64,000 nt of DNA from Absidia repens (taxonomy: Eukaryota > Mucoromycota > Mucoromycetes > Mucorales > Cunninghamellaceae), in assembly GCA_002105175.1 (NCBI GenBank), contig MCGE01000003.1:1302001-1366000 (forward strand). Reading direction: 5' to 3'. Below the pieces are notes generated by a model. The model saw only the letters and a program-made list of their open reading frames with translations. It was not told the DNA's origin and made no database searches. The position numbers were made by a program, and so were the translations under genes. Shown piece by piece: positions 1 through 64,000 of this stretch (position 1 is its first letter; each line of letters starts with the position of its first letter).

Positions 1-910
1 CGGCTTTCTAGTTTACACACTACGGCACTTCCCCCTTCCCAAAAAAAAAGAATCCCAGCGACTAAGTTGCGCTACCAGGTCACTTGGTGTGAAATGTGGC
101 CCTATATGCGCTCCACCATCCATGTCAATTAACCAAACAGTACCTTCTCCCCCACCCTCCCTCACCTACCCTTTCCCATAAATATTATCACCCCTATAAA
201 ATATTATCGCCTCCATTAAACTAGATATTTTGTATTTATCCTATTTGATAATAATAATAATAATAATAATAAAAAAAGAACCGTAAAATTCCTAAACAAA
301 AGCCTGTTTGGCGCAAAGGAACCATCCATCAAAATGCGAAACGGAGAAGACGTAAATATCTATCATGTTCTTGTTTTTTTCTCAAAAAATAGAACAATTT
401 TTCTTTCATGTTTTCCTCCTCTAGTTCGTCAGCAAAAAATTCAAATGATATTTTTATAACGTCAGACACGTAGATTATTTCATGCTTGTAACCTGACAAT
501 TTAGTGCATGAACTCGTTTAATCCCCATCCAGCGTCTTCCTTCCTCCATGTCTTTACTTTAACTCCATCTTCTATGAGTCCCATCCTGTTCGCACTGATG
601 CCCCACACCTATTTTTGACTATATTCCAGTGGACTCACCCATTCATTCATCTTATACATATATATTGAGTACAATAAAGAGAAGTTTAAAAACTATTTTA
701 TTATCAAGGAATATAATAAGGTAAGAGTAAATAAAATAAGCGGATCAAATAAATAATAATAAAAAAAGAGAGAGAGTAAGATAGGTATGAGGATAAATAT
801 CAAGAATATACGATAAACTAAAAAGTAAAAGGGAGGAGGGGTAGGAGGGGAGCTAACTATAAGCAGTCCGTTCAGCAATGGCTGTGATCAGAAGACAACA
901 AGCAGGCATA
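1..910. other. Intergenic DNA, no gene recognised
   Basis: AT-rich sequence with an ATA trinucleotide run near 248-272 and T/A homopolymers. No ORF resembles a protein. The right end would contain the 3' UTR of the Rab2 gene, which is transcribed leftwards. Confidence 0.5.
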
Positions 911-2353
911 TTAACAACAGGCACCACCTTGAGTTTCTTCGCTCAATGAGCTTTTTTGGACAGGACCCAGGCGAATACCAGACGTCTAAAAAGTAAAGAT
1001 GAGCGAGAATGAGAATGATCCACACACACACACACTTTTTTTTGGATAGTTGGATTTTACCTCGTTGCTTGTGAATTCGCCTGATTTTATTTTTTCGTAT
1101 ACATTTTCCGCTGTCTTAACAAATACTTCTTCCACGTTGCTAGCTGATTTGGCTGATGTTTCCAAAAATAGAGCAATCCCATTTTCTTTTGCAAACCGTT
1201 CCGCTTCTTCCGAAGTTACTTGTCGTTTACTTTCATCCAAATCTGATTTATTGCCAACCAAGACAATTGTTGTATGAGGATTGGCATGTCGACGAACGTC
1301 TATGTACAGAATGAATAAATAAAGTTAATGTCATTATCCCTAATGTCATGGTGTATAATATTTACCGGCCAGCCAAGTGGAAATGTGTTCAAAACTTTCA
1401 CGCCTATTGAACACCATAAACAATTCATGCAAAGTGGAGTAAGTATGCATGTACGCTATTAATGCTGGTTTTTTATGTTGTGAAGGACGAGCTAGCTTAC
1501 CTTGAGATATCATACACTGCAAAATATATAAAGCAATAAAGTGAGTGACTGTCTATAAAATACAAAACCAATCCATATGAACACACATCTTACCTAGCAA
1601 AGCGCCGGCTGCGCCGCGGTAATAGCTCTATGGAACCAAAATGAACAAATTAGTGTCATCATAATCACATGTGTCCTGTTGTGTATTTTTTCACTTACCT
1701 GTGTGATACTTCTGAAGCTTTCTTGTCCAGCCTAATCGGTTTGATAGAAACCCCCCGTGGGGAGGCATAAGTATCATGAGTTCACCTCCTTATTTTTCCA
1801 GAATCGTTTCTATGTATCGTAATATACTTACGGTGTCCCAAATTTGCAACTTGATTTGTTTATCATCCACTGATATGAACCGTGTACCAAATTCGACACT
1901 GAAATACAAGGAAGTAAAAGTGTAAGTCAACGATAGTTTGCCAGGTCAACGTCTACCTTTACCCAATAGTTAGTTCACGGCCAGCATTGAATCGCTTATC
2001 TGTGAACTGTATCAATAAACAAGACTATCAAGATGAGAAGGTAATGTCAGTAATGAGTACAAAATGCAGTCGGATCACCCTCCCCTCTCTTTATTGTATT
2101 CAGCCTACCTTTCCAACACCTGTCGCAGTATCAAGGTTCAGATAATATAGATAAGAAGGTCATGGTTAACAGATTTAGTCATGTTGAGGTGGATTGAGCA
2201 TTTTTCAATTGCCTTACCAGAATCACCAACGATAATATACTAAGAGGTCAATGAAATGAAGAAAGAAGAGTTTAATACCCATCCGTTAGTAGCAAGATAT
2301 ATGTATGCTAAAAGGTTGTCACCTACCTTTATAATATAGTTATAGCTTGACAT
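911..2353 (-). CDS. Rab2-type small GTPase, 11 exons
   Basis: Spliced product of about 207 residues that controls vesicle tethering at the Golgi and on endolysosomal membranes (family knowledge). Joined exons give an N-terminus starting MSSYNYIIK, the P-loop GDSGVGKS, switch I ending ELTIGVEF, switch [15 protein letters not shown], then NKSDL and ETSAK for guanine recognition, and a C-terminal GGACC for double geranylgeranylation. AGQESFRSI and SASNVEE point to Rab2 rather than Rab4 or Rab14. Exons on the minus strand begin at 2353, and the last one is 985-911. Several exons are tiny: 11 nt (GVGK), 16 nt (VYDIS) and 22 nt (YIIVGDSG). Every junction I checked has GT-AG and keeps the frame. The start is the only ATG that gives the conserved N-terminus. 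The gene lies downstream of FAL1 on the same strand. Confidence 0.93.
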
Positions 2354-2539
2354 GATGGAAGTGGTAAAAAAAAAGGGCACAAAGATAAATAATAAAAAAG
2401 ATAAAAAGAGGAGTTCCCAAAAGAAAAAAGGAAAAAAGCAGCAGGATTGTAAAAAATTAAATACATCACATGGAGTGGCACTTTTTATTTGGATGGCAAT
2501 AAAACTATAACTAAAACTAAAACTAAAACTATATAAAAA

Positions 2540-4209
2540 TCAAATCATATCAGTCACTAGTAGCAAAGAAAGAAAAAATGTGTTAGTAAAAAATCACCCT
2601 TCCTTTGTAAAATCCCACTTCATGTTATGTCTTTTGTTGCTTACCATTCATGGGCATTTCATCAATTTGTGTACTGTAATATTGTTCAATATCTCGGAGA
2701 ATCTTCAAATCATCATTCTTGACAAAGTTGATGGCAACACCTTTACGGCCAAATCGTCCTGAACGACCAATTCTGTGAATATAGTTTTCTCGATTGCCGG
2801 GTAAATCGTAGCTAACGGGGAGGTATCATATCATTAGTCATGTGTATAAATATATATCCAACACCCAACTTACTTGATAACCAACGATACTTGTTGAACA
2901 TCAATACCACGAGCCCACACGTCTGTAGTGATTAAAACACGACTAGACGAAAAAAATAAAAATAAAAGCAATAAGGATCAGTACTTCCAATTCTTCAACC
3001 CATCACTATTCTTTCTTACCTAGCACCTTGACGGAATTCATTCATAATAGCGTCACGTTCTTTTTGGGGCATTTCACCGTGCATAGCTGATACTGTAAAA
3101 TTGGCTTCACGCATCTTTTCGGTCAACCAGTCCACCTTAGAAGTAAAAAGTGATAATCAATACACGTATTCAATTTCCCTTTCCTACACGATTTTCTTTT
3201 CAATAGTTTACCTTTCGACGAGTATTACAAAAGATGACAGCTTGAGTGATGGTCAACGTATCATACAAATCACATAATGTATCGAACTTCCATTCTTCTT
3301 GTTCCACGGCGACAAAGAATTGCTTGATACCTTCCAGGGTCAGCTCGTCACGCTTCACAAGGATACGAATAGGGTCGGTCATAAAGTTTTGGGTCATAGT
3401 GAGTACGTCGTGGGGCAAAGTGGCAGACAATAATACCACTTGTGTTGAAGGTGGTAAATGGCGGTAAATATCGTATATTTGATCCTTGAATCCCATGTTG
3501 AGCAATTCGTCGGCTTCATCCAACACCAACATCTTGATGTTACGTGTACGCAAGTTTCGTCGTCGGATCATATCATAAACACGACCAGGCGTTCCAGACA
3601 CAACATGCACTCCGTTGTCCAATCGACGAATATCTTCACCTACATTGGTACCACCGATACAGGCATGACATTGTACATTCATATAGTCGCCAAGCGCCAG
3701 AACCACGCTTTGGATTTGTGTTGCTAATTCGCGTGTAGGTGACAAAATCAAAGCTTGTGTTTCCCGTACTGCTGTGTCGATTGTTTGAAGTACCGAAATA
3801 GAGAAGGTTGCTGTTTTACCAGTACCAGATTGTGCTTGGGCAATCACATCACGACCGCGAGTGATTGGTACAATAGCTAGATTCCATTATAAAAGAAAAG
3901 CAAAGATTTGATTGTTAGTTCAATATTGCATAGCATATACTTCGTTTTTCCTGGCTTACCCCGCTGTTGAATAGCTGATGGTTTTTCAAAGTTGTAAGCA
4001 TAGATACCACGTAATAAATCTTCCTTTAAACCAATGGAATCAAAGGTAGGCACGACTTTGACCTGTGTAAACAAAAAAAAAACAAAAAAAAAATACAGAG
4101 TAAATATACACTGCGATATTAAACACACATTCATCATTAACTATATTGTACTTACGTTTTCTGATGTTTCAAAGGCGAGTTTATTGTCAGTTGAGTGATC
4201 GAAGGACAT
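2540..4209 (-). CDS. DEAD-box RNA helicase eIF4A3/FAL1
   Basis: Seven exons: 4209-4156, 4062-3960, 3876-3212, 3135-3020, 2942-2874, 2811-2645 and 2556-2540. Together they make 1,191 nt, or 396 residues, the usual eIF4A size. Motifs in order: Q motif ([10 protein letters not shown]), I (AQSGTGKT), Ia (PTRELA), GG, Ib (TPGR), II (DEAD), III (SAT), then IV-VI in the C-terminal lobe with HRIGRSGR. The full-length match, including ETSEN near the N-terminus and the ending EMPMNVTDMI, is characteristic of eIF4A3/FAL1 rather than translational eIF4A. Family role: ATP-dependent RNA clamp in the exon-junction complex and factor for 18S rRNA processing, acting in nucleus and nucleolus. The last coding exon is only 17 nt. 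An EJC component fits a genome this rich in introns. Confidence 0.95.
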
Positions 4210-4341
4210 TTCAATGGACAAAGTGGTGGATGAGAAATGTGTTCAAAAAAAAAGACAGAGACAGGATAAAATAATCAGAGAAGGAGAGAGTGGGAGAGGC
4301 TTATAAATTCAAACAGCGCCTATTTGCAGGTAAATGCATTT

Positions 4342-4824
4342 TTATTGGTCAAAAACAGAAGCATTGTTTGGTGGGGGGGAAGCAAAACTAGCAAAACTAA
4401 TGGATTGATGACTGTGTCGGCTAAAGGGTTGGTTGGGGTCAAGGGAGAGGGTATTCTTTTTCAGCGTAGAGGACGAGGGTATAGGGGATTGACTAGGAAC
4501 AATCATAGAAGTAAATCCAAATTGAGTGTATGGCAAAATAGACGTATACGCCGGTGCATCACCCCAGCCATCTTCCTCTTCAGCTGCGGTTGGTGGTGCT
4601 TGTGATGTTGTCTGCCATGGGAGTGTATCTGCTGTTGGTCGATTGAGTGCTTCGGATGGCCAAGGTGTTGTAGGGTTGCTGATGCTGGGACTCGTGAGAG
4701 AAGTGGTTGGTGGCGCTGTATTAGAAATATGGGTGTCATGCAGTTTTCTCGATAAAGTATCGTCTAATGATCCAATACTGATATGTGATAATTGAGCAGT
4801 CAGTCGATCTTGTTCATTTGCCAT
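4342..4824 (-). CDS. Small disordered Ser/Pro-rich protein, unknown function
   Basis: Single-exon ORF of 160 residues, starting MANEQDRLTAQLSHISIG and ending NNASVFDQ. It is rich in Ser, Thr and Pro with an acidic patch (EEEDGWGDAP) near the middle and no membrane segment or catalytic motif that I can see. Codon use resembles its neighbours, and the reading frame is open over its whole length while the other frames are poorer. It lies 132 nt upstream of FAL1 on the same strand and diverges from the DYRK gene. The N-terminal part (QLSHISIGSLDDTLSRKL) could form a short helix. I do not recognise the family. Confidence 0.55.
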   Translation of the reverse strand: MANEQDRLTAQLSHISIGSLDDTLSRKLHDTHISNTAPPTTSLTSPSISNPTTPWPSEALNRPTADTLPWQTTSQAPPTAAEEEDGWGDAPAYTSILPYTQFGFTSMIVPSQSPIPSSSTLKKNTLSLDPNQPFSRHSHQSISFASFASPPPNNASVFDQ

Positions 4825-5650
4825 TTTTATTATTGGTGGTGTTGTGTGGTTAAAAAGAAAAAAGTGGATGAAAATAAAATCAGAGCTTTTTTTTTTTTTT
4901 AATTCTCAGGCTGCGGAAATTGGCTAGCAACCACCAACCCATAAAAAAGAAGTCAAAATGAGAGGAACCCCTGAGTTCAGTCCGGAATAGAAAAAATTCA
5001 GCAATGAACCCAAATCTTGACTTTATTGATATGATGCACGCTCATCAATTAAGATGAACCAGATCAGCTAGCCCATGCACTTTTATGGTAATGTGAATTT
5101 AGGGTGACACTGATCTGGATATCCTTCTACTGTACAATGATGAGACTGTGTACAATGCGGGATACCTACGATTTCCCCGTTGTGTCATATTATAATACAA
5201 TGTGTATCATGTTGAATGACAGCAAAAATATTATCGTACGATTTGTATCATATGACATGTAGTTCTGTATTGTACGCACAGTACATTCAGTACTGAATCT
5301 ATACAAGGAGAATGTGCGCCATATCCAGAAAAGAACGTTAAAAAAAGGGGGCTAAAACAACAACAACCAATTATAAATTCTGCACTATATGGGAGCGCCG
5401 AGATGATTGCACATCACTTTGGATAATATTCTATTACCCAGTCAAACTTATTGGTGATAGTCCTTGATTTCCACCCTTTTGAAATGAAAAACTTTGAATT
5501 CCCGACAATTAGTATTTTGAAATTTCATTTGCCTTTTTCTCTATCCAATATTTCTTTTTTACTTTTTTCGCCTTACCACTCTGCTTTTCTTTCTTCTAGC
5601 CATTTCCTTTTCACGTTTAGTGTAAAAGGTAACAAACTATCAACAACTAC
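4825..5650. promoter_or_regulatory. Divergent intergenic region (small protein / DYRK kinase)
   Basis: About 826 nt separates two divergently transcribed genes and must contain both promoters. It is AT-rich. A pyrimidine-rich stretch at about 5528-5615 precedes the DYRK start, which is typical of promoters in this window. The pyrimidine tract after 5580 could belong to a 5' UTR intron, but I see no coding exon. Confidence 0.45.
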
Positions 5651-10639
<4,989 letters not shown>

Positions 10640-12140
10640 TTATTTTTATGCATTAGATTATTTATTTACAGTGTTATTACCCATCCCCATCCCCATCTTC
10701 CTATTTATTATCCACTGTTTATCTGTTTCATCACCCCTCATCTTTTAGTCCATAGTACCACTATCCATCGATCCCCCCCCCAATATTGCTATTATTATTT
10801 TATTATTATTGTTATTATTATTATGTTATTGACTTTAATAAAGAAACAATCATTATTACCTTCGGAACACGGAACTGACCCAGAACAAACTTTTATTTTA
10901 TTTCATTCGGTACGTTAGTATAGCCAACCCACCTCATCTATCATCAGATTTCACCCATGTTTTTTTTTATTGTCAACACATGCCATACCAAATTAATAAA
11001 AAAAAGCCAGCCCTGTTTTCTCTTCCGATCTCGTTGCCGTTTTGAATCAAGACATGTCACAGAAAAGAAAAAAAAAAAAGATTGATGTTGATCGCCATAT
11101 ATAACACCAAGTCTACTAGAAAAAATCCGGTCGTTTTGTACCTGAAAGAAAAACTGGCCGATATAGTATGATAAATATTTGCTCCCTTTCTTCTTTTATA
11201 TACATCATTCTCACTCCCCCTTCTAGCTTTGATACATGACAGCAGCACTTGTTATAAAACAAACCATCAATTATAAATATTTAGTAATATCCCGTTTTTG
11301 TTTTTGTTTTTTGCGTTCTCATGATGAATGGCTGTAGTACGCCCTCTTCTTTTAGACTCAGACCACATGGTTGCATTTTTTTTCCTTGTACGCCGTATCA
11401 TTTCAGCTTGGGTTTTTATTTTTTTTATTTGTTTTCAACCAACGAAGCGTTCTCCCGTTGAGCAAAAAAAAAAATCTGGTCGGAGGCATTTATTGGATTT
11501 GACATGCGAGAATGAATTTAATGCTTTTTTTTTTTTTTTTGATCCAGAAAGAAGGAAATGACGACAGGCAACCAAAAAAAAAAAGGCCCGCTCCCACCCC
11601 CCCCTTCTCTACATCATGCACGCCGTGAAGTTGATGTGATAAGATGATAGTGCACAGACGGTTCCTCGGTTGGATGGGGGTACCTTGTTTGCCTTTTTTA
11701 TTTTTCTCCTCCTCTTTACAATAAGAAAAAGGACCATAGAGAGAGCATGAGAGTTCAACCTCGATCACGGGGTGCATGTACGACAATTACAGTTTTTTTT
11801 TTTTTGTGAGCCGGCGGAAAGCGTAAAAAAAAAGAAGGTCCGTTTCTCATTTTGTTACTCGAAATGATTGCCATCGCATCATCTAGTTATGAAAAAATGT
11901 ACATTCAGTTCATTGGATGTATTACCACTCACTTCCTTTCATGATCATTATTTAACCAATATGATGCTACTAGAGAGGGAATGATTCAATCCTGGATGAC
12001 TTTTTAGTCCGTCGGATTTTCAAATCCCGGTAGGTGGGACCAAAAAAAAAAAAGGCATCGCCCACTCGGGACTTGCCCCATCTATGACTTCAGTAATTTC
12101 GCAGTTCCTTTTTTTTCCCTTTTCCCTTTTTCCTTTTTCC

Positions 12141-12173
<33 letters not shown>

Positions 12174-12200
12174 TGCGCTTTTTTCTTTCCTCCATTCCAC

Positions 12201-12237
<37 letters not shown>

Positions 12238-12282
12238 CACCTCATCTCTGTATAGTTTTACTGACCTCTATTAATCGTCTTC
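10640..12282. other. Intergenic region between DYRK and the zinc-cluster gene
   Basis: It contains the DYRK 3' UTR (trinucleotide ATT runs, AATAAA near 10837) and the promoter of the next gene. No convincing ORF is present: the reading frames here are broken by homopolymers. A T run at about 12140-12171 and a TA dinucleotide run at about 12205-12230 lie just upstream of the zinc-cluster start. Confidence 0.5.
12140..12232 (+). repeat. Poly-T tract and (TA)n microsatellite upstream of a start codon
   Basis: A run of about 30 T is followed, after a short gap, by about 13 TA units, ending 50 nt before the ATG at 12283. Similar T-run plus TA-run pairs occur upstream of 14413 and 21121, so this may be a common low-nucleosome promoter architecture here. 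Confidence 0.7.
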
Positions 12283-12752
12283 ATGTCACCACCTACTAAT
12301 GCTGCTGCCCATCGAAAACATGCACAAAACCGACATGCGCTAGTAGACCGATGTTCAACGATTCGAGCCTGCGAACCCTGCCGACGACGTAAAAGACTCT
12401 GCAACGGACAAAAGCCTTGCTCATTGTGCAAAGCAGAATCCAATGAATGTGTCTATAGTGTGATATCGGATCATCCTCGTGGCGTGTTTACCACCAATAC
12501 AGCACGTCGCCTAAGCTCGGGGTCAGCTTGTGAAACTTGCCGTCGACGGAAAACCAAATGTGACGGAAGTAATCCCTGTGCCTTTTGTGCGGCCAACAAT
12601 CTCAAATGTATCAACAATGCGGAACGAAGGAAACGGGCTAGTATATCTGTAGGCGGTGCATCTTCCTCTACATTACCGTCTTCGACTTTGTCAATATCAT
12701 CTTCTCTTTCACCACCCACATCTTCTTCTTCTACATTATCAACATCATCATC

Positions 12753-12783
<31 letters not shown>

Positions 12784-13281
12784 AAACAACAACCATCATC
12801 ATTACATTCACAATCATCATCATCATCCATGGGAACAGCCGGCTCTGATCACGAGGCCATTGATCGCATCGAAGATCGACTTCGGCGTATTGAACAACTC
12901 ATGACCGTATTCACGCCCAGCCCATTATCGCAAAGCACTGTCTATGCTTCGGAGGATGGTTCTCGTCGACCCTACAATAGCACCAACAACAATTTTAATA
13001 TCCCGGCTCACTTTGTCCGTCAACAACGTCACTCAGTCCAAGGCATTACGGTGGCAAAAGAACAAATGGAATTACAAATGGCTAGAAGAGGTAAAGTCCC
13101 CTTCTTTTCGGGTGATATAGATGTGTGTGTATATATCTACTAACTCTTTTTAAATTAAATTGAAAAAATAGCCATGTCATCCTCCCCACCACAATTTGGC
13201 CACCACTCAACTTCCTCGGATCTATTATATGCAGGGGCTTATATCACACCTCCAAACAGTGGTGGGAAAAAACAACGACTG

Positions 13282-13314
<33 letters not shown>

Positions 13315-13935
13315 TATCAACAATATCAACAATCGACGTCTTCATTATCATTGTCAGCATCTCCTCCATCCTCACCCGAGCCATCTGTAGCAGCAGCAGC
13401 AGCGGCAGTAACTGCTGGTTCCGCCACTATGCTTCGCCAACCTTCAAATCCATCATCTCAACCCTTAACATCATCAATGCTGAATTTGACATTATCACCT
13501 TCTTCTTCCACTTCGTCGTCATCCAATACTTCATCCATGCAACTACCTCAGTCGTCTATGTCTACACCACTTTCTGATCAACAACCCCAGCATCATCCTC
13601 ATCCACAACAGCATCTCTACGGCTCGCTCGGTCCCTCTTCTCACCATCAACAACATCATCAACAACTACAGAGAGATCATCCTATCACATCTACTGCGGC
13701 GCCACCTATGCCAAGTCTTATGGGTAAGTGGAGTAAGAATGAGCGGCAGAGAGAGAGAGAGAAAGTGACTCACTCTTTGTTATGCTGTATAGACCAACTC
13801 TCGAAAAGAACCTTTGCTGCTGGTCACTCTGATTATCCAGTCCGAAGCTCGTATCCCATCTACCCACTTAGTCCGTCGCCACCTATTCAACTTCCGCCCA
13901 CCACCACTTATGCGGAAGCCTCTTTTTCCCCTTAG
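12283..13935 (+). CDS. Transcription factor with two tandem Zn2Cys6 clusters
   Basis: Exons 12283-13090, 13172-13723 and 13793-13935 sum to 1,503 nt, or 500 residues. Two complete fungal binuclear zinc clusters lie near the N-terminus: Cys at 30, 33, 40, 46, 49, 56 and at 83, 86, 93, 99, 102, 109. Both have spacing C-x2-C-x6-C-x5-C-x2-C-x6-C and the basic RRRK after the second Cys. A short helix rich in charged residues (DRIEDRLRRIEQL) at about 190-205 may dimerise. The rest is low-complexity Gln/Ser/His/Pro, including two poly-Gln stretches and a poly-Ala run. No fungal-specific TF (MHR) domain is visible. Family role: sequence-specific DNA binding in the nucleus. The doubling of the cluster is unusual. 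An AATAAA is near 14112. Confidence 0.88.
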
Positions 13936-14412
13936 TTTAGCAACCGTTTTTTATTTGACTCTCTTCATATTTATATATTTTATCTATCTAGTTATTTATT
14001 TATCTCCCCTTTCTTTTTATTGATGTCTTTTATTGTTGTTGTTTTTTTTTTATATACCTATTTGATATATACATATACTCATATTATATATATGTATATT
14101 TACTATAAAGAAATAAAATTGGAAAAAAGTCAATCTCATTTATTCAATTCTATTTTTTTTTATGCAATTCATGTGTCATCTTGTATCGAACAATTTTATT
14201 ATGTACCAGTTCCATGGGCGCTTTTTTTTTTTTTACGGTCTGCCGTGCGCCTGCGGCATCTTATCCAAGCAGCGGACTTTTTTCCTTTGTTTCTCACTCG
14301 TACATAAATGCAATCCTCTTTCGTTCTTTCACTCTCCCCTTCACTTTCTATTTAATTGATTATACCTTTTTTTGATTTTATTTTGATTTTTAATAATACA
14401 TATCCACATACC
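13936..14412. other. Short intergenic region before the tRNA ligase gene
   Basis: 477 nt of T-rich and TA-rich DNA holding the end of the zinc-cluster transcript (AATAAA near 14112) and the ligase promoter. The apparent ORFs are translations of homopolymers and have no protein character. Confidence 0.5.
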
Positions 14413-15767
14413 ATGGATATTGCTGACTTTAACTTGGACTGGGAAGAACATGATCATCAAGTCATTCAACAGTTATACCACCTGGAAGCCCAAAAACCTA
14501 AAGATCTACGCTCGAAGACTTTCCAAATAGATGGAACGAAAATAACTAGCTGGACCATGCAGGATCACCTTTACAAGAAATCCTTTTATCCTACTCATGC
14601 CCGTGGACTGTTCACAACATGCGACGATGATGGCCAGTATCGGATCAAGGTACGTGGCTATGACAAGTTCTTCAATATTAACGAAACCAAAATGACGCAG
14701 GTAACGAAGAGTATAAAAAAGATCCCTGCCATCATATATACACATACATTGGGCTCACCTTTTTATTATTATTGTTATTGATGTCATTGTAGTGGTCTGC
14801 ATTGGAAAAGGAGACCGAAGGACCCTACGATATTACTGCGAAGGAAAACGGGTGTATCATCTTCATCGCCGCGCTATCCTCAACAAGCATTGTGGCAACA
14901 TCCAAGCACATGATCCCTGATCCCAAAGACGATGCGGCGAGCCATGGCGGGGTGGGTTATCGGTGGCTACTGAAGCATTTGGAAACAGTGGGACGCGCAC
15001 CTGAAGACTTGGCGGCGTGGTTGTGGACGTACCGTGTGACGATGGTGGCCGAATTGTGTGATGATGAATTTGAAGAACATGTGTTGCCTTACCGAACCAA
15101 CAACAACAAGAGCCGTGGCCTCTACCTCCATGGCATTAATTACAATACCATGGCCTTACATACCTTGCCTATGGATGTGGTACACCAAGTGGCACAGCAA
15201 TTTGGTCTGTTGACCGTGGCATCGATCTCTCTTGGCAACGATATTTTGGGCGTCCGACATATGGCCGACGACGTTCAAAAAACGCCCACTGGTATACTGG
15301 ATTGGATGGATGGGGATGAATCGGAGGGCATTGTGGTTCGGTGTCGTCGTGCCGATGATAACTCGGATTTCTTCTTCAAGGTGAAAAACGACACGTATTT
15401 GATGTACCGGGAATACAGAGAAGTCACCAAGGCGCTAGTGGAGGTGGAAAGGGCGACAACGGCGAAATCAACCAAGCATCATCATGAACAACAAGACACG
15501 GTGAGAATCAAGGCATGCTATCGAAAAAGCGGACGTGGTGCCGGCAAGAAAAAACTCAAGATTCGGTTTGAAAAAACATTGTATTATGTCCATTGGCTCC
15601 AGGAACGCGTTGTGGATCATCCTGAATGGTTCCTTCACTTCAAAAACAACAAGGGGATCATTGATGTACGAAAGGCTTTTGAACAGGATTGTCAGGACGG
15701 GAAGGTGGCAGTGGATTTGAAACCAGGTGATTTAGATATAGTCATAGAATGGGATACTCGATGGTAG
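14413..15767 (+). CDS. tRNA ligase TRL1, ligase domain only
   Basis: Exons 14413-14700 and 14793-15767 give 420 residues. The product is the adenylyltransferase (ligase) part of fungal Trl1, which seals tRNA exon halves and, in other fungi, HAC1 mRNA. Visible motifs: I, KENG at about 113-116 (the nucleotidyl lysine), followed by CIIFIAAL; a Trl1-type block around LHGINYNT; IV, EGIVVRC at about 274; V, FFKVKND followed by YLMYREYREVT at about 290. The protein ends soon after the ligase domain (EWDTRW). The polynucleotide kinase and cyclic phosphodiesterase domains that make yeast Trl1 about 830 residues are absent, and the next gene does not encode them. I recall that Mucorales have been reported to encode the ligase and kinase-CPD as separate proteins, and this fits. 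Confidence 0.92.
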
Positions 15768-15877
15768 TTTAGTTTTGTGTAGCGGAATTTGAATGTTTTA
15801 CATAAATAATAATAAAATAAAAATGATGCTCTCAATTATTTCTTTTTTGTCTTCCCCACTTTTATTTTTTTTTATGA

Positions 15878-17563
15878 ATGTCTGTCAAAACCCAAAGGTT
15901 GGATCGATTAAGGGCGAAACTTAAAGAGCAAGACCATGGATTCTCTTTGGGACTCAAACAAGCTTTTGCCGCTGGCAATTCACCTACCTATCCAACAGGT
16001 CAGTATGAAAACAAAGATCATAGTTTTTTGGCGAGTCTTACCTTTACTGTTCTTTTTTTATATATTAGATCTCGACTCAACCAAGTTAGATCCACTAACG
16101 CGTAGTCATCTCGAACCAATTATTGTATCCTTTTTTTTTGAATTTAATTTTCTTACATTGACACACTCTTTTATTTTTATCATTCTTAACCCGAGTCGAT
16201 TCATTTTTCGTATTGTTTTAGAACAACACGCGACCTTCATTACGACATCGTCCGCTTCGATCACAAAGACATGTTCAGCAAACCGTGGATACTGATTCAC
16301 AAAAGTCATTAACAGGTACGCTGAATGTGGTAGGACGATTGGGAGGGAGCGTATACAGATATTCACTGCAGATTCTTTTTTAGCGCAAGACCACGAACCC
16401 GATATAACAGCCATTCTTGAAAAACTCGATCCTCTTTTGTCCCGGATTCAACAACAAACAGTCGTACGCGATTCTCAACCTTCATCCCAAGGACGAACCG
16501 CCACGTTTCAAGAACTTTTAGGCTTATCTATTGACGAGGTAAGTGAGAAGAAGAATGTGTGTGTGGATGTACTACGATAAAGCTAATCCTTCTATTGGTT
16601 CGGTTTTGACATACAGATCAAAGTGGCCTGTGATCACATTGATTTTGATACTTGGTCAGAAAATGTTCTCGCGGATTTATGCCATGCCTATGATAGTATG
16701 GAAAACTTAGCTTATCCTGTTGCTTGCACGGTAGTTCAGTCTTCCCTTTACCCTTACGTAAGTCAAAATATCAAATTCTTATTCAATTCAACTGGAGCCA
16801 TCTCACCGTTCTCACTTTCTGCCTGTCTTTTTTCTTTCTCGCTTCTTGTATTTAGATATTGAAATTGAATATATCTACATCGAGGCTGTTAATGAACAAC
16901 ATATTGCAATTGGGAAAATCGTATGGGAATGTAATTTTAAATGGCCTGATACTGCCTCTACTTGGAACTCATCGCAGTGGTAAAGGGAAAATATCAGGAT
17001 CAAAAAAAATCGTGTTTACCGAGTTTTGACAGGATATTTTTTTTTCTTGCTAGATCATACTCAAATTGGACGACCTCAATTGGAATTAGCTTCGAAATTG
17101 ATTACTAGCTCACTGAACGTATCATCTCGAACAACATTCTTAAGGTAACGCAGACTATATACATGTGTGTACGTCAGGCAAGATCTTGAATAGAATAACG
17201 AAACTGCCGGGTTTTTATATTTTTAGATCTTTGCTATCTGGGAACGAAGGTGCAGCGCCTTCCGATACTGTACTTCAACTGATGAATACACTGGCAAGTA
17301 GTACCAATCCGTTTATACCGCTGGATGGCGCCATGACTCGACAATTGATTCAAGCATGTTATCAAGTAGTTCAAGGAAACCCCAAAGACAAGACTAGTAT
17401 GCAACTTTTATTGACACTGACTAGCAAACATGCACAAGCATTGGTGGATGCCAATCTCTTGGATGATCTGGAAGCTGTGGCCAGTCAAAGTAATATGTTT
17501 TTGAAACGCTCGGTCCTCGGTCAACTGGTCACGATTCGGAAAAAGACAGCGCAAGGCAATTAG
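15878..17563 (+). CDS. Helical protein of unknown function, possibly FANCE-like
   Basis: Eight exons: 15878-15998, 16069-16124, 16222-16315, 16384-16538, 16617-16757, 16856-16979, 17054-17144 and 17227-17563. They sum to 1,119 nt, or 372 residues, with all junctions in frame. The first ~100 residues are polar. From about 110 onwards the protein reads as amphipathic helices (FQELLGLSIDEIKVAC, LLMNNILQLGKSYGNVIL) without catalytic motifs. The C-terminal pattern of a helix followed by NMFLKRSVLGQLVTIRKK resembles, from memory, the end of the Fanconi anaemia FANCE helical-repeat domain. That is a weak resemblance and could be any HEAT-like repeat protein. It starts 110 nt after the ligase stop on the same strand. 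AATAAA lies near 17747. Confidence 0.72.
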
Positions 17564-18231
17564 TGTATACTGAGTATATCCATCCCCCCCCCGCTCTCAT
17601 CCTTCGTCCACATCATTAGTAAAATAGATACCCTCCCTCCCCTTTTGACATACTTTTTTTCGTTTAGAAATAAAAAAATGACGATATTGTATTTTGATTT
17701 GATGCGAAGACTTTTTTTTTTATTATTGTTCTTTGTATATCTGTTGAATAAACTGCGTTCACAATGCTACAACATGTTTTTTTATCCATAGATTATAGTC
17801 AATCTCTCTTCTCAATACTTCATACCCTTAGTATGATCCATTTTTCTCCACCCACCCGCCCCATCCTTTTTAGTCAGATGATGACGGTATATATATATAT
17901 ATATATATGTATATATAGATCATCGTCCACACTGTACTGATATTATTTCGACAAACTAGTTTATTCAGTAACCTTCTCTTTTTATCCCATCCCCTTACCC
18001 AATACCAAAATCAAACAATAATACTAATAAAACCATACGGTCTATGATGTGATTTTTTATTCTAAAAAATAATGTGATTCAAGACAAAAAAAAAAAGTCT
18101 AATACTATTTGACAAAGTGTGTGTGTATGTGAATGTGAGAGGGAACATGTGAAGTAAGTGGAGTGCATGTTTGTGAGTGCGGTGATATTTCAAACTGGGT
18201 GAATATTGTGTATAGATGAATAATAAACTAA
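17564..18231. other. Convergent intergenic region
   Basis: 668 nt between two convergent genes, holding both 3' ends. Contains a TA microsatellite at about 17888-17920 and the AATAAA near 17747. No ORF of interest. Confidence 0.5.
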
Positions 18232-18714
18232 CTAAAATGGCATGGAGGTCTTTTGCTTGGCGAGTTCCTTCATCTTGTCCTATCATACCACAAAATAAAA
18301 TAAAAAGAGGGGGAGGGTGTCAATTAGCGTCGCTCCATGAATCAATCCACAAAACTAGAAACAAAAACTTACTTCCTTCCAAGCTTGAATAGTTTGGGGC
18401 ATCTTCTCGAGATTTTTCTGAATGTTGGCTTGTCGTTCGGCGCGCATACGTTCGTGTTTTTCCAATTTATTAGGTTTGTATCGTAATGGTTTGGCGGCGG
18501 TGACAGGTGGTAAACCAATGACGGCAGGGTCGACATTGTATTGAATACAGGCTTTGCGCATATCGTTTTGGACTCGGCGTGACACTTGGGCAGGACGCCA
18601 GAAGCCCTTTTGTTTGCTTTCATTGTGTACAAAGGTAGGAGTCACATCGCCCTTGGTGAGTGGTTTAGCCAGTCGATTTAAAAACTTTTGTGAGAAGAGA
18701 CGATGAGTAGACAT
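18232..18714 (-). CDS. Mitochondrial large-subunit ribosomal protein mL59 (MRPL25 family)
   Basis: Two exons, 18714-18373 and 18279-18232, giving 129 residues. A short basic N-terminus (MSTHRLFSQKFLNRLAK) precedes a fungal mL59-type block with FWRPAQVSRRVQNDMRK, then GLPP and KPLRYKP. The C-terminal half is a charged helix with KHERMRAERQANIQKNL and EKMPQTIQAWKE, which is characteristic of the family. Role: structural protein of the mitochondrial 54S subunit, nuclear encoded. The second exon supplies only the last 15 residues. The assignment rests on remembered family pattern, not an alignment. Confidence 0.75.
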
Positions 18715-19201
18715 GATATAAGGGAAAGTAGAGAAAGAAAAAAGGGAAGTTTTTTTGTTTTCAAATAGAAAAGAGGTAAGTCAAGATATGAACCCCGCCG
18801 AAATTGTGACTCTTTCAAAAAAAATCGAGAGAAAAAAGTGGGAAATTTGACACCCCGCATTTTCCTGGAGGAACGCAGCATAAGCACACTGGGCATTCTT
18901 TGATGATGCCCATCATGCCGGGTTGCACCAAAAGATCAATACTTTCCTTTTTTCACATGCTCTCCATCATTCACTTCAGATACTATTATGGCGTTCTCTC
19001 CTTATTTCTGATCAACCCGCCTCGATCGATGATTTGAGCATCGGATGCGACACACATACAGTACACAACAAGAAAAAAAAAAAAAGATGCAGAAATATAA
19101 ATAGACAAGCAAATATAAGCAAGCAATCATGGTATAAAAATATGGTTATTTTATTGAATAAATTGTGCTAGTAATAAAAATAAAATAAAAGACATCCCCA
19201 A
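18715..19201. other. Intergenic region mL59 / VTI1
   Basis: 487 nt between two leftward genes. It contains the mL59 promoter and the 3' end of VTI1. Nothing else recognised. Confidence 0.45.
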
Positions 19202-20250
19202 TTAAAACAATTTGCTCCAAACAATTAAAACTATCAGAGCTACTAAAACTAGAATAATGATCCCAATGATGATTTTGTTTGTTGCCATACTAATAATAAG
19301 AGGGACAGTGAATATGACAGTCAAGAAAAAAATGTACACTTTTATTATTTGACTTACCGACGAGCCATGACCTTTAAGGTTCTGGAAGATTTGTCAATAT
19401 AAGAATCGGCTTCACCCAAAGTATCCCTGGTACGTAATAAAGTTTCGCGTTGGCCTTTGAGCGTACTAAGAATATTGACGCCAATGTTTTCTGTTTCCAA
19501 AGCAAGACGATGGCTGCCTTCCAAGCGACGACTGGATTCACCTAAACGATCCGTCCCATTCAACAACCGTTGGCGTTGATCAATGGTCGAGGCATCCAAA
19601 TCAGGCTCCGTATCCATCGTCAATAAAAGGTCTTCACGATCTTGATTCACCATAGGGGAGAGGGAGGCACGACGCTACATATATATATTATATATATATA
19701 TATATACATAAAAAGGGGGGAGTGTGATGATGTGTCAAAAAGAAAAGTGAGTAATATGTTTTGTCCCTGCTTTGCTTCTTTGTTTGTTACAACAGCAAAC
19801 ACTTACCAAATCCCGCTTCATTTTTTCTCCCTCGGATTTCAAAAGACGACACCTTGCCTGAAGACGGATACGGCTAGGAGATGGAGCATTCATCACTTCT
19901 CTTTCCATTTGTACAAGCTATGTGGATAAGAGAGGTTAGATACGAAGCATACCTTATTATACATAAAACTGCAAAAGCCTTCTTTTTTACCAGTTCATTG
20001 ACTTCACCCAGTTCACGTTCTGCACTTTGGATAGCATTTTTTCTTTTATCTATAAAATAAAATATCAAAATTGTGAGCCTTGGCGGCTGGGAAGAAATGA
20101 AGCAATCCTTGGCGGAAATGCGTAGGGAGGGTTACCTGTATTGGAAGCAGAAGAAATAGAATCTACTGTTTTGTTAAAGGCGCTTTGTAAAGTATAGAAA
20201 TCTTGTTCATAACCACTAAAAGAATCGGCACGGGAAGCATCAGACGACAT
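19202..20250 (-). CDS. Qb-SNARE VTI1
   Basis: Five exons, 20250-20136, 20049-19991, 19917-19807, 19674-19358 and 19289-19202, sum to 690 nt, or 229 residues. The N-terminal part starts MSSDASRADSFSGYEQDF and forms a helical-bundle region (SAERELGEVNEL, LVQMEREV). The SNARE helix carries SSRRLEGSHRLALETENIG and ILSTLKGQRETLLRTRDTL, in which GQRET supplies the zero-layer Gln. It is followed by DKSSRTLKVMARR, MATNK and a single C-terminal membrane segment of about 20 hydrophobic residues ending VWSKLF. Role: tail-anchored SNARE for Golgi, endosome and vacuole fusion. The membrane anchor is encoded by the separate last exon. Confidence 0.93.
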
Positions 20251-21120
20251 TTTGTAGAAAAAAAAAAAAAAGACGGAGGTAAGGGATAAAGGGAAAAAAG
20301 AAAAAAGGCAAGATGGAAAAAATAAAAATGTAGGTCAGACGTTTTGCTCTGGTTTCAAACGCCGCACTACACGTGAGGAAAAATCTTCACTCTGATTGAC
20401 CTGACCTGACCTGACTTGACCATCACCTAACTTGAATCTCCTTAATGATTAAAAATATAATATAATACTCTATATGATTAATTTTGTAGTTTGGATAAAG
20501 ATCATCTAAAAGAAAAAATCGTTAAAAAGAAAAAAAGCGATTGACAAATGAACCACTCATCATATAGTCAAATAAAATTCCATGACCCCTGAAGGGTTTT
20601 ATTTCCAGACCCCGACTCCCTTTTGTGAATACACACACAGTTTTCTTGGTTATCATTAAAATTGAGACTAGAGAGGATCAAACCACTTTTTCATTCTGAT
20701 ACCAAAGTTCAAGGTAGCATCTTTGAGTTGTAGATGAACAAGAGAGGTTGAGACATGTCTATGATCATGCAAGGTGGGAGGCACCAATAGGGAAATGAGA
20801 AGGATTTCATTTTAAGAAAAGTGAAAACGAAAGCATCCATTGCCTGTTTATGCACATGTTCACGATTTTTCATTTTGGACAAATTCATAAGCACAGACAA
20901 AAAAAAAAAATCACGCATTACTTTTTTTGATAGGCAAACCCTAAACCGTATAAAACCAAGACCCTCTTTCTTTATTTTTTTCACTTTTCTTTTCTTTATC
21001 CATTCTTTTTTTTATATATTTCATATTTATATATATCACATATCCATATATACTTTATCTACTCTCCTTTACTTTCTACATATATATATATATATACAAT
21101 ATCTTTTACATTCATATACA
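20251..21120. promoter_or_regulatory. Divergent intergenic region VTI1 / TEA factor
   Basis: 870 nt containing both promoters. A CTGAC/TTGAC pentamer repeat (about five units) lies near 20397-20422. T-rich and TA-rich DNA at 20995-21110 precedes the TEA gene start, like other starts here. An ORF that continues upstream of 21121 in frame is homopolymer-rich and most likely 5' UTR. Confidence 0.45.
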
Positions 21121-23790
21121 ATGTTAGCTTGTACACAAGATCTATTTTTCAACAATGACAAACCCTTAGCGCGACAAGACCTTCTCCCAACTTCATTACA
21201 GCAACAACCATCCCCTATGCCTTCCACTTCTTTTGAACAACAGCAAACCAAGTTTGCCAAAAAGTCTTCTCATATGATTCCACATCACATTTCTGAAAAA
21301 GACAAGGAAGAAGTAAGTTGTAGCTTCAGTATACAATATGGAAAAAAAGCTAATTGTTTATCGTTTTGTTATTCTAGCAGGTATGGCCTCCTGAAGTTGA
21401 ATCCGCTTTTATTGAAGGTAGCCATTTTTGACTGAGTGATTGATTTTACACAGGCACTTGCCGTAACACGCGCTGACACTATTTATTCTTTCTCTTCTGT
21501 TTTTTTTTTTTTTTTGATAGCCTTGGAAACCATCCCTAAACTAGGTCGGCGTAAAATATTAGTCAATGGAAAACCCTGTGGTAAGTATTACCTTCGCAGT
21601 CTCATCTTGATTCTTTATATGGAATGATTAATTTTTTTAATTTTTTTTTTTTTTTTTGCTACAGGACGCAACGAATTGATCTCGGATTTTATTTTCCGCA
21701 AAACATCCAAGGTGCGAACAAGAAAACAAGTCTCGTCCCATATCCAAGTCTTAAAAAACACCCGAAAGAACGATCCTCACTGTAAGTGTCACTGCTGAAC
21801 TCACCAATCCCTATCCCCCTTACTTTAACCGTTTTATTAACGCATGTGCCTTTTTTTTTTTTTAGTTATGCGCCTCTTGACGGACTCTGTGGATTTGGAG
21901 GATGACTTTGTACACCGCAAAACTCCGAAAAACACAACTGGCAAAAGACCACAACCAAAGCATCAACCACCCTTCCTCAACCCCAACAGCAACAATAACG
22001 CATCAACCTTGCCCCTGGGAAAATTCGCTAATTTGAATTCAACAGCTTCCATCTCCTCGGACGAATCTTCCATTCAATCCTCCCCTTCACCTGCTGATTA
22101 TGTCTTTGATATGATGTATGGTGATGACCATGCCCTGTCCATGTTGGATATCAAGGATCCCTTTTACGACGCAATGCACCCTTCTTTCTTTGATCCCAAT
22201 TTGGGTATGCCTACTCCTTCAAATCATCCATCCATTTCCCTTGCTCCTTCGTCTACACCATCAACCACTCCACACTCTTTTATGCACGCTTCAAGTACTG
22301 GTATGGCCACCCCAGCTCTTATGGATTCTGCTTGTTTTAACCTCTCGCCTATGGATACAACAACTTCGGCTCATATGATACCCTCCGTTGATATGTACAA
22401 TTTACAATCTAGCTATACTGAAGAAGCTCAGCAACTTTGTCGCCCTCAACAACAGCAGCAGCAACAACAAATCATGCATTCCTATTTTCCTTCTGATCAG
22501 CAACTACATAATGAGGAAGTCATGATGGAACCTTTACGACCTTTGACTCAGTCCCGCAAATTGAAGCGCGGGAACCGACGACAAAAGCATTCAAACTCAC
22601 AGTATCCACGTAAACGGTACCCACATTATGCTGTACACAGACCGTCCCCCTTTATGAACCAGCATAAAAACATTCATATGCCAACCGCCGCCACTGTCAC
22701 CCATCCTACGTCTGATATGACTATGCCAATCATGGATTCAATGGCACCAAATAACACCACCCTCCCAATGACAACCATGCCCCCACCTTTCTCGGATGTG
22801 ACGTTATGGCCCAACTATCTATGCTTGTATTTGGAACATACCTCTCCTGATGCCGCCACTTTAGACCCTTCCATGGCAAACTCACATACCCTTGCACAGC
22901 TGCCTCATTGCTTCCCCAACACTGTTAAACCAAATGATGCTCTATCTCATGGTGCTACTCTCAAGGAAAGGTACAATTCTTTATTGCAACTCAATCCTTC
23001 GTTATCATTGATTCCCTCGGATGTCACTTTATTTGCCAAGGTAAATATATATCATATCTATCCATATAAAGAAAATAGGGGTTTTGGTGTGTATGTGTGC
23101 GTGTTTATTTTTAGAAAATGAGAAACTAATTAAAAATCTCTGTTCTCTATACATTAGATGAAATTGGATTTGAATTTCAACATGAACGATTTTTATTTCA
23201 ACAACACGTGCTTCTTTGAGTCCAAGGATCGGCGAATGATCGAATGCACCACGACGATCTATTCATTTGGTAACATTGTATTGGAGTCCAAGGAAATGCA
23301 ACAGGCGCTATGGACACCCGACAACAAGTACATGTACAGCTTTGCTTATGTCAATCAATTTTTTGATGCATTCATGAAAGGTGTGAAATCATTGCAGTCT
23401 TGGGAAGAGGTCGACATTGCCATCCATAATCTCTGTATTGTGCAAGTCTTTGAAGATATGGAAACAAAATGTCAGTTTTTGGACAACAACAACAACAATA
23501 ATAATAATAATAACAATCAGCAGGCCGCCGCCGCCGCCGCCATGATGGATACGGGGTTGAATTATCCTTGCACTAGTCCACATGAATCCTCACCTTCTTC
23601 CATATCATCATCTACAACTAATACTTCTACATCGCCATCATCAGCAACTCTCTTTGAAAACAACAAGAACAATGGTGGGCATTTGTTGGCACTTATCTAT
23701 GAATTTGAACGTGGTCAAGGCGCCATTGATATGACAACTTTGCACCATCATCACCAAAACAACAACGATACCATTCATGATTCCACATAA
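21121..23790 (+). CDS. TEA/ATTS-domain transcription factor (AbaA/TEC1/TEAD family)
   Basis: Exons 21121-21312, 21381-21417, 21521-21580, 21665-21781, 21866-23040 and 23158-23790 sum to 2,214 nt, or 737 residues. The TEA DNA-binding domain is at about 65-135: [18 protein letters not shown], then [18 protein letters not shown] and [20 protein letters not shown], spread over four exons. A long disordered middle (Pro, Ser, Met, poly-Gln) follows. Residues from about 525 hold an ordered block ([52 protein letters not shown]) that could match the C-terminal coactivator-binding fold of TEAD proteins; this is inference. Poly-Asn and poly-Ala runs follow. Family role: developmental or sporulation and hyphal regulator binding CATTCC-like sites. 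Exon 2 is only 37 nt and its acceptor is a CAGCAG-like tandem (see findings). Confidence 0.92.
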
Positions 23791-25659
23791 ACTAAAGCAA
23801 ACATACACGACTTCCTTTACTGGTTTTTGGATATAGTCTTCCCTTGCCTCTCCCCCTTTTCTCTTTCTTTTTTTTTTTTTTTTTAGTTTAGTTTAGTTTT
23901 TATATAACAGTTTTTTTCTGTCTTTTTTACGTTTAGTATTGGTTTTACATTATTTTGTCTTTTACATATTCCCTTTTTGTTATACAAAAAAAAATAAAAA
24001 ACACCTGTTTATAATATACTCTTCTGCTGTCACTCTCTTTTTTTGTGTGTACATATGTGTATATATGTGTGTATGTCTATGCATGGGTGTGCATGGAGTG
24101 ACGTGCCTTGATTTTTATTGTCTATCAGAACTGTCAAACTTATTTTTTTTTTTTTTTTTACTAATTGCTCGGGAAATACCCTGTATATATCAAAAGGGAA
24201 GGCTTGGTGCTCACGGCTATACTATTATCACTATCACATAGGTTGAAACCCCTCCCCCCTTTGGTTCAATTTCGAATCAACAATTAAAAATAGTGCTCGG
24301 CGCTCCTATTGTTGTTTCTGATAACGTAATTGTGAATGTATGCTAAAGTGTTCCTTCCTTTTCTTTTTTTTTTTATCTATATACATCACGGTGTATGTCT
24401 CGTCTCCAAAAATCATTCTCATTCCCCTTGAATTTCTTTTTATGACGTGTCCCTCACTTATATAGAATTCAATTCCCGGTTGCATGAATGTCCCAATAGA
24501 AAAAAAAAAAAAAAAAAAAAAAAAGCTTTATTGTTAAAAAGAAATGTATATATGTATATATACTCAATATACACAGTCATAGATAGTTTAACAACGGAAT
24601 GGTGACTATAGTAGATTGAAAGACTAAAAGGTATACTATGTTGGACATGTAGTGTCGGATATATAAAAAAAAAAGAGTAAAGACTATCCTATAGAAAATT
24701 GTTTTCGCTCTCTATATGATGATTTCATTTCCTTGGTTCGCTTCATTTTTGTGTCTAAGCAAAGAAAACCTATTTTTGTCCCTTCGCTCTTAACTCGCTT
24801 TTAGTAATTGGATGGTTTTTATGAGTATACAAATATATTAGTTCGACCTTGCTTTTCTTTTCAATGAGGATTATGACTTCGCCATCATATGATACGATGT
24901 CATATTCGATGCAGTATGATATATAGATACTGTACATAGTGCTCAGTCGACTGTTGTTGTTGTTTTACCTTCTAGCACTATAATAAAACAGACCGAGATA
25001 TAATATGTTTATTTTATACCCATTATTTTACACTAAATTAATTCCAAGGATAGGAAGCAAAAATTGAAATTGCACTTGTTTTGATGAAGTTGCATGTTCA
25101 TCTATAAAAGGAAATCTTGCTGTTTTATTATTTAACGTTTATATGACTTTGCGCTCAAACTTTTTGATCACTTTCTAATTTCGTTTTTCACAAGTACTAA
25201 AAACCCTTGGTGGCACAATGAAAGAAAAAACATTACAATAAATCATTTGTATATATATATAAAAAAAAAAAAAGAAGAAGAACAGCATCCTGGATTGTGA
25301 TGGATAGGCTCTAGTGATAGAAATGGACGAAATCAGTAGCGTGGCAGAAAGGGGAGTGGCCGACGACGGAGTTTAATTCTCTTGAGCTTAAAATCATTCG
25401 CCCTTGAACCCTCTTTTTTTCCCTTCTTTTTTCTTCTCTTTATTTATCTCTAGCGACATTACTTTTTTTTTCAATAAGGATCAATATTTGATTTTCTTAT
25501 CCTTTGTTTATATATCTAATATTTTTATTCTGTATCTATCCATTCCCATCCTACCTTCGTCTCTTTTCATCTTGTTTTTTTTTTTTCTTCTATTATCCAT
25601 ATACCACCACCTTACTCCCTACAGCAACAAAACTACACAGCACACACACATAGCATTTC
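23791..25659. other. 1.9 kb intergenic region without a recognised gene
   Basis: Holds the 3' end of the TEA gene and the promoter of the DCAF7 gene. It has long T runs (23870-23884, 24141-24159), an A run of about 24 at 24500-24523, and pyrimidine-rich DNA from 25410 up to the DCAF7 start. ORFs here translate only T-rich runs. No RNA gene was recognised by eye. Confidence 0.5.
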
Positions 25660-27574
25660 ATGACTTCACGCAACGGACGACAAACTGAGAAGGAAGTATA
25701 CCAGTACGATGCACCTTGGCCTGTTTATGCAATGGATTGGAGCAAGGCACCTACCGAAAAGGAAGGCTATCGGCTGGCTTTAGGTAGTTTTATGGAAGAA
25801 CACTCAAATAAGGTAACTTGAATAACAATGGTGATGAGGTGGACGGTGCTTTCAAACAGCTGAAGAAATTAATAGAGAGGGGTGGCGGAGGGCAACGAAA
25901 TCGAAAAAAAAGACACATACTTACTCTTCTTCTTCTTCTTCTTCTTGGACATGGTACTTGATTTCTTTCTTCCGCTTGATGAAACCTCATCAACGTCCTA
26001 TTGCTTTTTGTCTTTGCTGGGTATACGTGGACATTCTCTTTCTTTTTCTTTAGCTGCAAGTGGTGACACGAGGTGATTTAGCTGCATTGGATGAATTGGA
26101 ACGTACCAGGCGTGAATACTATGATCCGATGAAATATGATCAAGATTTTGTACCGTTAGCCGAAGTGGACGCCTATTATCCTATCACCAAGGTGTTATGG
26201 GAACCTCGAAAGGTATAAAAGAATATCAATGAATGACTGAATGAATGTTTTTTTTTCTCTTTTTGCTGATCTAATACCATGTCGCATTCCTTCCTTTTTC
26301 TCGCGGGGTTAGAATGCAAGGGACTCTGACATACTGGTGTCATCGTCTGATCATCTTCGTGTTTGGGAATTATCGGATAGTCCTTCAAGATATGATAATT
26401 CGGTCACCACTAGACGAGCGTACAATGAGCCTTATAGACAGACCTTGGTAAAAAGATCAGAACTTGTAAATGTAAGGTATAGAAAAATAAAATAAAAAAG
26501 TTGAAAGGGGGGGATGCAAAACCAAAAGAAAAAACAAGTTATCACTAACCCACAATGTCTTTCTTATTAGGTGAAGCAAAGCGACTTTTGTGCCCCATTA
26601 ACTTCTTTTGATTGGAACGAAGTGGATCCGTCTTTGATTGTTACTGCCAGTATCGATACCACCTGTACTGTATGGAATGTGGAAACCGGACAAGCCAAAA
26701 CGCAACTGATTGCTCATGATCGTGATGTATATGACGTCGCCTTTATGCATGGTACTGCCGATATCTTTGCAAGTGTAGGGGCCGATGGTAGTGTCCGCTT
26801 GTTTGATTTACGGTAAAGCCTGGAACTATATATATATAAAAGGAACAACATAGCCCTGATATTAAATGAATGATGATGTTTATATTATTCTTAGGTCTCT
26901 GGAACATTCCACCATTCTCTACGAAGCACCATCTGCGGCTGCCAGTCCTTCAGCAACAAGCAACTTTGCCTCGGTCATTAGTGATGGATCTCAACCACTT
27001 TTACGTTTACAATTCAATCGCATCAATCATGATTTACTGGCCACCTTCCGAATGGACTCGGATACCGTCCAAATCCTCGATATTCGTTACCCAAGCGCAC
27101 CTGTGGCAGAGCTGACTCGAAGTCATCGTAGCAGTGTGAATTGTTTTAGCTGGTCACCCAATCATCCAGGTCACATCTGTACCGGTGGTAAGTTTGTTTC
27201 TTTTTTTTTTAAAAAAAAAAAGCGGAAGTGTTTAGCAACAAGAAGAAGAAAAAAAGAATACTGATCGTGATTCATTATTTTGGTTATACGGGGTATTTTT
27301 CATTCTAATTAGGGATGACTCTCAAGTACTAGTCTGGGATATCAACAGCAAATCCCAAACTTCAGGCAACGATGATGCATTCAATAGCAATCCACGTCAT
27401 CCTCGACAAGCCAGGCAACAACAACAACAGCAGCAGCAGCAGCAGCAAGCAACGCATGGTCCCATCTTACGTTACGTGGCGGACTCGGAAATCAACTCTC
27501 TTAGCTGGAGTCAAAGTTTACCAAGGTGGATTGCTGTTGGGTTCGGGCGGACGGTACAGGCCTTACGCGTGTGA
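25660..27574 (+). CDS. WD40 protein DCAF7/WDR68 (AN11/TTG1 family), one junction out of frame
   Basis: Exons: 25660-25812, 26054-26212, 26313-26471, 26571-26812, 26895-27187, then about 27313-27574. The product is about 380 residues and matches DCAF7 throughout: [13 protein letters not shown] near the start, [50 protein letters not shown], and [15 protein letters not shown] at the end. Family role: adaptor and scaffold, including for DYRK/HIPK kinases and DDB1-CUL4 ligases. The last exon carries an insertion with 11 Gln (CAA/CAG run). Canonical GT-AG splicing between 27187 and 27313 gives a +1 frame error and a stop within nine codons. The sequence is one G short, or a downstream acceptor (CAAG, exon from 27327) is used, which restores the frame but drops GDDSQ to G. 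Confidence 0.88.
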
Positions 27575-28794
27575 AATCTCAGTCCTTGATTATTGTTATT
27601 ATTCCTCCCCCCATCCACTCGCCCCCTTTCCCCTTTATATATGTCTTCTCCTTTTCCTTTAGTTTTATCTTGAACTGTTTTTTTTGTCCTTACGACAAAA
27701 AAAAAATAAAATGAATTGTTTTTATAGTTTTAATCATGTATATTTATTGCTTTTGTCCCAATGTTCGTGTGCATGGTGTTGTTTTTGCATAGTAAATGGA
27801 GAGAAGGCAGGTTGTGAAATTGATCGGAGCATGTAGGGGGGATAGGTGACATGGGAACGAAAAGCTGAACGTGAACGAAAATATTGTTAAAGTGTGATAG
27901 ACTGCTATTTGTACCTGAAGATATGACACTGGTGTTGCTGTTATTTCCAGCTTCATGGTGATCAAGTGATATGAATCGCCCGATAAATTTTGCAATTGCA
28001 ATTGTGTAGTATATTGAAGGAAAGGAAAGATTCAAGTCATTTGAAGTTGGTCGGCATTGGCAGAGAGCGAATGGAGGGGATCAAGGAATCGCAACACCGA
28101 AATGTTTACTAAGAAAAAGGAATGTTACGTGGGACTGACTAGATATTATACCTTCCAGTGCGCTTAAATCATTATATTTCTTTCCGCACTCATCGTCGTT
28201 GATTTTTTTTTTTTTTTCTGCGTCCTTTGACTGTTCTTTTTTCATGCATTCCCCACAGCCATTTTCTAAAACCATTCAAGAAATCCCGCTCACTCCTATA
28301 CATATTTGGAAAATCTAGCACAGTAGACAGGATGGTGAGCACGATGTTTGCTCAATGTAGCTTCATACCTATTTTTTTGCACATATACATCAACTTTTTT
28401 TCCTACCCACGCAAGCGTTGTGCAGCGCCATTCGACTAAATTAACTGAATGCATGAGACAATGTAAATCAAGAAGGCAAGACATATTTTATTCGGATGTA
28501 ATATAAACTATAAATTAGTGCAATGATGGCACCTTGGAACCTCTTAACGATGTTAGCGGTGCGTTTGGTTGAGTATGGTGTTTGGGTGCGGGAGGATATC
28601 TTGTTGCAGAATAAAAATAATGGATCGTACGTTACTCCCAACAGAGAGGATAATGCATCCTAAGGTAAGCGGCAAACTATTCTACAGTTGAGTTGATAAC
28701 TAAAATAGACCTAGTCGCTCCAAATTTTATTCAAATGGCATCAATAGAAGGGAATCACCATGTTGATGATGCTAGCAGCCGCAAACCAAAATCG
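27575..28794. other. Region between DCAF7 and the first R1 repeat
   Basis: Contains the DCAF7 3' UTR (AATAAA near 27700), a possible small minus-strand gene (28032-28275) and, at about 28470-28560, a short minus-strand fragment similar to the 3' part of the R1 repeat. The rest is unassigned. Confidence 0.35.
28032..28275 (-). CDS. Possible small spliced gene, unsupported family
   Basis: An ORF from 28275 (MVLENGCGECMKKEQSKD) runs to a plausible donor after SALE (about 28152). A plausible acceptor about 40 nt later would add NISVLRFLDPLHSLSANADQ and a stop at 28032, giving about 66 residues with a CxxC motif. Both junctions have GT-AG and keep the frame, but the piece is short, contains an A15 run and has no recognised relatives. 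The real start could lie in an upstream exon. It may equally be chance. Confidence 0.2.
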
Positions 28795-29760
28795 ATTCAA
28801 ATCCCGCCCACGTGGATTTTTAATTTTCCCACTCCCGCCATCAATTGTTTTCCTTCTTTTTTTTTTTTTTCCTACTGTTTTTTTCCCTTCCTTTTTCTTC
28901 CTTTCACTATTTAACTTCTATGGGCTTAGTTTGGGCCTAAGAACTCTATCAGGACTAGATTAGAAGGGTTTTCGGCTCAGGGATTACAACATGCATGGGG
29001 AAACCCGTTCATTTTGGATCTAGGATCTACAGCCCCCCATTAGTTGGCTTTTTGGAGCCGAGTTTAGCTTAGTTTAGTGTTGGTTTGTTCATAGTTTGTA
29101 TCTTGCTTCAATGAAAAATGGCCCATTAGCCTTTCTCATGTCGTTATGTGCAATAAATCCCTCTTTCACTACCATCATCCCTTTTTGACTAGTGTTGGTC
29201 TTTGCTGTGCTCCAATAACAACTGCTTCTCTTCGGCCATTCTTATCCTTTGTCCAGTATATTGTTTCCCCTTTTACAATTGACCACTTTAGATTAGCGTT
29301 GACCATTCGTTAGATCTCAATTTTGTCTCCATCATGCTTCTTTCCACTAATCCCTTGTTACAGTGAACGCTCCCACTCGCTCGTCTTTAGTTTTAGTATC
29401 TACCATTATGATTTCAAATAAAATGTGTATCTTTATTAGCCATCCTTTGACCCATTTGATAATGAATAATATCGTCATTGTAGCTTTTTTTGTGAGTGAA
29501 CTACCAAACACTTACCCGCTAATTTGCTCACTATGGTTAGTTTTTTCAGAGTCTGGCTAGCAGTCTTTAGATCAAGGATTATCAGATATAGCCATGTTCC
29601 TGGTCAACCAATCATATAAATGCATCAAAGTCGTCAGGCAGTGCACGTAGCCTTTCACTATAGAGAATTTTGCACTACTTTCTACCCTATTAGGACTACT
29701 TGCGATACATCCCTTGAGGCTTAGCGACTGGTTGACAGTTATAGCTCAATTCGAACATAA
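28795..29760 (+). repeat. R1 repeat, copy a (long form)
   Basis: Begins with an AAATCCCGCCCACGTGG-like block (CACGTG at 28809), then a pyrimidine tract, then the conserved core with CAGGACTAG, TAGAAGGG, CTCAGGGATTACAA, GCATGGGGAAACCC and TTAGCTTAGTTTAG. A tail follows that repeats AATAAAA and TTAGATTAG-type phrases and ends near GCTTAGCGACTGGTTGACAG. No ORF is conserved between copies. Confidence 0.75.
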
Positions 29761-31033
29761 ATATGTTATTATATCGATTTGCTTGAATGCCATTTTCTGC
29801 GGTGAAATATATGACTTCTAAAAAAACTTAGTGTCACTTAATTTTTTTTATTATTTTTTATTGTGTACAGTGTGTAATGTGTAGTATGCGCTTCGCGTGT
29901 CAGGGGGTGTACGTCGACCTGATATTGAGTTAGGAAATAAATGCTTGTACATGTCACTCGTTATTTCTTTTCAAGCTACGATTATGCATATTGACGTTTT
30001 TTTTTGTTTCGTGGTTCTTTAATAATTTAAGGCCTAGAACGATTTTATAAAGAGACGCATGACGATTGCGAGGGAAGGGGGGGGGGTACAAGGAGGAAGA
30101 AAAATGACACCACAAGCAATAGGATAAGCCTGATGATCACTTCTTTTGACATTTTCTTCTGATATTCAATCTCTCATTTGGCATAGTTGCGATCGGGATA
30201 CATGCATATTTTTTAAAAGTAAGATTACAAGCAACCCAAGAAAAAAAAAAAAGATAAGGGAAGGATAGTACATGACATTGATTTTCATTGGAATAGTTTT
30301 AAACAATAGGGAGCGCCCCGACAAATTGATTAGGCACTACGCAAACTTTTCTGCTACGTGATGCGGATCGGGCGGCGATTTAAAGTCATTTATATCAACT
30401 ACGATATTACCATAGACGCTAAACTATTGTAGGGGGCAGTGTGACAAAGCCCACGCATATGATGGGAACACAGAAAGAAAAAATATTAAAAGCGTACAAT
30501 ATTGTACATCCGTGTTTCGGCTTATTTTTGTTTACTTGGAGCGGGAGAAAGGGGTATTTACTCATAGGCAAGGTTTTCGTCGATCAATCCTCTCTTGATT
30601 TTGACGTCTATTGCGAGATTTCTTGATGCTGCTAATATAATTCCAATTACCTCAATTGAAGTTCTATAGGTGATAGCTACTATCATTAAAATTTGAAGAT
30701 CCTTTATTATAATCAAGTGTGATTGAAGTGATGCTTCCATGTGATTACTGCATCATTGATCAAACGGAACAGTACAAAATATTAAAAATCCGCTATACCA
30801 TATTTGCTTTTTTTTTTTAAAAAAAAAAAAAAAAAAGTAGTGTTTTTTATTCCTTTTGTTTCTTTTTTTCGCTTTTTTTTTTTTTTTATCATATCAATCC
30901 CCTTTTGTGTTTCCCCTTTACCCCCTACTTTGTTTTTTTGTTCTTCTTTTTATCTTTGTTATTTTTACTCGCTTGATCCTTTCAATCCGACAAGACAACC
31001 AAACTACTCCACTGTACACTATATTGCGAAAGA
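29761..31033. other. Unassigned DNA upstream of the PH-domain gene
   Basis: No conserved ORF. A G-rich spot at 30077-30087 and an A/T homopolymer cluster at 30810-30890 are present. The last 200 nt, pyrimidine-rich, is probably the promoter and 5' UTR of the gene starting at 31034. Confidence 0.4.
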
Positions 31034-32408
31034 ATGGCGGATCCGGCTCACGCTTCGTCTCAACAATACCATGCTGCATTCCAAAACACAATGAATAAGG
31101 CTATGGTATTTATCGATCGACAATTGAAATCCTGGCCCTTGGAAACAAAACGCTCATGCCATCAGTCGGATCAGCCCCTTACCAACCGCGTATCAAATCG
31201 GACACATTCAACTTCCTCGGCTTCTACCACAGCGCCTTCACTTATATCCGACTTTTATACTTCGTCTATACCCGCAAATGATCAACAAGATGGTATAGAA
31301 GAAGAAGACGACGACGACGATTGTAGTAGCTATAGTAGTAGTATTCATACACCTAGCAATATGTCACCCCCGCCTTATTTTACCCCTCCTCTTCCCTCTC
31401 CACCATCCTCCTCATCATCACCAAAACATCTTCAATTTAATACACAACCCATTCGAAGGATACCAAAACCTGTTACCAAACCCCGCCCAATGTCGATGCC
31501 GATCCTTCCAGCGCCTGATACGGTGCACACATTCTCATCTCTTCCACCACCAAACTACGGCTCCGATACAATTATAGAAGAGGATCCTTATACCCAAGCA
31601 ACACAAAAATGGCAAAATCGTCGATCTTGTATGATTTTACCAAGGGAAGAAGAAGGCTGTGAAGATTTACCGGCTTACCATTGCAGCGTTTACAAAATGG
31701 CCAAAGTCAATTTGAAAATGGAATTATGTACAGCCGGCAAGAAAATCAATCGGAGACCATGGAGGTATGTGTGTGTGTACAACGAACGAAGGGGGAGTGA
31801 CACGAAACTAACTAGATTTTTTTTTTTTTGGCTTTTTTAGGCGAGTATATATAGAGTTATGGGGAACAGTGTTAAGGATTTATCCTTTGACTTGGTTTTG
31901 GTCGGTGAAAGCAAAAGAGCCCATGTATACGATCTCTCTGGCTGGTGCCGAAGCATCCCGTGCCTATGATTATTTGAAAAGACCCTTTGTATTGCGACTG
32001 AATGATTATACTGGAATGCAGTTCTTGGTCCAATCCTCTAATCTGGAAGAAATGGTGTCCTGGATTGAACATTTACAATCAGGTAAAAAAAAATTATAAT
32101 ATTAATTGTATATTATAATAATAGGAAACCTTTTATGGCTGGGGACGGGGGAAGAGGGTTGTCAGGTGATGGCTTGGTATTAATCATCAATTGTGTTGGT
32201 TTTTTTTTTTTTTTTGGTGCTTTCTTTTTTTGGGGGTGGAATTATAGGCATCAATATTTCTTTGGACTTGGAAGAACGGCCCATGCCGAAATTCTTGACC
32301 CTTCAACCAAGACGTGGTATTGATACTGGGATACTTGGTGCTAGAATGGTTGAAATTGAAAGGCGGCGAGAACAGCGACGACGGAATCAACAAGAAATTT
32401 TGGCCTGA
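31034..32408 (+). CDS. PH-domain protein (yeast YHR131C/YNL144C-like)
   Basis: Exons 31034-31764, 31841-32082 and 32248-32408 sum to 1,134 nt, or 377 residues. Residues 1-210 are disordered (Ser/Pro-rich, an acidic EEEDDDDD run, PPPYFTPPLPSPP). The block LPAYHCSVYKMAKVNLKMEL introduces a PH fold: RRPWRRVYIELWGTVLRIYP (beta strands 1-2), YTISLAGAEASRAYDYLKRP, FVLRLNDYTGMQFLVQSSN, and the C-terminal helix with the invariant Trp in EEMVSWIEHLQSGI. A basic tail (EIERRREQRRRNQQEILA) ends the protein. The LPAY lead-in followed by a split PH domain is typical of a fungal family including YHR131C. Role: probably membrane or phosphoinositide binding; the exact function is unknown. AATAAA lies at 32578. 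Confidence 0.82.
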
Positions 32409-33989
32409 TCTGTTTTCGATGATGGTGGTGCTTGGTACATATTGCTGGGTAGTCAATTGTGTAGTTAGTTAGTTAGTCGTTGTTATTTATTCACAGTTTT
32501 AGTTTTACGTTTTAGTATTATTACTTTTTTACAATGTATGTTTTTATCAATGTGTACGATATTTATCCAAAAAATCAAATAAAGACAAAATACGATGTTT
32601 GTATATAGACAAATTATTGGGACCTCTGCGCGTTTGCAGGTTATTTAATCAAAAAAAAAAAAAAGGCATTTGAACATAGAATAATACAAATTGGGATTTG
32701 GTGTTATATATGTGTGGCTTTTATTTTTATATGAAGATAAAAGTGAGAGTTTAATTGTAAAAGAGATGTCAAAAGACTAACAACAAATGAGGTGATCTAG
32801 TGTGTATGTAGTCTAAAACAAAAAAGGAGTATGATATTGGGAACGTACCAACTAAAGGAATTCTATCCGCACCAGTATGTAAATACCTAAGTTTGATCTT
32901 GATATCATGATATAGGAGAGACCATCATCGCACTTTTGAGGGAACTATAATTGATATCAATTTTCCTAACCGCACAAGTCAAAACCACAAAAAGAATGGT
33001 TTGAAATAAATACTGGGCAGTAAAGTCGAGATCGCCAGGGCGATGTTTCACAAGAGATTTCAGTATTGCGATTAATCCGCTGATGGGTCACAAATTTTAC
33101 ATTACCATTACAGAAAATCTACCTCTTCCATATATCGCTAATGCATAGAACTAATTACCTCTACCAAAGTAATAAAAAACATGACCAGGTAAGTTCACAA
33201 TGATCACAAAATGATTTCATATAAAATGAAATAAAACTATTCTAATATAAAGTTTCTGTACCACACTTGTTTGACGTCAAAAACGTAAAAAGAGACGAGT
33301 GTCCCCCCAACCCCTTTCCTTTTTCTCCCAGGTAGCCCTAATCACTACAGAGCTCCTTACCGCAGCACTAAATAAATTATTCAATCATAATGATGCTATC
33401 TGTAATCAATGCCACCACCAATGGTTTCAATTTCACCCGCAATGGATCGACAATGTCTTTTATCACTTAAAATATATAATAATCATAAATACAAATTCGT
33501 TAACTGACAAAAGAAACAAAGATAGCATGCATTACAAGTGACGCATCCCATTTGGGAAGGAAAATAGGTGCGAGTTTTTTTTTTCCGCATACCTGATCGC
33601 TTCTTGATACGGAAACCAAAACCAAATATTCCATTGTATTGTCATACGGGTCATATTAGTACAATAAGATGGAGGAGATGCATACAACCATGGTCGTCCA
33701 ATATATCAAATGTTGATTTATCTCGCAAAGTACCAAATTCAGATGAGCACTTGCCGCTAAATTCATATTTCATAGAGCTATCTTTTTGATGTCAGTTCCT
33801 AGGATACGTGATTGGGGAGATTAGTCAGTATGGGTGAATTCGAATGGAGGTGTTTTAAAGAACTCCTACAAAATAGCTACAATAGCAAAATTGTTTGAGT
33901 CAAATGAGTCATAGGGCTGGTTAACAAAATAACATAATTTATTGAAGCTTATTGGTAGATATCAAAACTAAAGGAGAAAGGCCCATTGT
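32409..33989. other. Unassigned 1.6 kb region
   Basis: After the PH gene 3' UTR, I see no conserved ORF. A short ORF at 33299-33541 with a CNQC pair has no recognised relatives. An A run of about 23 lies at 33991-34013, next to the following repeat. Confidence 0.4.
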
Positions 33990-34560
33990 AAAAAAAAAAA
34001 AAAAAAAAAAAAAGATCTGATGGAGCGATCTACAGGAGGAGAATGTTCAACACTAATCGAAAGGGACAATTGTAAAAAGTGACCTGATATCATGCAAGTA
34101 CAAGGCGTGAGAAAGGCTAATGGGATATCTTTTATTCCAGCGCAACAACGGTCAGCACTAATCAAGAGTTGATTGTGGATCTATTTCACAACACATGAAG
34201 AAACTAAGGCAACATATTTCATTGAAACAAGTAAAAAGAGACCTATTTTATTTAGATGCTGATACAAACTGTTGACAAACTAACACTGAATTAAGCTAAT
34301 GAAGTCTCCAAAAGCCAATTAATTGTGGATCTAAATCCAGGATCCAAAATGAAAGAGTTTCCCCATGCGTCTTGTAATCTCTGAGCTGAAAACCCTTCTA
34401 AACTAGTCCTGATACTATTCTAGGTCCAAAATAGCCACATAAAAGTTGAATGATGAAGAAAAAAAAAAGGGAAAAAAAATCAAAAAAGAAAGAGAGTGGA
34501 AAAAGTAAAATGGGCGGGTGTGAGAGAAAAGTAATTCACGTGGGCGGGGGTTCAATCATT
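33990..34560 (-). repeat. R1 repeat, copy b (minus strand)
   Basis: Reverse complement of the R1 unit. The core is at about 34290-34435 (read on the plus strand as TTTCCCCATGCGTC and CTGAGCTGAAAACCC), the purine tract (plus strand) follows, and CACGTG is at 34537. The tail carries the GATATCATG phrase also seen in copy c. Confidence 0.75.
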
Positions 34561-36046
34561 TTTCATCTCTTGTGAGGTGAGTATTCTGGTTTGCGATTAC
34601 TATTCTTTTTTGGTAGGTACAAAAATGGAACACTCTTTTTTCACAACAATCAACACCATAAAACATCATCAACATGGTAGCTCTCTTCTCATGGCTGTAA
34701 ACGCAGCCATTCAATACCGGCAGCATGATTGTTGTCTTCTCTTGATAATTTTGCATCTCAATCAGGGCTGCTTGACACTCTTCACTTTAGGATAGGTTGA
34801 CTCTCATCGTGAAATATTTTACCCTCTTTAATTTAGACTAGATTTATCTGAGACAATACTTATTCTACAACATGACACTCCCCCTACCAACACCCCATAT
34901 TCACCCATGGGTCCCTAAGCGCCTCACACCTTGATATGTGACAAGATATTATCATTAAACCAATTTGGTTTTGTTGTCAAAGTTCATATTTACATCTGAA
35001 TAAAAAATGTGCCATACTTTTGCTTTTTCATTGCCTCACATACATTTATTTTGTCTTTTCAATTGTCTATACGCATACTGTACGGTACTGTTCTTGTAAG
35101 TAACCAAAAAAAAAAAAAAAAAGCCAGTATGTGTGTGCAAAAGAGAAAAAAATAAAGATTCGTTAGGAGGCAACATATCCATCACTTTTTAAAAGGATTC
35201 AAAAAATGAATAATGCAAAAAGAATGTTTATTAGATAAAAGCTTTACTACTAAAAACAAAGGTAAAATGACTATGATATATGGAAGAGCCACTAATGGTA
35301 ACCTGCACAAAATTGAATATGAGGAGATGGGAGCCAATATCGATAGTAAAGTGCTCAAGATTCTAATGCGTGTGTGTGTGTGTGAGAGGGAGAGAGGGAG
35401 AGAGAAAAAATCATATTTTTCCTGAAGAAAAGCTTGATTATACCATTAAAAAACCACGCTACACTGTACAGTCCAGTATTGTAGTGAAAAACCATATTCG
35501 GTGTATATAACTTGTAACAAAACGTGCATTTTCCATCCTATGTAAATGATAGCGGTGTTGTTACTTCTCGCGTCAAAACATAAAACATACTCGGTCGCTT
35601 TATGTTACCTATTTTTTCAGAATGTGGGAGAGTGGCCAAAATATGTCGAAGTGTCTGATATTAACTATGGAATATCACTCCAAAGCGGTGACCGCCTAAT
35701 AAAAGAAAAAAGTTGGGCAATATCAAGGTCTTTAGTATCAGTGTCTGACGCACGCAATATTCCCAACCACACACTACAAAATCTTTGAAACAAAAACTCT
35801 TGTTATCTGGCAAATGGATTCAAATCAAATAAACTAGATTGAGTTGAAGAGAAAAGGGAAAAAAGACCAGGTTTACTGGCAGCTGATTCTTTCGAGATTT
35901 CTTTCAATATTCAACCGCCGCTCTTCCTCATAAATAAATACTTTTTTTTTCGTTTCATTTTCTATTCTTTTCTTTCTTTTGCCTTAATTTTACTTTTTCT
36001 TTTTTTAAAAAAACAAAACAAAAACAACTATCTCTATTCCTCAACA
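34561..36046. other. Unassigned region upstream of the 649-residue gene
   Basis: No recognised gene. It contains an A run at 35105-35122, a GT/AGAG microsatellite at about 35368-35404, and a pyrimidine-rich stretch (35940-36005) just before the start at 36047, which is probably its promoter. Confidence 0.4.
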
Positions 36047-38461
36047 ATGGTCTCTTTTCTTCAAAAATCAAAACTTGGTGAAAGGTGAGGCATCAAAAAT
36101 ACTTAAATTCAAGTTTGTCGCGGGAGATACTCTTACTAACATTTTAGCTTTTTTTGGGGGGGTCTTTTAGATTAACACGTCTAAAGAACTTCAACGTTAG
36201 TCAAGATGACCATGCGGGATTTAGCTTTATCTGTGCTGAAAATCCAACACCGCAATCATGCAATGAACAAATTCCTGCTCTCAAAACAACACACGAAGAC
36301 CGCATCTCTCATCATGTGAAAAACAAAGCATCCTTTTCTGGTCAAGTAAAAACCCAATTTGGCAAATGCATTGACCTTTATCACGATGTTGTCTACTCTA
36401 TGAAAGGCTGCCGCTACCGAAAGTAAGTTGTCCTATTTGTAAAAACAGGAAAAAAAAATAGATGCATAATTTTTACTTTTTTTTTTTTACCATCATCAAC
36501 AGTGCTGGTGTAACCGACTGTGTTTACATTCCTTTTGAAAGTCATGCCAACCCTATGGCGTTCAATGTTATTGCTGATCAGGCTCAAGACAATCAACATG
36601 ATGCTTCTGATTCTTCATCTTGCGCTTTGACAACCACTTCTCTTGGTCGCACTGATGCCACCTCCTTATCTTATACCTTATCTTACTGTGACTCTACTTA
36701 CTTGCCCGTTTCTTCCGTCCGTGCGCCGTCTCCTGGGTTGGTCTTCAAGGATGAACAAGCTACTGTACCGTCCTTCGGAAATTCTTACACTGCCTTGGAT
36801 CTCTTGAATGGTCCTTGCCTCGGTCAATCAAACAATCTACTTACCCCAGCCAACGTACGTTTACAGTTACAGACATATATATATACACACTTCTTCTTTG
36901 TTGATGTTTATGATTAATTGATTGTATTTCTTTCTTTACAAATGTTATTTTAGCCACAATATCAATGCAGCGCTGATAGTTATGAATATACTGTCGCAAT
37001 CAAGACAATTCGTGATATAACATCTATGGTTCCTACATTGCAGCTATACCAAAAACACATGCCTTTACGTGAAAATAAAAAGGTAGGCAGAATGAAAGCA
37101 AAAGTTGTACTCAAATAACTGAAATAACAAATGCTCACAACCTTTTTTTTTTTTTTTTTTTTTTGTATTTGTATTTGTATTTCTTTTCTTTTCGTAGGCG
37201 TTCTTCATTCTCCCTGGCAGCATCGGCTTTTTGAAAACTATTCTGAAGAATATTGGAGATTGCGAATTTATTGGAACTTCTCCTCCACTCGACATTTACA
37301 AATCTCTTATCAAGCATGTATATGGTGTGGCCAGTGGCAATCAATTGATCAATTACCTCCAAACTGATATTGATCAGATGTCTCCGTTTTTGCTAAAAAA
37401 ACTCAAGAAGAAGCATGAACAAACACAAAAACAAGTAAGTTGATTAATCGCTTTACTGCTGTCATACCTGTTGACCTTTACTAATCGACCATTACATCTT
37501 TATATCTATATAAAACTAGCCTGAAATTGCCTTGGAATGCTCAGTGACAAACACAAATGACGATAAGGACTCATCAAGCACATTTGGTGATCAAGATGAT
37601 GATATGGACTCATCAAGCACATTTGGTGATCAGGATGATGATATGGACTCGTCAAGCACATTTGGTGATCAAGATGACTATATGGACTCGTCAAGCACAT
37701 TTGGCGATCAAGATGATGATATGGACAAATTTGACCCTTCTCTTCCAGTAAATACAACTGATGAACCATTCCGGGACGTTTCTCAACTCATTTTGACTTT
37801 TATGAACCACCAACGCCAATTTAGCAAGACACAGCTCTACCAGGTGTATCTCTTTCTCGAAGCATTTACTCCAAGGAAAGACTCTGGTCCAAGCAATAAT
37901 GGCGACCAGAACAACAATGCCTTCTCAATCAAAAACTCCCTGTTGTCTGATCTCGCTCAAAACAAGAAGTCATTGCCCAAAAAAGAATCTGAAATCACGG
38001 CCAATGTTGCAACTCTTCCCTCTACTGAAAGCATCACCCGAAAACGGCAACGACCTCAAGAACCCCAACCCATCGTTAAAAGTCAACGAAAAGACGGTAA
38101 AACAACTGCCTTCCCTTTGTGCAAAAAACCCTTATCCGAACACCCGCCAACATCCGTTGCCCAATTATGCAAACCATCATGCGTTCCTCGTGCTTCTGGA
38201 CAACAAAAAAGCGGAAAGGAGATCACCAGACATTGGAATCAAAACAAAAACAAAAACGCCAACGAAAAAGGGGCCAGACTGGCTTCTCTTTGTGCAAAAA
38301 ATCCTTATTGGAACATCCTCTCACACCGTGCGACCTCAATGCTGCTGGACAACAACAACACAACAAGCGCAAAAGAGATCATCAGTCATTTGAGCCACAA
38401 CAAAAACGACAAAATCAAGCACAGCAAGAAACCATTGGTCCAGATGTCATCAATAGCATGA
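36047..38461 (+). CDS. Unrecognised 649-residue protein with a 13-residue tandem repeat
   Basis: Six exons, 36047-36084, 36171-36422, 36503-36854, 36954-37082, 37198-37434 and 37520-38461, sum to 1,950 nt, and every junction has GT-AG and stays in frame. The N-terminal ~330 residues read as a folded domain (SGQVKTQFGKCIDLYHDVVY, AFFILPGSIGFLKTILKNIG, IYKSLIKHVYGVASGNQLIN). Then four copies of DSSSTFGDQDDDM, then a basic Lys/Asn/Gln-rich tail with a duplicated LCKKPLSEHP-like segment. The tail changes frame between the two duplicated segments, so the C-terminus may be frameshifted (see findings). No known family was recognised. The gene sits at the border of the repeat-rich region. A lineage-specific, fast-evolving protein is the simplest reading. 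Confidence 0.6.
37568..37723 (+). repeat. Coding minisatellite, 4 x 39 bp
   Basis: Four units of 39 bp starting GACTCATCAAGCACATTTGG and ending GATGATGATATG. They differ by single bases (TCA/TCG, GAT to TAT in unit 3, GGT/GGC in unit 4) and all stay in frame, encoding DSSSTFGDQDDDM or a one-residue variant. Confidence 0.95.
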
Positions 38462-39244
38462 ATATCAACAAAACAATTGGTCACAACAGGCACCATCATC
38501 CTATCAGAGTCAAAAAAGTAAGAAACCATCATCATGCTAAGAATGTGCTTTTACTCAAGTTTATTTTATTGCATTTTAGATTGTACAAACGGTTCATGAG
38601 AAGACACATGGGAAACTGTTGCTTGCATTTTAGGTTATAATTGGTCCTATGCAAGCAAATAACTCGTGTGTTACAATACTCCTCTATCACTGTAAGTTTT
38701 TGAAAGAATCAGTCAAACTATAATTGCCGTCGATCTTACCATTCCTTATTTATCTCTATAGGAAAAAAAAAATTATGTCTTATCTCATAACAAAACAAAC
38801 AAACTTGAACAAATTTTATATTTTTTTTTTTCCATGTCCCAATATGTTTTATCTCAATAAAATTCATTTTTACTTACCAAATCAACGATATTATGTGTAT
38901 GACAAAATTATGTCTCAATGAAGTGTGCGTCCTCTTTTTAATGTTAAGCCTCAATACAGTGAAAGGAAGTTTTTTTTTTTTTTATTTATTTAGCATATGG
39001 AAAGTGGAACAAAATGCATGAAGGTGTGAAGACCGACCTGAGAGATTGTGCAGGTCACGGTAGGAACCCACAAAAAAGGGTATCGACGGGAAAACGATAT
39101 TGCATCGTTCTTGTGAGTAATACAGATATTTTTATATCTGTAGTGATGCTATCTCTAGAAATACATTGGCCATCCGTAACCTTCGAAAAAAATCAAGGAA
39201 ACGGTCAGAACAGGATATCTAAGGAGCTCACAGAAAATATTTCA
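38462..39244. other. Unassigned region after the 649-residue gene
   Basis: An alternative, shifted reading frame of that gene stays open to about 38510 and a GTAAGA donor, so part of this stretch may be gene. After 38660 only AT-rich DNA is seen. Confidence 0.35.
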
Positions 39245-39800
39245 AATCCCGCACACGTGAATATTTGTTTTGTCCTTTTTTTTTTGACGCTCTTTCTTTC
39301 TTTCCTTTTTTTTTTTTTTTTTTTCTTCATCATGGGGTAATGTTGGGCTTAGAATAGTGTCAGGACTAGTTTAGAAGGGGTATAAGCTCAGGGATTACAA
39401 TATTCATGGGGAAACCCTTTCATTTTGGATCTAGGATCTGAAGGCACCATTAGGTGGCTTTTTGAAGACTTCATTAGCTTAGTTTAGTGCTAGTTGGTTC
39501 ATAGTCTATATCTATATCCAAATAAAATATGTCTCTTTTTACTTACTCCAATGAAGAATGTACCATTAGTCCTTCTCATGTCGTGTGCAATAGATCCCTC
39601 TTTTACTGCCATCACCTCTTTTGATTAGTATTGACCGTTGCTTATGCTTAAATAAAAGATATCCGTTTAGTCATCCTCACATATTGTGTAGTACATGATA
39701 TCAGTTCGCTATTTACAATTGCTCATTTAGATTAGTGCTGATCGTTTTTCAGATCCTCCACCAGTCATCTTCATGTTATGAGTATACCTTCCTTTTTTTT
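39245..39800 (+). repeat. R1 repeat, copy c
   Basis: CACGTG at 39254, pyrimidine tract to about 39325, core at 39340-39500 (CAGGACTAGTTTAGAAGGGG, TCATGGGGAAACCC), then the AATAAAATATGTCTC tail. Very similar to copies f and g. Confidence 0.8.
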
Positions 39801-40300
39801 TGTACAGTTGGTCATCCCAATTTTACGTGGGGCTATCTCTTTTTTTTTTTTTTTCTGTGCATCTAAAAATAAATCCGGATACATCTTATGTCTATTCCCC
39901 TGGTACCAAAAAATATTGTTAATTGTCTCAATTAAACCTTCAAAACTGTATTCACTCAAACGGTTGAATTTAAGCCTAAAAGTTACGGTGCTCACTTACA
40001 TGGAAACTTATAAAAACAACAAAAACACAACCCAGTTACTCTAAAATACCAAAGTTGGCGGTATCAAAACATACAAGAACAATTTTCAGTTGCAAGCTTA
40101 TAACCAAAATTAGCCGTAACGCACCAGTTACAATAATAACCATAACACTGACGTCGATGTCGTTTGTATCAATCTTTTGGACATCGCTGGTCTCTCTCTT
40201 TTTATTATTATTATTTTTACCCCGATATCATTCTAACCTCGACGAGTATGTTACCTTGTAATCTTTTTTAAATTATTTTTTAATACATATACTACCCTTT
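39801..40300 (+). repeat. R2-family fragment (leader type)
   Basis: At about 39955-40120 there is the GGTTGAATTTAAGCC...GGTGCTCACTTACA block followed by two ~50-nt units ending TTAGCCGTAAC (at 40113). These elements recur in the R2 arrays. No coding tail is visible after it. Confidence 0.6.
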
Positions 40301-40556
40301 TATCCCCACCCCCACCAAATTTTCATCTTCCTTAGTTTGTTCAGTTTTACATTTATAAATAAAACTCAGTACGAAGGTTCTTATACCACCAAGACTTTAT
40401 TTTATTTTACTTCAACTTATTTTTATTTACTAATATATTAAAAAGAGCATGGTGTCAACTTATCTAATATATCAATCTAAGATAACCATCTAGGACTTTG
40501 AAATTTCCTACCTTTCCTCCATTCTCATCGCCGTATCTAATCCCTTACATAATTTT
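40300..40556 (+). repeat. R2-like U3/R fragment
   Basis: AAATAAAACTCAGTACGAAGG followed by TACCACCAAGAC at 40355-40395 matches the polyadenylation-signal region found in the R2 units near 42420, 43260, 53490 and 54285. Confidence 0.5.
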
Positions 40557-40695
40557 TAGCACGACAGTTGGACCCCAAGGCGTCCATCCTTTTTTCTCAA
40601 TCGCTGCCCACCCATAGTGTCAAAGCGCAGAATTTTCCATCCCATCTCATCAAAACCCACACTTCAGAAACCCACTGCCACCCAGTAGCTACATA
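40557..40695. repeat. R3 repeat, copy 1
   Basis: Contains AGCACGACAGTTGGACCCCA, then TCCCATCTCATCAAAACCCA and CACTTCAG. Related to 41768-41912 and 52085-52225. No coding capacity. Confidence 0.65.
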
Positions 40696-40919
40696 ATTAA
40701 TACTATTCTCAACTTTGCTCTTCAATATACCCCACCACAACAAAATACACTGTAATAGCTGTTTTTCACACAAACACATCCCTGTTTTTTTTTCTACGCA
40801 CAAACTTATAGAGTTGGTGGAAGAAGTCTCCATAATACCCAATCCGTTCCTTTTCCATATATATATAGACACACTTTTTTTCCATGCATATGTAATACAC
40901 TTTCGATGTAGCTCATCAT

Positions 40920-41290
40920 GTAAAGTACAACAGAGAAACTAATTATAAGAAAAAGAACTTATTTATTCAGACGTAGATACAAACGATGACAAACTATTAT
41001 TAAACTAATGAGTGCTAATCTACTGACGTTCCCAAATCCTCCATCCAAAATGAAAGGGTTTCCCCATAATGTTTGTTTTGCGTTTTTTTAAACGCCCCTA
41101 ATTCAAGTTCTAACACTAATCCTAGATCACCAGTACCCCAATGAGTCTTGCCATCATATCATTCAGACTATCATGAAGGGAAAAAGTAAAAAAGAAAGAA
41201 AAGAGAAGAAGAAAAAAGGGACCCAAAAAAAAATAGAGCAAAATGCGGAGCCTGAATCACCTAGCTTTTTTTTTTTTTATGTCAAAAAAT
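40920..41290 (-). repeat. R1 repeat, copy d (second subfamily, minus strand)
   Basis: Shares TTTATTCAGACGTAGATACA and AAAATGAAAGGGTTTCCCCA with the R1 core, but then carries the subfamily-2 sequence (AATGTTTGTTTTGCG, TTCTAACACTAATCCTAGAT) also found in copies e and h. Confidence 0.7.
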
Positions 41291-41767
41291 CAGCGAAATG
41301 CAAATAAAAATTAAATAAACGGGCAATCGCCATAATTACCATAGTGCATAATTCGTTTTATCTTCCAGTGGAAAGGCTATTGCAACCCCTACATAATCAA
41401 GCTCTAATCTCTCTGGCGCCTGTAATATTTGATAGAAAAATAAGAAGACGTTATAAAATAAGTGATATAACGGATATGGTTTTTTATTATATAAAATGAG
41501 GAAGGCTTTTTATAATAAAATGGGGAAAAGAAAGCTATGCTATTTGGGGCTGTGGATGTGATCGAAGAATGGTAATTTAAGGCTATGGGAAGTTGGTTGC
41601 CTGTAGATATAATTGTATATGCCTAAGTAGTGGATTCTTGAGGCTGTGTGTTATACCTGTATAGGAATGACAAGTGCGATAGTGTGGGAAATGATTAGTG
41701 ACAAGTGACAAATACGACAACTCCTTTCAAGTAAGCTTTTATTTCAGCACACAAAAAAAACCCCCCA

Positions 41768-41912
41768 TTGACGACGCGCTGAGCACGACGGTTGGGGCCC
41801 GTGGGGCTGCCTACCAAAGTGCGAAATGGCGGAGGCTTTAATCCTATCCCATCAAAACCCACACTTTAATGAAAAACTGTGATACCCAATAAATCGAAAG
41901 ATTTCCAAGCTA
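41768..41912. repeat. R3 repeat, copy 2
   Basis: Contains CGCTGAGCACGACGGTTGGG, AAGTGCGAAATGGCGGAGGC, CCCATCAAAACCCACACTTT and ends with TAAATCGAAAGATTTCCAAG. It is followed closely by R2 leader sequence at 41990, as copy 3 is followed by R2 at 52250. Confidence 0.7.
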
Positions 41913-41984
41913 CTAAAAAAAGCCCTACAGAAACACTTGCCCCTGAATGGACTTTGAATCCTTCACTTTATTTTTATTTTTTTC

Positions 41985-42985
41985 TTATTACACTATCAAC
42001 GGTTGAACTTAAGCTTAAAATTTCTGGTGCTCACCTACAACAAAAAATATAAAGCCCACAAAGGCACTAACCAGTTACTCTAAAATAACAAATGTAACCG
42101 TACAAAAACGATCTTCAGTTACGACCTAATAACCAAAATTAGCCGTAACACTATATATTTGGTGTCGAAGATCAGCCTGAGGCCGACCCAACCAAGGATG
42201 TCTTTGCCAGCGTCTTCGACGCACAAGAACTCATCGACTGGGCTCGTAGTGAGTAAAAATTGTTTGAAACCACCCATGCTTTTGAACCACCTCATGCCTT
42301 CTTCACACCTCGCCTCCGACCATCTTTTTATTTTTATTATTTTTTATATAAATAGTCACCCTTTTTATTATTATCCTTTTTCTTTTTTCTTTAGTTCTTT
42401 TTTCAGTTTTCTCAATTTATAAAATAAAGCTTAGTACAAAGGTTATCACACCACCAAATTATCTACTGTTTCTATTGGATTATAGAAACTTTCTTTTATT
42501 TTTGACTACAAGCCCTTTTTTCACTGTGTGTTATACACTATATTTTTATTGAACCAACAAAGGTCAATACTTTTCTTTTTTATTTTATTTTACTTTTCTA
42601 AGTTTATTTTTTATAAACTTTCTCTACAGTGGGACTTTCTCCACAGAAGTTCTGGTGCTCACTACTCTCAATTCTATTTTTATCCGATTCAGGAACAAGA
42701 TATTTCAAATTCCGCCCAAGGAACAAATTTATTTTCAAGCTCTAAACAAGCAAAAGCTATACTAAAGGATAACTCAAGACATCCTATTCAACCCAGAAAA
42801 ACATAAAAAACCTACAAAAACACAATCCAGTTGGACTAAAATCACAAATTTAGCCGTAACAAGCTCTAAACAAGCAAAAGCTATACTAAAGGATAACTCA
42901 AGACATCCTATTCAATCCAAAAAAATATAAAAACCTACAAAAGCACTAGTCTGTTACAAGCTTCACACCCATTTTAGCCGTAACA
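41985..42985 (+). repeat. R2 array 1, first unit
   Basis: Leader block with GGTGCTCACC (about 42030), first AGCCGTAACA (42141), a short coding tail (42161-42256), TATATAAATA near 42343, AATAAAGC near 42422, a TTATACACTATATTTTT block, ACAGTGGGACTTTCTCC...GGTGCTCACTAC near 42650, a second leader, and AGCCGTAAC twice (42851 and 42975). The piece at 42858-42980 repeats part of the leader at 42738-42855. The order looks like coding tail, promoter/LTR, leader. Confidence 0.7.
42161..42256 (+). pseudogene. R2 short coding tail T1
   Basis: Open frame of 31 residues directly after AGCCGTAACA, containing KDVFASVFDAQELIDWARSE and then a stop. It aligns with T4 (EDVFAQLLGTKEPLDWARSK). No ATG precedes it in frame, so it looks like the 3' end of a longer element ORF. 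Confidence 0.5.
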
Positions 42986-43069
42986 GTTGTCGGCCCTATA
43001 AGAAATATGGGTGCGTTCATCTCGTCCATTTTTGGCGTTAGTTCTGCCATTGGTTGGGCTATGCAGTGA
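42986..43069 (+). pseudogene. R2 short coding tail T2
   Basis: 27-residue open frame (GAFISSIFGVSSAIGWAMQ, then stop) right after AGCCGTAACA. It resembles T5 (HDFFNAIFGITAALGWATSD) in IFG...A(I/L)GWA. No initiator ATG of its own beyond an internal one. Confidence 0.45.
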
Positions 43070-43084
43070 CTGGTTTTTATGCGG

Positions 43085-43137
43085 ACCGATGTCGACAAGT
43101 GTCGGCAAGTGTTGACAGGTGTCGACAAGTGTCGTCC
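43085..43137. repeat. Short tandem GTGTCG/GTGTTG motif array
   Basis: Imperfect 10-12-bp repeats of GACAAGTGTCGGCAAGTG type, about four to five copies, just upstream of the TATAAATA of this R2 unit. A comparable array in different phase occurs at 53283-53390. Confidence 0.75.
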
Positions 43138-43856
43138 TGCACCACCCCTTCATATATAGTTAGCCTCTTTTTTTTGATTAGTATAAATACCTCCACTTCC
43201 CCGCAACAATTTTATTTTTTTAGTTATTTATTTTTATATATTTATCTCAACCTCTTTTTTATAAAATTCAGTACAAAGGTTTTTAACCACCAAATCACTG
43301 TCTTATTTTTATTTTGTTTCTATCGTCTATATAGAAACTTTCTTTTATTTTTTGTGACTACAAGTCCTTTTTTATTTTTTTACTGTGTGTTATACACTTA
43401 TTTTTATTGAACCAACAAAGGTCAATACTTTTCTTTTTATTTTTTTACTCTTTCAAGTTTATTTTTTATAAACTTTCTCTACAGTTGGACTTTATCTACA
43501 AAAGTTCTGGTGCTCACTACTATCAATTCTATTTTTGTCCAATTCAGGAACAAGATATTTCAAATTCCGCCGAAGGAACAAATTTATTTTCAAAGCTCTA
43601 AACGATCAAAGCTACACCAAAGGATCACTCAAGACATCCTATTCAACCCAGAAAAACATAAAAAAACCTACAAAAACACAATCCAGTTGGACTAAAATCA
43701 CATATTTAGCCGCAACACAGTGTAAAACATACTTGAAGCTTTAACAAAAAGGTTGACTCTGCACCGTTACTACCTATAGCAAACTCAAAAATAGCCGTAA
43801 CACCTATACCAAAACTTTAAAGCAGCCAAAACACCTGTGAACAAGAGCAAAAAGGA

Positions 43857-43930
43857 TGTCTTCGTGCAGATTCGAACTGCAGACCGTCTGTGTGTTAGAC
43901 AGACGTGATAACCAACTACACCACGAAGAC
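43857..43930 (-). tRNA. tRNA-Val (anticodon AAC), copy 1
   Basis: 74 nt, no intron. The 7-bp acceptor stem is GTCTTCG/CGAAGAC, with D-loop GTGTAGTTGGTTATCAC, anticodon stem-loop TCTGT-CTAACAC-ACAGA with anticodon AAC, and T-arm CTGCAGTTCGAATCTGCA. The A box and B box (GTTCGAATC) are intact. An A5 run just 3' of the gene on the plus strand gives the T-run Pol III terminator. Sequence identical to the copy at 55482-55555. The 5' flank here has no LTR. Confidence 0.97.
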
Positions 43931-44329
43931 ACTTGATGAAAAAAATTTGAAAGCTCCTATTTAAATCCAAACCTAAAAATTTTCACGTGTGTTCTGCTCC
44001 AGGGAAAAAAAAATACTAACGTCGTTTCAAAAATTATGTAAGGGCCATATGGTTAGTAATAGTATTGGATGAGGCTTTGTAACAACTTTCTGTTCAATTA
44101 TTACGCTCTGGATGCAATATATAGCGATGTTAATTAGGAAGTGCAGAACTGACAGAGAATTCATTGCAAACTAACCATATATTGATCTTCTGAAGTGCAA
44201 GGAGCGGGTTTGCAGTCAAGTGTAGATTTTATGGGATGGGATTAATTAGCTTCTTCATTTCACAATTTGGTTGACTGTCACTTGGGATATTCAAGCACTT
44301 ATAGTGTAGAAAAAAAAAATTAAATGTAT
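43931..44329. other. 5' flank of tRNA-Val copy 1
   Basis: Unique-looking DNA. The tetranucleotide GAAA lies at 43938-43941, 8-11 nt upstream of the mature tRNA 5' end. This is the position used for LTR insertion at the second copy. Confidence 0.5.
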
Positions 44330-44700
44330 GTTTATACTCCGCCTACATGATTTCCCTATTTTTTTTTTTTTTTTTTTTTTTTTCGCCTGCCCTATTTTTC
44401 TTCTCTTTTTCTTCTTCCTTTTTTTTCGTTTTTCTTCCTTCTTCATAAATCATCTTCATTGGAGGTGTTAGTGATCTTGGATTAGTGGTTAGAACTTGAA
44501 TCAGGGGCACTTTGAAAAATGCAAATCAAACATCATGGGGACCCTTTCAATTTGGATTCGTGATTTCGGATCACCTTTAGATTAATCTTCATTTCAGGAG
44601 TAGTGTCTTTAGCTTAGCTTAGTGTTAGTTGTCATAGTTTATATTTAATACTGTTCAATAAAATCTGTTATGTTTTTTTTTTCAATCTCTAAATACTTAA
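44330..44700 (+). repeat. R1 repeat, copy e (second subfamily)
   Basis: Pyrimidine tract 44357-44445, then GATCTTGGATTAGTGGTTAG, ACTTGAATCAGGGGCAC, AAACATCATGGGGACCC and TTAGCTTAGCTTAGTGTTAG. It matches copies d and h when those are reversed. Confidence 0.7.
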
Positions 44701-45789
44701 TTGTCGAGTCGAAATGGTGCCCGTACTGTATATATCACAAATATGATTGTGTGTAGCATAGCATATCTGTGCTTTATTTTTATTCCTTGTTTATTCGGAA
44801 AACTACTTGGGTATTATGGAAGGATATTGAATTGCTTTTGGGATTGTAGGTTAGCAAGGTGTTTGGTAGACGACTTTAACGGTTTGAAAAAATATAGAGA
44901 GCTACTCTGGCAGTGGGCATCGGACTGAATTGGGAATATTTTTTATATATGTTGAGCTACATTTGGTCAACAAACAACGACGAAGTGGGGTGGGGATCGG
45001 GGTTGGGCATCGAACGATGTTCTCAGTCGAATGGTGTGCGGAGAATTAGGTATTATGAAGGGAGCTGGCATGATGTAAAACTAATCGTATCTGCGACGGA
45101 CTGAGTCCTCAAAAAAAATAAAATATCTTATTGCTCGTATGATGCATGTTAAACAATATAACGGAGTAAGAATAAAACCACGCCCCGTATTATGTGACCA
45201 AGAATCGCAAACCAGTCATTGGGAAGGGAAGCTCTTTTGGAGAGGGGAAGTAACAATAGTGGATGAGTTTTTTTTCCTTCTACACGTACATGTATTATAC
45301 GATACAATGTGTGAGGACCCATTATATAGGATAAGCTAAATGTGTGAGAGATAATTTAAGGGCAAAAAAGCAAGACATATTTTATTTAGATGTAGATATA
45401 AGCAATGACACCTTGACTAAACTAATTTATTGATAATACCAAGATACCTATCTAAGTGTGACGCGATTAAGAGTTGTGAGCGTGGAGTGAGCGGGGATGT
45501 AATATATTGCTGTAAATAAACATAACTTCAGACAAGCTAATCCAGTACACTATTCTATGGTGAGTGGCAAACCAGCTTACAATGAAAGGGTTAATTAAAA
45601 TAGGTTAAATTGCTCCATCCTGGCAACATAGACATCAAGAAAAGAGAATAATCATGCTGCCGATGTTTATTGATGGCGGTTACTGTCATTCATGAGAAAC
45701 CACCATTTTTATGATATTGCATGGTGTTGATTCTGTAAAATAAGGGATCGCTTTTTTGTATCCTTCAAAAATAAAATCACCTTCGCAAG
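44701..45789. other. Unassigned DNA with an R1 fragment
   Basis: About 45365-45440 resembles the reversed 3' part of R1 (GACATATTTTATTTAGATG, CTTGACTAAACTAA). ORFs at 44701-45104 have no protein-like pattern. Nothing else recognised. Confidence 0.4.
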
Positions 45790-45864
45790 TGACCAATTTT
45801 TTTAAAGCTCGCCCACGTGAATATTTATTACCTCACAATTTTATTTTTTCCTCTCTCTCTTTCT

Positions 45865-45902
<38 letters not shown>

Positions 45903-46600
45903 CACTTCACCATTAACTTCTATGGGGTTATTTTGGACCTAGAACTGTATCGGGACTAGTTTGGAAGGGGTTTCAGCTCAGATATTACAAGATGCATGGG
46001 GAAACCCTTTCATTTTGGATCTAGGATTTGAAGGCGCCATTAGTTGGCTTTTAGGAGCCTTCATTAGCTTAATTTAGTGTTAGCTTGTCCATAGTCTGTA
46101 TCTATATCTGAATAAAATATGTCTCTTTTTACTTGCTTCAATGAAAAAATGTCTCATTAGTTTTTCTCATGTCAAGTGCAATAGATCCCTGTTTTACTAC
46201 CATCACACTTTTTGATTAGTATTGGCGGCTGTTGCGCTCTAGTAATAGATATCCCCTTATTCTCCATTATACATTGTGTATTAAGTTCTTTTTCCAGTGG
46301 TACCTTTAAACTACTGCTTACCATTCTTCATGTACCGCGAATGTTTCCCATTGTGCGACCTCCATTAGATCCCTTGTTATAATGACCCCTCAGCTAATAT
46401 TTATTCAATATGCTTCAATAAGTATGTCCTCTTTATTGACACCTTCTGACCCACTAAATAGTAAACAAACTTATTGTTCGTATTTTGTGAGTTTCCTATT
46501 CATACACCTGCTTTCTAGCTCACCTACTACGATTATTCCCCCTCTACAGCCCCAGCGACTGGTTGACAACCGTAGGACATTTGATACGAATTGGGGACCA
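45790..46600 (+). repeat. R1 repeat, copy f
   Basis: CACGTGAATATTTATTA at 45814, a T run of about 38, core at 45905-46080 (GATGCATGGGGAAACCC, AAGGCGCCATTAGTTGGC, TTAGCTTAATTTAGTG), AATAAAATATGTCTC near 46111, and a tail reaching CCCAGCGACTGGTTGACA near 46550. Confidence 0.8.
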
Positions 46601-48184
46601 AATTGCTCGACCAACCTATCATGTTAATGAACCTAGACTTTGAAATGAGCGTAACTACTGCTGTAGGTCCTTTACCCTGCTTTATCGCTGATTTATTGTG
46701 GTCTTGCTCCTCCTCAGAATCACAATAACTGGTTTGTCGATTCTAGGTCACTGAAGGCAAACGGTGGTTCTCTTCTTTTTTTATTTTATTTTCCCTTCAG
46801 GCAAATACCTCCCAAGATTTTCCTATTTGTAGTAGGTGCCAATCAAGAAGTATCCCCCCAAGATGGATACCAACTAATTTTTACCTTTTATTTTTGACAA
46901 ACCAAGTATTGGTTATATGAAGTTTTTATACCATAATCAACTCAAGACTAGAAACCACACCAATGTCATATCCCAGGTCATTATATTATAAATCCACTAG
47001 CTATAGAACTTTTAACCAATCATTATTACATTCAATACAATAAAAGCTGTCCAATGGCATTGCCATTTTCATTTGACTTCTATTCATTTGCAACAATTTG
47101 TTTTCGTTTGTATGGCTTTATCTCAATGAAAATTTCTTGAAACAATTCGCTTTTGTGTGCGTGTGTGTTTGTGTGTTTGCCAAGAAAAAAAAATAGGTAC
47201 ATTGAGTGGCTTCGTTAAATCATCGTGCTCAGTGCTCAGTCTAATAAATATTACTGTACTGTACCTATTGTATGTTTGTGCAGAAAAGTAGGTGTGTAGA
47301 GGACTGCCACTATCATTTCGAAATTCCGGTGGCCATTTTCTGGTTCTAGAATGGGTCGTTTGATTTTACTGTCGAAAAACATTGAATATGTGAAATAGCG
47401 TTTTATATTATAGGGCAAAGCTATATACTGTGTGCCAAATTTTGGACATACCTACAAATTTCAGCAAATTTTAGAGGTGTCTCCAATTGTTTTTTAGGAC
47501 TAGGAAGATACCTATAATCTATCTTCATATCACTTGAAGAAAATTTATGATCCATACTTTACAAAATATTGTAGGCATTCATTGAGCGCATATACATATA
47601 CTATACTTTTTATTGTAGAGTAAACATAATGTAAAGTAAACGAAAAGATTGAACAATTCTATGGTAAATAGTAAACCATCCTACAGTAAAAAAGGGTATG
47701 TGTGGGTAGGATCAATTACTTTAAAGTGGAGAGGCGAGCTACCCTACTGTGTGTGGCAAACTAATTTAACATGAAAGATAAATGCATGGGAATTGCGGCA
47801 GCTCCATCATGATATGAAAGCCATCATATTACCAGTGCTTAATGACGAGAATTGATGTAAAAAATAGAAATAGCTTTCACACTGCTGCTGCTGCTTCAAA
47901 AAAAAAAAAAAAAGACAGAGCCACCATATTGCACATTGCTGCCATGGCAGGATAGTGCCTCTGTTGAACAGTGGGGTTACTGTCATGAGAAGAGAGAGCC
48001 ACGATGCTACCTCTGTATGATGGATGTTGTTGTAAAAAAGGGAATCATAATACCTTCATGGTTGAATGATAGAATTTTCTGTTAGAGAGTCATAACATTC
48101 ACGGTATTCTATTCCATGGTTGTGGTTGTAAAAAATGACTCCTTTGTGCCGCCAATTCATCCTCAGTGACCCCACTCTAAAATA
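46601..48184. other. Unassigned DNA
   Basis: AT-rich, with no ORF of protein character and no clear full R1 or R2 copy. A GTGT microsatellite lies at about 47155-47178. 45600-45740 and 47780-48130 share loosely similar sequence (CACCATTTTT, TGCCATGG, GTTACTGTCAT), suggesting an older repeat upstream of both R1 copies f and g. Confidence 0.35.
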
Positions 48185-48950
48185 TTTCAAAACCCGCACA
48201 CGTGAAATTTTTATTTTTCATCCCTTCTTTTTTTTTTTTTTTCTTTTTTTTTTTTGTTTCCTTCACCATTCAACTTCAATGGCGTTATTTTGGACTTAGA
48301 ATAATATTAAGGCTAGTTTAGAAGGGGGTTCAGCTCAGGGAGTACAAGATGCATGGGGAAACCCTTTCATTTTGGGTCAAGGATCTGAAGGCGCCATTAG
48401 TTGGCTTTTTGGTGCCTCCATTAGCTTAGCTTAGTATCAGTATGTCTATAGTTTGTATCTATATCTGAATAAAATATGTCTCTTTTTACTTAATTTAATA
48501 AAAACTACCTAATTATTCTCCTTCATGTCTTGTACAATAGATTCTTCCTTTTTACTATCATCACTCGTTTTGATTAGTGTAGATCGTTGTTGTGCTTCAA
48601 TAGCATATATCTGTCTAGTCTTTATTACGACATGTGTAGTAAATTTGATCTCTTTTCGCGATCGTGCCTTTAGATTAGAACTGATTATTACTCTGAACTC
48701 CCATTAGTTTCCCAGTTAGTCTCTCATCTACTACCATCCTTAGCTCCTTCCATTAGATCTCTTGTGACAATGAGTCTCTCGCCTTTAGTTTAGTAACTAT
48801 CGATATACATCAATAAAACATTCCCTTTTATTAGTTAACCATCCTTCGACACATATGATAGTTAAGAATGTCGCTAATGTTGATCGTTTGCGTTTCCTTC
48901 AAAGCCTAAGCGACTGGTTGGCAGTCTTGCATCATTTAATACAAAATGTA
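48185..48950 (+). repeat. R1 repeat, copy g
   Basis: CACGTGAAATTTTTATTTT at 48199, pyrimidine tract, core 48255-48440 with GATGCATGGGGAAACCC and GGCGCCATTAGTTGGC, AATAAAATATGTCTC, then a tail with at least two TTAGATTAG.../CAATAAAA phrases and the end CTAAGCGACTGGTTGGCAG at about 48905-48925. Confidence 0.8.
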
Positions 48951-49689
48951 GGGATAGTGTTGATCTACGAATTAATATGTACTACTAAACCTATGCCATG
49001 TTACCAGTTTAATCTTCCTATAAAATATATAGTCTTCGTTTGGCTAAACAATCTGTGTACATCCATTTACGGTTCTTATTACATATGACATAGTAGCGAT
49101 AATAAGCCAATTCCTAAAAAAAACCCAAGGAAAATTACTAAAGTTCTTGAGGAAATGACATCAAAGTGCAAAATGGGATAGGTATTAATACACACTAAAT
49201 TTCTCGCCTCTTTCTCACACAGAAAAGAAATCCCCCCAGTCGAGGAGCCCCTTACTAAAATGTAAAATATGGTGAGCGTGTAATTCCATTTCATCAAAAC
49301 TCCCATTTCACTAACACCAATCCTTCTGGCATTTAATAGATCTTTTTTTTTTGTTCCATGTGAGTGTTGGAATGATTAAATCCCATATGATCCTTCATTT
49401 TTTGAATTTGGGGAGTGTAAAATAAGAGTGCCTCGAGTTTTGTTCGTCCCGAGCCTTGGCCAGCTTGTCCACTAATAGAATTGGATAAATCGGTCGGGCT
49501 TTTAACAACATACTCTCTCTTTCTTCTTTCATTTGAATTCAATTTTGATGATCGGGGCCGGTTGTCCATCTCAAGGGACAACCCACACCCTCTACACTGC
49601 CTGACAAAGTTTTTTTTTTTTTTTTTTTTTGTTTTTTTTCTTCCAACTCTTGACTCCTCTCCAATCTTCTCCAGAATGCAACAAATATG
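48951..49689. other. Unassigned DNA with a partial R3-like piece
   Basis: 49225-49320 shares CATTTCATCAAAACTCCCAT and nearby phrases with R3. An open minus-strand frame at 49333-49818 is judged uninformative (see rejected list). Confidence 0.35.
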
Positions 49690-50720
49690 AAAAGCACCGC
49701 GAATGTGATTGCCACCCTTGTCCATGACGACTTTCAACAAGATCTCGTTGATTAACTTCCAACCTTTAGGATTACTCCTATCGCCGACTTCAACCCCCTC
49801 GACCCAATACACATCCAAAACACCAAACTACACCGACGACCTCATCAGCCAGCACGAAAAGGAACAATTTGCCTTTCAAACCATCAACCTGTATCTTGGA
49901 ATTTGCCCGCGAATCATTACGTATGCTAACAGTGAACACCTTGCATAAAAAGGCTGGATCGATGCGAGAGACTGAATATCATCATGAATGATCTTGCCCC
50001 ACCCCCTGCAGTATCGAATTCCCACACATCACAACACCAACGACTACTTTAAAAACATTATCGCCTACATCAATAACAACATGACATACACGAACTCCAC
50101 GCCTACCAATATATCAACAAATCATCGACGACCTCAATGACGATCCCAACAACACTATCTGCCATTCAGTCGATCCTACTATTGGCAGACGATTGACAAC
50201 AACAAAACGATTGACATTCTGAGCATCAGAAATGGACCAAGCTGTACAACGAAGAGAACAATTTTATCAGAAATAGCCCAAATCAATCGGAATCAACAAA
50301 CTCGAGTGGTGGATTGAACACCAACTACTCAGGCTATCCCAAGGCACCTCCTCAACAAACGGAAAACGAATTTTTTTTGGCGACACGACAATTTTTGTGA
50401 TATGATGAACAGTATGGATTTCAGCAAAGTAGCAGCAAAGATCAAGCGCATCAAAACCAGCAGGGCCATACGACACACCTTCACTCATCCTCTAGGACCC
50501 CAATACAGTATCAATCAACTTGTTACTAGCTTTCAGCAAATCTATTCTGACCATCCCCTAGATTTCTCGACAACGTTCCCCCCCCTCCCCCTCCGCCATG
50601 ATTACCACCTCCCGTAACCACCTCGCTTATTATTTTGCCATCGGGCAACTAGCAAAGAAAAGGCACCTGGTATTGATTCCATAATCTTATATGGCGTTCC
50701 GTAGAAATAGTATAGTTAAA
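49690..50720 (+). pseudogene. Decayed LINE-like (non-LTR) retrotransposon ORF fragment
   Basis: Pieces of one protein appear in alternating plus-strand frames, broken by stops and frameshifts: HEKEQFAFQTINLYL near 49855, LSEIAQINRN near 50265, WWIEHQLLRLSQGTSSTNGK near 50310, KVAAKIKRIKTSRA and THPLGPQYSINQLVTSFQQI near 50425-50550, and finally KEKAPGIDSIILYGV near 50655. The last is the start of a reverse-transcriptase palm as found in LINE/RTE-type elements (K-x-PG-x-D). The order (linker, then RT start) is that of a LINE ORF2 downstream of its endonuclease. The catalytic YxDD part is missing. Confidence 0.6.
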
Positions 50721-51439
50721 ATATATTAGATATAGTAGTGATAGTTTTTTTTAGTATTCAGAATAGCTATTGATTGAAATAAAATGTTTTTGTTCTACAG
50801 CTTTTTGATTTTTTGTCTCCACACAGTTTTATTCCTTCATACGCAGTGTATGCGAACCCTGTCAATATATATATATATATATATATATATATTGCTGGTC
50901 TTGTAGAATGTAGTTGGAGACGTTGAAAAAAGTGTTGGCTCTGTTTCCTAAAAAGAGAACTGCTGCTATGACTGTGTGGAAAAGAAAGGGTGCTAAAAAA
51001 GAAATTACGGAATTGGGCACAAAAAAATGCTGATTGTGGTGAACGCCAGATGATGTTGGTTGTGGTGGACGTTGAAAAGTGTCGGCTATGATCGAAGCTG
51101 AAAGTTGTTGACTGTTGACTGTGATAAATAGAAAAGTGCTGGATTTGGAGAATTGTAAATGATTTTTTTGATAGAGACACCTAGCCCTCTCAAAAGCGAC
51201 TGTATTTAGTATGTATAACGCTGAACAACTATTACTCATCGTCAAAAAGATAAGCTAACAATTCCAATTTTGATCAATACCGTCGTCATGTGAGCCATAA
51301 GTACTGGAAGATCACACTAAAACCATTAAAATTGACTAGCAATCCACCTCCCAGGTGTAACCCGCGCCAGCAACATATATCAAAAACGATCTACTATACA
51401 GTACTGTACTGTACAGTGGTTCTACTGGAGGTAGCATGG
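50721..51439. other. Unassigned DNA with a (TA)n microsatellite
   Basis: A TA run at about 50866-50892. 50885-51245 has a loose internal repetition of a TGCT...GTGGA...CGTTGAAAA phrase (around 50915, 51030 and 51065), giving open minus-strand frames of no evident function. Confidence 0.4.
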
Positions 51440-51955
51440 TATACTATCGGGAAATCTTAAAAATGATCAATTCTAATGCAAATGGACGATTGTAAAAAAA
51501 GGTCTAGTATATTGTACAAGTTAGACACGGCATGAAAATATTGTGAATAGATATTTTTTTTATCAAACTTTATAAGAACAGCATGACGTTAGCTATTTGA
51601 CCCAATCTGAGTCAAAGAGTGATGATAAAAATAATGATAAAAAGAATTCATTGCATACAGTACAGTACTAGCCATGAAAAAATTAATGGGACATTTTTCA
51701 TTAAAGCATGTAAAAGAGGCATTTTATTCAATATGGATGCAATCTATGGACAAACTAAGACTAAACTAAGCTAATGGAGGTTTCAAAAAGCCAACTAATG
51801 GTGGTCCTAAATCCTGAATTCAAAATGAAAAGGTTTTCCCATGATGTTTGTTTTGCACTTTTGAAAATGCCCCTAAATCAAGTTCTAGCACTAATCCTAG
51901 ATCACCAGTATTCCAATGAGCCTTGCCATGATATCATTCTGACTTTTGATGAAGG

Positions 51956-51989
<34 letters not shown>

Positions 51990-52060
51990 GGAGGCGAAAG
52001 AAAATCATGTGTGCGGAGTCTGGATACACTACTTTTTTTTTTTTTTTAGCACACACACAC
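51440..52060 (-). repeat. R1 repeat, copy h (second subfamily, minus strand)
   Basis: Core at 51730-51920 read in reverse: TAAGACTAAACTAAGCTAATGG, AAAATGAAAAGGTTTTCCCA, ATGTTTGTTTTGCAC, TTCTAGCACTAATCCTAGAT. A run of about 30 A at 51957-51986 corresponds to the pyrimidine tract. Closely related to copy d. Confidence 0.72.
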
Positions 52061-52084
52061 ACACACAAATGAATATCGAATCGA

Positions 52085-52225
52085 CGAGTGCTGAGCACGA
52101 CAGTTGGGCCCCAAGGGACTGTCCACCATGTGCGAAATGATGGAGTCTCTCATCCCGTCCCATCAAACCCACGCTTTAATAAAAAACTGTGACACCCAAT
52201 AGATCGAAAGATTTCCAAACGCTCC
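52085..52225. repeat. R3 repeat, copy 3
   Basis: Contains GTGCTGAGCACGACAGTTGG, GTGCGAAATGATGGAGTC, CCCATCAAACCCACGCTTTA and AATAGATCGAAAGATTTCCA. It lies between R1 copy h and R2 array 2, the same order as R1 d, R3 copy 2 and R2 array 1. Confidence 0.72.
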
Positions 52226-52239
52226 AACGGAGCGCCAGA

Positions 52240-52609
52240 GCTTTTATTTATTACAAACAGATGGTTGAGTCTAAACCAAAAGATTATGGTGCTCACTTAC
52301 AAATATACATAAAACCCTACAAAAACACAGCACAAGTTACAAGTTAATAACAGAAATTACCCGTACCACCACCGTTCTATTTTATCTTTCACTTGTCGAC
52401 AAAGTCGCCAACCAACCAACCAGTCTCGATGACACGGCTCGTGCCATTGCCAAGGACCTCTTCAACATCAATAAATTGTTGATTGATTGGGAAATGCAAA
52501 TGGACTAAAATCGATCAACTACAAAAAAAAAAAAAAAAAAAAAAAAAAAGATAAAATTCAATCATATAACTTACAAAAAAAAATATAGAAACCATTTATA
52601 GACAAAAAA

Positions 52610-52641
<32 letters not shown>

Positions 52642-53108
52642 CAACTTGGTACCTATCAATATCAAACCTCTTTTATTTTATTTTATTTTGTCTTACAGAG
52701 TTAATCATACTCATTTTATTTTATTGAACCAACTTAGGTCAATACTTTAGTTCAATTTATTTTATCATGTTTATTTTTTTATAAACTTCTTTTTTCAAGC
52801 TGGACTTTATCTACAAAAGTTCTGGTGCTCTCTACTTATTACCAATAACATATCTGGTACTTTCTACTTATATCAAATAATATATTTGGTGCTCTCTATT
52901 TATTTTCAAGACTATAAGTCAAGTAAACAAAAAAGTACATTTTAAATTCCGGTTCAGGGGAAAAATATTTTTGATCCTCGCTACAAATCTACTGCAAATC
53001 CGTTCGAAGCAAGAACAAGCATACACTTATACACTATACAGTTGGTATAAAATATAACAAAAGCAATAACAAAAGGTTAATACAACACCGTTTCGGCTTA
53101 TACAAACT
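52240..53108 (+). repeat. R2 array 2, diverged first unit
   Basis: Leader fragment with ATGGTGCTCACTTACA near 52288 and a degenerate end (TTACCCGTACCACCAC) near 52353. The coding tail T3 follows (52395-52508), then an A run, CA and TA microsatellites (52610-52640) and another leader start (ACTTTATCTACAAAAGTTCT near 52803). GGTGCTCTCTA and related phrases recur at 52823, 52855 and 52890. Confidence 0.6.
52395..52508 (+). pseudogene. R2 short coding tail T3
   Basis: 37-residue open frame ending AKDLFNINKLLIDWEMQMD and a stop. Its D(L/V)F...LIDW pattern matches T1 and T4. It has no initiator ATG of its own. Confidence 0.4.
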
Positions 53109-53267
53109 GTTGGAGAACAGCCTCGAATCGAAGAACAGCCTCAAATCGAAGAACAGCCTCAACTCGAAGAATTGCCTCAACCCCTACCCGACTCCAGCTT
53201 TGGTGAGGATGTGTTCGCGCAGCTGCTCGGAACAAAAGAACCCCTTGATTGGGCCCGCTCTAAATGA
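53109..53267 (+). pseudogene. R2 short coding tail T4
   Basis: 52-residue open frame with three IEEQPQ-like repeats, followed by FGEDVFAQLLGTKEPLDWAR and SK then a stop. Its last 20 residues align with T1. Longest of the five tails. Confidence 0.5.
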
Positions 53268-53282
53268 AATCATATCTTACCT

Positions 53283-53390
53283 CCGACACTTTTTTGTTTA
53301 CTTTTTGCCTCTGACACTTTTTGCTCTTGACATTTTTGCTCTTGACATTTTTGCTTTCGACACTTGCTTTCGACACTTTTTGCTTCTGGC
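53283..53390. repeat. GACAC/TTTTTGC motif array upstream of an R2 TATA box
   Basis: Six to seven imperfect 14-18-bp repeats of the type CTTGACATTTTTGCTCTTG. On the minus strand they read AAGTGTCGAAAGC, which resembles the GTGTCG array in R2 unit 2 of array 1 (43085-43137). Confidence 0.75.
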
Positions 53391-53938
53391 CAACCTTATT
53401 TTATTTTTTATATAAATACCCAACTTTTTTTATTATCCTTTTTATTTTCTCTTTAGTTTTTTCTTATCAGTTTTCTCATTTTATCAAATAAAACTTAGTA
53501 CAAAAGTTATTATACCACCAAATTATCTACTGTTTCAATTGGATCATAGAAACCCCCTTTTTATTTTTGACTACAAGTCCTCTTTTTTATTTTATTTTTA
53601 CTGTGTGTTATACACTTATTTTTATTGAACCAACAAAGGTCAATACTTTTCTTTTTTATTTTATTTTACTTTTCCAGGTTTATTTTTTATAAACTTTCTC
53701 TACAGTTGGACTTTATCTACAAAAGTTCTGGTGCTCACTACTCTCAATTCTATTTTTGTCCGATTCAGGAACAAGATATTTCAAATTCCGCCCAAGGAAC
53801 AAATTTATTTTCAAGCTCTAAACAAGCAAAAGCTACACTAAAGGATAACTCAAGACATCCTATCCAACCCAAAAAAATATAAAAACCTACAAAAACACTA
53901 CTCTGTTACAAGCTTCTTACCCAAATTAGCCGTAACAC

Positions 53939-54707
53939 TTGTTGAACAAGAAACGAATCATGATTTTTTTAATGCCATCTTCGGTATTACTGCTGCTCTC
54001 GGTTGGGCGACAAGCGATTGAAGTGCATAAACATTTTTTTCTTTTCTTATTTTTATTATTTTTATTTTTATTGGTTCGTTCGTATGTTTTAACCTTCTTT
54101 CTCGTCACATTGCTACCGCTGTCATTTTTAAACTCAAGTCCTTTATAAACACCGTTCCCGCCCCCTACATATAATTATCCCTTAATTTTTTTGGTATAAA
54201 TACCCCACCATTTTTTGCAGTAATTTCTTTTTCTTTTAGTTATTTATTATTACATATTTATCTCAACCTTTTTTTTTATATAAAATTCAGTACAAAGGTT
54301 TTTAACCACCAAATCACTGTCTTATTTTTATTTTGTTTCTATCGTCTATATAGAAACTTTCTTTTATTTTTTTGTGACTACAAGTCCTCTTTTTATTTTT
54401 TCTGTGTGTTATACACTTATTTTTATTGAACCAACAAAGGTCAATACTTTTTCTTTTTATTTTATTTTTCTTTCTAAGTTTATTTTTTATAAACTTTCTC
54501 TACAGTTGGACTTTATCTTCAAAAGTTCTGGTGCTCACTACTATCAATTCTAATTTTGGTCCGAATCAGGAACAAGATATTTCAAATTCCGCCTAAGGAA
54601 CAAATTTATTTTCAAAAGCTCTAAACAACCAAAGCTACACTAAAGGATAACTCAAGACATCCTAATTCACTCTGTTACAAGCTTTATAATCATTTTAGCC
54701 GTAACAT
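53939..54707 (+). repeat. R2 array 2, third unit
   Basis: Coding tail T5 (53941-54021), GGTATAAATACC near 54190, AAAATTCAGTACAAAGG near 54283, TTATACACTTATTTTTATTG near 54409, GGTGCTCACTAC near 54529, and the leader ending AGCCGTAACA near 54697. Nearly collinear with the second unit of array 1. Confidence 0.75.
53941..54021 (+). pseudogene. R2 short coding tail T5
   Basis: 26-residue open frame ending HDFFNAIFGITAALGWATSD, then a stop, starting straight after AGCCGTAACACTT. Similar to T2. Confidence 0.45.
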
Positions 54708-55459
54708 ATATACTATTCACTTACAGAAAAACTTATAAAAACAACAAAAACACAATCCAGTTGGACTAAAATCACTGTGACGGTTGAACTCAACCTTGAG
54801 AATTGTTTGAGATGAAACAAAGATGGTTTACGGAAGCAAGATGGTTTACGGGAGTAGCGGGGTTTTCGGCAGTACGATAGTCTTTGTTTCAAGCACGATG
54901 TCTTGAACTTTAAAAATTTTAGTATAAATACCTTGAAAAAAAATATCAAAAAGAAAAAAATTATCTTTGAACATTTTATCTTTGATCACTTATTATTTTT
55001 AAATAAATTTATTATAAAGGTTTTTTTAAACCTCCCAACTTGTTGGCTTCCTATTATTCCACACTTTGGAATACTTTTATTATATATTTTTGACAGCTGA
55101 GTCTGAATCTCGCTTCACTTTATTTTTTTGACTTGATCTAAGTCACTACTTATTTTATTGACCTTATTATTTTCATCTTTGAAAATAATACATCCTCACT
55201 TGAACTTTCAAGTTAGTCCTATATTATCTTTAAGCCTTTGAAGCTACAATCGGTTGAACTTCATCCTAAAAAGTTCTGGTGCTCACTCTATAAAAAATAA
55301 AAACCTACAAAAACAATTTCCAGTTACGACCTAGCAACCAAAATTAGCCGCAACACACTACAAAAACACAATCCAGTTGGACTAAAATAACAAATTTAGC
55401 CGCAACAAACTATAAAAACACAATCCAGTTAGACTAAAATAACAAATTTAGCCGAAACA
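54708..55459 (+). repeat. R2 array 2, last unit, abutting tRNA-Val copy 2
   Basis: Diverged unit: AGTATAAATACC near 54920, AATAAATTTATTATAAAGG near 55001, the leader GGTTGAACTTCATCC...GGTGCTCACTC near 55255, then three ~50-nt tandem leader units ending AGCCGCAAC, AGCCGCAAC and AGCCGAAAC (about 55347, 55399 and 55450). The end lies 22 nt from the tRNA 3' end. A direct repeat AGATGGTTTACGG occurs at 54821-54850. Confidence 0.65.
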
Positions 55460-55481
55460 CTTGTGAATGATACAAAAAAGA

Positions 55482-55555
55482 TGTCTTCGTGCAGATTCGA
55501 ACTGCAGACCGTCTGTGTGTTAGACAGACGTGATAACCAACTACACCACGAAGAC
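55482..55555 (-). tRNA. tRNA-Val (anticodon AAC), copy 2
   Basis: 74 nt, identical in sequence to 43857-43930, with intact A and B boxes and anticodon AAC. A run of A on the plus strand (55473-55478) is the Pol III T-run terminator. The 5' flank is ACTTATG, then GATT, then the first LTR; the 3' flank holds the end of R2 array 2. Confidence 0.97.
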
Positions 55556-55566
55556 ACTTATGGATT

Positions 55567-55878
55567 TGTGGCATTGGGAACTTCTATATGAGCCCAATCG
55601 CCCATTTCCAGCCAATCAGAGCTCTTCTTGGGTTAGAATAGCTGTATTTCCCCTTTTTGTGTGTTTGTGACCCCTGATAGTAGTACATAGCTTCTTACCA
55701 CTTGTATCAACTTTATTTTTATTTATATATTTTTTTTGGTCATGAATGACTGTCTTTATTTTTTATTTATCAGTGTGTGAAAAGGAATTTGAAAAAAAAA
55801 AGGAAGCTTTATCCCCTTTACTTTTATTTTTTTTTGGTTGACTCAATTGTGGAGTTATTTAGTTACAGCGACGTAACA
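55567..55878 (+). repeat. Solo LTR A1
   Basis: Starts TGTGGCATTGGG, ends GACGTAACA (TG...CA), 312 bp, flanked on both sides by GATT (55563-55566 and 55879-55882). The same sequence starts again at 63274 (A2). The left GATT is 8-11 nt upstream of the tRNA-Val 5' end. Confidence 0.75.
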
Positions 55879-55882
55879 GATT

Positions 55883-56599
55883 TGACAAGTTGGGAAGTAA
55901 TCTATATTTTGCGGTCAGTCGGGAATTCAATATCATTCGGCCCGTGTATATTGGACGGTGATTGGCTCTCTACCGATAGTCTGCTGGTTTTGAAATCTAT
56001 TTATTTTGGGCGCGAACCTTTTATTTTTTTTTATTTCTTTTCCTTTTCCCCTTTCTCTTCCCACCTTTTCCCATTCATTCATTTTGACATTGTCTCAGTT
56101 CCCTTTACCTTCATTTTATTCTCCTTTCTCTCTCTCCCCATTATTATTACATTGTTTCAGTTCCCTTGTTTTTCTTCTTTAGTTTAGAACCCCCCATTTA
56201 TTCATTCATTCTCTTTTCTTTATTTTTATTTTATTGATCTTGACTCTGGACTATGACTCTGGACTCTTCTTCTCTTTTTACTTCTGTCGCCGACAAAGTA
56301 TTATTCTTAACACTCTCATTTAGTCATTGTTTTATGTATATTTGAATCTATTTTTGATTTTGAAATAAAGAACAACTCTTTCTCATCTCTTATTTTTTTT
56401 TATTATCTTGCTTTACTTTTGTTGGTGTTTCCCCTCTTCTCTTATTGTTTCATATCTATTCACTCTTGATACGGAATACTAGCCTATATTGATAGAATAA
56501 TTACTAGATTGAACATCAGAAAAGTAAGCTATTCAGTGCTGTATTGATAAAGGACCTTCTATACATCAATTATTAATAAAAGCAATTCCAAACGTCTCA
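55883..56599 (+). repeat. Solo LTR B1
   Basis: 717 bp starting TGACAAGTTGGGAAG and ending CCAAACGTCTCA, flanked by GATT on both sides (55879-55882 and 56600-56603). It shares long similar stretches with B2 (62596-63270), for example TTGGACGGTGATTGGCTCTC and TTCTATACATCAATTATTAA. Confidence 0.8.
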
Positions 56600-56603
56600 G
56601 ATT

Positions 56604-57037
56604 TGATACGTTGCGTAGTGGTATATGAACCAATCCCTCCATTTTCCTGAACGGACCTTGTCTCTTTTTATTTTCTTTAGTTTATCTTTATATTTAGTAT
56701 ATACTTTTATATATTATCGTTACTTAGTTTTTATCCTTTTATTCTTTATATTCTTTTATTTATTTATTTATTATTTTTACAGATCGCCGCTCTAATCTCG
56801 ATTATTTATGACAGATGGACGGTCGATTCTGATAAACAAAAGCTTTTTCTGGTATTTATTTTTATTATTAACTCTGTCAACCGCAAGACTGCATCCCCTT
56901 TGTTACTACAATTATTCAAAACAGCACGAACACGAACAGAATCGTTGATTAAATACATTGTAAAGAATTAAGAAGACGCAAGAAGAAAGATCAAGACAAG
57001 AAGAACGAATAATCAAGCTTAAATACCATACGTCTCA
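56604..57037 (+). repeat. 5' LTR of the Ty3-like element
   Basis: Starts TGATACGTTGCG and ends CCATACGTCTCA. It differs from the 3' LTR by scattered substitutions and a 33-nt length difference at about 56767, so the insertion is not recent. Confidence 0.92.
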
Positions 57038-57039
57038 TT

Positions 57040-57056
57040 TTGGTGGAGAACCTGGG
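57040..57056 (+). other. Primer-binding site candidate
   Basis: TGGTGGAGAACCTGGGC starts 2 nt after the 5' LTR. TGG complements the CCA end of a tRNA, as expected of a minus-strand PBS. The priming tRNA was not identified. Confidence 0.55.
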
Positions 57057-58634
57057 CATATAATTGCTGTTGACAGTTGACGTTTTGTATTATTTTATCA
57101 TCAACCCCTTTTCATTTAGATTTAGTAACCCCACGCACGTTACTTTTAGAATATTTTAATATCCCTGTTGTATACCAACACATTCACCTATCATTCCATC
57201 TACCATATACCTTTTCATATATACATATTCATATTTATCTATACACTTATTCCTATACCTTAGTTCATGCATATGCGATCATTCCATAATACGTAATTCA
57301 GACCCCGAATCACACACTACACAAATTCCTATCATATTCATCACCCCTATTTTTACATAACCACATACCATCACATCAGTATAAATAAGACAATACATTT
57401 GAATAGAAATAAAGAATCATCCAAAAGTTTCACAATACTTGATAACAAGTCTTATTTTATTCTATAATATAACAATCCCTTTACTTTTGTTTCGTTTTCA
57501 TAATTTTTTATTGATAGCGAGACGTTTATTATTTTTTATTACACATTTTTGACAGCTCCAAACACTCGTGCAATTTACCCATTTTTGGTGTAATGATCAT
57601 ATTTTGTTACTCATATTTTACTATTTAATTTTTATATAATGATCATAGTTTACTACTTAATTATTTTACCACTTAACTTTTATTTATAATGATCATAGTT
57701 TACTGTCCCATTTTTTATATATAATAGCTAACTATTTTATTTTACTTCCAACCACATTCTTTCCATCACACTCTTATATATCCCCTAACATCCTCTACTG
57801 CTCCAACCCTTATCACTATTAGCATTTCACTTCTTATTCATCTTTTTACTACCACTTTCCCCAATCGGAACATTCCACCGATTTAATATAAAAAGATGAA
57901 TCAAATCAAATCAAATAAAAGACATTCAATTATCATTCAATTATCAACGTTCAAATATCACTGTTTTATTTTCATAAACAAATCAAACACTACTATCAAA
58001 GATCTACTTATCTTTCCAGTGTTCCTTTTTATATATCACGCTATATAATTCCTTGTCCTCATCAGACATTATTTTTGGTTGTCACGTCTTCCATTGTTGA
58101 ACCTAATTGTCTCGCCCCTAAAATGTAATTTGACCTCCGCTGTGTCCTTCGGCATTACTATGCCTATTGCATAAATACATTTGTCTAATTGTATATTTTA
58201 GTATTCTATATCTCTAGTTACGCCTAGTCCTCCCTCTTACTATATATACATACTTCCCTTCTGTTCTTTATTATTGTAAGACCCATTCAATAATAGTCAT
58301 GCTAATCTACATTGTTCTAATCACCTTCCTTTTCTACCCATATCCCCTGACGTGCACACCTATCACTATAGGTGCAAGTACACTTTTCCCTTCTGTAGTG
58401 TTTACCCTTGACATTTGGTAACACTACACGTTTTTATACACTTGACAGACACAATTTTTTCGGACAAAGAAGTATTTTTTTTTTTTTGAATATCATCATC
58501 TAAATCTAATCTACTTTCTAGTCTATACTACCCATTCACATTTCCTTTCCTTCCCCTTTTTTTATAGTTTATTTTTATTTCCCCTCACCCCCCTTTTATT
58601 TTTAATTTTTTATCCACTTTTTTTTATTTACCTT
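57057..58634 (+). other. Long non-coding leader of the Ty3-like element
   Basis: About 1.6 kb, AT-rich, with no long ORF, and unusually long for a Ty3-type leader. An AATAAA near 57407 and TTCAATTATCATTCAATTAT near 57940 suggest that an older element or solo LTR may be embedded, but I could not define its ends. Confidence 0.4.
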
Positions 58635-59498
58635 ATGGAAGACAGTGGACCGATCAATCTCCGCCCGTATGTGGATAAACCGGACCGGTATTATGGAACG
58701 CAACAGGAAAACCCTCTGGCCTGGATCCGTAACTTGAAGATACTAAAAAATGGCTTACAGCTTGGCGATCGTGATGTGTTGTTTTTGGCGTCGACGTTGC
58801 TGAAAGGTTCTGCTGCTTCTTGGTGGGACATGATGAATGACAAGGTTGCGACGTGGGTAGAATTTGAGTCGGAATTCGTTTCGTTTTTCGTCTCAGAAGA
58901 AACCCGCGAAAGCTGGTGGACCGAACTGGAATGCTTACGTCAAGGATCGTTGTCGGTGGGCGAAGTACAATTGCAATTGGAAGAGCTGCCCACTAGGTTG
59001 AATATGAAGGATGACGCCATGAAGAAAAGATATCTAATCAAGTCGCTTAACAAGGAATTGGCATACGAAGTGTAAAGAAGTCGCCCCGAGAAGTTTTTGG
59101 ACACTATCAAGGAAGCGAAGAGAGTTGAGGCTTTAAAAAACAAATATTTGGATAATCAAAACGGTCGCAAACCTCCAACATACCTTACCTCTTCCACGCC
59201 ATCATCATATTCGTATGAATCTGGTCCAGCAAGCTCAGTCAACGCTACGGATCGTTTGGCAGAAGACTTCACGAAGGCATTGAAAATCCACATGGCGAAT
59301 CTGAACCTGGTTGGACTGCAACAACAACAAGGATACGAAGGTCGTGGTCAAGATGGAAGATTTGATGGCCCTCCCAAGTGCTTCGGTTGTAATGAAGTTG
59401 GTCACATAAGTAGGTATTGTCCCAATCGTCGGCGGGAGTATCAAGGTCCGTCAAGCTATCAACGAAACTTCGATTCGGAAAAAGGTCAAGGGCAGTAG
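58635..59498 (+). pseudogene. gag of the Ty3-like element, one in-frame stop
   Basis: Reading frame of about 287 codons with a single TAA at 59073-59075. The first part is a capsid (retrotransposon gag) domain with NPLAWIRNLKILK, LKGSAASWWDMM and RYLIKSLNKELAYEV. After the stop the frame continues to a CCHC zinc knuckle, CFGCNEVGHISRYC, near 59379-59420. Role: the nucleocapsid part binds element RNA. Translation would now stop after 146 residues. Confidence 0.85.
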
Positions 59499-61159
59499 AT
59501 GATGTGGTTGGTACTGCTGTCCTAAACAACAACCAAGGCAAGCCGAAGAATGAAGAAGCGAAGAAGGCATTTGTGGTGCAAGGCGTCAAGATGTGGAACG
59601 TGAATACTGAAGGAAGGTCCAAAACGCAAGGTGTACGTACAAGATCGGTGGTGTCGGACGAGCCGGAAGTATCCCAAGGAAAGCGTCGTACGGTTGGTAC
59701 TGGTGTGGTCGATGTGGTCCGTGATCGTGTGACGAATGACAAGCCTGCAAGAAAGAAGAGAGCGCCCCCGGGAAAATTGGAAGTCGATGTTGGTGAAACT
59801 GATGTTTGGTCGGTGTTGAAGTCTACTGATAGTGGTGTTAGCTTGGCCCAATTGATTGCGACGAACAAAAAGGTTGCTGGTGACATTCAAGCTGGTATTC
59901 GGTGCATGCATGGTCCCAAGAAGAAATCGGTGAAGATTGACAACAAAGGCAAAGGACCGCAGGTGTATAGGGCTTCCGTAAGGTGTATTGAGAATTCGGA
60001 TGATGAAGTGAGTTCCGGGGGTGAATATGATTCGAGATCCGAGGGTAGCGATGATAGTTCTGAGGGTAACGATGTTGATTCGTATTTGTATCCATCCGGC
60101 TATTCTTCTGGCGATGAATCTTCTGAAGTGGAATCTGAAGTCGAGGATAGTTCGTTTGGCTATGAGTCGGATGATACACATTATGAATATGCATATGACA
60201 TCAATCGGTTGAAGGAAGCATCACCATTCATGGTCACTGCGAAAATCGGCAAGTTGGAGACGGAGGCTGTTGTCGATACTGGTGCAGCTACGTTGGTGAT
60301 CAGTAAAGGATTGGCAAAAAAGTTGGGTCTGAGGGTGAATGGAGATCGGATGACAATTGAGCAATTGGATGGTAATCCTTCAAAGCCGAACGGTGTTTGT
60401 GAGCAGGTGCGGTTGCGAGTAGGTGGCAAGCTGAGACCGGAGCACTTCATTGTACACGATAACAAGGCTGATTTGATGCTGCTGGGTATGACATGGTTTG
60501 AAGCGTATGGTGCTGTACCTCTCCCTCAAGAAAGAAGACTGGTGATCCCCACAAGAAGCGGTAAAGATGTTGTAGTCCAAGGTAGGTTTATGAGTGACGA
60601 AGAGCAGAGGGTGTATACGGCCGGATCTGTAGGGATATATCACGCAAAAATAGGTAGTGTTAGTCAAGAGGTACATGCTGGAGAGGACGAAGCATATGAG
60701 AAGGAAAAGGAAGTGTTAGCGTTACCTGAGGGAGTGCAGTTGGTGTTGGATGAGAATGATGACAAGGTGTTTGTTGAAACGGCGGAACTGGGTAAGGTAG
60801 AAGCATTCGAGCACAAGATTGTAACCCCTGTGGACGCCCCGAATATAAGCAAACCGTACCGTGTAACTTGGCAAGAAGACGAATGTGTGAAGGAAGCCTG
60901 TACGAAGTACAACCTGCGATTGAAGAAGAAGAAGAAGAAGAAAAGTTACTTTAGCCGACAAGAAGACGAATGTTTGGGTCATGCAATCAGTACTAATGGA
61001 AGCTTACAAAAAGGATCGGAAAACCCAGCGGATGCGTTATCAAGGTTGGTGGAATGTAGTGATAGTTGTTTGTTGGATGCTTGTGTCGACGATGAAGAAG
61101 ATATTTTTTTTTTAAAAAAAAACAAAAAGGAAAGAAAAAAAAAAAAAATGAAAAAATGA
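59417..61159 (+). pseudogene. pol remnant: protease plus joined RT and RNase H ends
   Basis: Open frame of 580 codons, in the -1 frame relative to gag and overlapping its end, as in elements that use frameshifting. A basic/acidic linker leads to a retropepsin with VVDTGAATLVISKGLA near 60270 (Asp-Thr-Gly active site). The start of the RT domain follows (ISKPYRVTWQEDEC near 60845). The sequence then jumps to FLGH-like LGHAISTNG and to the RNase H end ENPADALSR near 61020. Roughly the whole catalytic RT and RNase H core is missing. A 15-nt direct repeat marks the joint (see findings). The end is A-rich junk. Confidence 0.85.
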
Positions 61160-61385
61160 AAAGAAAAAATAAGTAAACAAAAAAAAAAAAAGAGGCATGT
61201 GAAAAAAAAAAACAAAAAAAAAACTCCTGATCGATTTGATCATAGTTTAGAAATTACCCTTTTTTTTATTATTAGTATTGACCCTTAGAATAGAAATTGA
61301 ACCCTTAGATTAGACAACGACAACTCAACACATTTTTGGTACGGAAACAGTCAGAACGAAAGTAGACCGGCAACAAAGTACTAAA

Positions 61386-61727
61386 ATGGACATCGCAAAA
61401 TACTTAGCAATACAAAATTACATATCAAGCAAGACTTACCCTTTGGACTGCGAATCTCCCAAGGACAAGAAACGTTACGAAGTTGGTGACCAGGTGCTGT
61501 TACTGGACAACAACAAGGCAGAACAATTGGACGATATGTGGTTGGGACCCTTCTCGGTGACCAAAGCGAACTCAAATGGAACCTACTGGTTAATTGGCAA
61601 GGACCAACGACGACTGCAAGGTGCTGTGAATGTGGAGAAGTTACGTCCCTGGAACCAAAGGAAGTCTCTCGTGCCAAATATATCCTCTGGTCCCCTTCTT
61701 GAATTTGTGGAAAGAAAACGCCGATGA
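61386..61727 (+). pseudogene. Integrase C-terminal remnant
   Basis: 113-codon frame with KKRYEVGDQVLLLDNN, then WLGPFSVTKANSNGTYWLI and VNVEKLRPWNQ. This is the SH3-like C-terminal part of Ty3/gypsy integrases. The zinc-binding HHCC and DDE core that should precede it are absent. Confidence 0.85.
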
Positions 61728-61774
61728 TTCCTTTTTTGTTTGTGCCTGAAAGAAAAAGAGAGGTCTTGGTCTAA

Positions 61775-61786
61775 GTTGGGGGGAAA
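61775..61786 (+). other. Polypurine tract
   Basis: GTTGGGGGGAAA directly precedes the 3' LTR. A G/A-rich tract at this place is the plus-strand primer site of LTR elements. Confidence 0.8.
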
Positions 61787-62253
61787 TGATACGTTGCGTA
61801 GTGGTATATGAACCAATCCCTCCATTTTCCTGAACGGACCTTGTCTCTTTTTATTTTCTTTAGTTTATCTTTATATTTAGTATATACGTTTATATTCATT
61901 ATCGTCACTTAGTTTTTATCCTTTTATTCTTTATATTCTTTTATTTATTTACTTATTTTAGTAGACGTTTATCATTTTATTTATTTTATTTTTACAGACC
62001 GCCGCTCTAATCTCGATTATTTATGACAGATGGACGGTCGATTCTAATAAACTTAAGCTTATTCTGGTATTTTATTTTTATTATTAACTCTGTCAACCGC
62101 AAGACTGCCTCCCCTTTGTTACTACAATTATTCAAAACAGCACGAACACGAACAGAATCGTTGATTGAATACATTGTAAAGAATTAAGAAGACGCAAGAA
62201 GAAAGATCAAGACAAGAAGAACGAATAATCAAGCTTAAATACCATACGTCTCA
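61787..62253 (+). repeat. 3' LTR of the Ty3-like element
   Basis: 467 bp, TGATACGTTGCG to CCATACGTCTCA, collinear with 56604-57037. Followed by GAAA (62254-62257). Confidence 0.92.
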
Positions 62254-62257
62254 GAAA

Positions 62258-62591
62258 TGAGAGATTGGATTCTTATACTTCTGGCTTTTTGTTCCCCCAA
62301 TACATGTAATTTAACCGACGACCTCTTCACCAATCATTTTTCTTTCCGAACTCTTCTCTGTTTGAAACTCCACTGCGCTTCCCATTTTATTTTTCTCCTT
62401 TTTTTTTGCCACTTCTCCATCGCCAACGTCCATCATTACACAAATTTAGCCTCCAGTTTATTATTTTTAGTAGTGTTACTTATTTATTTTGATTTAGAAT
62501 ATATAGAAAACAAGTGACGAATTCAATAAAGGATAACCTTTTCTTTTCTTAAAAATCTTTTGGCCCCCATTATCAATTTTGTTTACTGTCA
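62258..62591 (+). repeat. Solo LTR C
   Basis: 334 bp starting TGAGAGATTGG and ending TTTACTGTCA, with GAAA on both sides (62254-62257 and 62592-62595). It contains CAATAAAGG near 62524. Apart from its first ~12 nt it is unlike B. Confidence 0.65.
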
Positions 62592-62595
62592 GAAA

Positions 62596-63270
62596 TGAGA
62601 AATTGGAAGGTAATATGTATTTTGCGGTCAAGCGGAGAAACAATATCATTCGGCCCGTATTTATTGGACGGTGATTGGCTCTCTACTGACAGACTGCTGG
62701 TTTTGGATTCTATTTATTCTGGTCGCGAACCTTTATTTTTTTCCCCTTTCTCTTCCCACCTTTTCCCATTCATTCATTTTGACATTGTCTCAGTTCCCAT
62801 CTTTTAGCTTATCTTCATTTACTACATTGATTTAGTTTCCTCCTTTCGTTACTTATTTTTATTTGCATTTTTCAGTTCCCATTACTTTTATATTATGGTT
62901 TCTATCTTATTTTTACATTACTTGAATTAGCGACACAAGTAACTCCCCCAACTCATTCTTTTCATACTAGTGTAGTATAGGTATTCTAGTATTTTGTCTC
63001 TTCATTCTGACATTCTGAAATAAAAAACAACTTCTTTTCTCTCTCTATTTTTTTATATACAATTTTTTGACTTGCTTTATATTGTTTGTTGGCGTTTCTC
63101 TCCTTCTCTTGTTATTCCCTATCTATTCTCTCTTTGATACGGAATATTGGCTCTTATTGATAGAATATTTATTAGATTGAACATCAGAAAGGTAAGATAT
63201 TCAGTGCTCCGCATAGCTAAAGAACCTTCTATACATCAATTATTAATAACAGCAAATTCCAAACGTCTCA
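62596..63270 (+). repeat. Solo LTR B2
   Basis: 675 bp, TGAGAAATTGGAAGG to CCAAACGTCTCA, related to B1 with substitutions and indels. Preceded by GAAA; followed by GAA and then by A2. Confidence 0.75.
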
Positions 63271-63273
63271 GAA

Positions 63274-63480
63274 TGTCGCATTGGAAGCTTCTATTTGAGC
63301 CCAATTGTTCATTCCAGCCAATCAGAGCTCTTCTTTAGTTAGAATACAGGTATTTTTCCTTTTGTTAGTCTGTGACCCCTGACTAGTAGTACATAGCCTC
63401 TTTATCACTTATAGCAACTTTATTTATTTATTATTTTTTTGGTCATGAATGACTGTCTTTATTTTTATTTATCAGGGTGT
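63274..63480 (+). repeat. Partial LTR A2
   Basis: TGTCGCATTGGAAGC onwards follows A1 closely (GAGCTCTTCTT, GTGACCCCTGA, GGTCATGAATGACTGTCTTT) until TATCAGGGTGTG. There it stops at the inverted-repeat element, whereas A1 continues. Confidence 0.7.
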
Positions 63481-63482
63481 GT

Positions 63483-63842
63483 CGTATTCCTGGTTCCTGA
63501 TTAGCAATATCTACATCAAAGCATCTATACCATCATCATTTGTATATCTGCATAATCTTCACTCTATTTTTTACCCCTGAATTCCCCACTTATTCTCACA
63601 CTTGTCATATAACCCATCAGATAGCACACAGCCTCAATTATCCGTAGCCTTAAATATACCGTTATCATGCTCCCATCCACAGCCACAAATATCTTCATTT
63701 TATATAAAAAGACTTGTCATTTTATCAATTAAATAAAAACCATATCAATTGTATCACTTATTTTACTTTTGACTTTTTTTATAACAACCACTTCAATATA
63801 CTGTATATATACATATATATTGCTAATCAGGAACTAGGAATA
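63483..63842. mobile_element. Inverted-repeat (MITE-like) element
   Basis: About 360 bp bounded by terminal inverted repeats of roughly 30 nt with one mismatch: left starts GTCGTATTCCTGGTTCCTGA, right ends AGGAACTAGGAATACGAC, and the inner part is GATTAGCAATAT on each side. No ORF. It interrupts LTR A2. A clear target duplication was not found. Confidence 0.7.
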
Positions 63843-64000
63843 CGACCGTATATCACCATTGCCTCGGGATATTTTTTTTAAAGGGCTCCAAATTTTGTAG
63901 CCATGAAATCTGTTTTGAAAATTGTCTAAATATAATTTTATATTGATAAAATGATGCAGAATACTCTCAAGACCATTTCTACTAATGAAGTTTTTCTTTC
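63843..64000. other. Window end, unassigned
   Basis: About 158 nt with no recognised feature. It does not continue LTR A1, so A2 either is truncated or its remainder lies elsewhere. Confidence 0.4.

Follow-up and report, generated by a model that had tools for sequence, protein, structure and literature searches.

In the 64,000-nt stretch of Absidia repens (Mucorales) DNA analysed here, referred to as the window, a tRNA-Val gene anchors a chain of six LTR units (Table 1). The head-to-tail order with short spacers described in a first-pass annotation of this DNA was recovered at the same positions, as were its 4-nt spacers with a last one of 3 nt; from the tRNA flank outwards they read GATT, GATT, GATT, GAAA, GAAA and GAA. 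Every unit had also been described as running from TG to CA. The TG start is present in 6/6 units and the CA end in the 5/5 that possess a 3' end (A1, B1, the element, C and B2), while the 3' end of A2, which is interrupted by a TIR element, is missing. The units paired by name do align: A1 and A2 are 86% alike across 214 nt, and B1 and B2 are 81-82% alike at both ends. Of the six, five survive only as solo LTRs or as part of an LTR.

Table 1. Positions within the window of the tRNA-Val gene, the LTR units and spacers of the chain, and the interior of the F element
Feature	Position	Strand	Remark
tRNA-Val (aac) gene, chain anchor	55480..55556	-	ARAGORN
tRNA 5' flank, 10 nt, CTTATGGATT	55557..55566	.	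present-day target/TSD copy: final four nt, 55563-55566
A1, family A solo LTR, 312 bp	55567..55878	+	
Spacer GATT, A1/B1	55879..55882	.	
B1, family B solo LTR, 717 bp	55883..56599	+	
Spacer GATT, B1/F element	56600..56603	.	
F element, whole (two LTRs)	56604-62253	+	
F element, 5' LTR	56604..57037	+	
F element, putative primer binding site TGGTGGAGAACCTGGGCA	57041..57058	+	3 nt past LTR; read from sequence
F element, gag fragment (Retrotrans_gag)	58635..59075	+	terminated by in-frame TAA; Pfam
F element, gag continuation with CCHC-like knuckle	59097..59498	+	translation read by eye
F element, retroviral-type aspartyl protease domain	60236..60502	+	gag-asp_proteas E 2.3e-11, ORF 59417-61159
F element, probable integrase remnant	61386..61727	+	by eye against A integrase
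F element, polypurine tract GGGGGGAAA	61778..61786	+	abuts 3' LTR; the GAAA it contains is not a spacer
F element, 3' LTR	61787..62253	+	
Spacer GAAA, F element/C	62254..62257	.	
C, family C solo LTR, 334 bp	62258..62591	+	
Spacer GAAA, C/B2	62592..62595	.	
B2, solo LTR of second B subfamily, 675 bp	62596..63270	+	
Spacer GAA, B2/A2, 3 nt	63271..63273	.	interpreted as GAAT with T common to A2
A2, 5' part of second A-type LTR	63274..63480	+	interrupted at 63480 by TIR element

What had been called a full Ty3-like element, our F element, does have LTRs, a gag and a protease, but its gag carries a stop codon and no Pfam match to reverse transcriptase (RT) or to the integrase core was found in it. 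It is internally deleted. By eye against the family A integrase, the probable integrase remnant, likewise without a Pfam match, joins an N-terminal stretch to a C-terminal GPF-type end, with the core absent. The two LTRs are 91% alike with gaps counted, with 10 mismatches over 434 aligned nt and 33 nt of indels.

Copies of these families elsewhere in the genome were sought through their LTR sequence, with only eight tRNA-Val loci taken by their tRNA; 168 of 192 match pieces fall within the analysed sequence, which amounts to 312,602 bases including the window, plus three short further stretches. Of the 129 LTR 5' ends there, 35 are situated upstream of a tRNA gene at a distance of 8-11 nt, at tRNAs for 13 amino acids and all pointing away from the gene; this is a narrow insertion window like that of Pol III-targeted Ty3-type elements. 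A further class of ends, 63 of 129, adjoins another identified LTR, in 62 cases at 3-6 nt. End-to-end matching copies start and stop at the same TG and CA positions as those first assigned in the window, though many other copies are truncated. Families A-F and X run opposite to the tRNA gene, and family H runs the same way. One stretch with a solo F copy (L026) yielded no tRNA and no Rfam match. For family X, alternative ends TTGTC...CCGAC were rejected, as the outer copy would then begin with A and mismatch the inner copy (C2:128k, C12:1280k, C45:742k). At C11:747k the family X ends are readable either way.

Read by eye, the window F element has the TG...CA LTRs, primer binding site (PBS) and polypurine tract (PPT) of Ty3/gypsy (Metaviridae) elements. 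Their gag-PR-RT-RNaseH-IN order is seen in family A, where a two-LTR element (L009 2256-8093) encodes gag, PR, RVT_1, RNaseH and then integrase. RT lies ahead of integrase in families C and H too (genes were read in A, C, H and the window F), and PBS- and PPT-like stretches are also found beside A, B and C LTRs. Several two-LTR elements are flanked by equal 4-nt copies (ACTC, GTTT, TGAA, AAAA); in family A, the two-LTR copies at C16 and C1, which have A1-type ends, show target site duplications (TSDs) ACTC/ACTC and GTTT/GTTT.

Spacer length does not vary freely, in line with the first-pass annotation: the 62 LTR-LTR junctions, two of which come from a duplicated block on C79, comprise 44 of 4 nt, 10 of 3, 7 of 5 and 1 of 6. 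Spacer sequence follows the locus. In a scripted walk outward from each tRNA, covering 26 loci, 39 of the 54 spacers or outer copies fit their own locus's tRNA flank, against a mean of 6.7 and a maximum of 26 in 20,000 permutations; for a hand list of 30 loci that also crosses gaps, the figure was 56 of 71 (mean 10.5 and maximum 35 on permutation). Because spacers match the tRNA flank of their own locus, the target is a position rather than a sequence. Serial integration into the same 4-bp target had been proposed at the outset; the serial part stands, while what is targeted is instead a site 8-11 nt ahead of the mature tRNA. A fixed 4-bp target sequence was rejected, given 20 different last-4 flank words at the 26 loci. 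Counting against a serial stack, 15 of the 54 spacers misfit the present flank, three of them in the window. Some of the 15 are outer copies beside rearranged ends.

The offset from the tRNA depends on family, at 10-11 nt for X (7/7) and 8-10 nt for the others (28/28; p = 5.5e-5). Spacer length follows 4 + (older unit's offset - newer unit's offset). In agreement with this prediction, X lying inside a non-X neighbour has a 3-nt spacer (8/8), non-X with an outer X a 5-nt spacer (5/7), and non-X pairs a 4-nt spacer (41/45). At tRNA-Phe (C2:127k) the lone 3-nt spacer coincides with a shift of the spacer word from GTGT to TGTG, which the offset rule requires. Two non-X 3-nt and two non-X 5-nt junctions count against a serial stack in that they need within-family offset steps, and so does the spacer CCTG at C23:905, which matches the flank found 6 kb off, at another tRNA-Ser chain, and implies exchange between chains.

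LTR divergence also follows rank. Two-LTR elements at rank 1, adjacent to the tRNA, have 0 LTR mismatches (5/5), and those at rank 2 or more have 1-75 (8/8; exact p = 0.00078 against rank 1). The C10 chain counts against a serial stack, its rank-2 B element having more LTR mismatches (8/643) than its rank-3 A element (1/308).

Given the tRNA-anchored position, the own-flank spacers, the restriction of identical LTRs to tRNA-proximal elements and the fit of 3- and 5-nt spacers to the length rule, we are confident that the chain is a stack of separate, successive Ty3/gypsy insertions at a fixed distance upstream of tRNA-Val, the newest being adjacent to the tRNA. Every integration would duplicate 4 bp and put the incoming element at 8-11 nt from the 5' end of the mature tRNA. 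Earlier insertions would be displaced outwards, so that the newest unit adjoins the tRNA, and the outer 4-bp copy would turn into a spacer; spacer k would thus be a snapshot of the tRNA flank at the insertion of unit k. In the window, GAAA giving way to GATT would mean that the flank changed after F and before B1 was inserted, and a +1-nt offset step would account for the 3-nt GAA. By analogy with Ty3, the elements may dock on TFIIIB or the Pol III start region.

The unequal flanks of the F element (GATT/GAAA) call for one extra event. Most simply, the tRNA flank was altered between insertions, although two elements may instead have undergone exchange. Two changes in a 4-nt flank at 2.3% F LTR divergence exceed steady neutral drift, which counts against the serial stack. 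Such a density, two substitutions per four bases, would suit a reading that concerns this mismatch only, in which F is a recombinant of two former F elements of the chain and the stretch between them was lost through LTR-LTR exchange; the 10 substitutions and 33 nt of indels between its LTRs also fit. However, a flank change before the B1 insertion gives the same pattern with no lost unit, and suffices because B1 and A1 duplicated the altered flank. We hold the recombinant to be plausible but the less probable of the two.

Instead of gaining every unit by a separate insertion, the chain could in part have grown as LTR blocks were duplicated or exchanged unequally. Block duplication does occur, since an inverted D-F-B2 block is shared by C79:1449k and C79:1473k without a mismatch over 1,321 aligned nt, and the spacer CCTG is common to C23:905/911. 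Yet a copied block would bring the spacers of its source, as apparently at C23:905, whereas spacers vary among loci and mostly fit their own tRNA flank. The order of families also varies from chain to chain, and duplication in the window is disfavoured by the finding that no other chain compared has both GATT and GAAA spacers; we regard this route as very unlikely. Targeting of LTR ends (or of the TG/CA junction) instead of the tRNA would explain the 63 ends that adjoin another LTR, but not the 35 units at 8-11 nt from a tRNA or the match of spacers to tRNA flanks. It would also allow insertion at the outer end, yet the five identical-LTR elements among 13 ranked are exactly the tRNA-adjacent five, which leaves it scarcely credible. 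Independent insertions lying close together by chance, in favour of which no evidence emerged, are contradicted by the tRNA distances and refuted by the distribution of spacer lengths, and we give them virtually no weight.

Integration of Ty3-type elements at tRNA genes, as favoured here, is of a known kind (Ty3, Tj1, dictyostelid DGLT-A). In the excerpts available (PMC8632968, PMC5911963), the Ty3/sigma elements of Saccharomyces cerevisiae resemble those of Absidia repens in being Ty3/gypsy elements that insert, to within a few nt, where Pol III starts on tRNA genes. The best solved-structure match by sequence for the A integrase is Ty3 Gag-Pol (7q5b, E 7.5e-21). According to the excerpts of PMC5014426 and PMC5006619, Ty3 differs in its 5-bp duplication, against 4 bp here, and in its distance to the mature tRNA, about 15-17 nt against 8-11 nt. 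Past the Ty3-matching part, the A integrase has 27 residues and the Ty3 chain 105. The A, C and H integrases gave no Chromo match at E 0.001; Ty3's own chromodomain was found only by structure. The families whose genes were read look Ty3/gypsy-like, without a visible Ty3-type chromodomain extension.

Tj1 of Schizosaccharomyces japonicus, in the text available from PMC4600332, is found in a single orientation, 5-11 bp ahead of the mature tRNA, and so resembles the present families in its short distance and one orientation; it differs in having a 5-bp duplication and running the same way as the tRNA gene, as only H does here. DGLT-A inserts about 15 bp upstream of tRNA genes in either orientation, with stacking noted (PMC5911963, in part), but for it and other tRNA-targeted retroelements the excerpts describe neither a chain at spacer level nor a length rule or age gradient. 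Likewise, Yarrowia lipolytica has several LTR families near tRNA start sites (Tyl3, Tyl6, Ylt1, LTRyl), but the portions consulted describe no mixed-family chain with common spacers.

A limited search of open-licence PMC literature returned no report of multi-family stratigraphy at tRNA genes in Mucorales, Mucoromycota or early-diverging fungi. With these chains, the precise targeting of Pol III genes by Ty3/gypsy elements now includes Mucorales. We also lean, with less assurance than for the stack itself, towards reading the tRNA 5' flank as a single-nucleotide stratigraphic record, in which at least eight LTR-retroelement families (A-F, X, H) used one docking site, with an offset (about +1 nt for X) and an orientation (H reversed) proper to each, and spacer words and lengths record invasion order and flank mutations. 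One locus would then reveal in which order units were inserted, their relative age, the integration offset and the former target sequence; such a natural record permits testing whether integrase sets offset and orientation and how frequently tRNA flanks undergo mutation or sequence exchange. No single global time order of families was found, many family pairs occurring in both orders. In the hand-typed chains, younger-looking subfamilies are mostly inner, with A1 inside Aold at 2:0 and B1 inside B2 at 5:1.

The unit order and spacer words that the first-pass annotation had described for the LTR chain at tRNA-Val were confirmed, in sequence and in coordinates. The F element, which it had taken for a full Ty3-like element, is not intact. 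A primer binding site (PBS) lies 3 nt past its 5' LTR and the polypurine tract GGGGGGAAA precedes its 3' LTR, but its coding remnants are protease and a gag fragment stopped by an in-frame TAA, and the element gave no reverse transcriptase (RT) or integrase-core match.

Coordinates of the window chain and of other chain elements (families A, B, C, F, H and X; C2, C10 and C11 are other contigs)
Feature	Position	Strand	Remarks
tRNA-Val(aac)	55480-55556	-	
tRNA-Val flank	directly outside tRNA-Val(aac)		10 nt, last four GATT
A1	55567-55878		then spacer GATT
B1	55883-56599		then spacer GATT
F, LTR element	56604-62253		then spacer GAAA
C	62258-62591		then spacer GAAA
B2	62596-63270		then spacer GAA
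A2	starts 63274		interrupted at 63480 by TIR element
TIR element	63481-63846		366 bp; 33-nt terminal inverted repeats, 94% complementary
X, C10 stack	563473-557857		two-LTR element, by LTRs
B, C10 stack	557853-551646		two-LTR element, by LTRs
A, C10 stack	551641-545791		two-LTR element, by LTRs; solo A, then B2 beyond
H (L020/L021)	C2:1550342-1556691		complete-ended; 3' LTR end faces tRNA
H (L100)	C11:562038-562479		complete-ended; 3' LTR end faces tRNA
RT/RNaseH and integrase ORFs, reversed H	L021 42-3168	+	between C and older chain

An end sequence resembling that of the window TIR element also occurs in the B2 copy of another locus (L038).

LTRs of families A, B, F and C served as the first genome-wide queries, and those of X, E and H, families found in chains, were used later. 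Family D was defined solely from extracted loci. The analysed set of 76 merged segments (312,602 b including the window) wholly contains 168 of the 192 match pieces from the A, B, F, C, X and E searches, and 19 of the 24 pieces outside it are X. LTR copies were counted if they began no more than 7 nt from the family 5' end and had enough upstream sequence (n = 129). A tRNA gene lay 8–11 nt from the LTR 5' end in 35 copies, placing the LTR upstream of the tRNA; all 35 point away from it, and the tRNAs targeted represent 13 amino acids. Another identified LTR directly preceded 63 copies. The remaining 31 were sorted by hand: 12 proved to be the 3' LTR of a two-LTR element, another 15 lie 3–6 nt after a CA that ends an LTR-like sequence outside the library used, and four had no clear fit (C1:2387992, after a truncated A; C3:359037; C32:142188; C43:75563). 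LTR-like starts outside the library, such as TGGTTCGTGG, TGAAACGTGGCC and TGTTACGTTGGG, also follow chain spacers (L020, L028, L037, L040), so the family count is a lower bound. Most tRNA genes in the samples examined lack these families, since their LTRs matched in the 130 nt upstream of only 8 of the 63 best-scoring genes of a tRNA search, and a library LTR was absent from seven of eight further tRNA-Val loci.

Freely variable spacers would have spoken against the chain as first described, and they were not found: 62 of 63 LTR-LTR junctions measured 3–6 nt (4 nt, 44; 3 nt, 10; 5 nt, 7; 6 nt, 1). The 63rd (C11:747105, apparent length 8) was excluded for its rearranged LTR start, and two of the 62 are copies, belonging to C79 blocks that represent a single duplicated stretch (1,321 nt aligned, no mismatch). 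These blocks (C79:1449k and C79:1473k) carry the same D-F-B2 chain in inverted relative orientation, 24 kb apart, with an F-B2 spacer of 3 nt in one and 4 nt in the other (GCT/GCTT).

Under serial, position-specific integration, each unit would enter at its own tRNA offset and duplicate 4 bp, and the spacer outside it would then measure 4 + (older offset - newer offset). The offset is 10–11 nt for X (7/7) and 8–10 nt for other families (28/28; Mann-Whitney p = 5.5e-5). Junction lengths agree with this rule: 3 nt in all eight junctions of X with non-X outside, 5 nt in five of seven of non-X with X outside (the others 4 and 6), 4 nt in 41 of 45 between non-X units (two 3, two 5) and in two of three between X units, the third being the rearranged one. 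At a tRNA-Phe chain (C2:127k; flank TTATTGTGT) the spacers run outward GTGT, GTGT, GTG, TGTG, TGTG, TGTG, and the word shifts by one base exactly at the sole 3-nt spacer, as the rule requires. The window spacer GAA can be read the same way, as GAAT with its T in common with A2.

Spacer words are specific to their locus. From the 35 tRNA-anchored LTRs, an outward walk by script yielded 54 spacers or outer copies, spread over 26 loci; nine anchors gave none, their unit 3' end being missing or beyond extracted or annotated sequence. Compared with the end of the flank at their own tRNA, with one following T allowed, 39 of the 54 fit (20,000 reshufflings: mean 6.7, maximum 26), as did 21 of 26 when only the first spacer per locus was taken (reshuffled maximum 10). 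In a longer hand list, which also crossed gaps, 56 of 71 fit, over 30 loci (permuted mean 10.5, maximum 35). The 15 misfits of the walk include TGAC within a TGAA series, a C23:905 spacer and the three outer spacers of the window. The C23:905 spacer, CCTG, coincides with the flank of a tRNA-Ser chain nearby: the chains at C23:905k and C23:911k lie 6 kb apart on opposite strands and both have CCTG as a spacer, although only one flank ends in it, suggesting inversion or gene conversion between them.

In the window, the copies outside F, C and B2 (GAAA, GAAA, GAA+T) would preserve the tRNA flank as it was at their entry, while those outside B1 and A1 match the present GATT. A change of the flank between the F and B1 insertions suffices to explain this and is, in our judgement, the likelier account. 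Exchange between two former F elements is a possible but rather less probable source of the mismatch, for which the change of two of four flank bases against an F LTR divergence of 2.3%, and 33 nt of indels between the F LTRs, leave room.

Serial integration would place the newest unit nearest the tRNA. Two-LTR elements were dated by mismatches between their own LTRs. Those adjoining a tRNA had none (A at C16, 0/306; A at C1, 0/307; C at C2, 0/337; X at C17, 0/423; X at C10, 0/194, its 3' LTR covered only in part), whereas those farther away all had some (H, 1/444; A at C10, 1/308; B at C10, 8/643; window F, 10/434; F at C45, 19/463; A at C2, 19/286; F at C2, 43/431; B at C26, 75/696), a complete separation (exact p = 0.00078). 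Two E elements with no tRNA in the extracted stretch were left out of the ranking (C23:1020k, 18/439; C12:1279k, 10/438). Counter to a strict order, the C10 A, third from its tRNA, is less diverged than the B in second place.

For the integrase from one two-LTR A element, 108 relatives were listed; the minority named by organism were all from Mucorales (Rhizopus, Mucor, Lichtheimia, Circinella, Absidia, Parasitella and Choanephora) except one Calcarisporiella. The best match of this A integrase among solved structures is Ty3, with only 27 residues beyond the matched part, and no chromodomain match was found in the A, C and H integrases. A structure of Ty3 docked on the Pol III start complex has been solved (PMC8632968). 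Insertion position, orientation bias and the Ty3-like integrase suggest that elements of these families would dock there as Ty3 does. We found no report of tRNA targeting in Mucoromycota, Mucorales or early-diverging fungi in the mostly open-access literature searched; the chains would thus extend a known mechanism to a new lineage, with an unusually readable stratigraphy.

Family H adjoins tRNA-Gly at C11 (offset 9 nt) and also lies within a C2 chain. It is reversed at both, so orientation may be family-specific, on these two copies. By eye, putative PBS also appear family-dependent (L030, L036, L037), that of B resembling a sequence complementary to the 3' end of tRNA-Phe and that of C one complementary to tRNA-Arg(acg).
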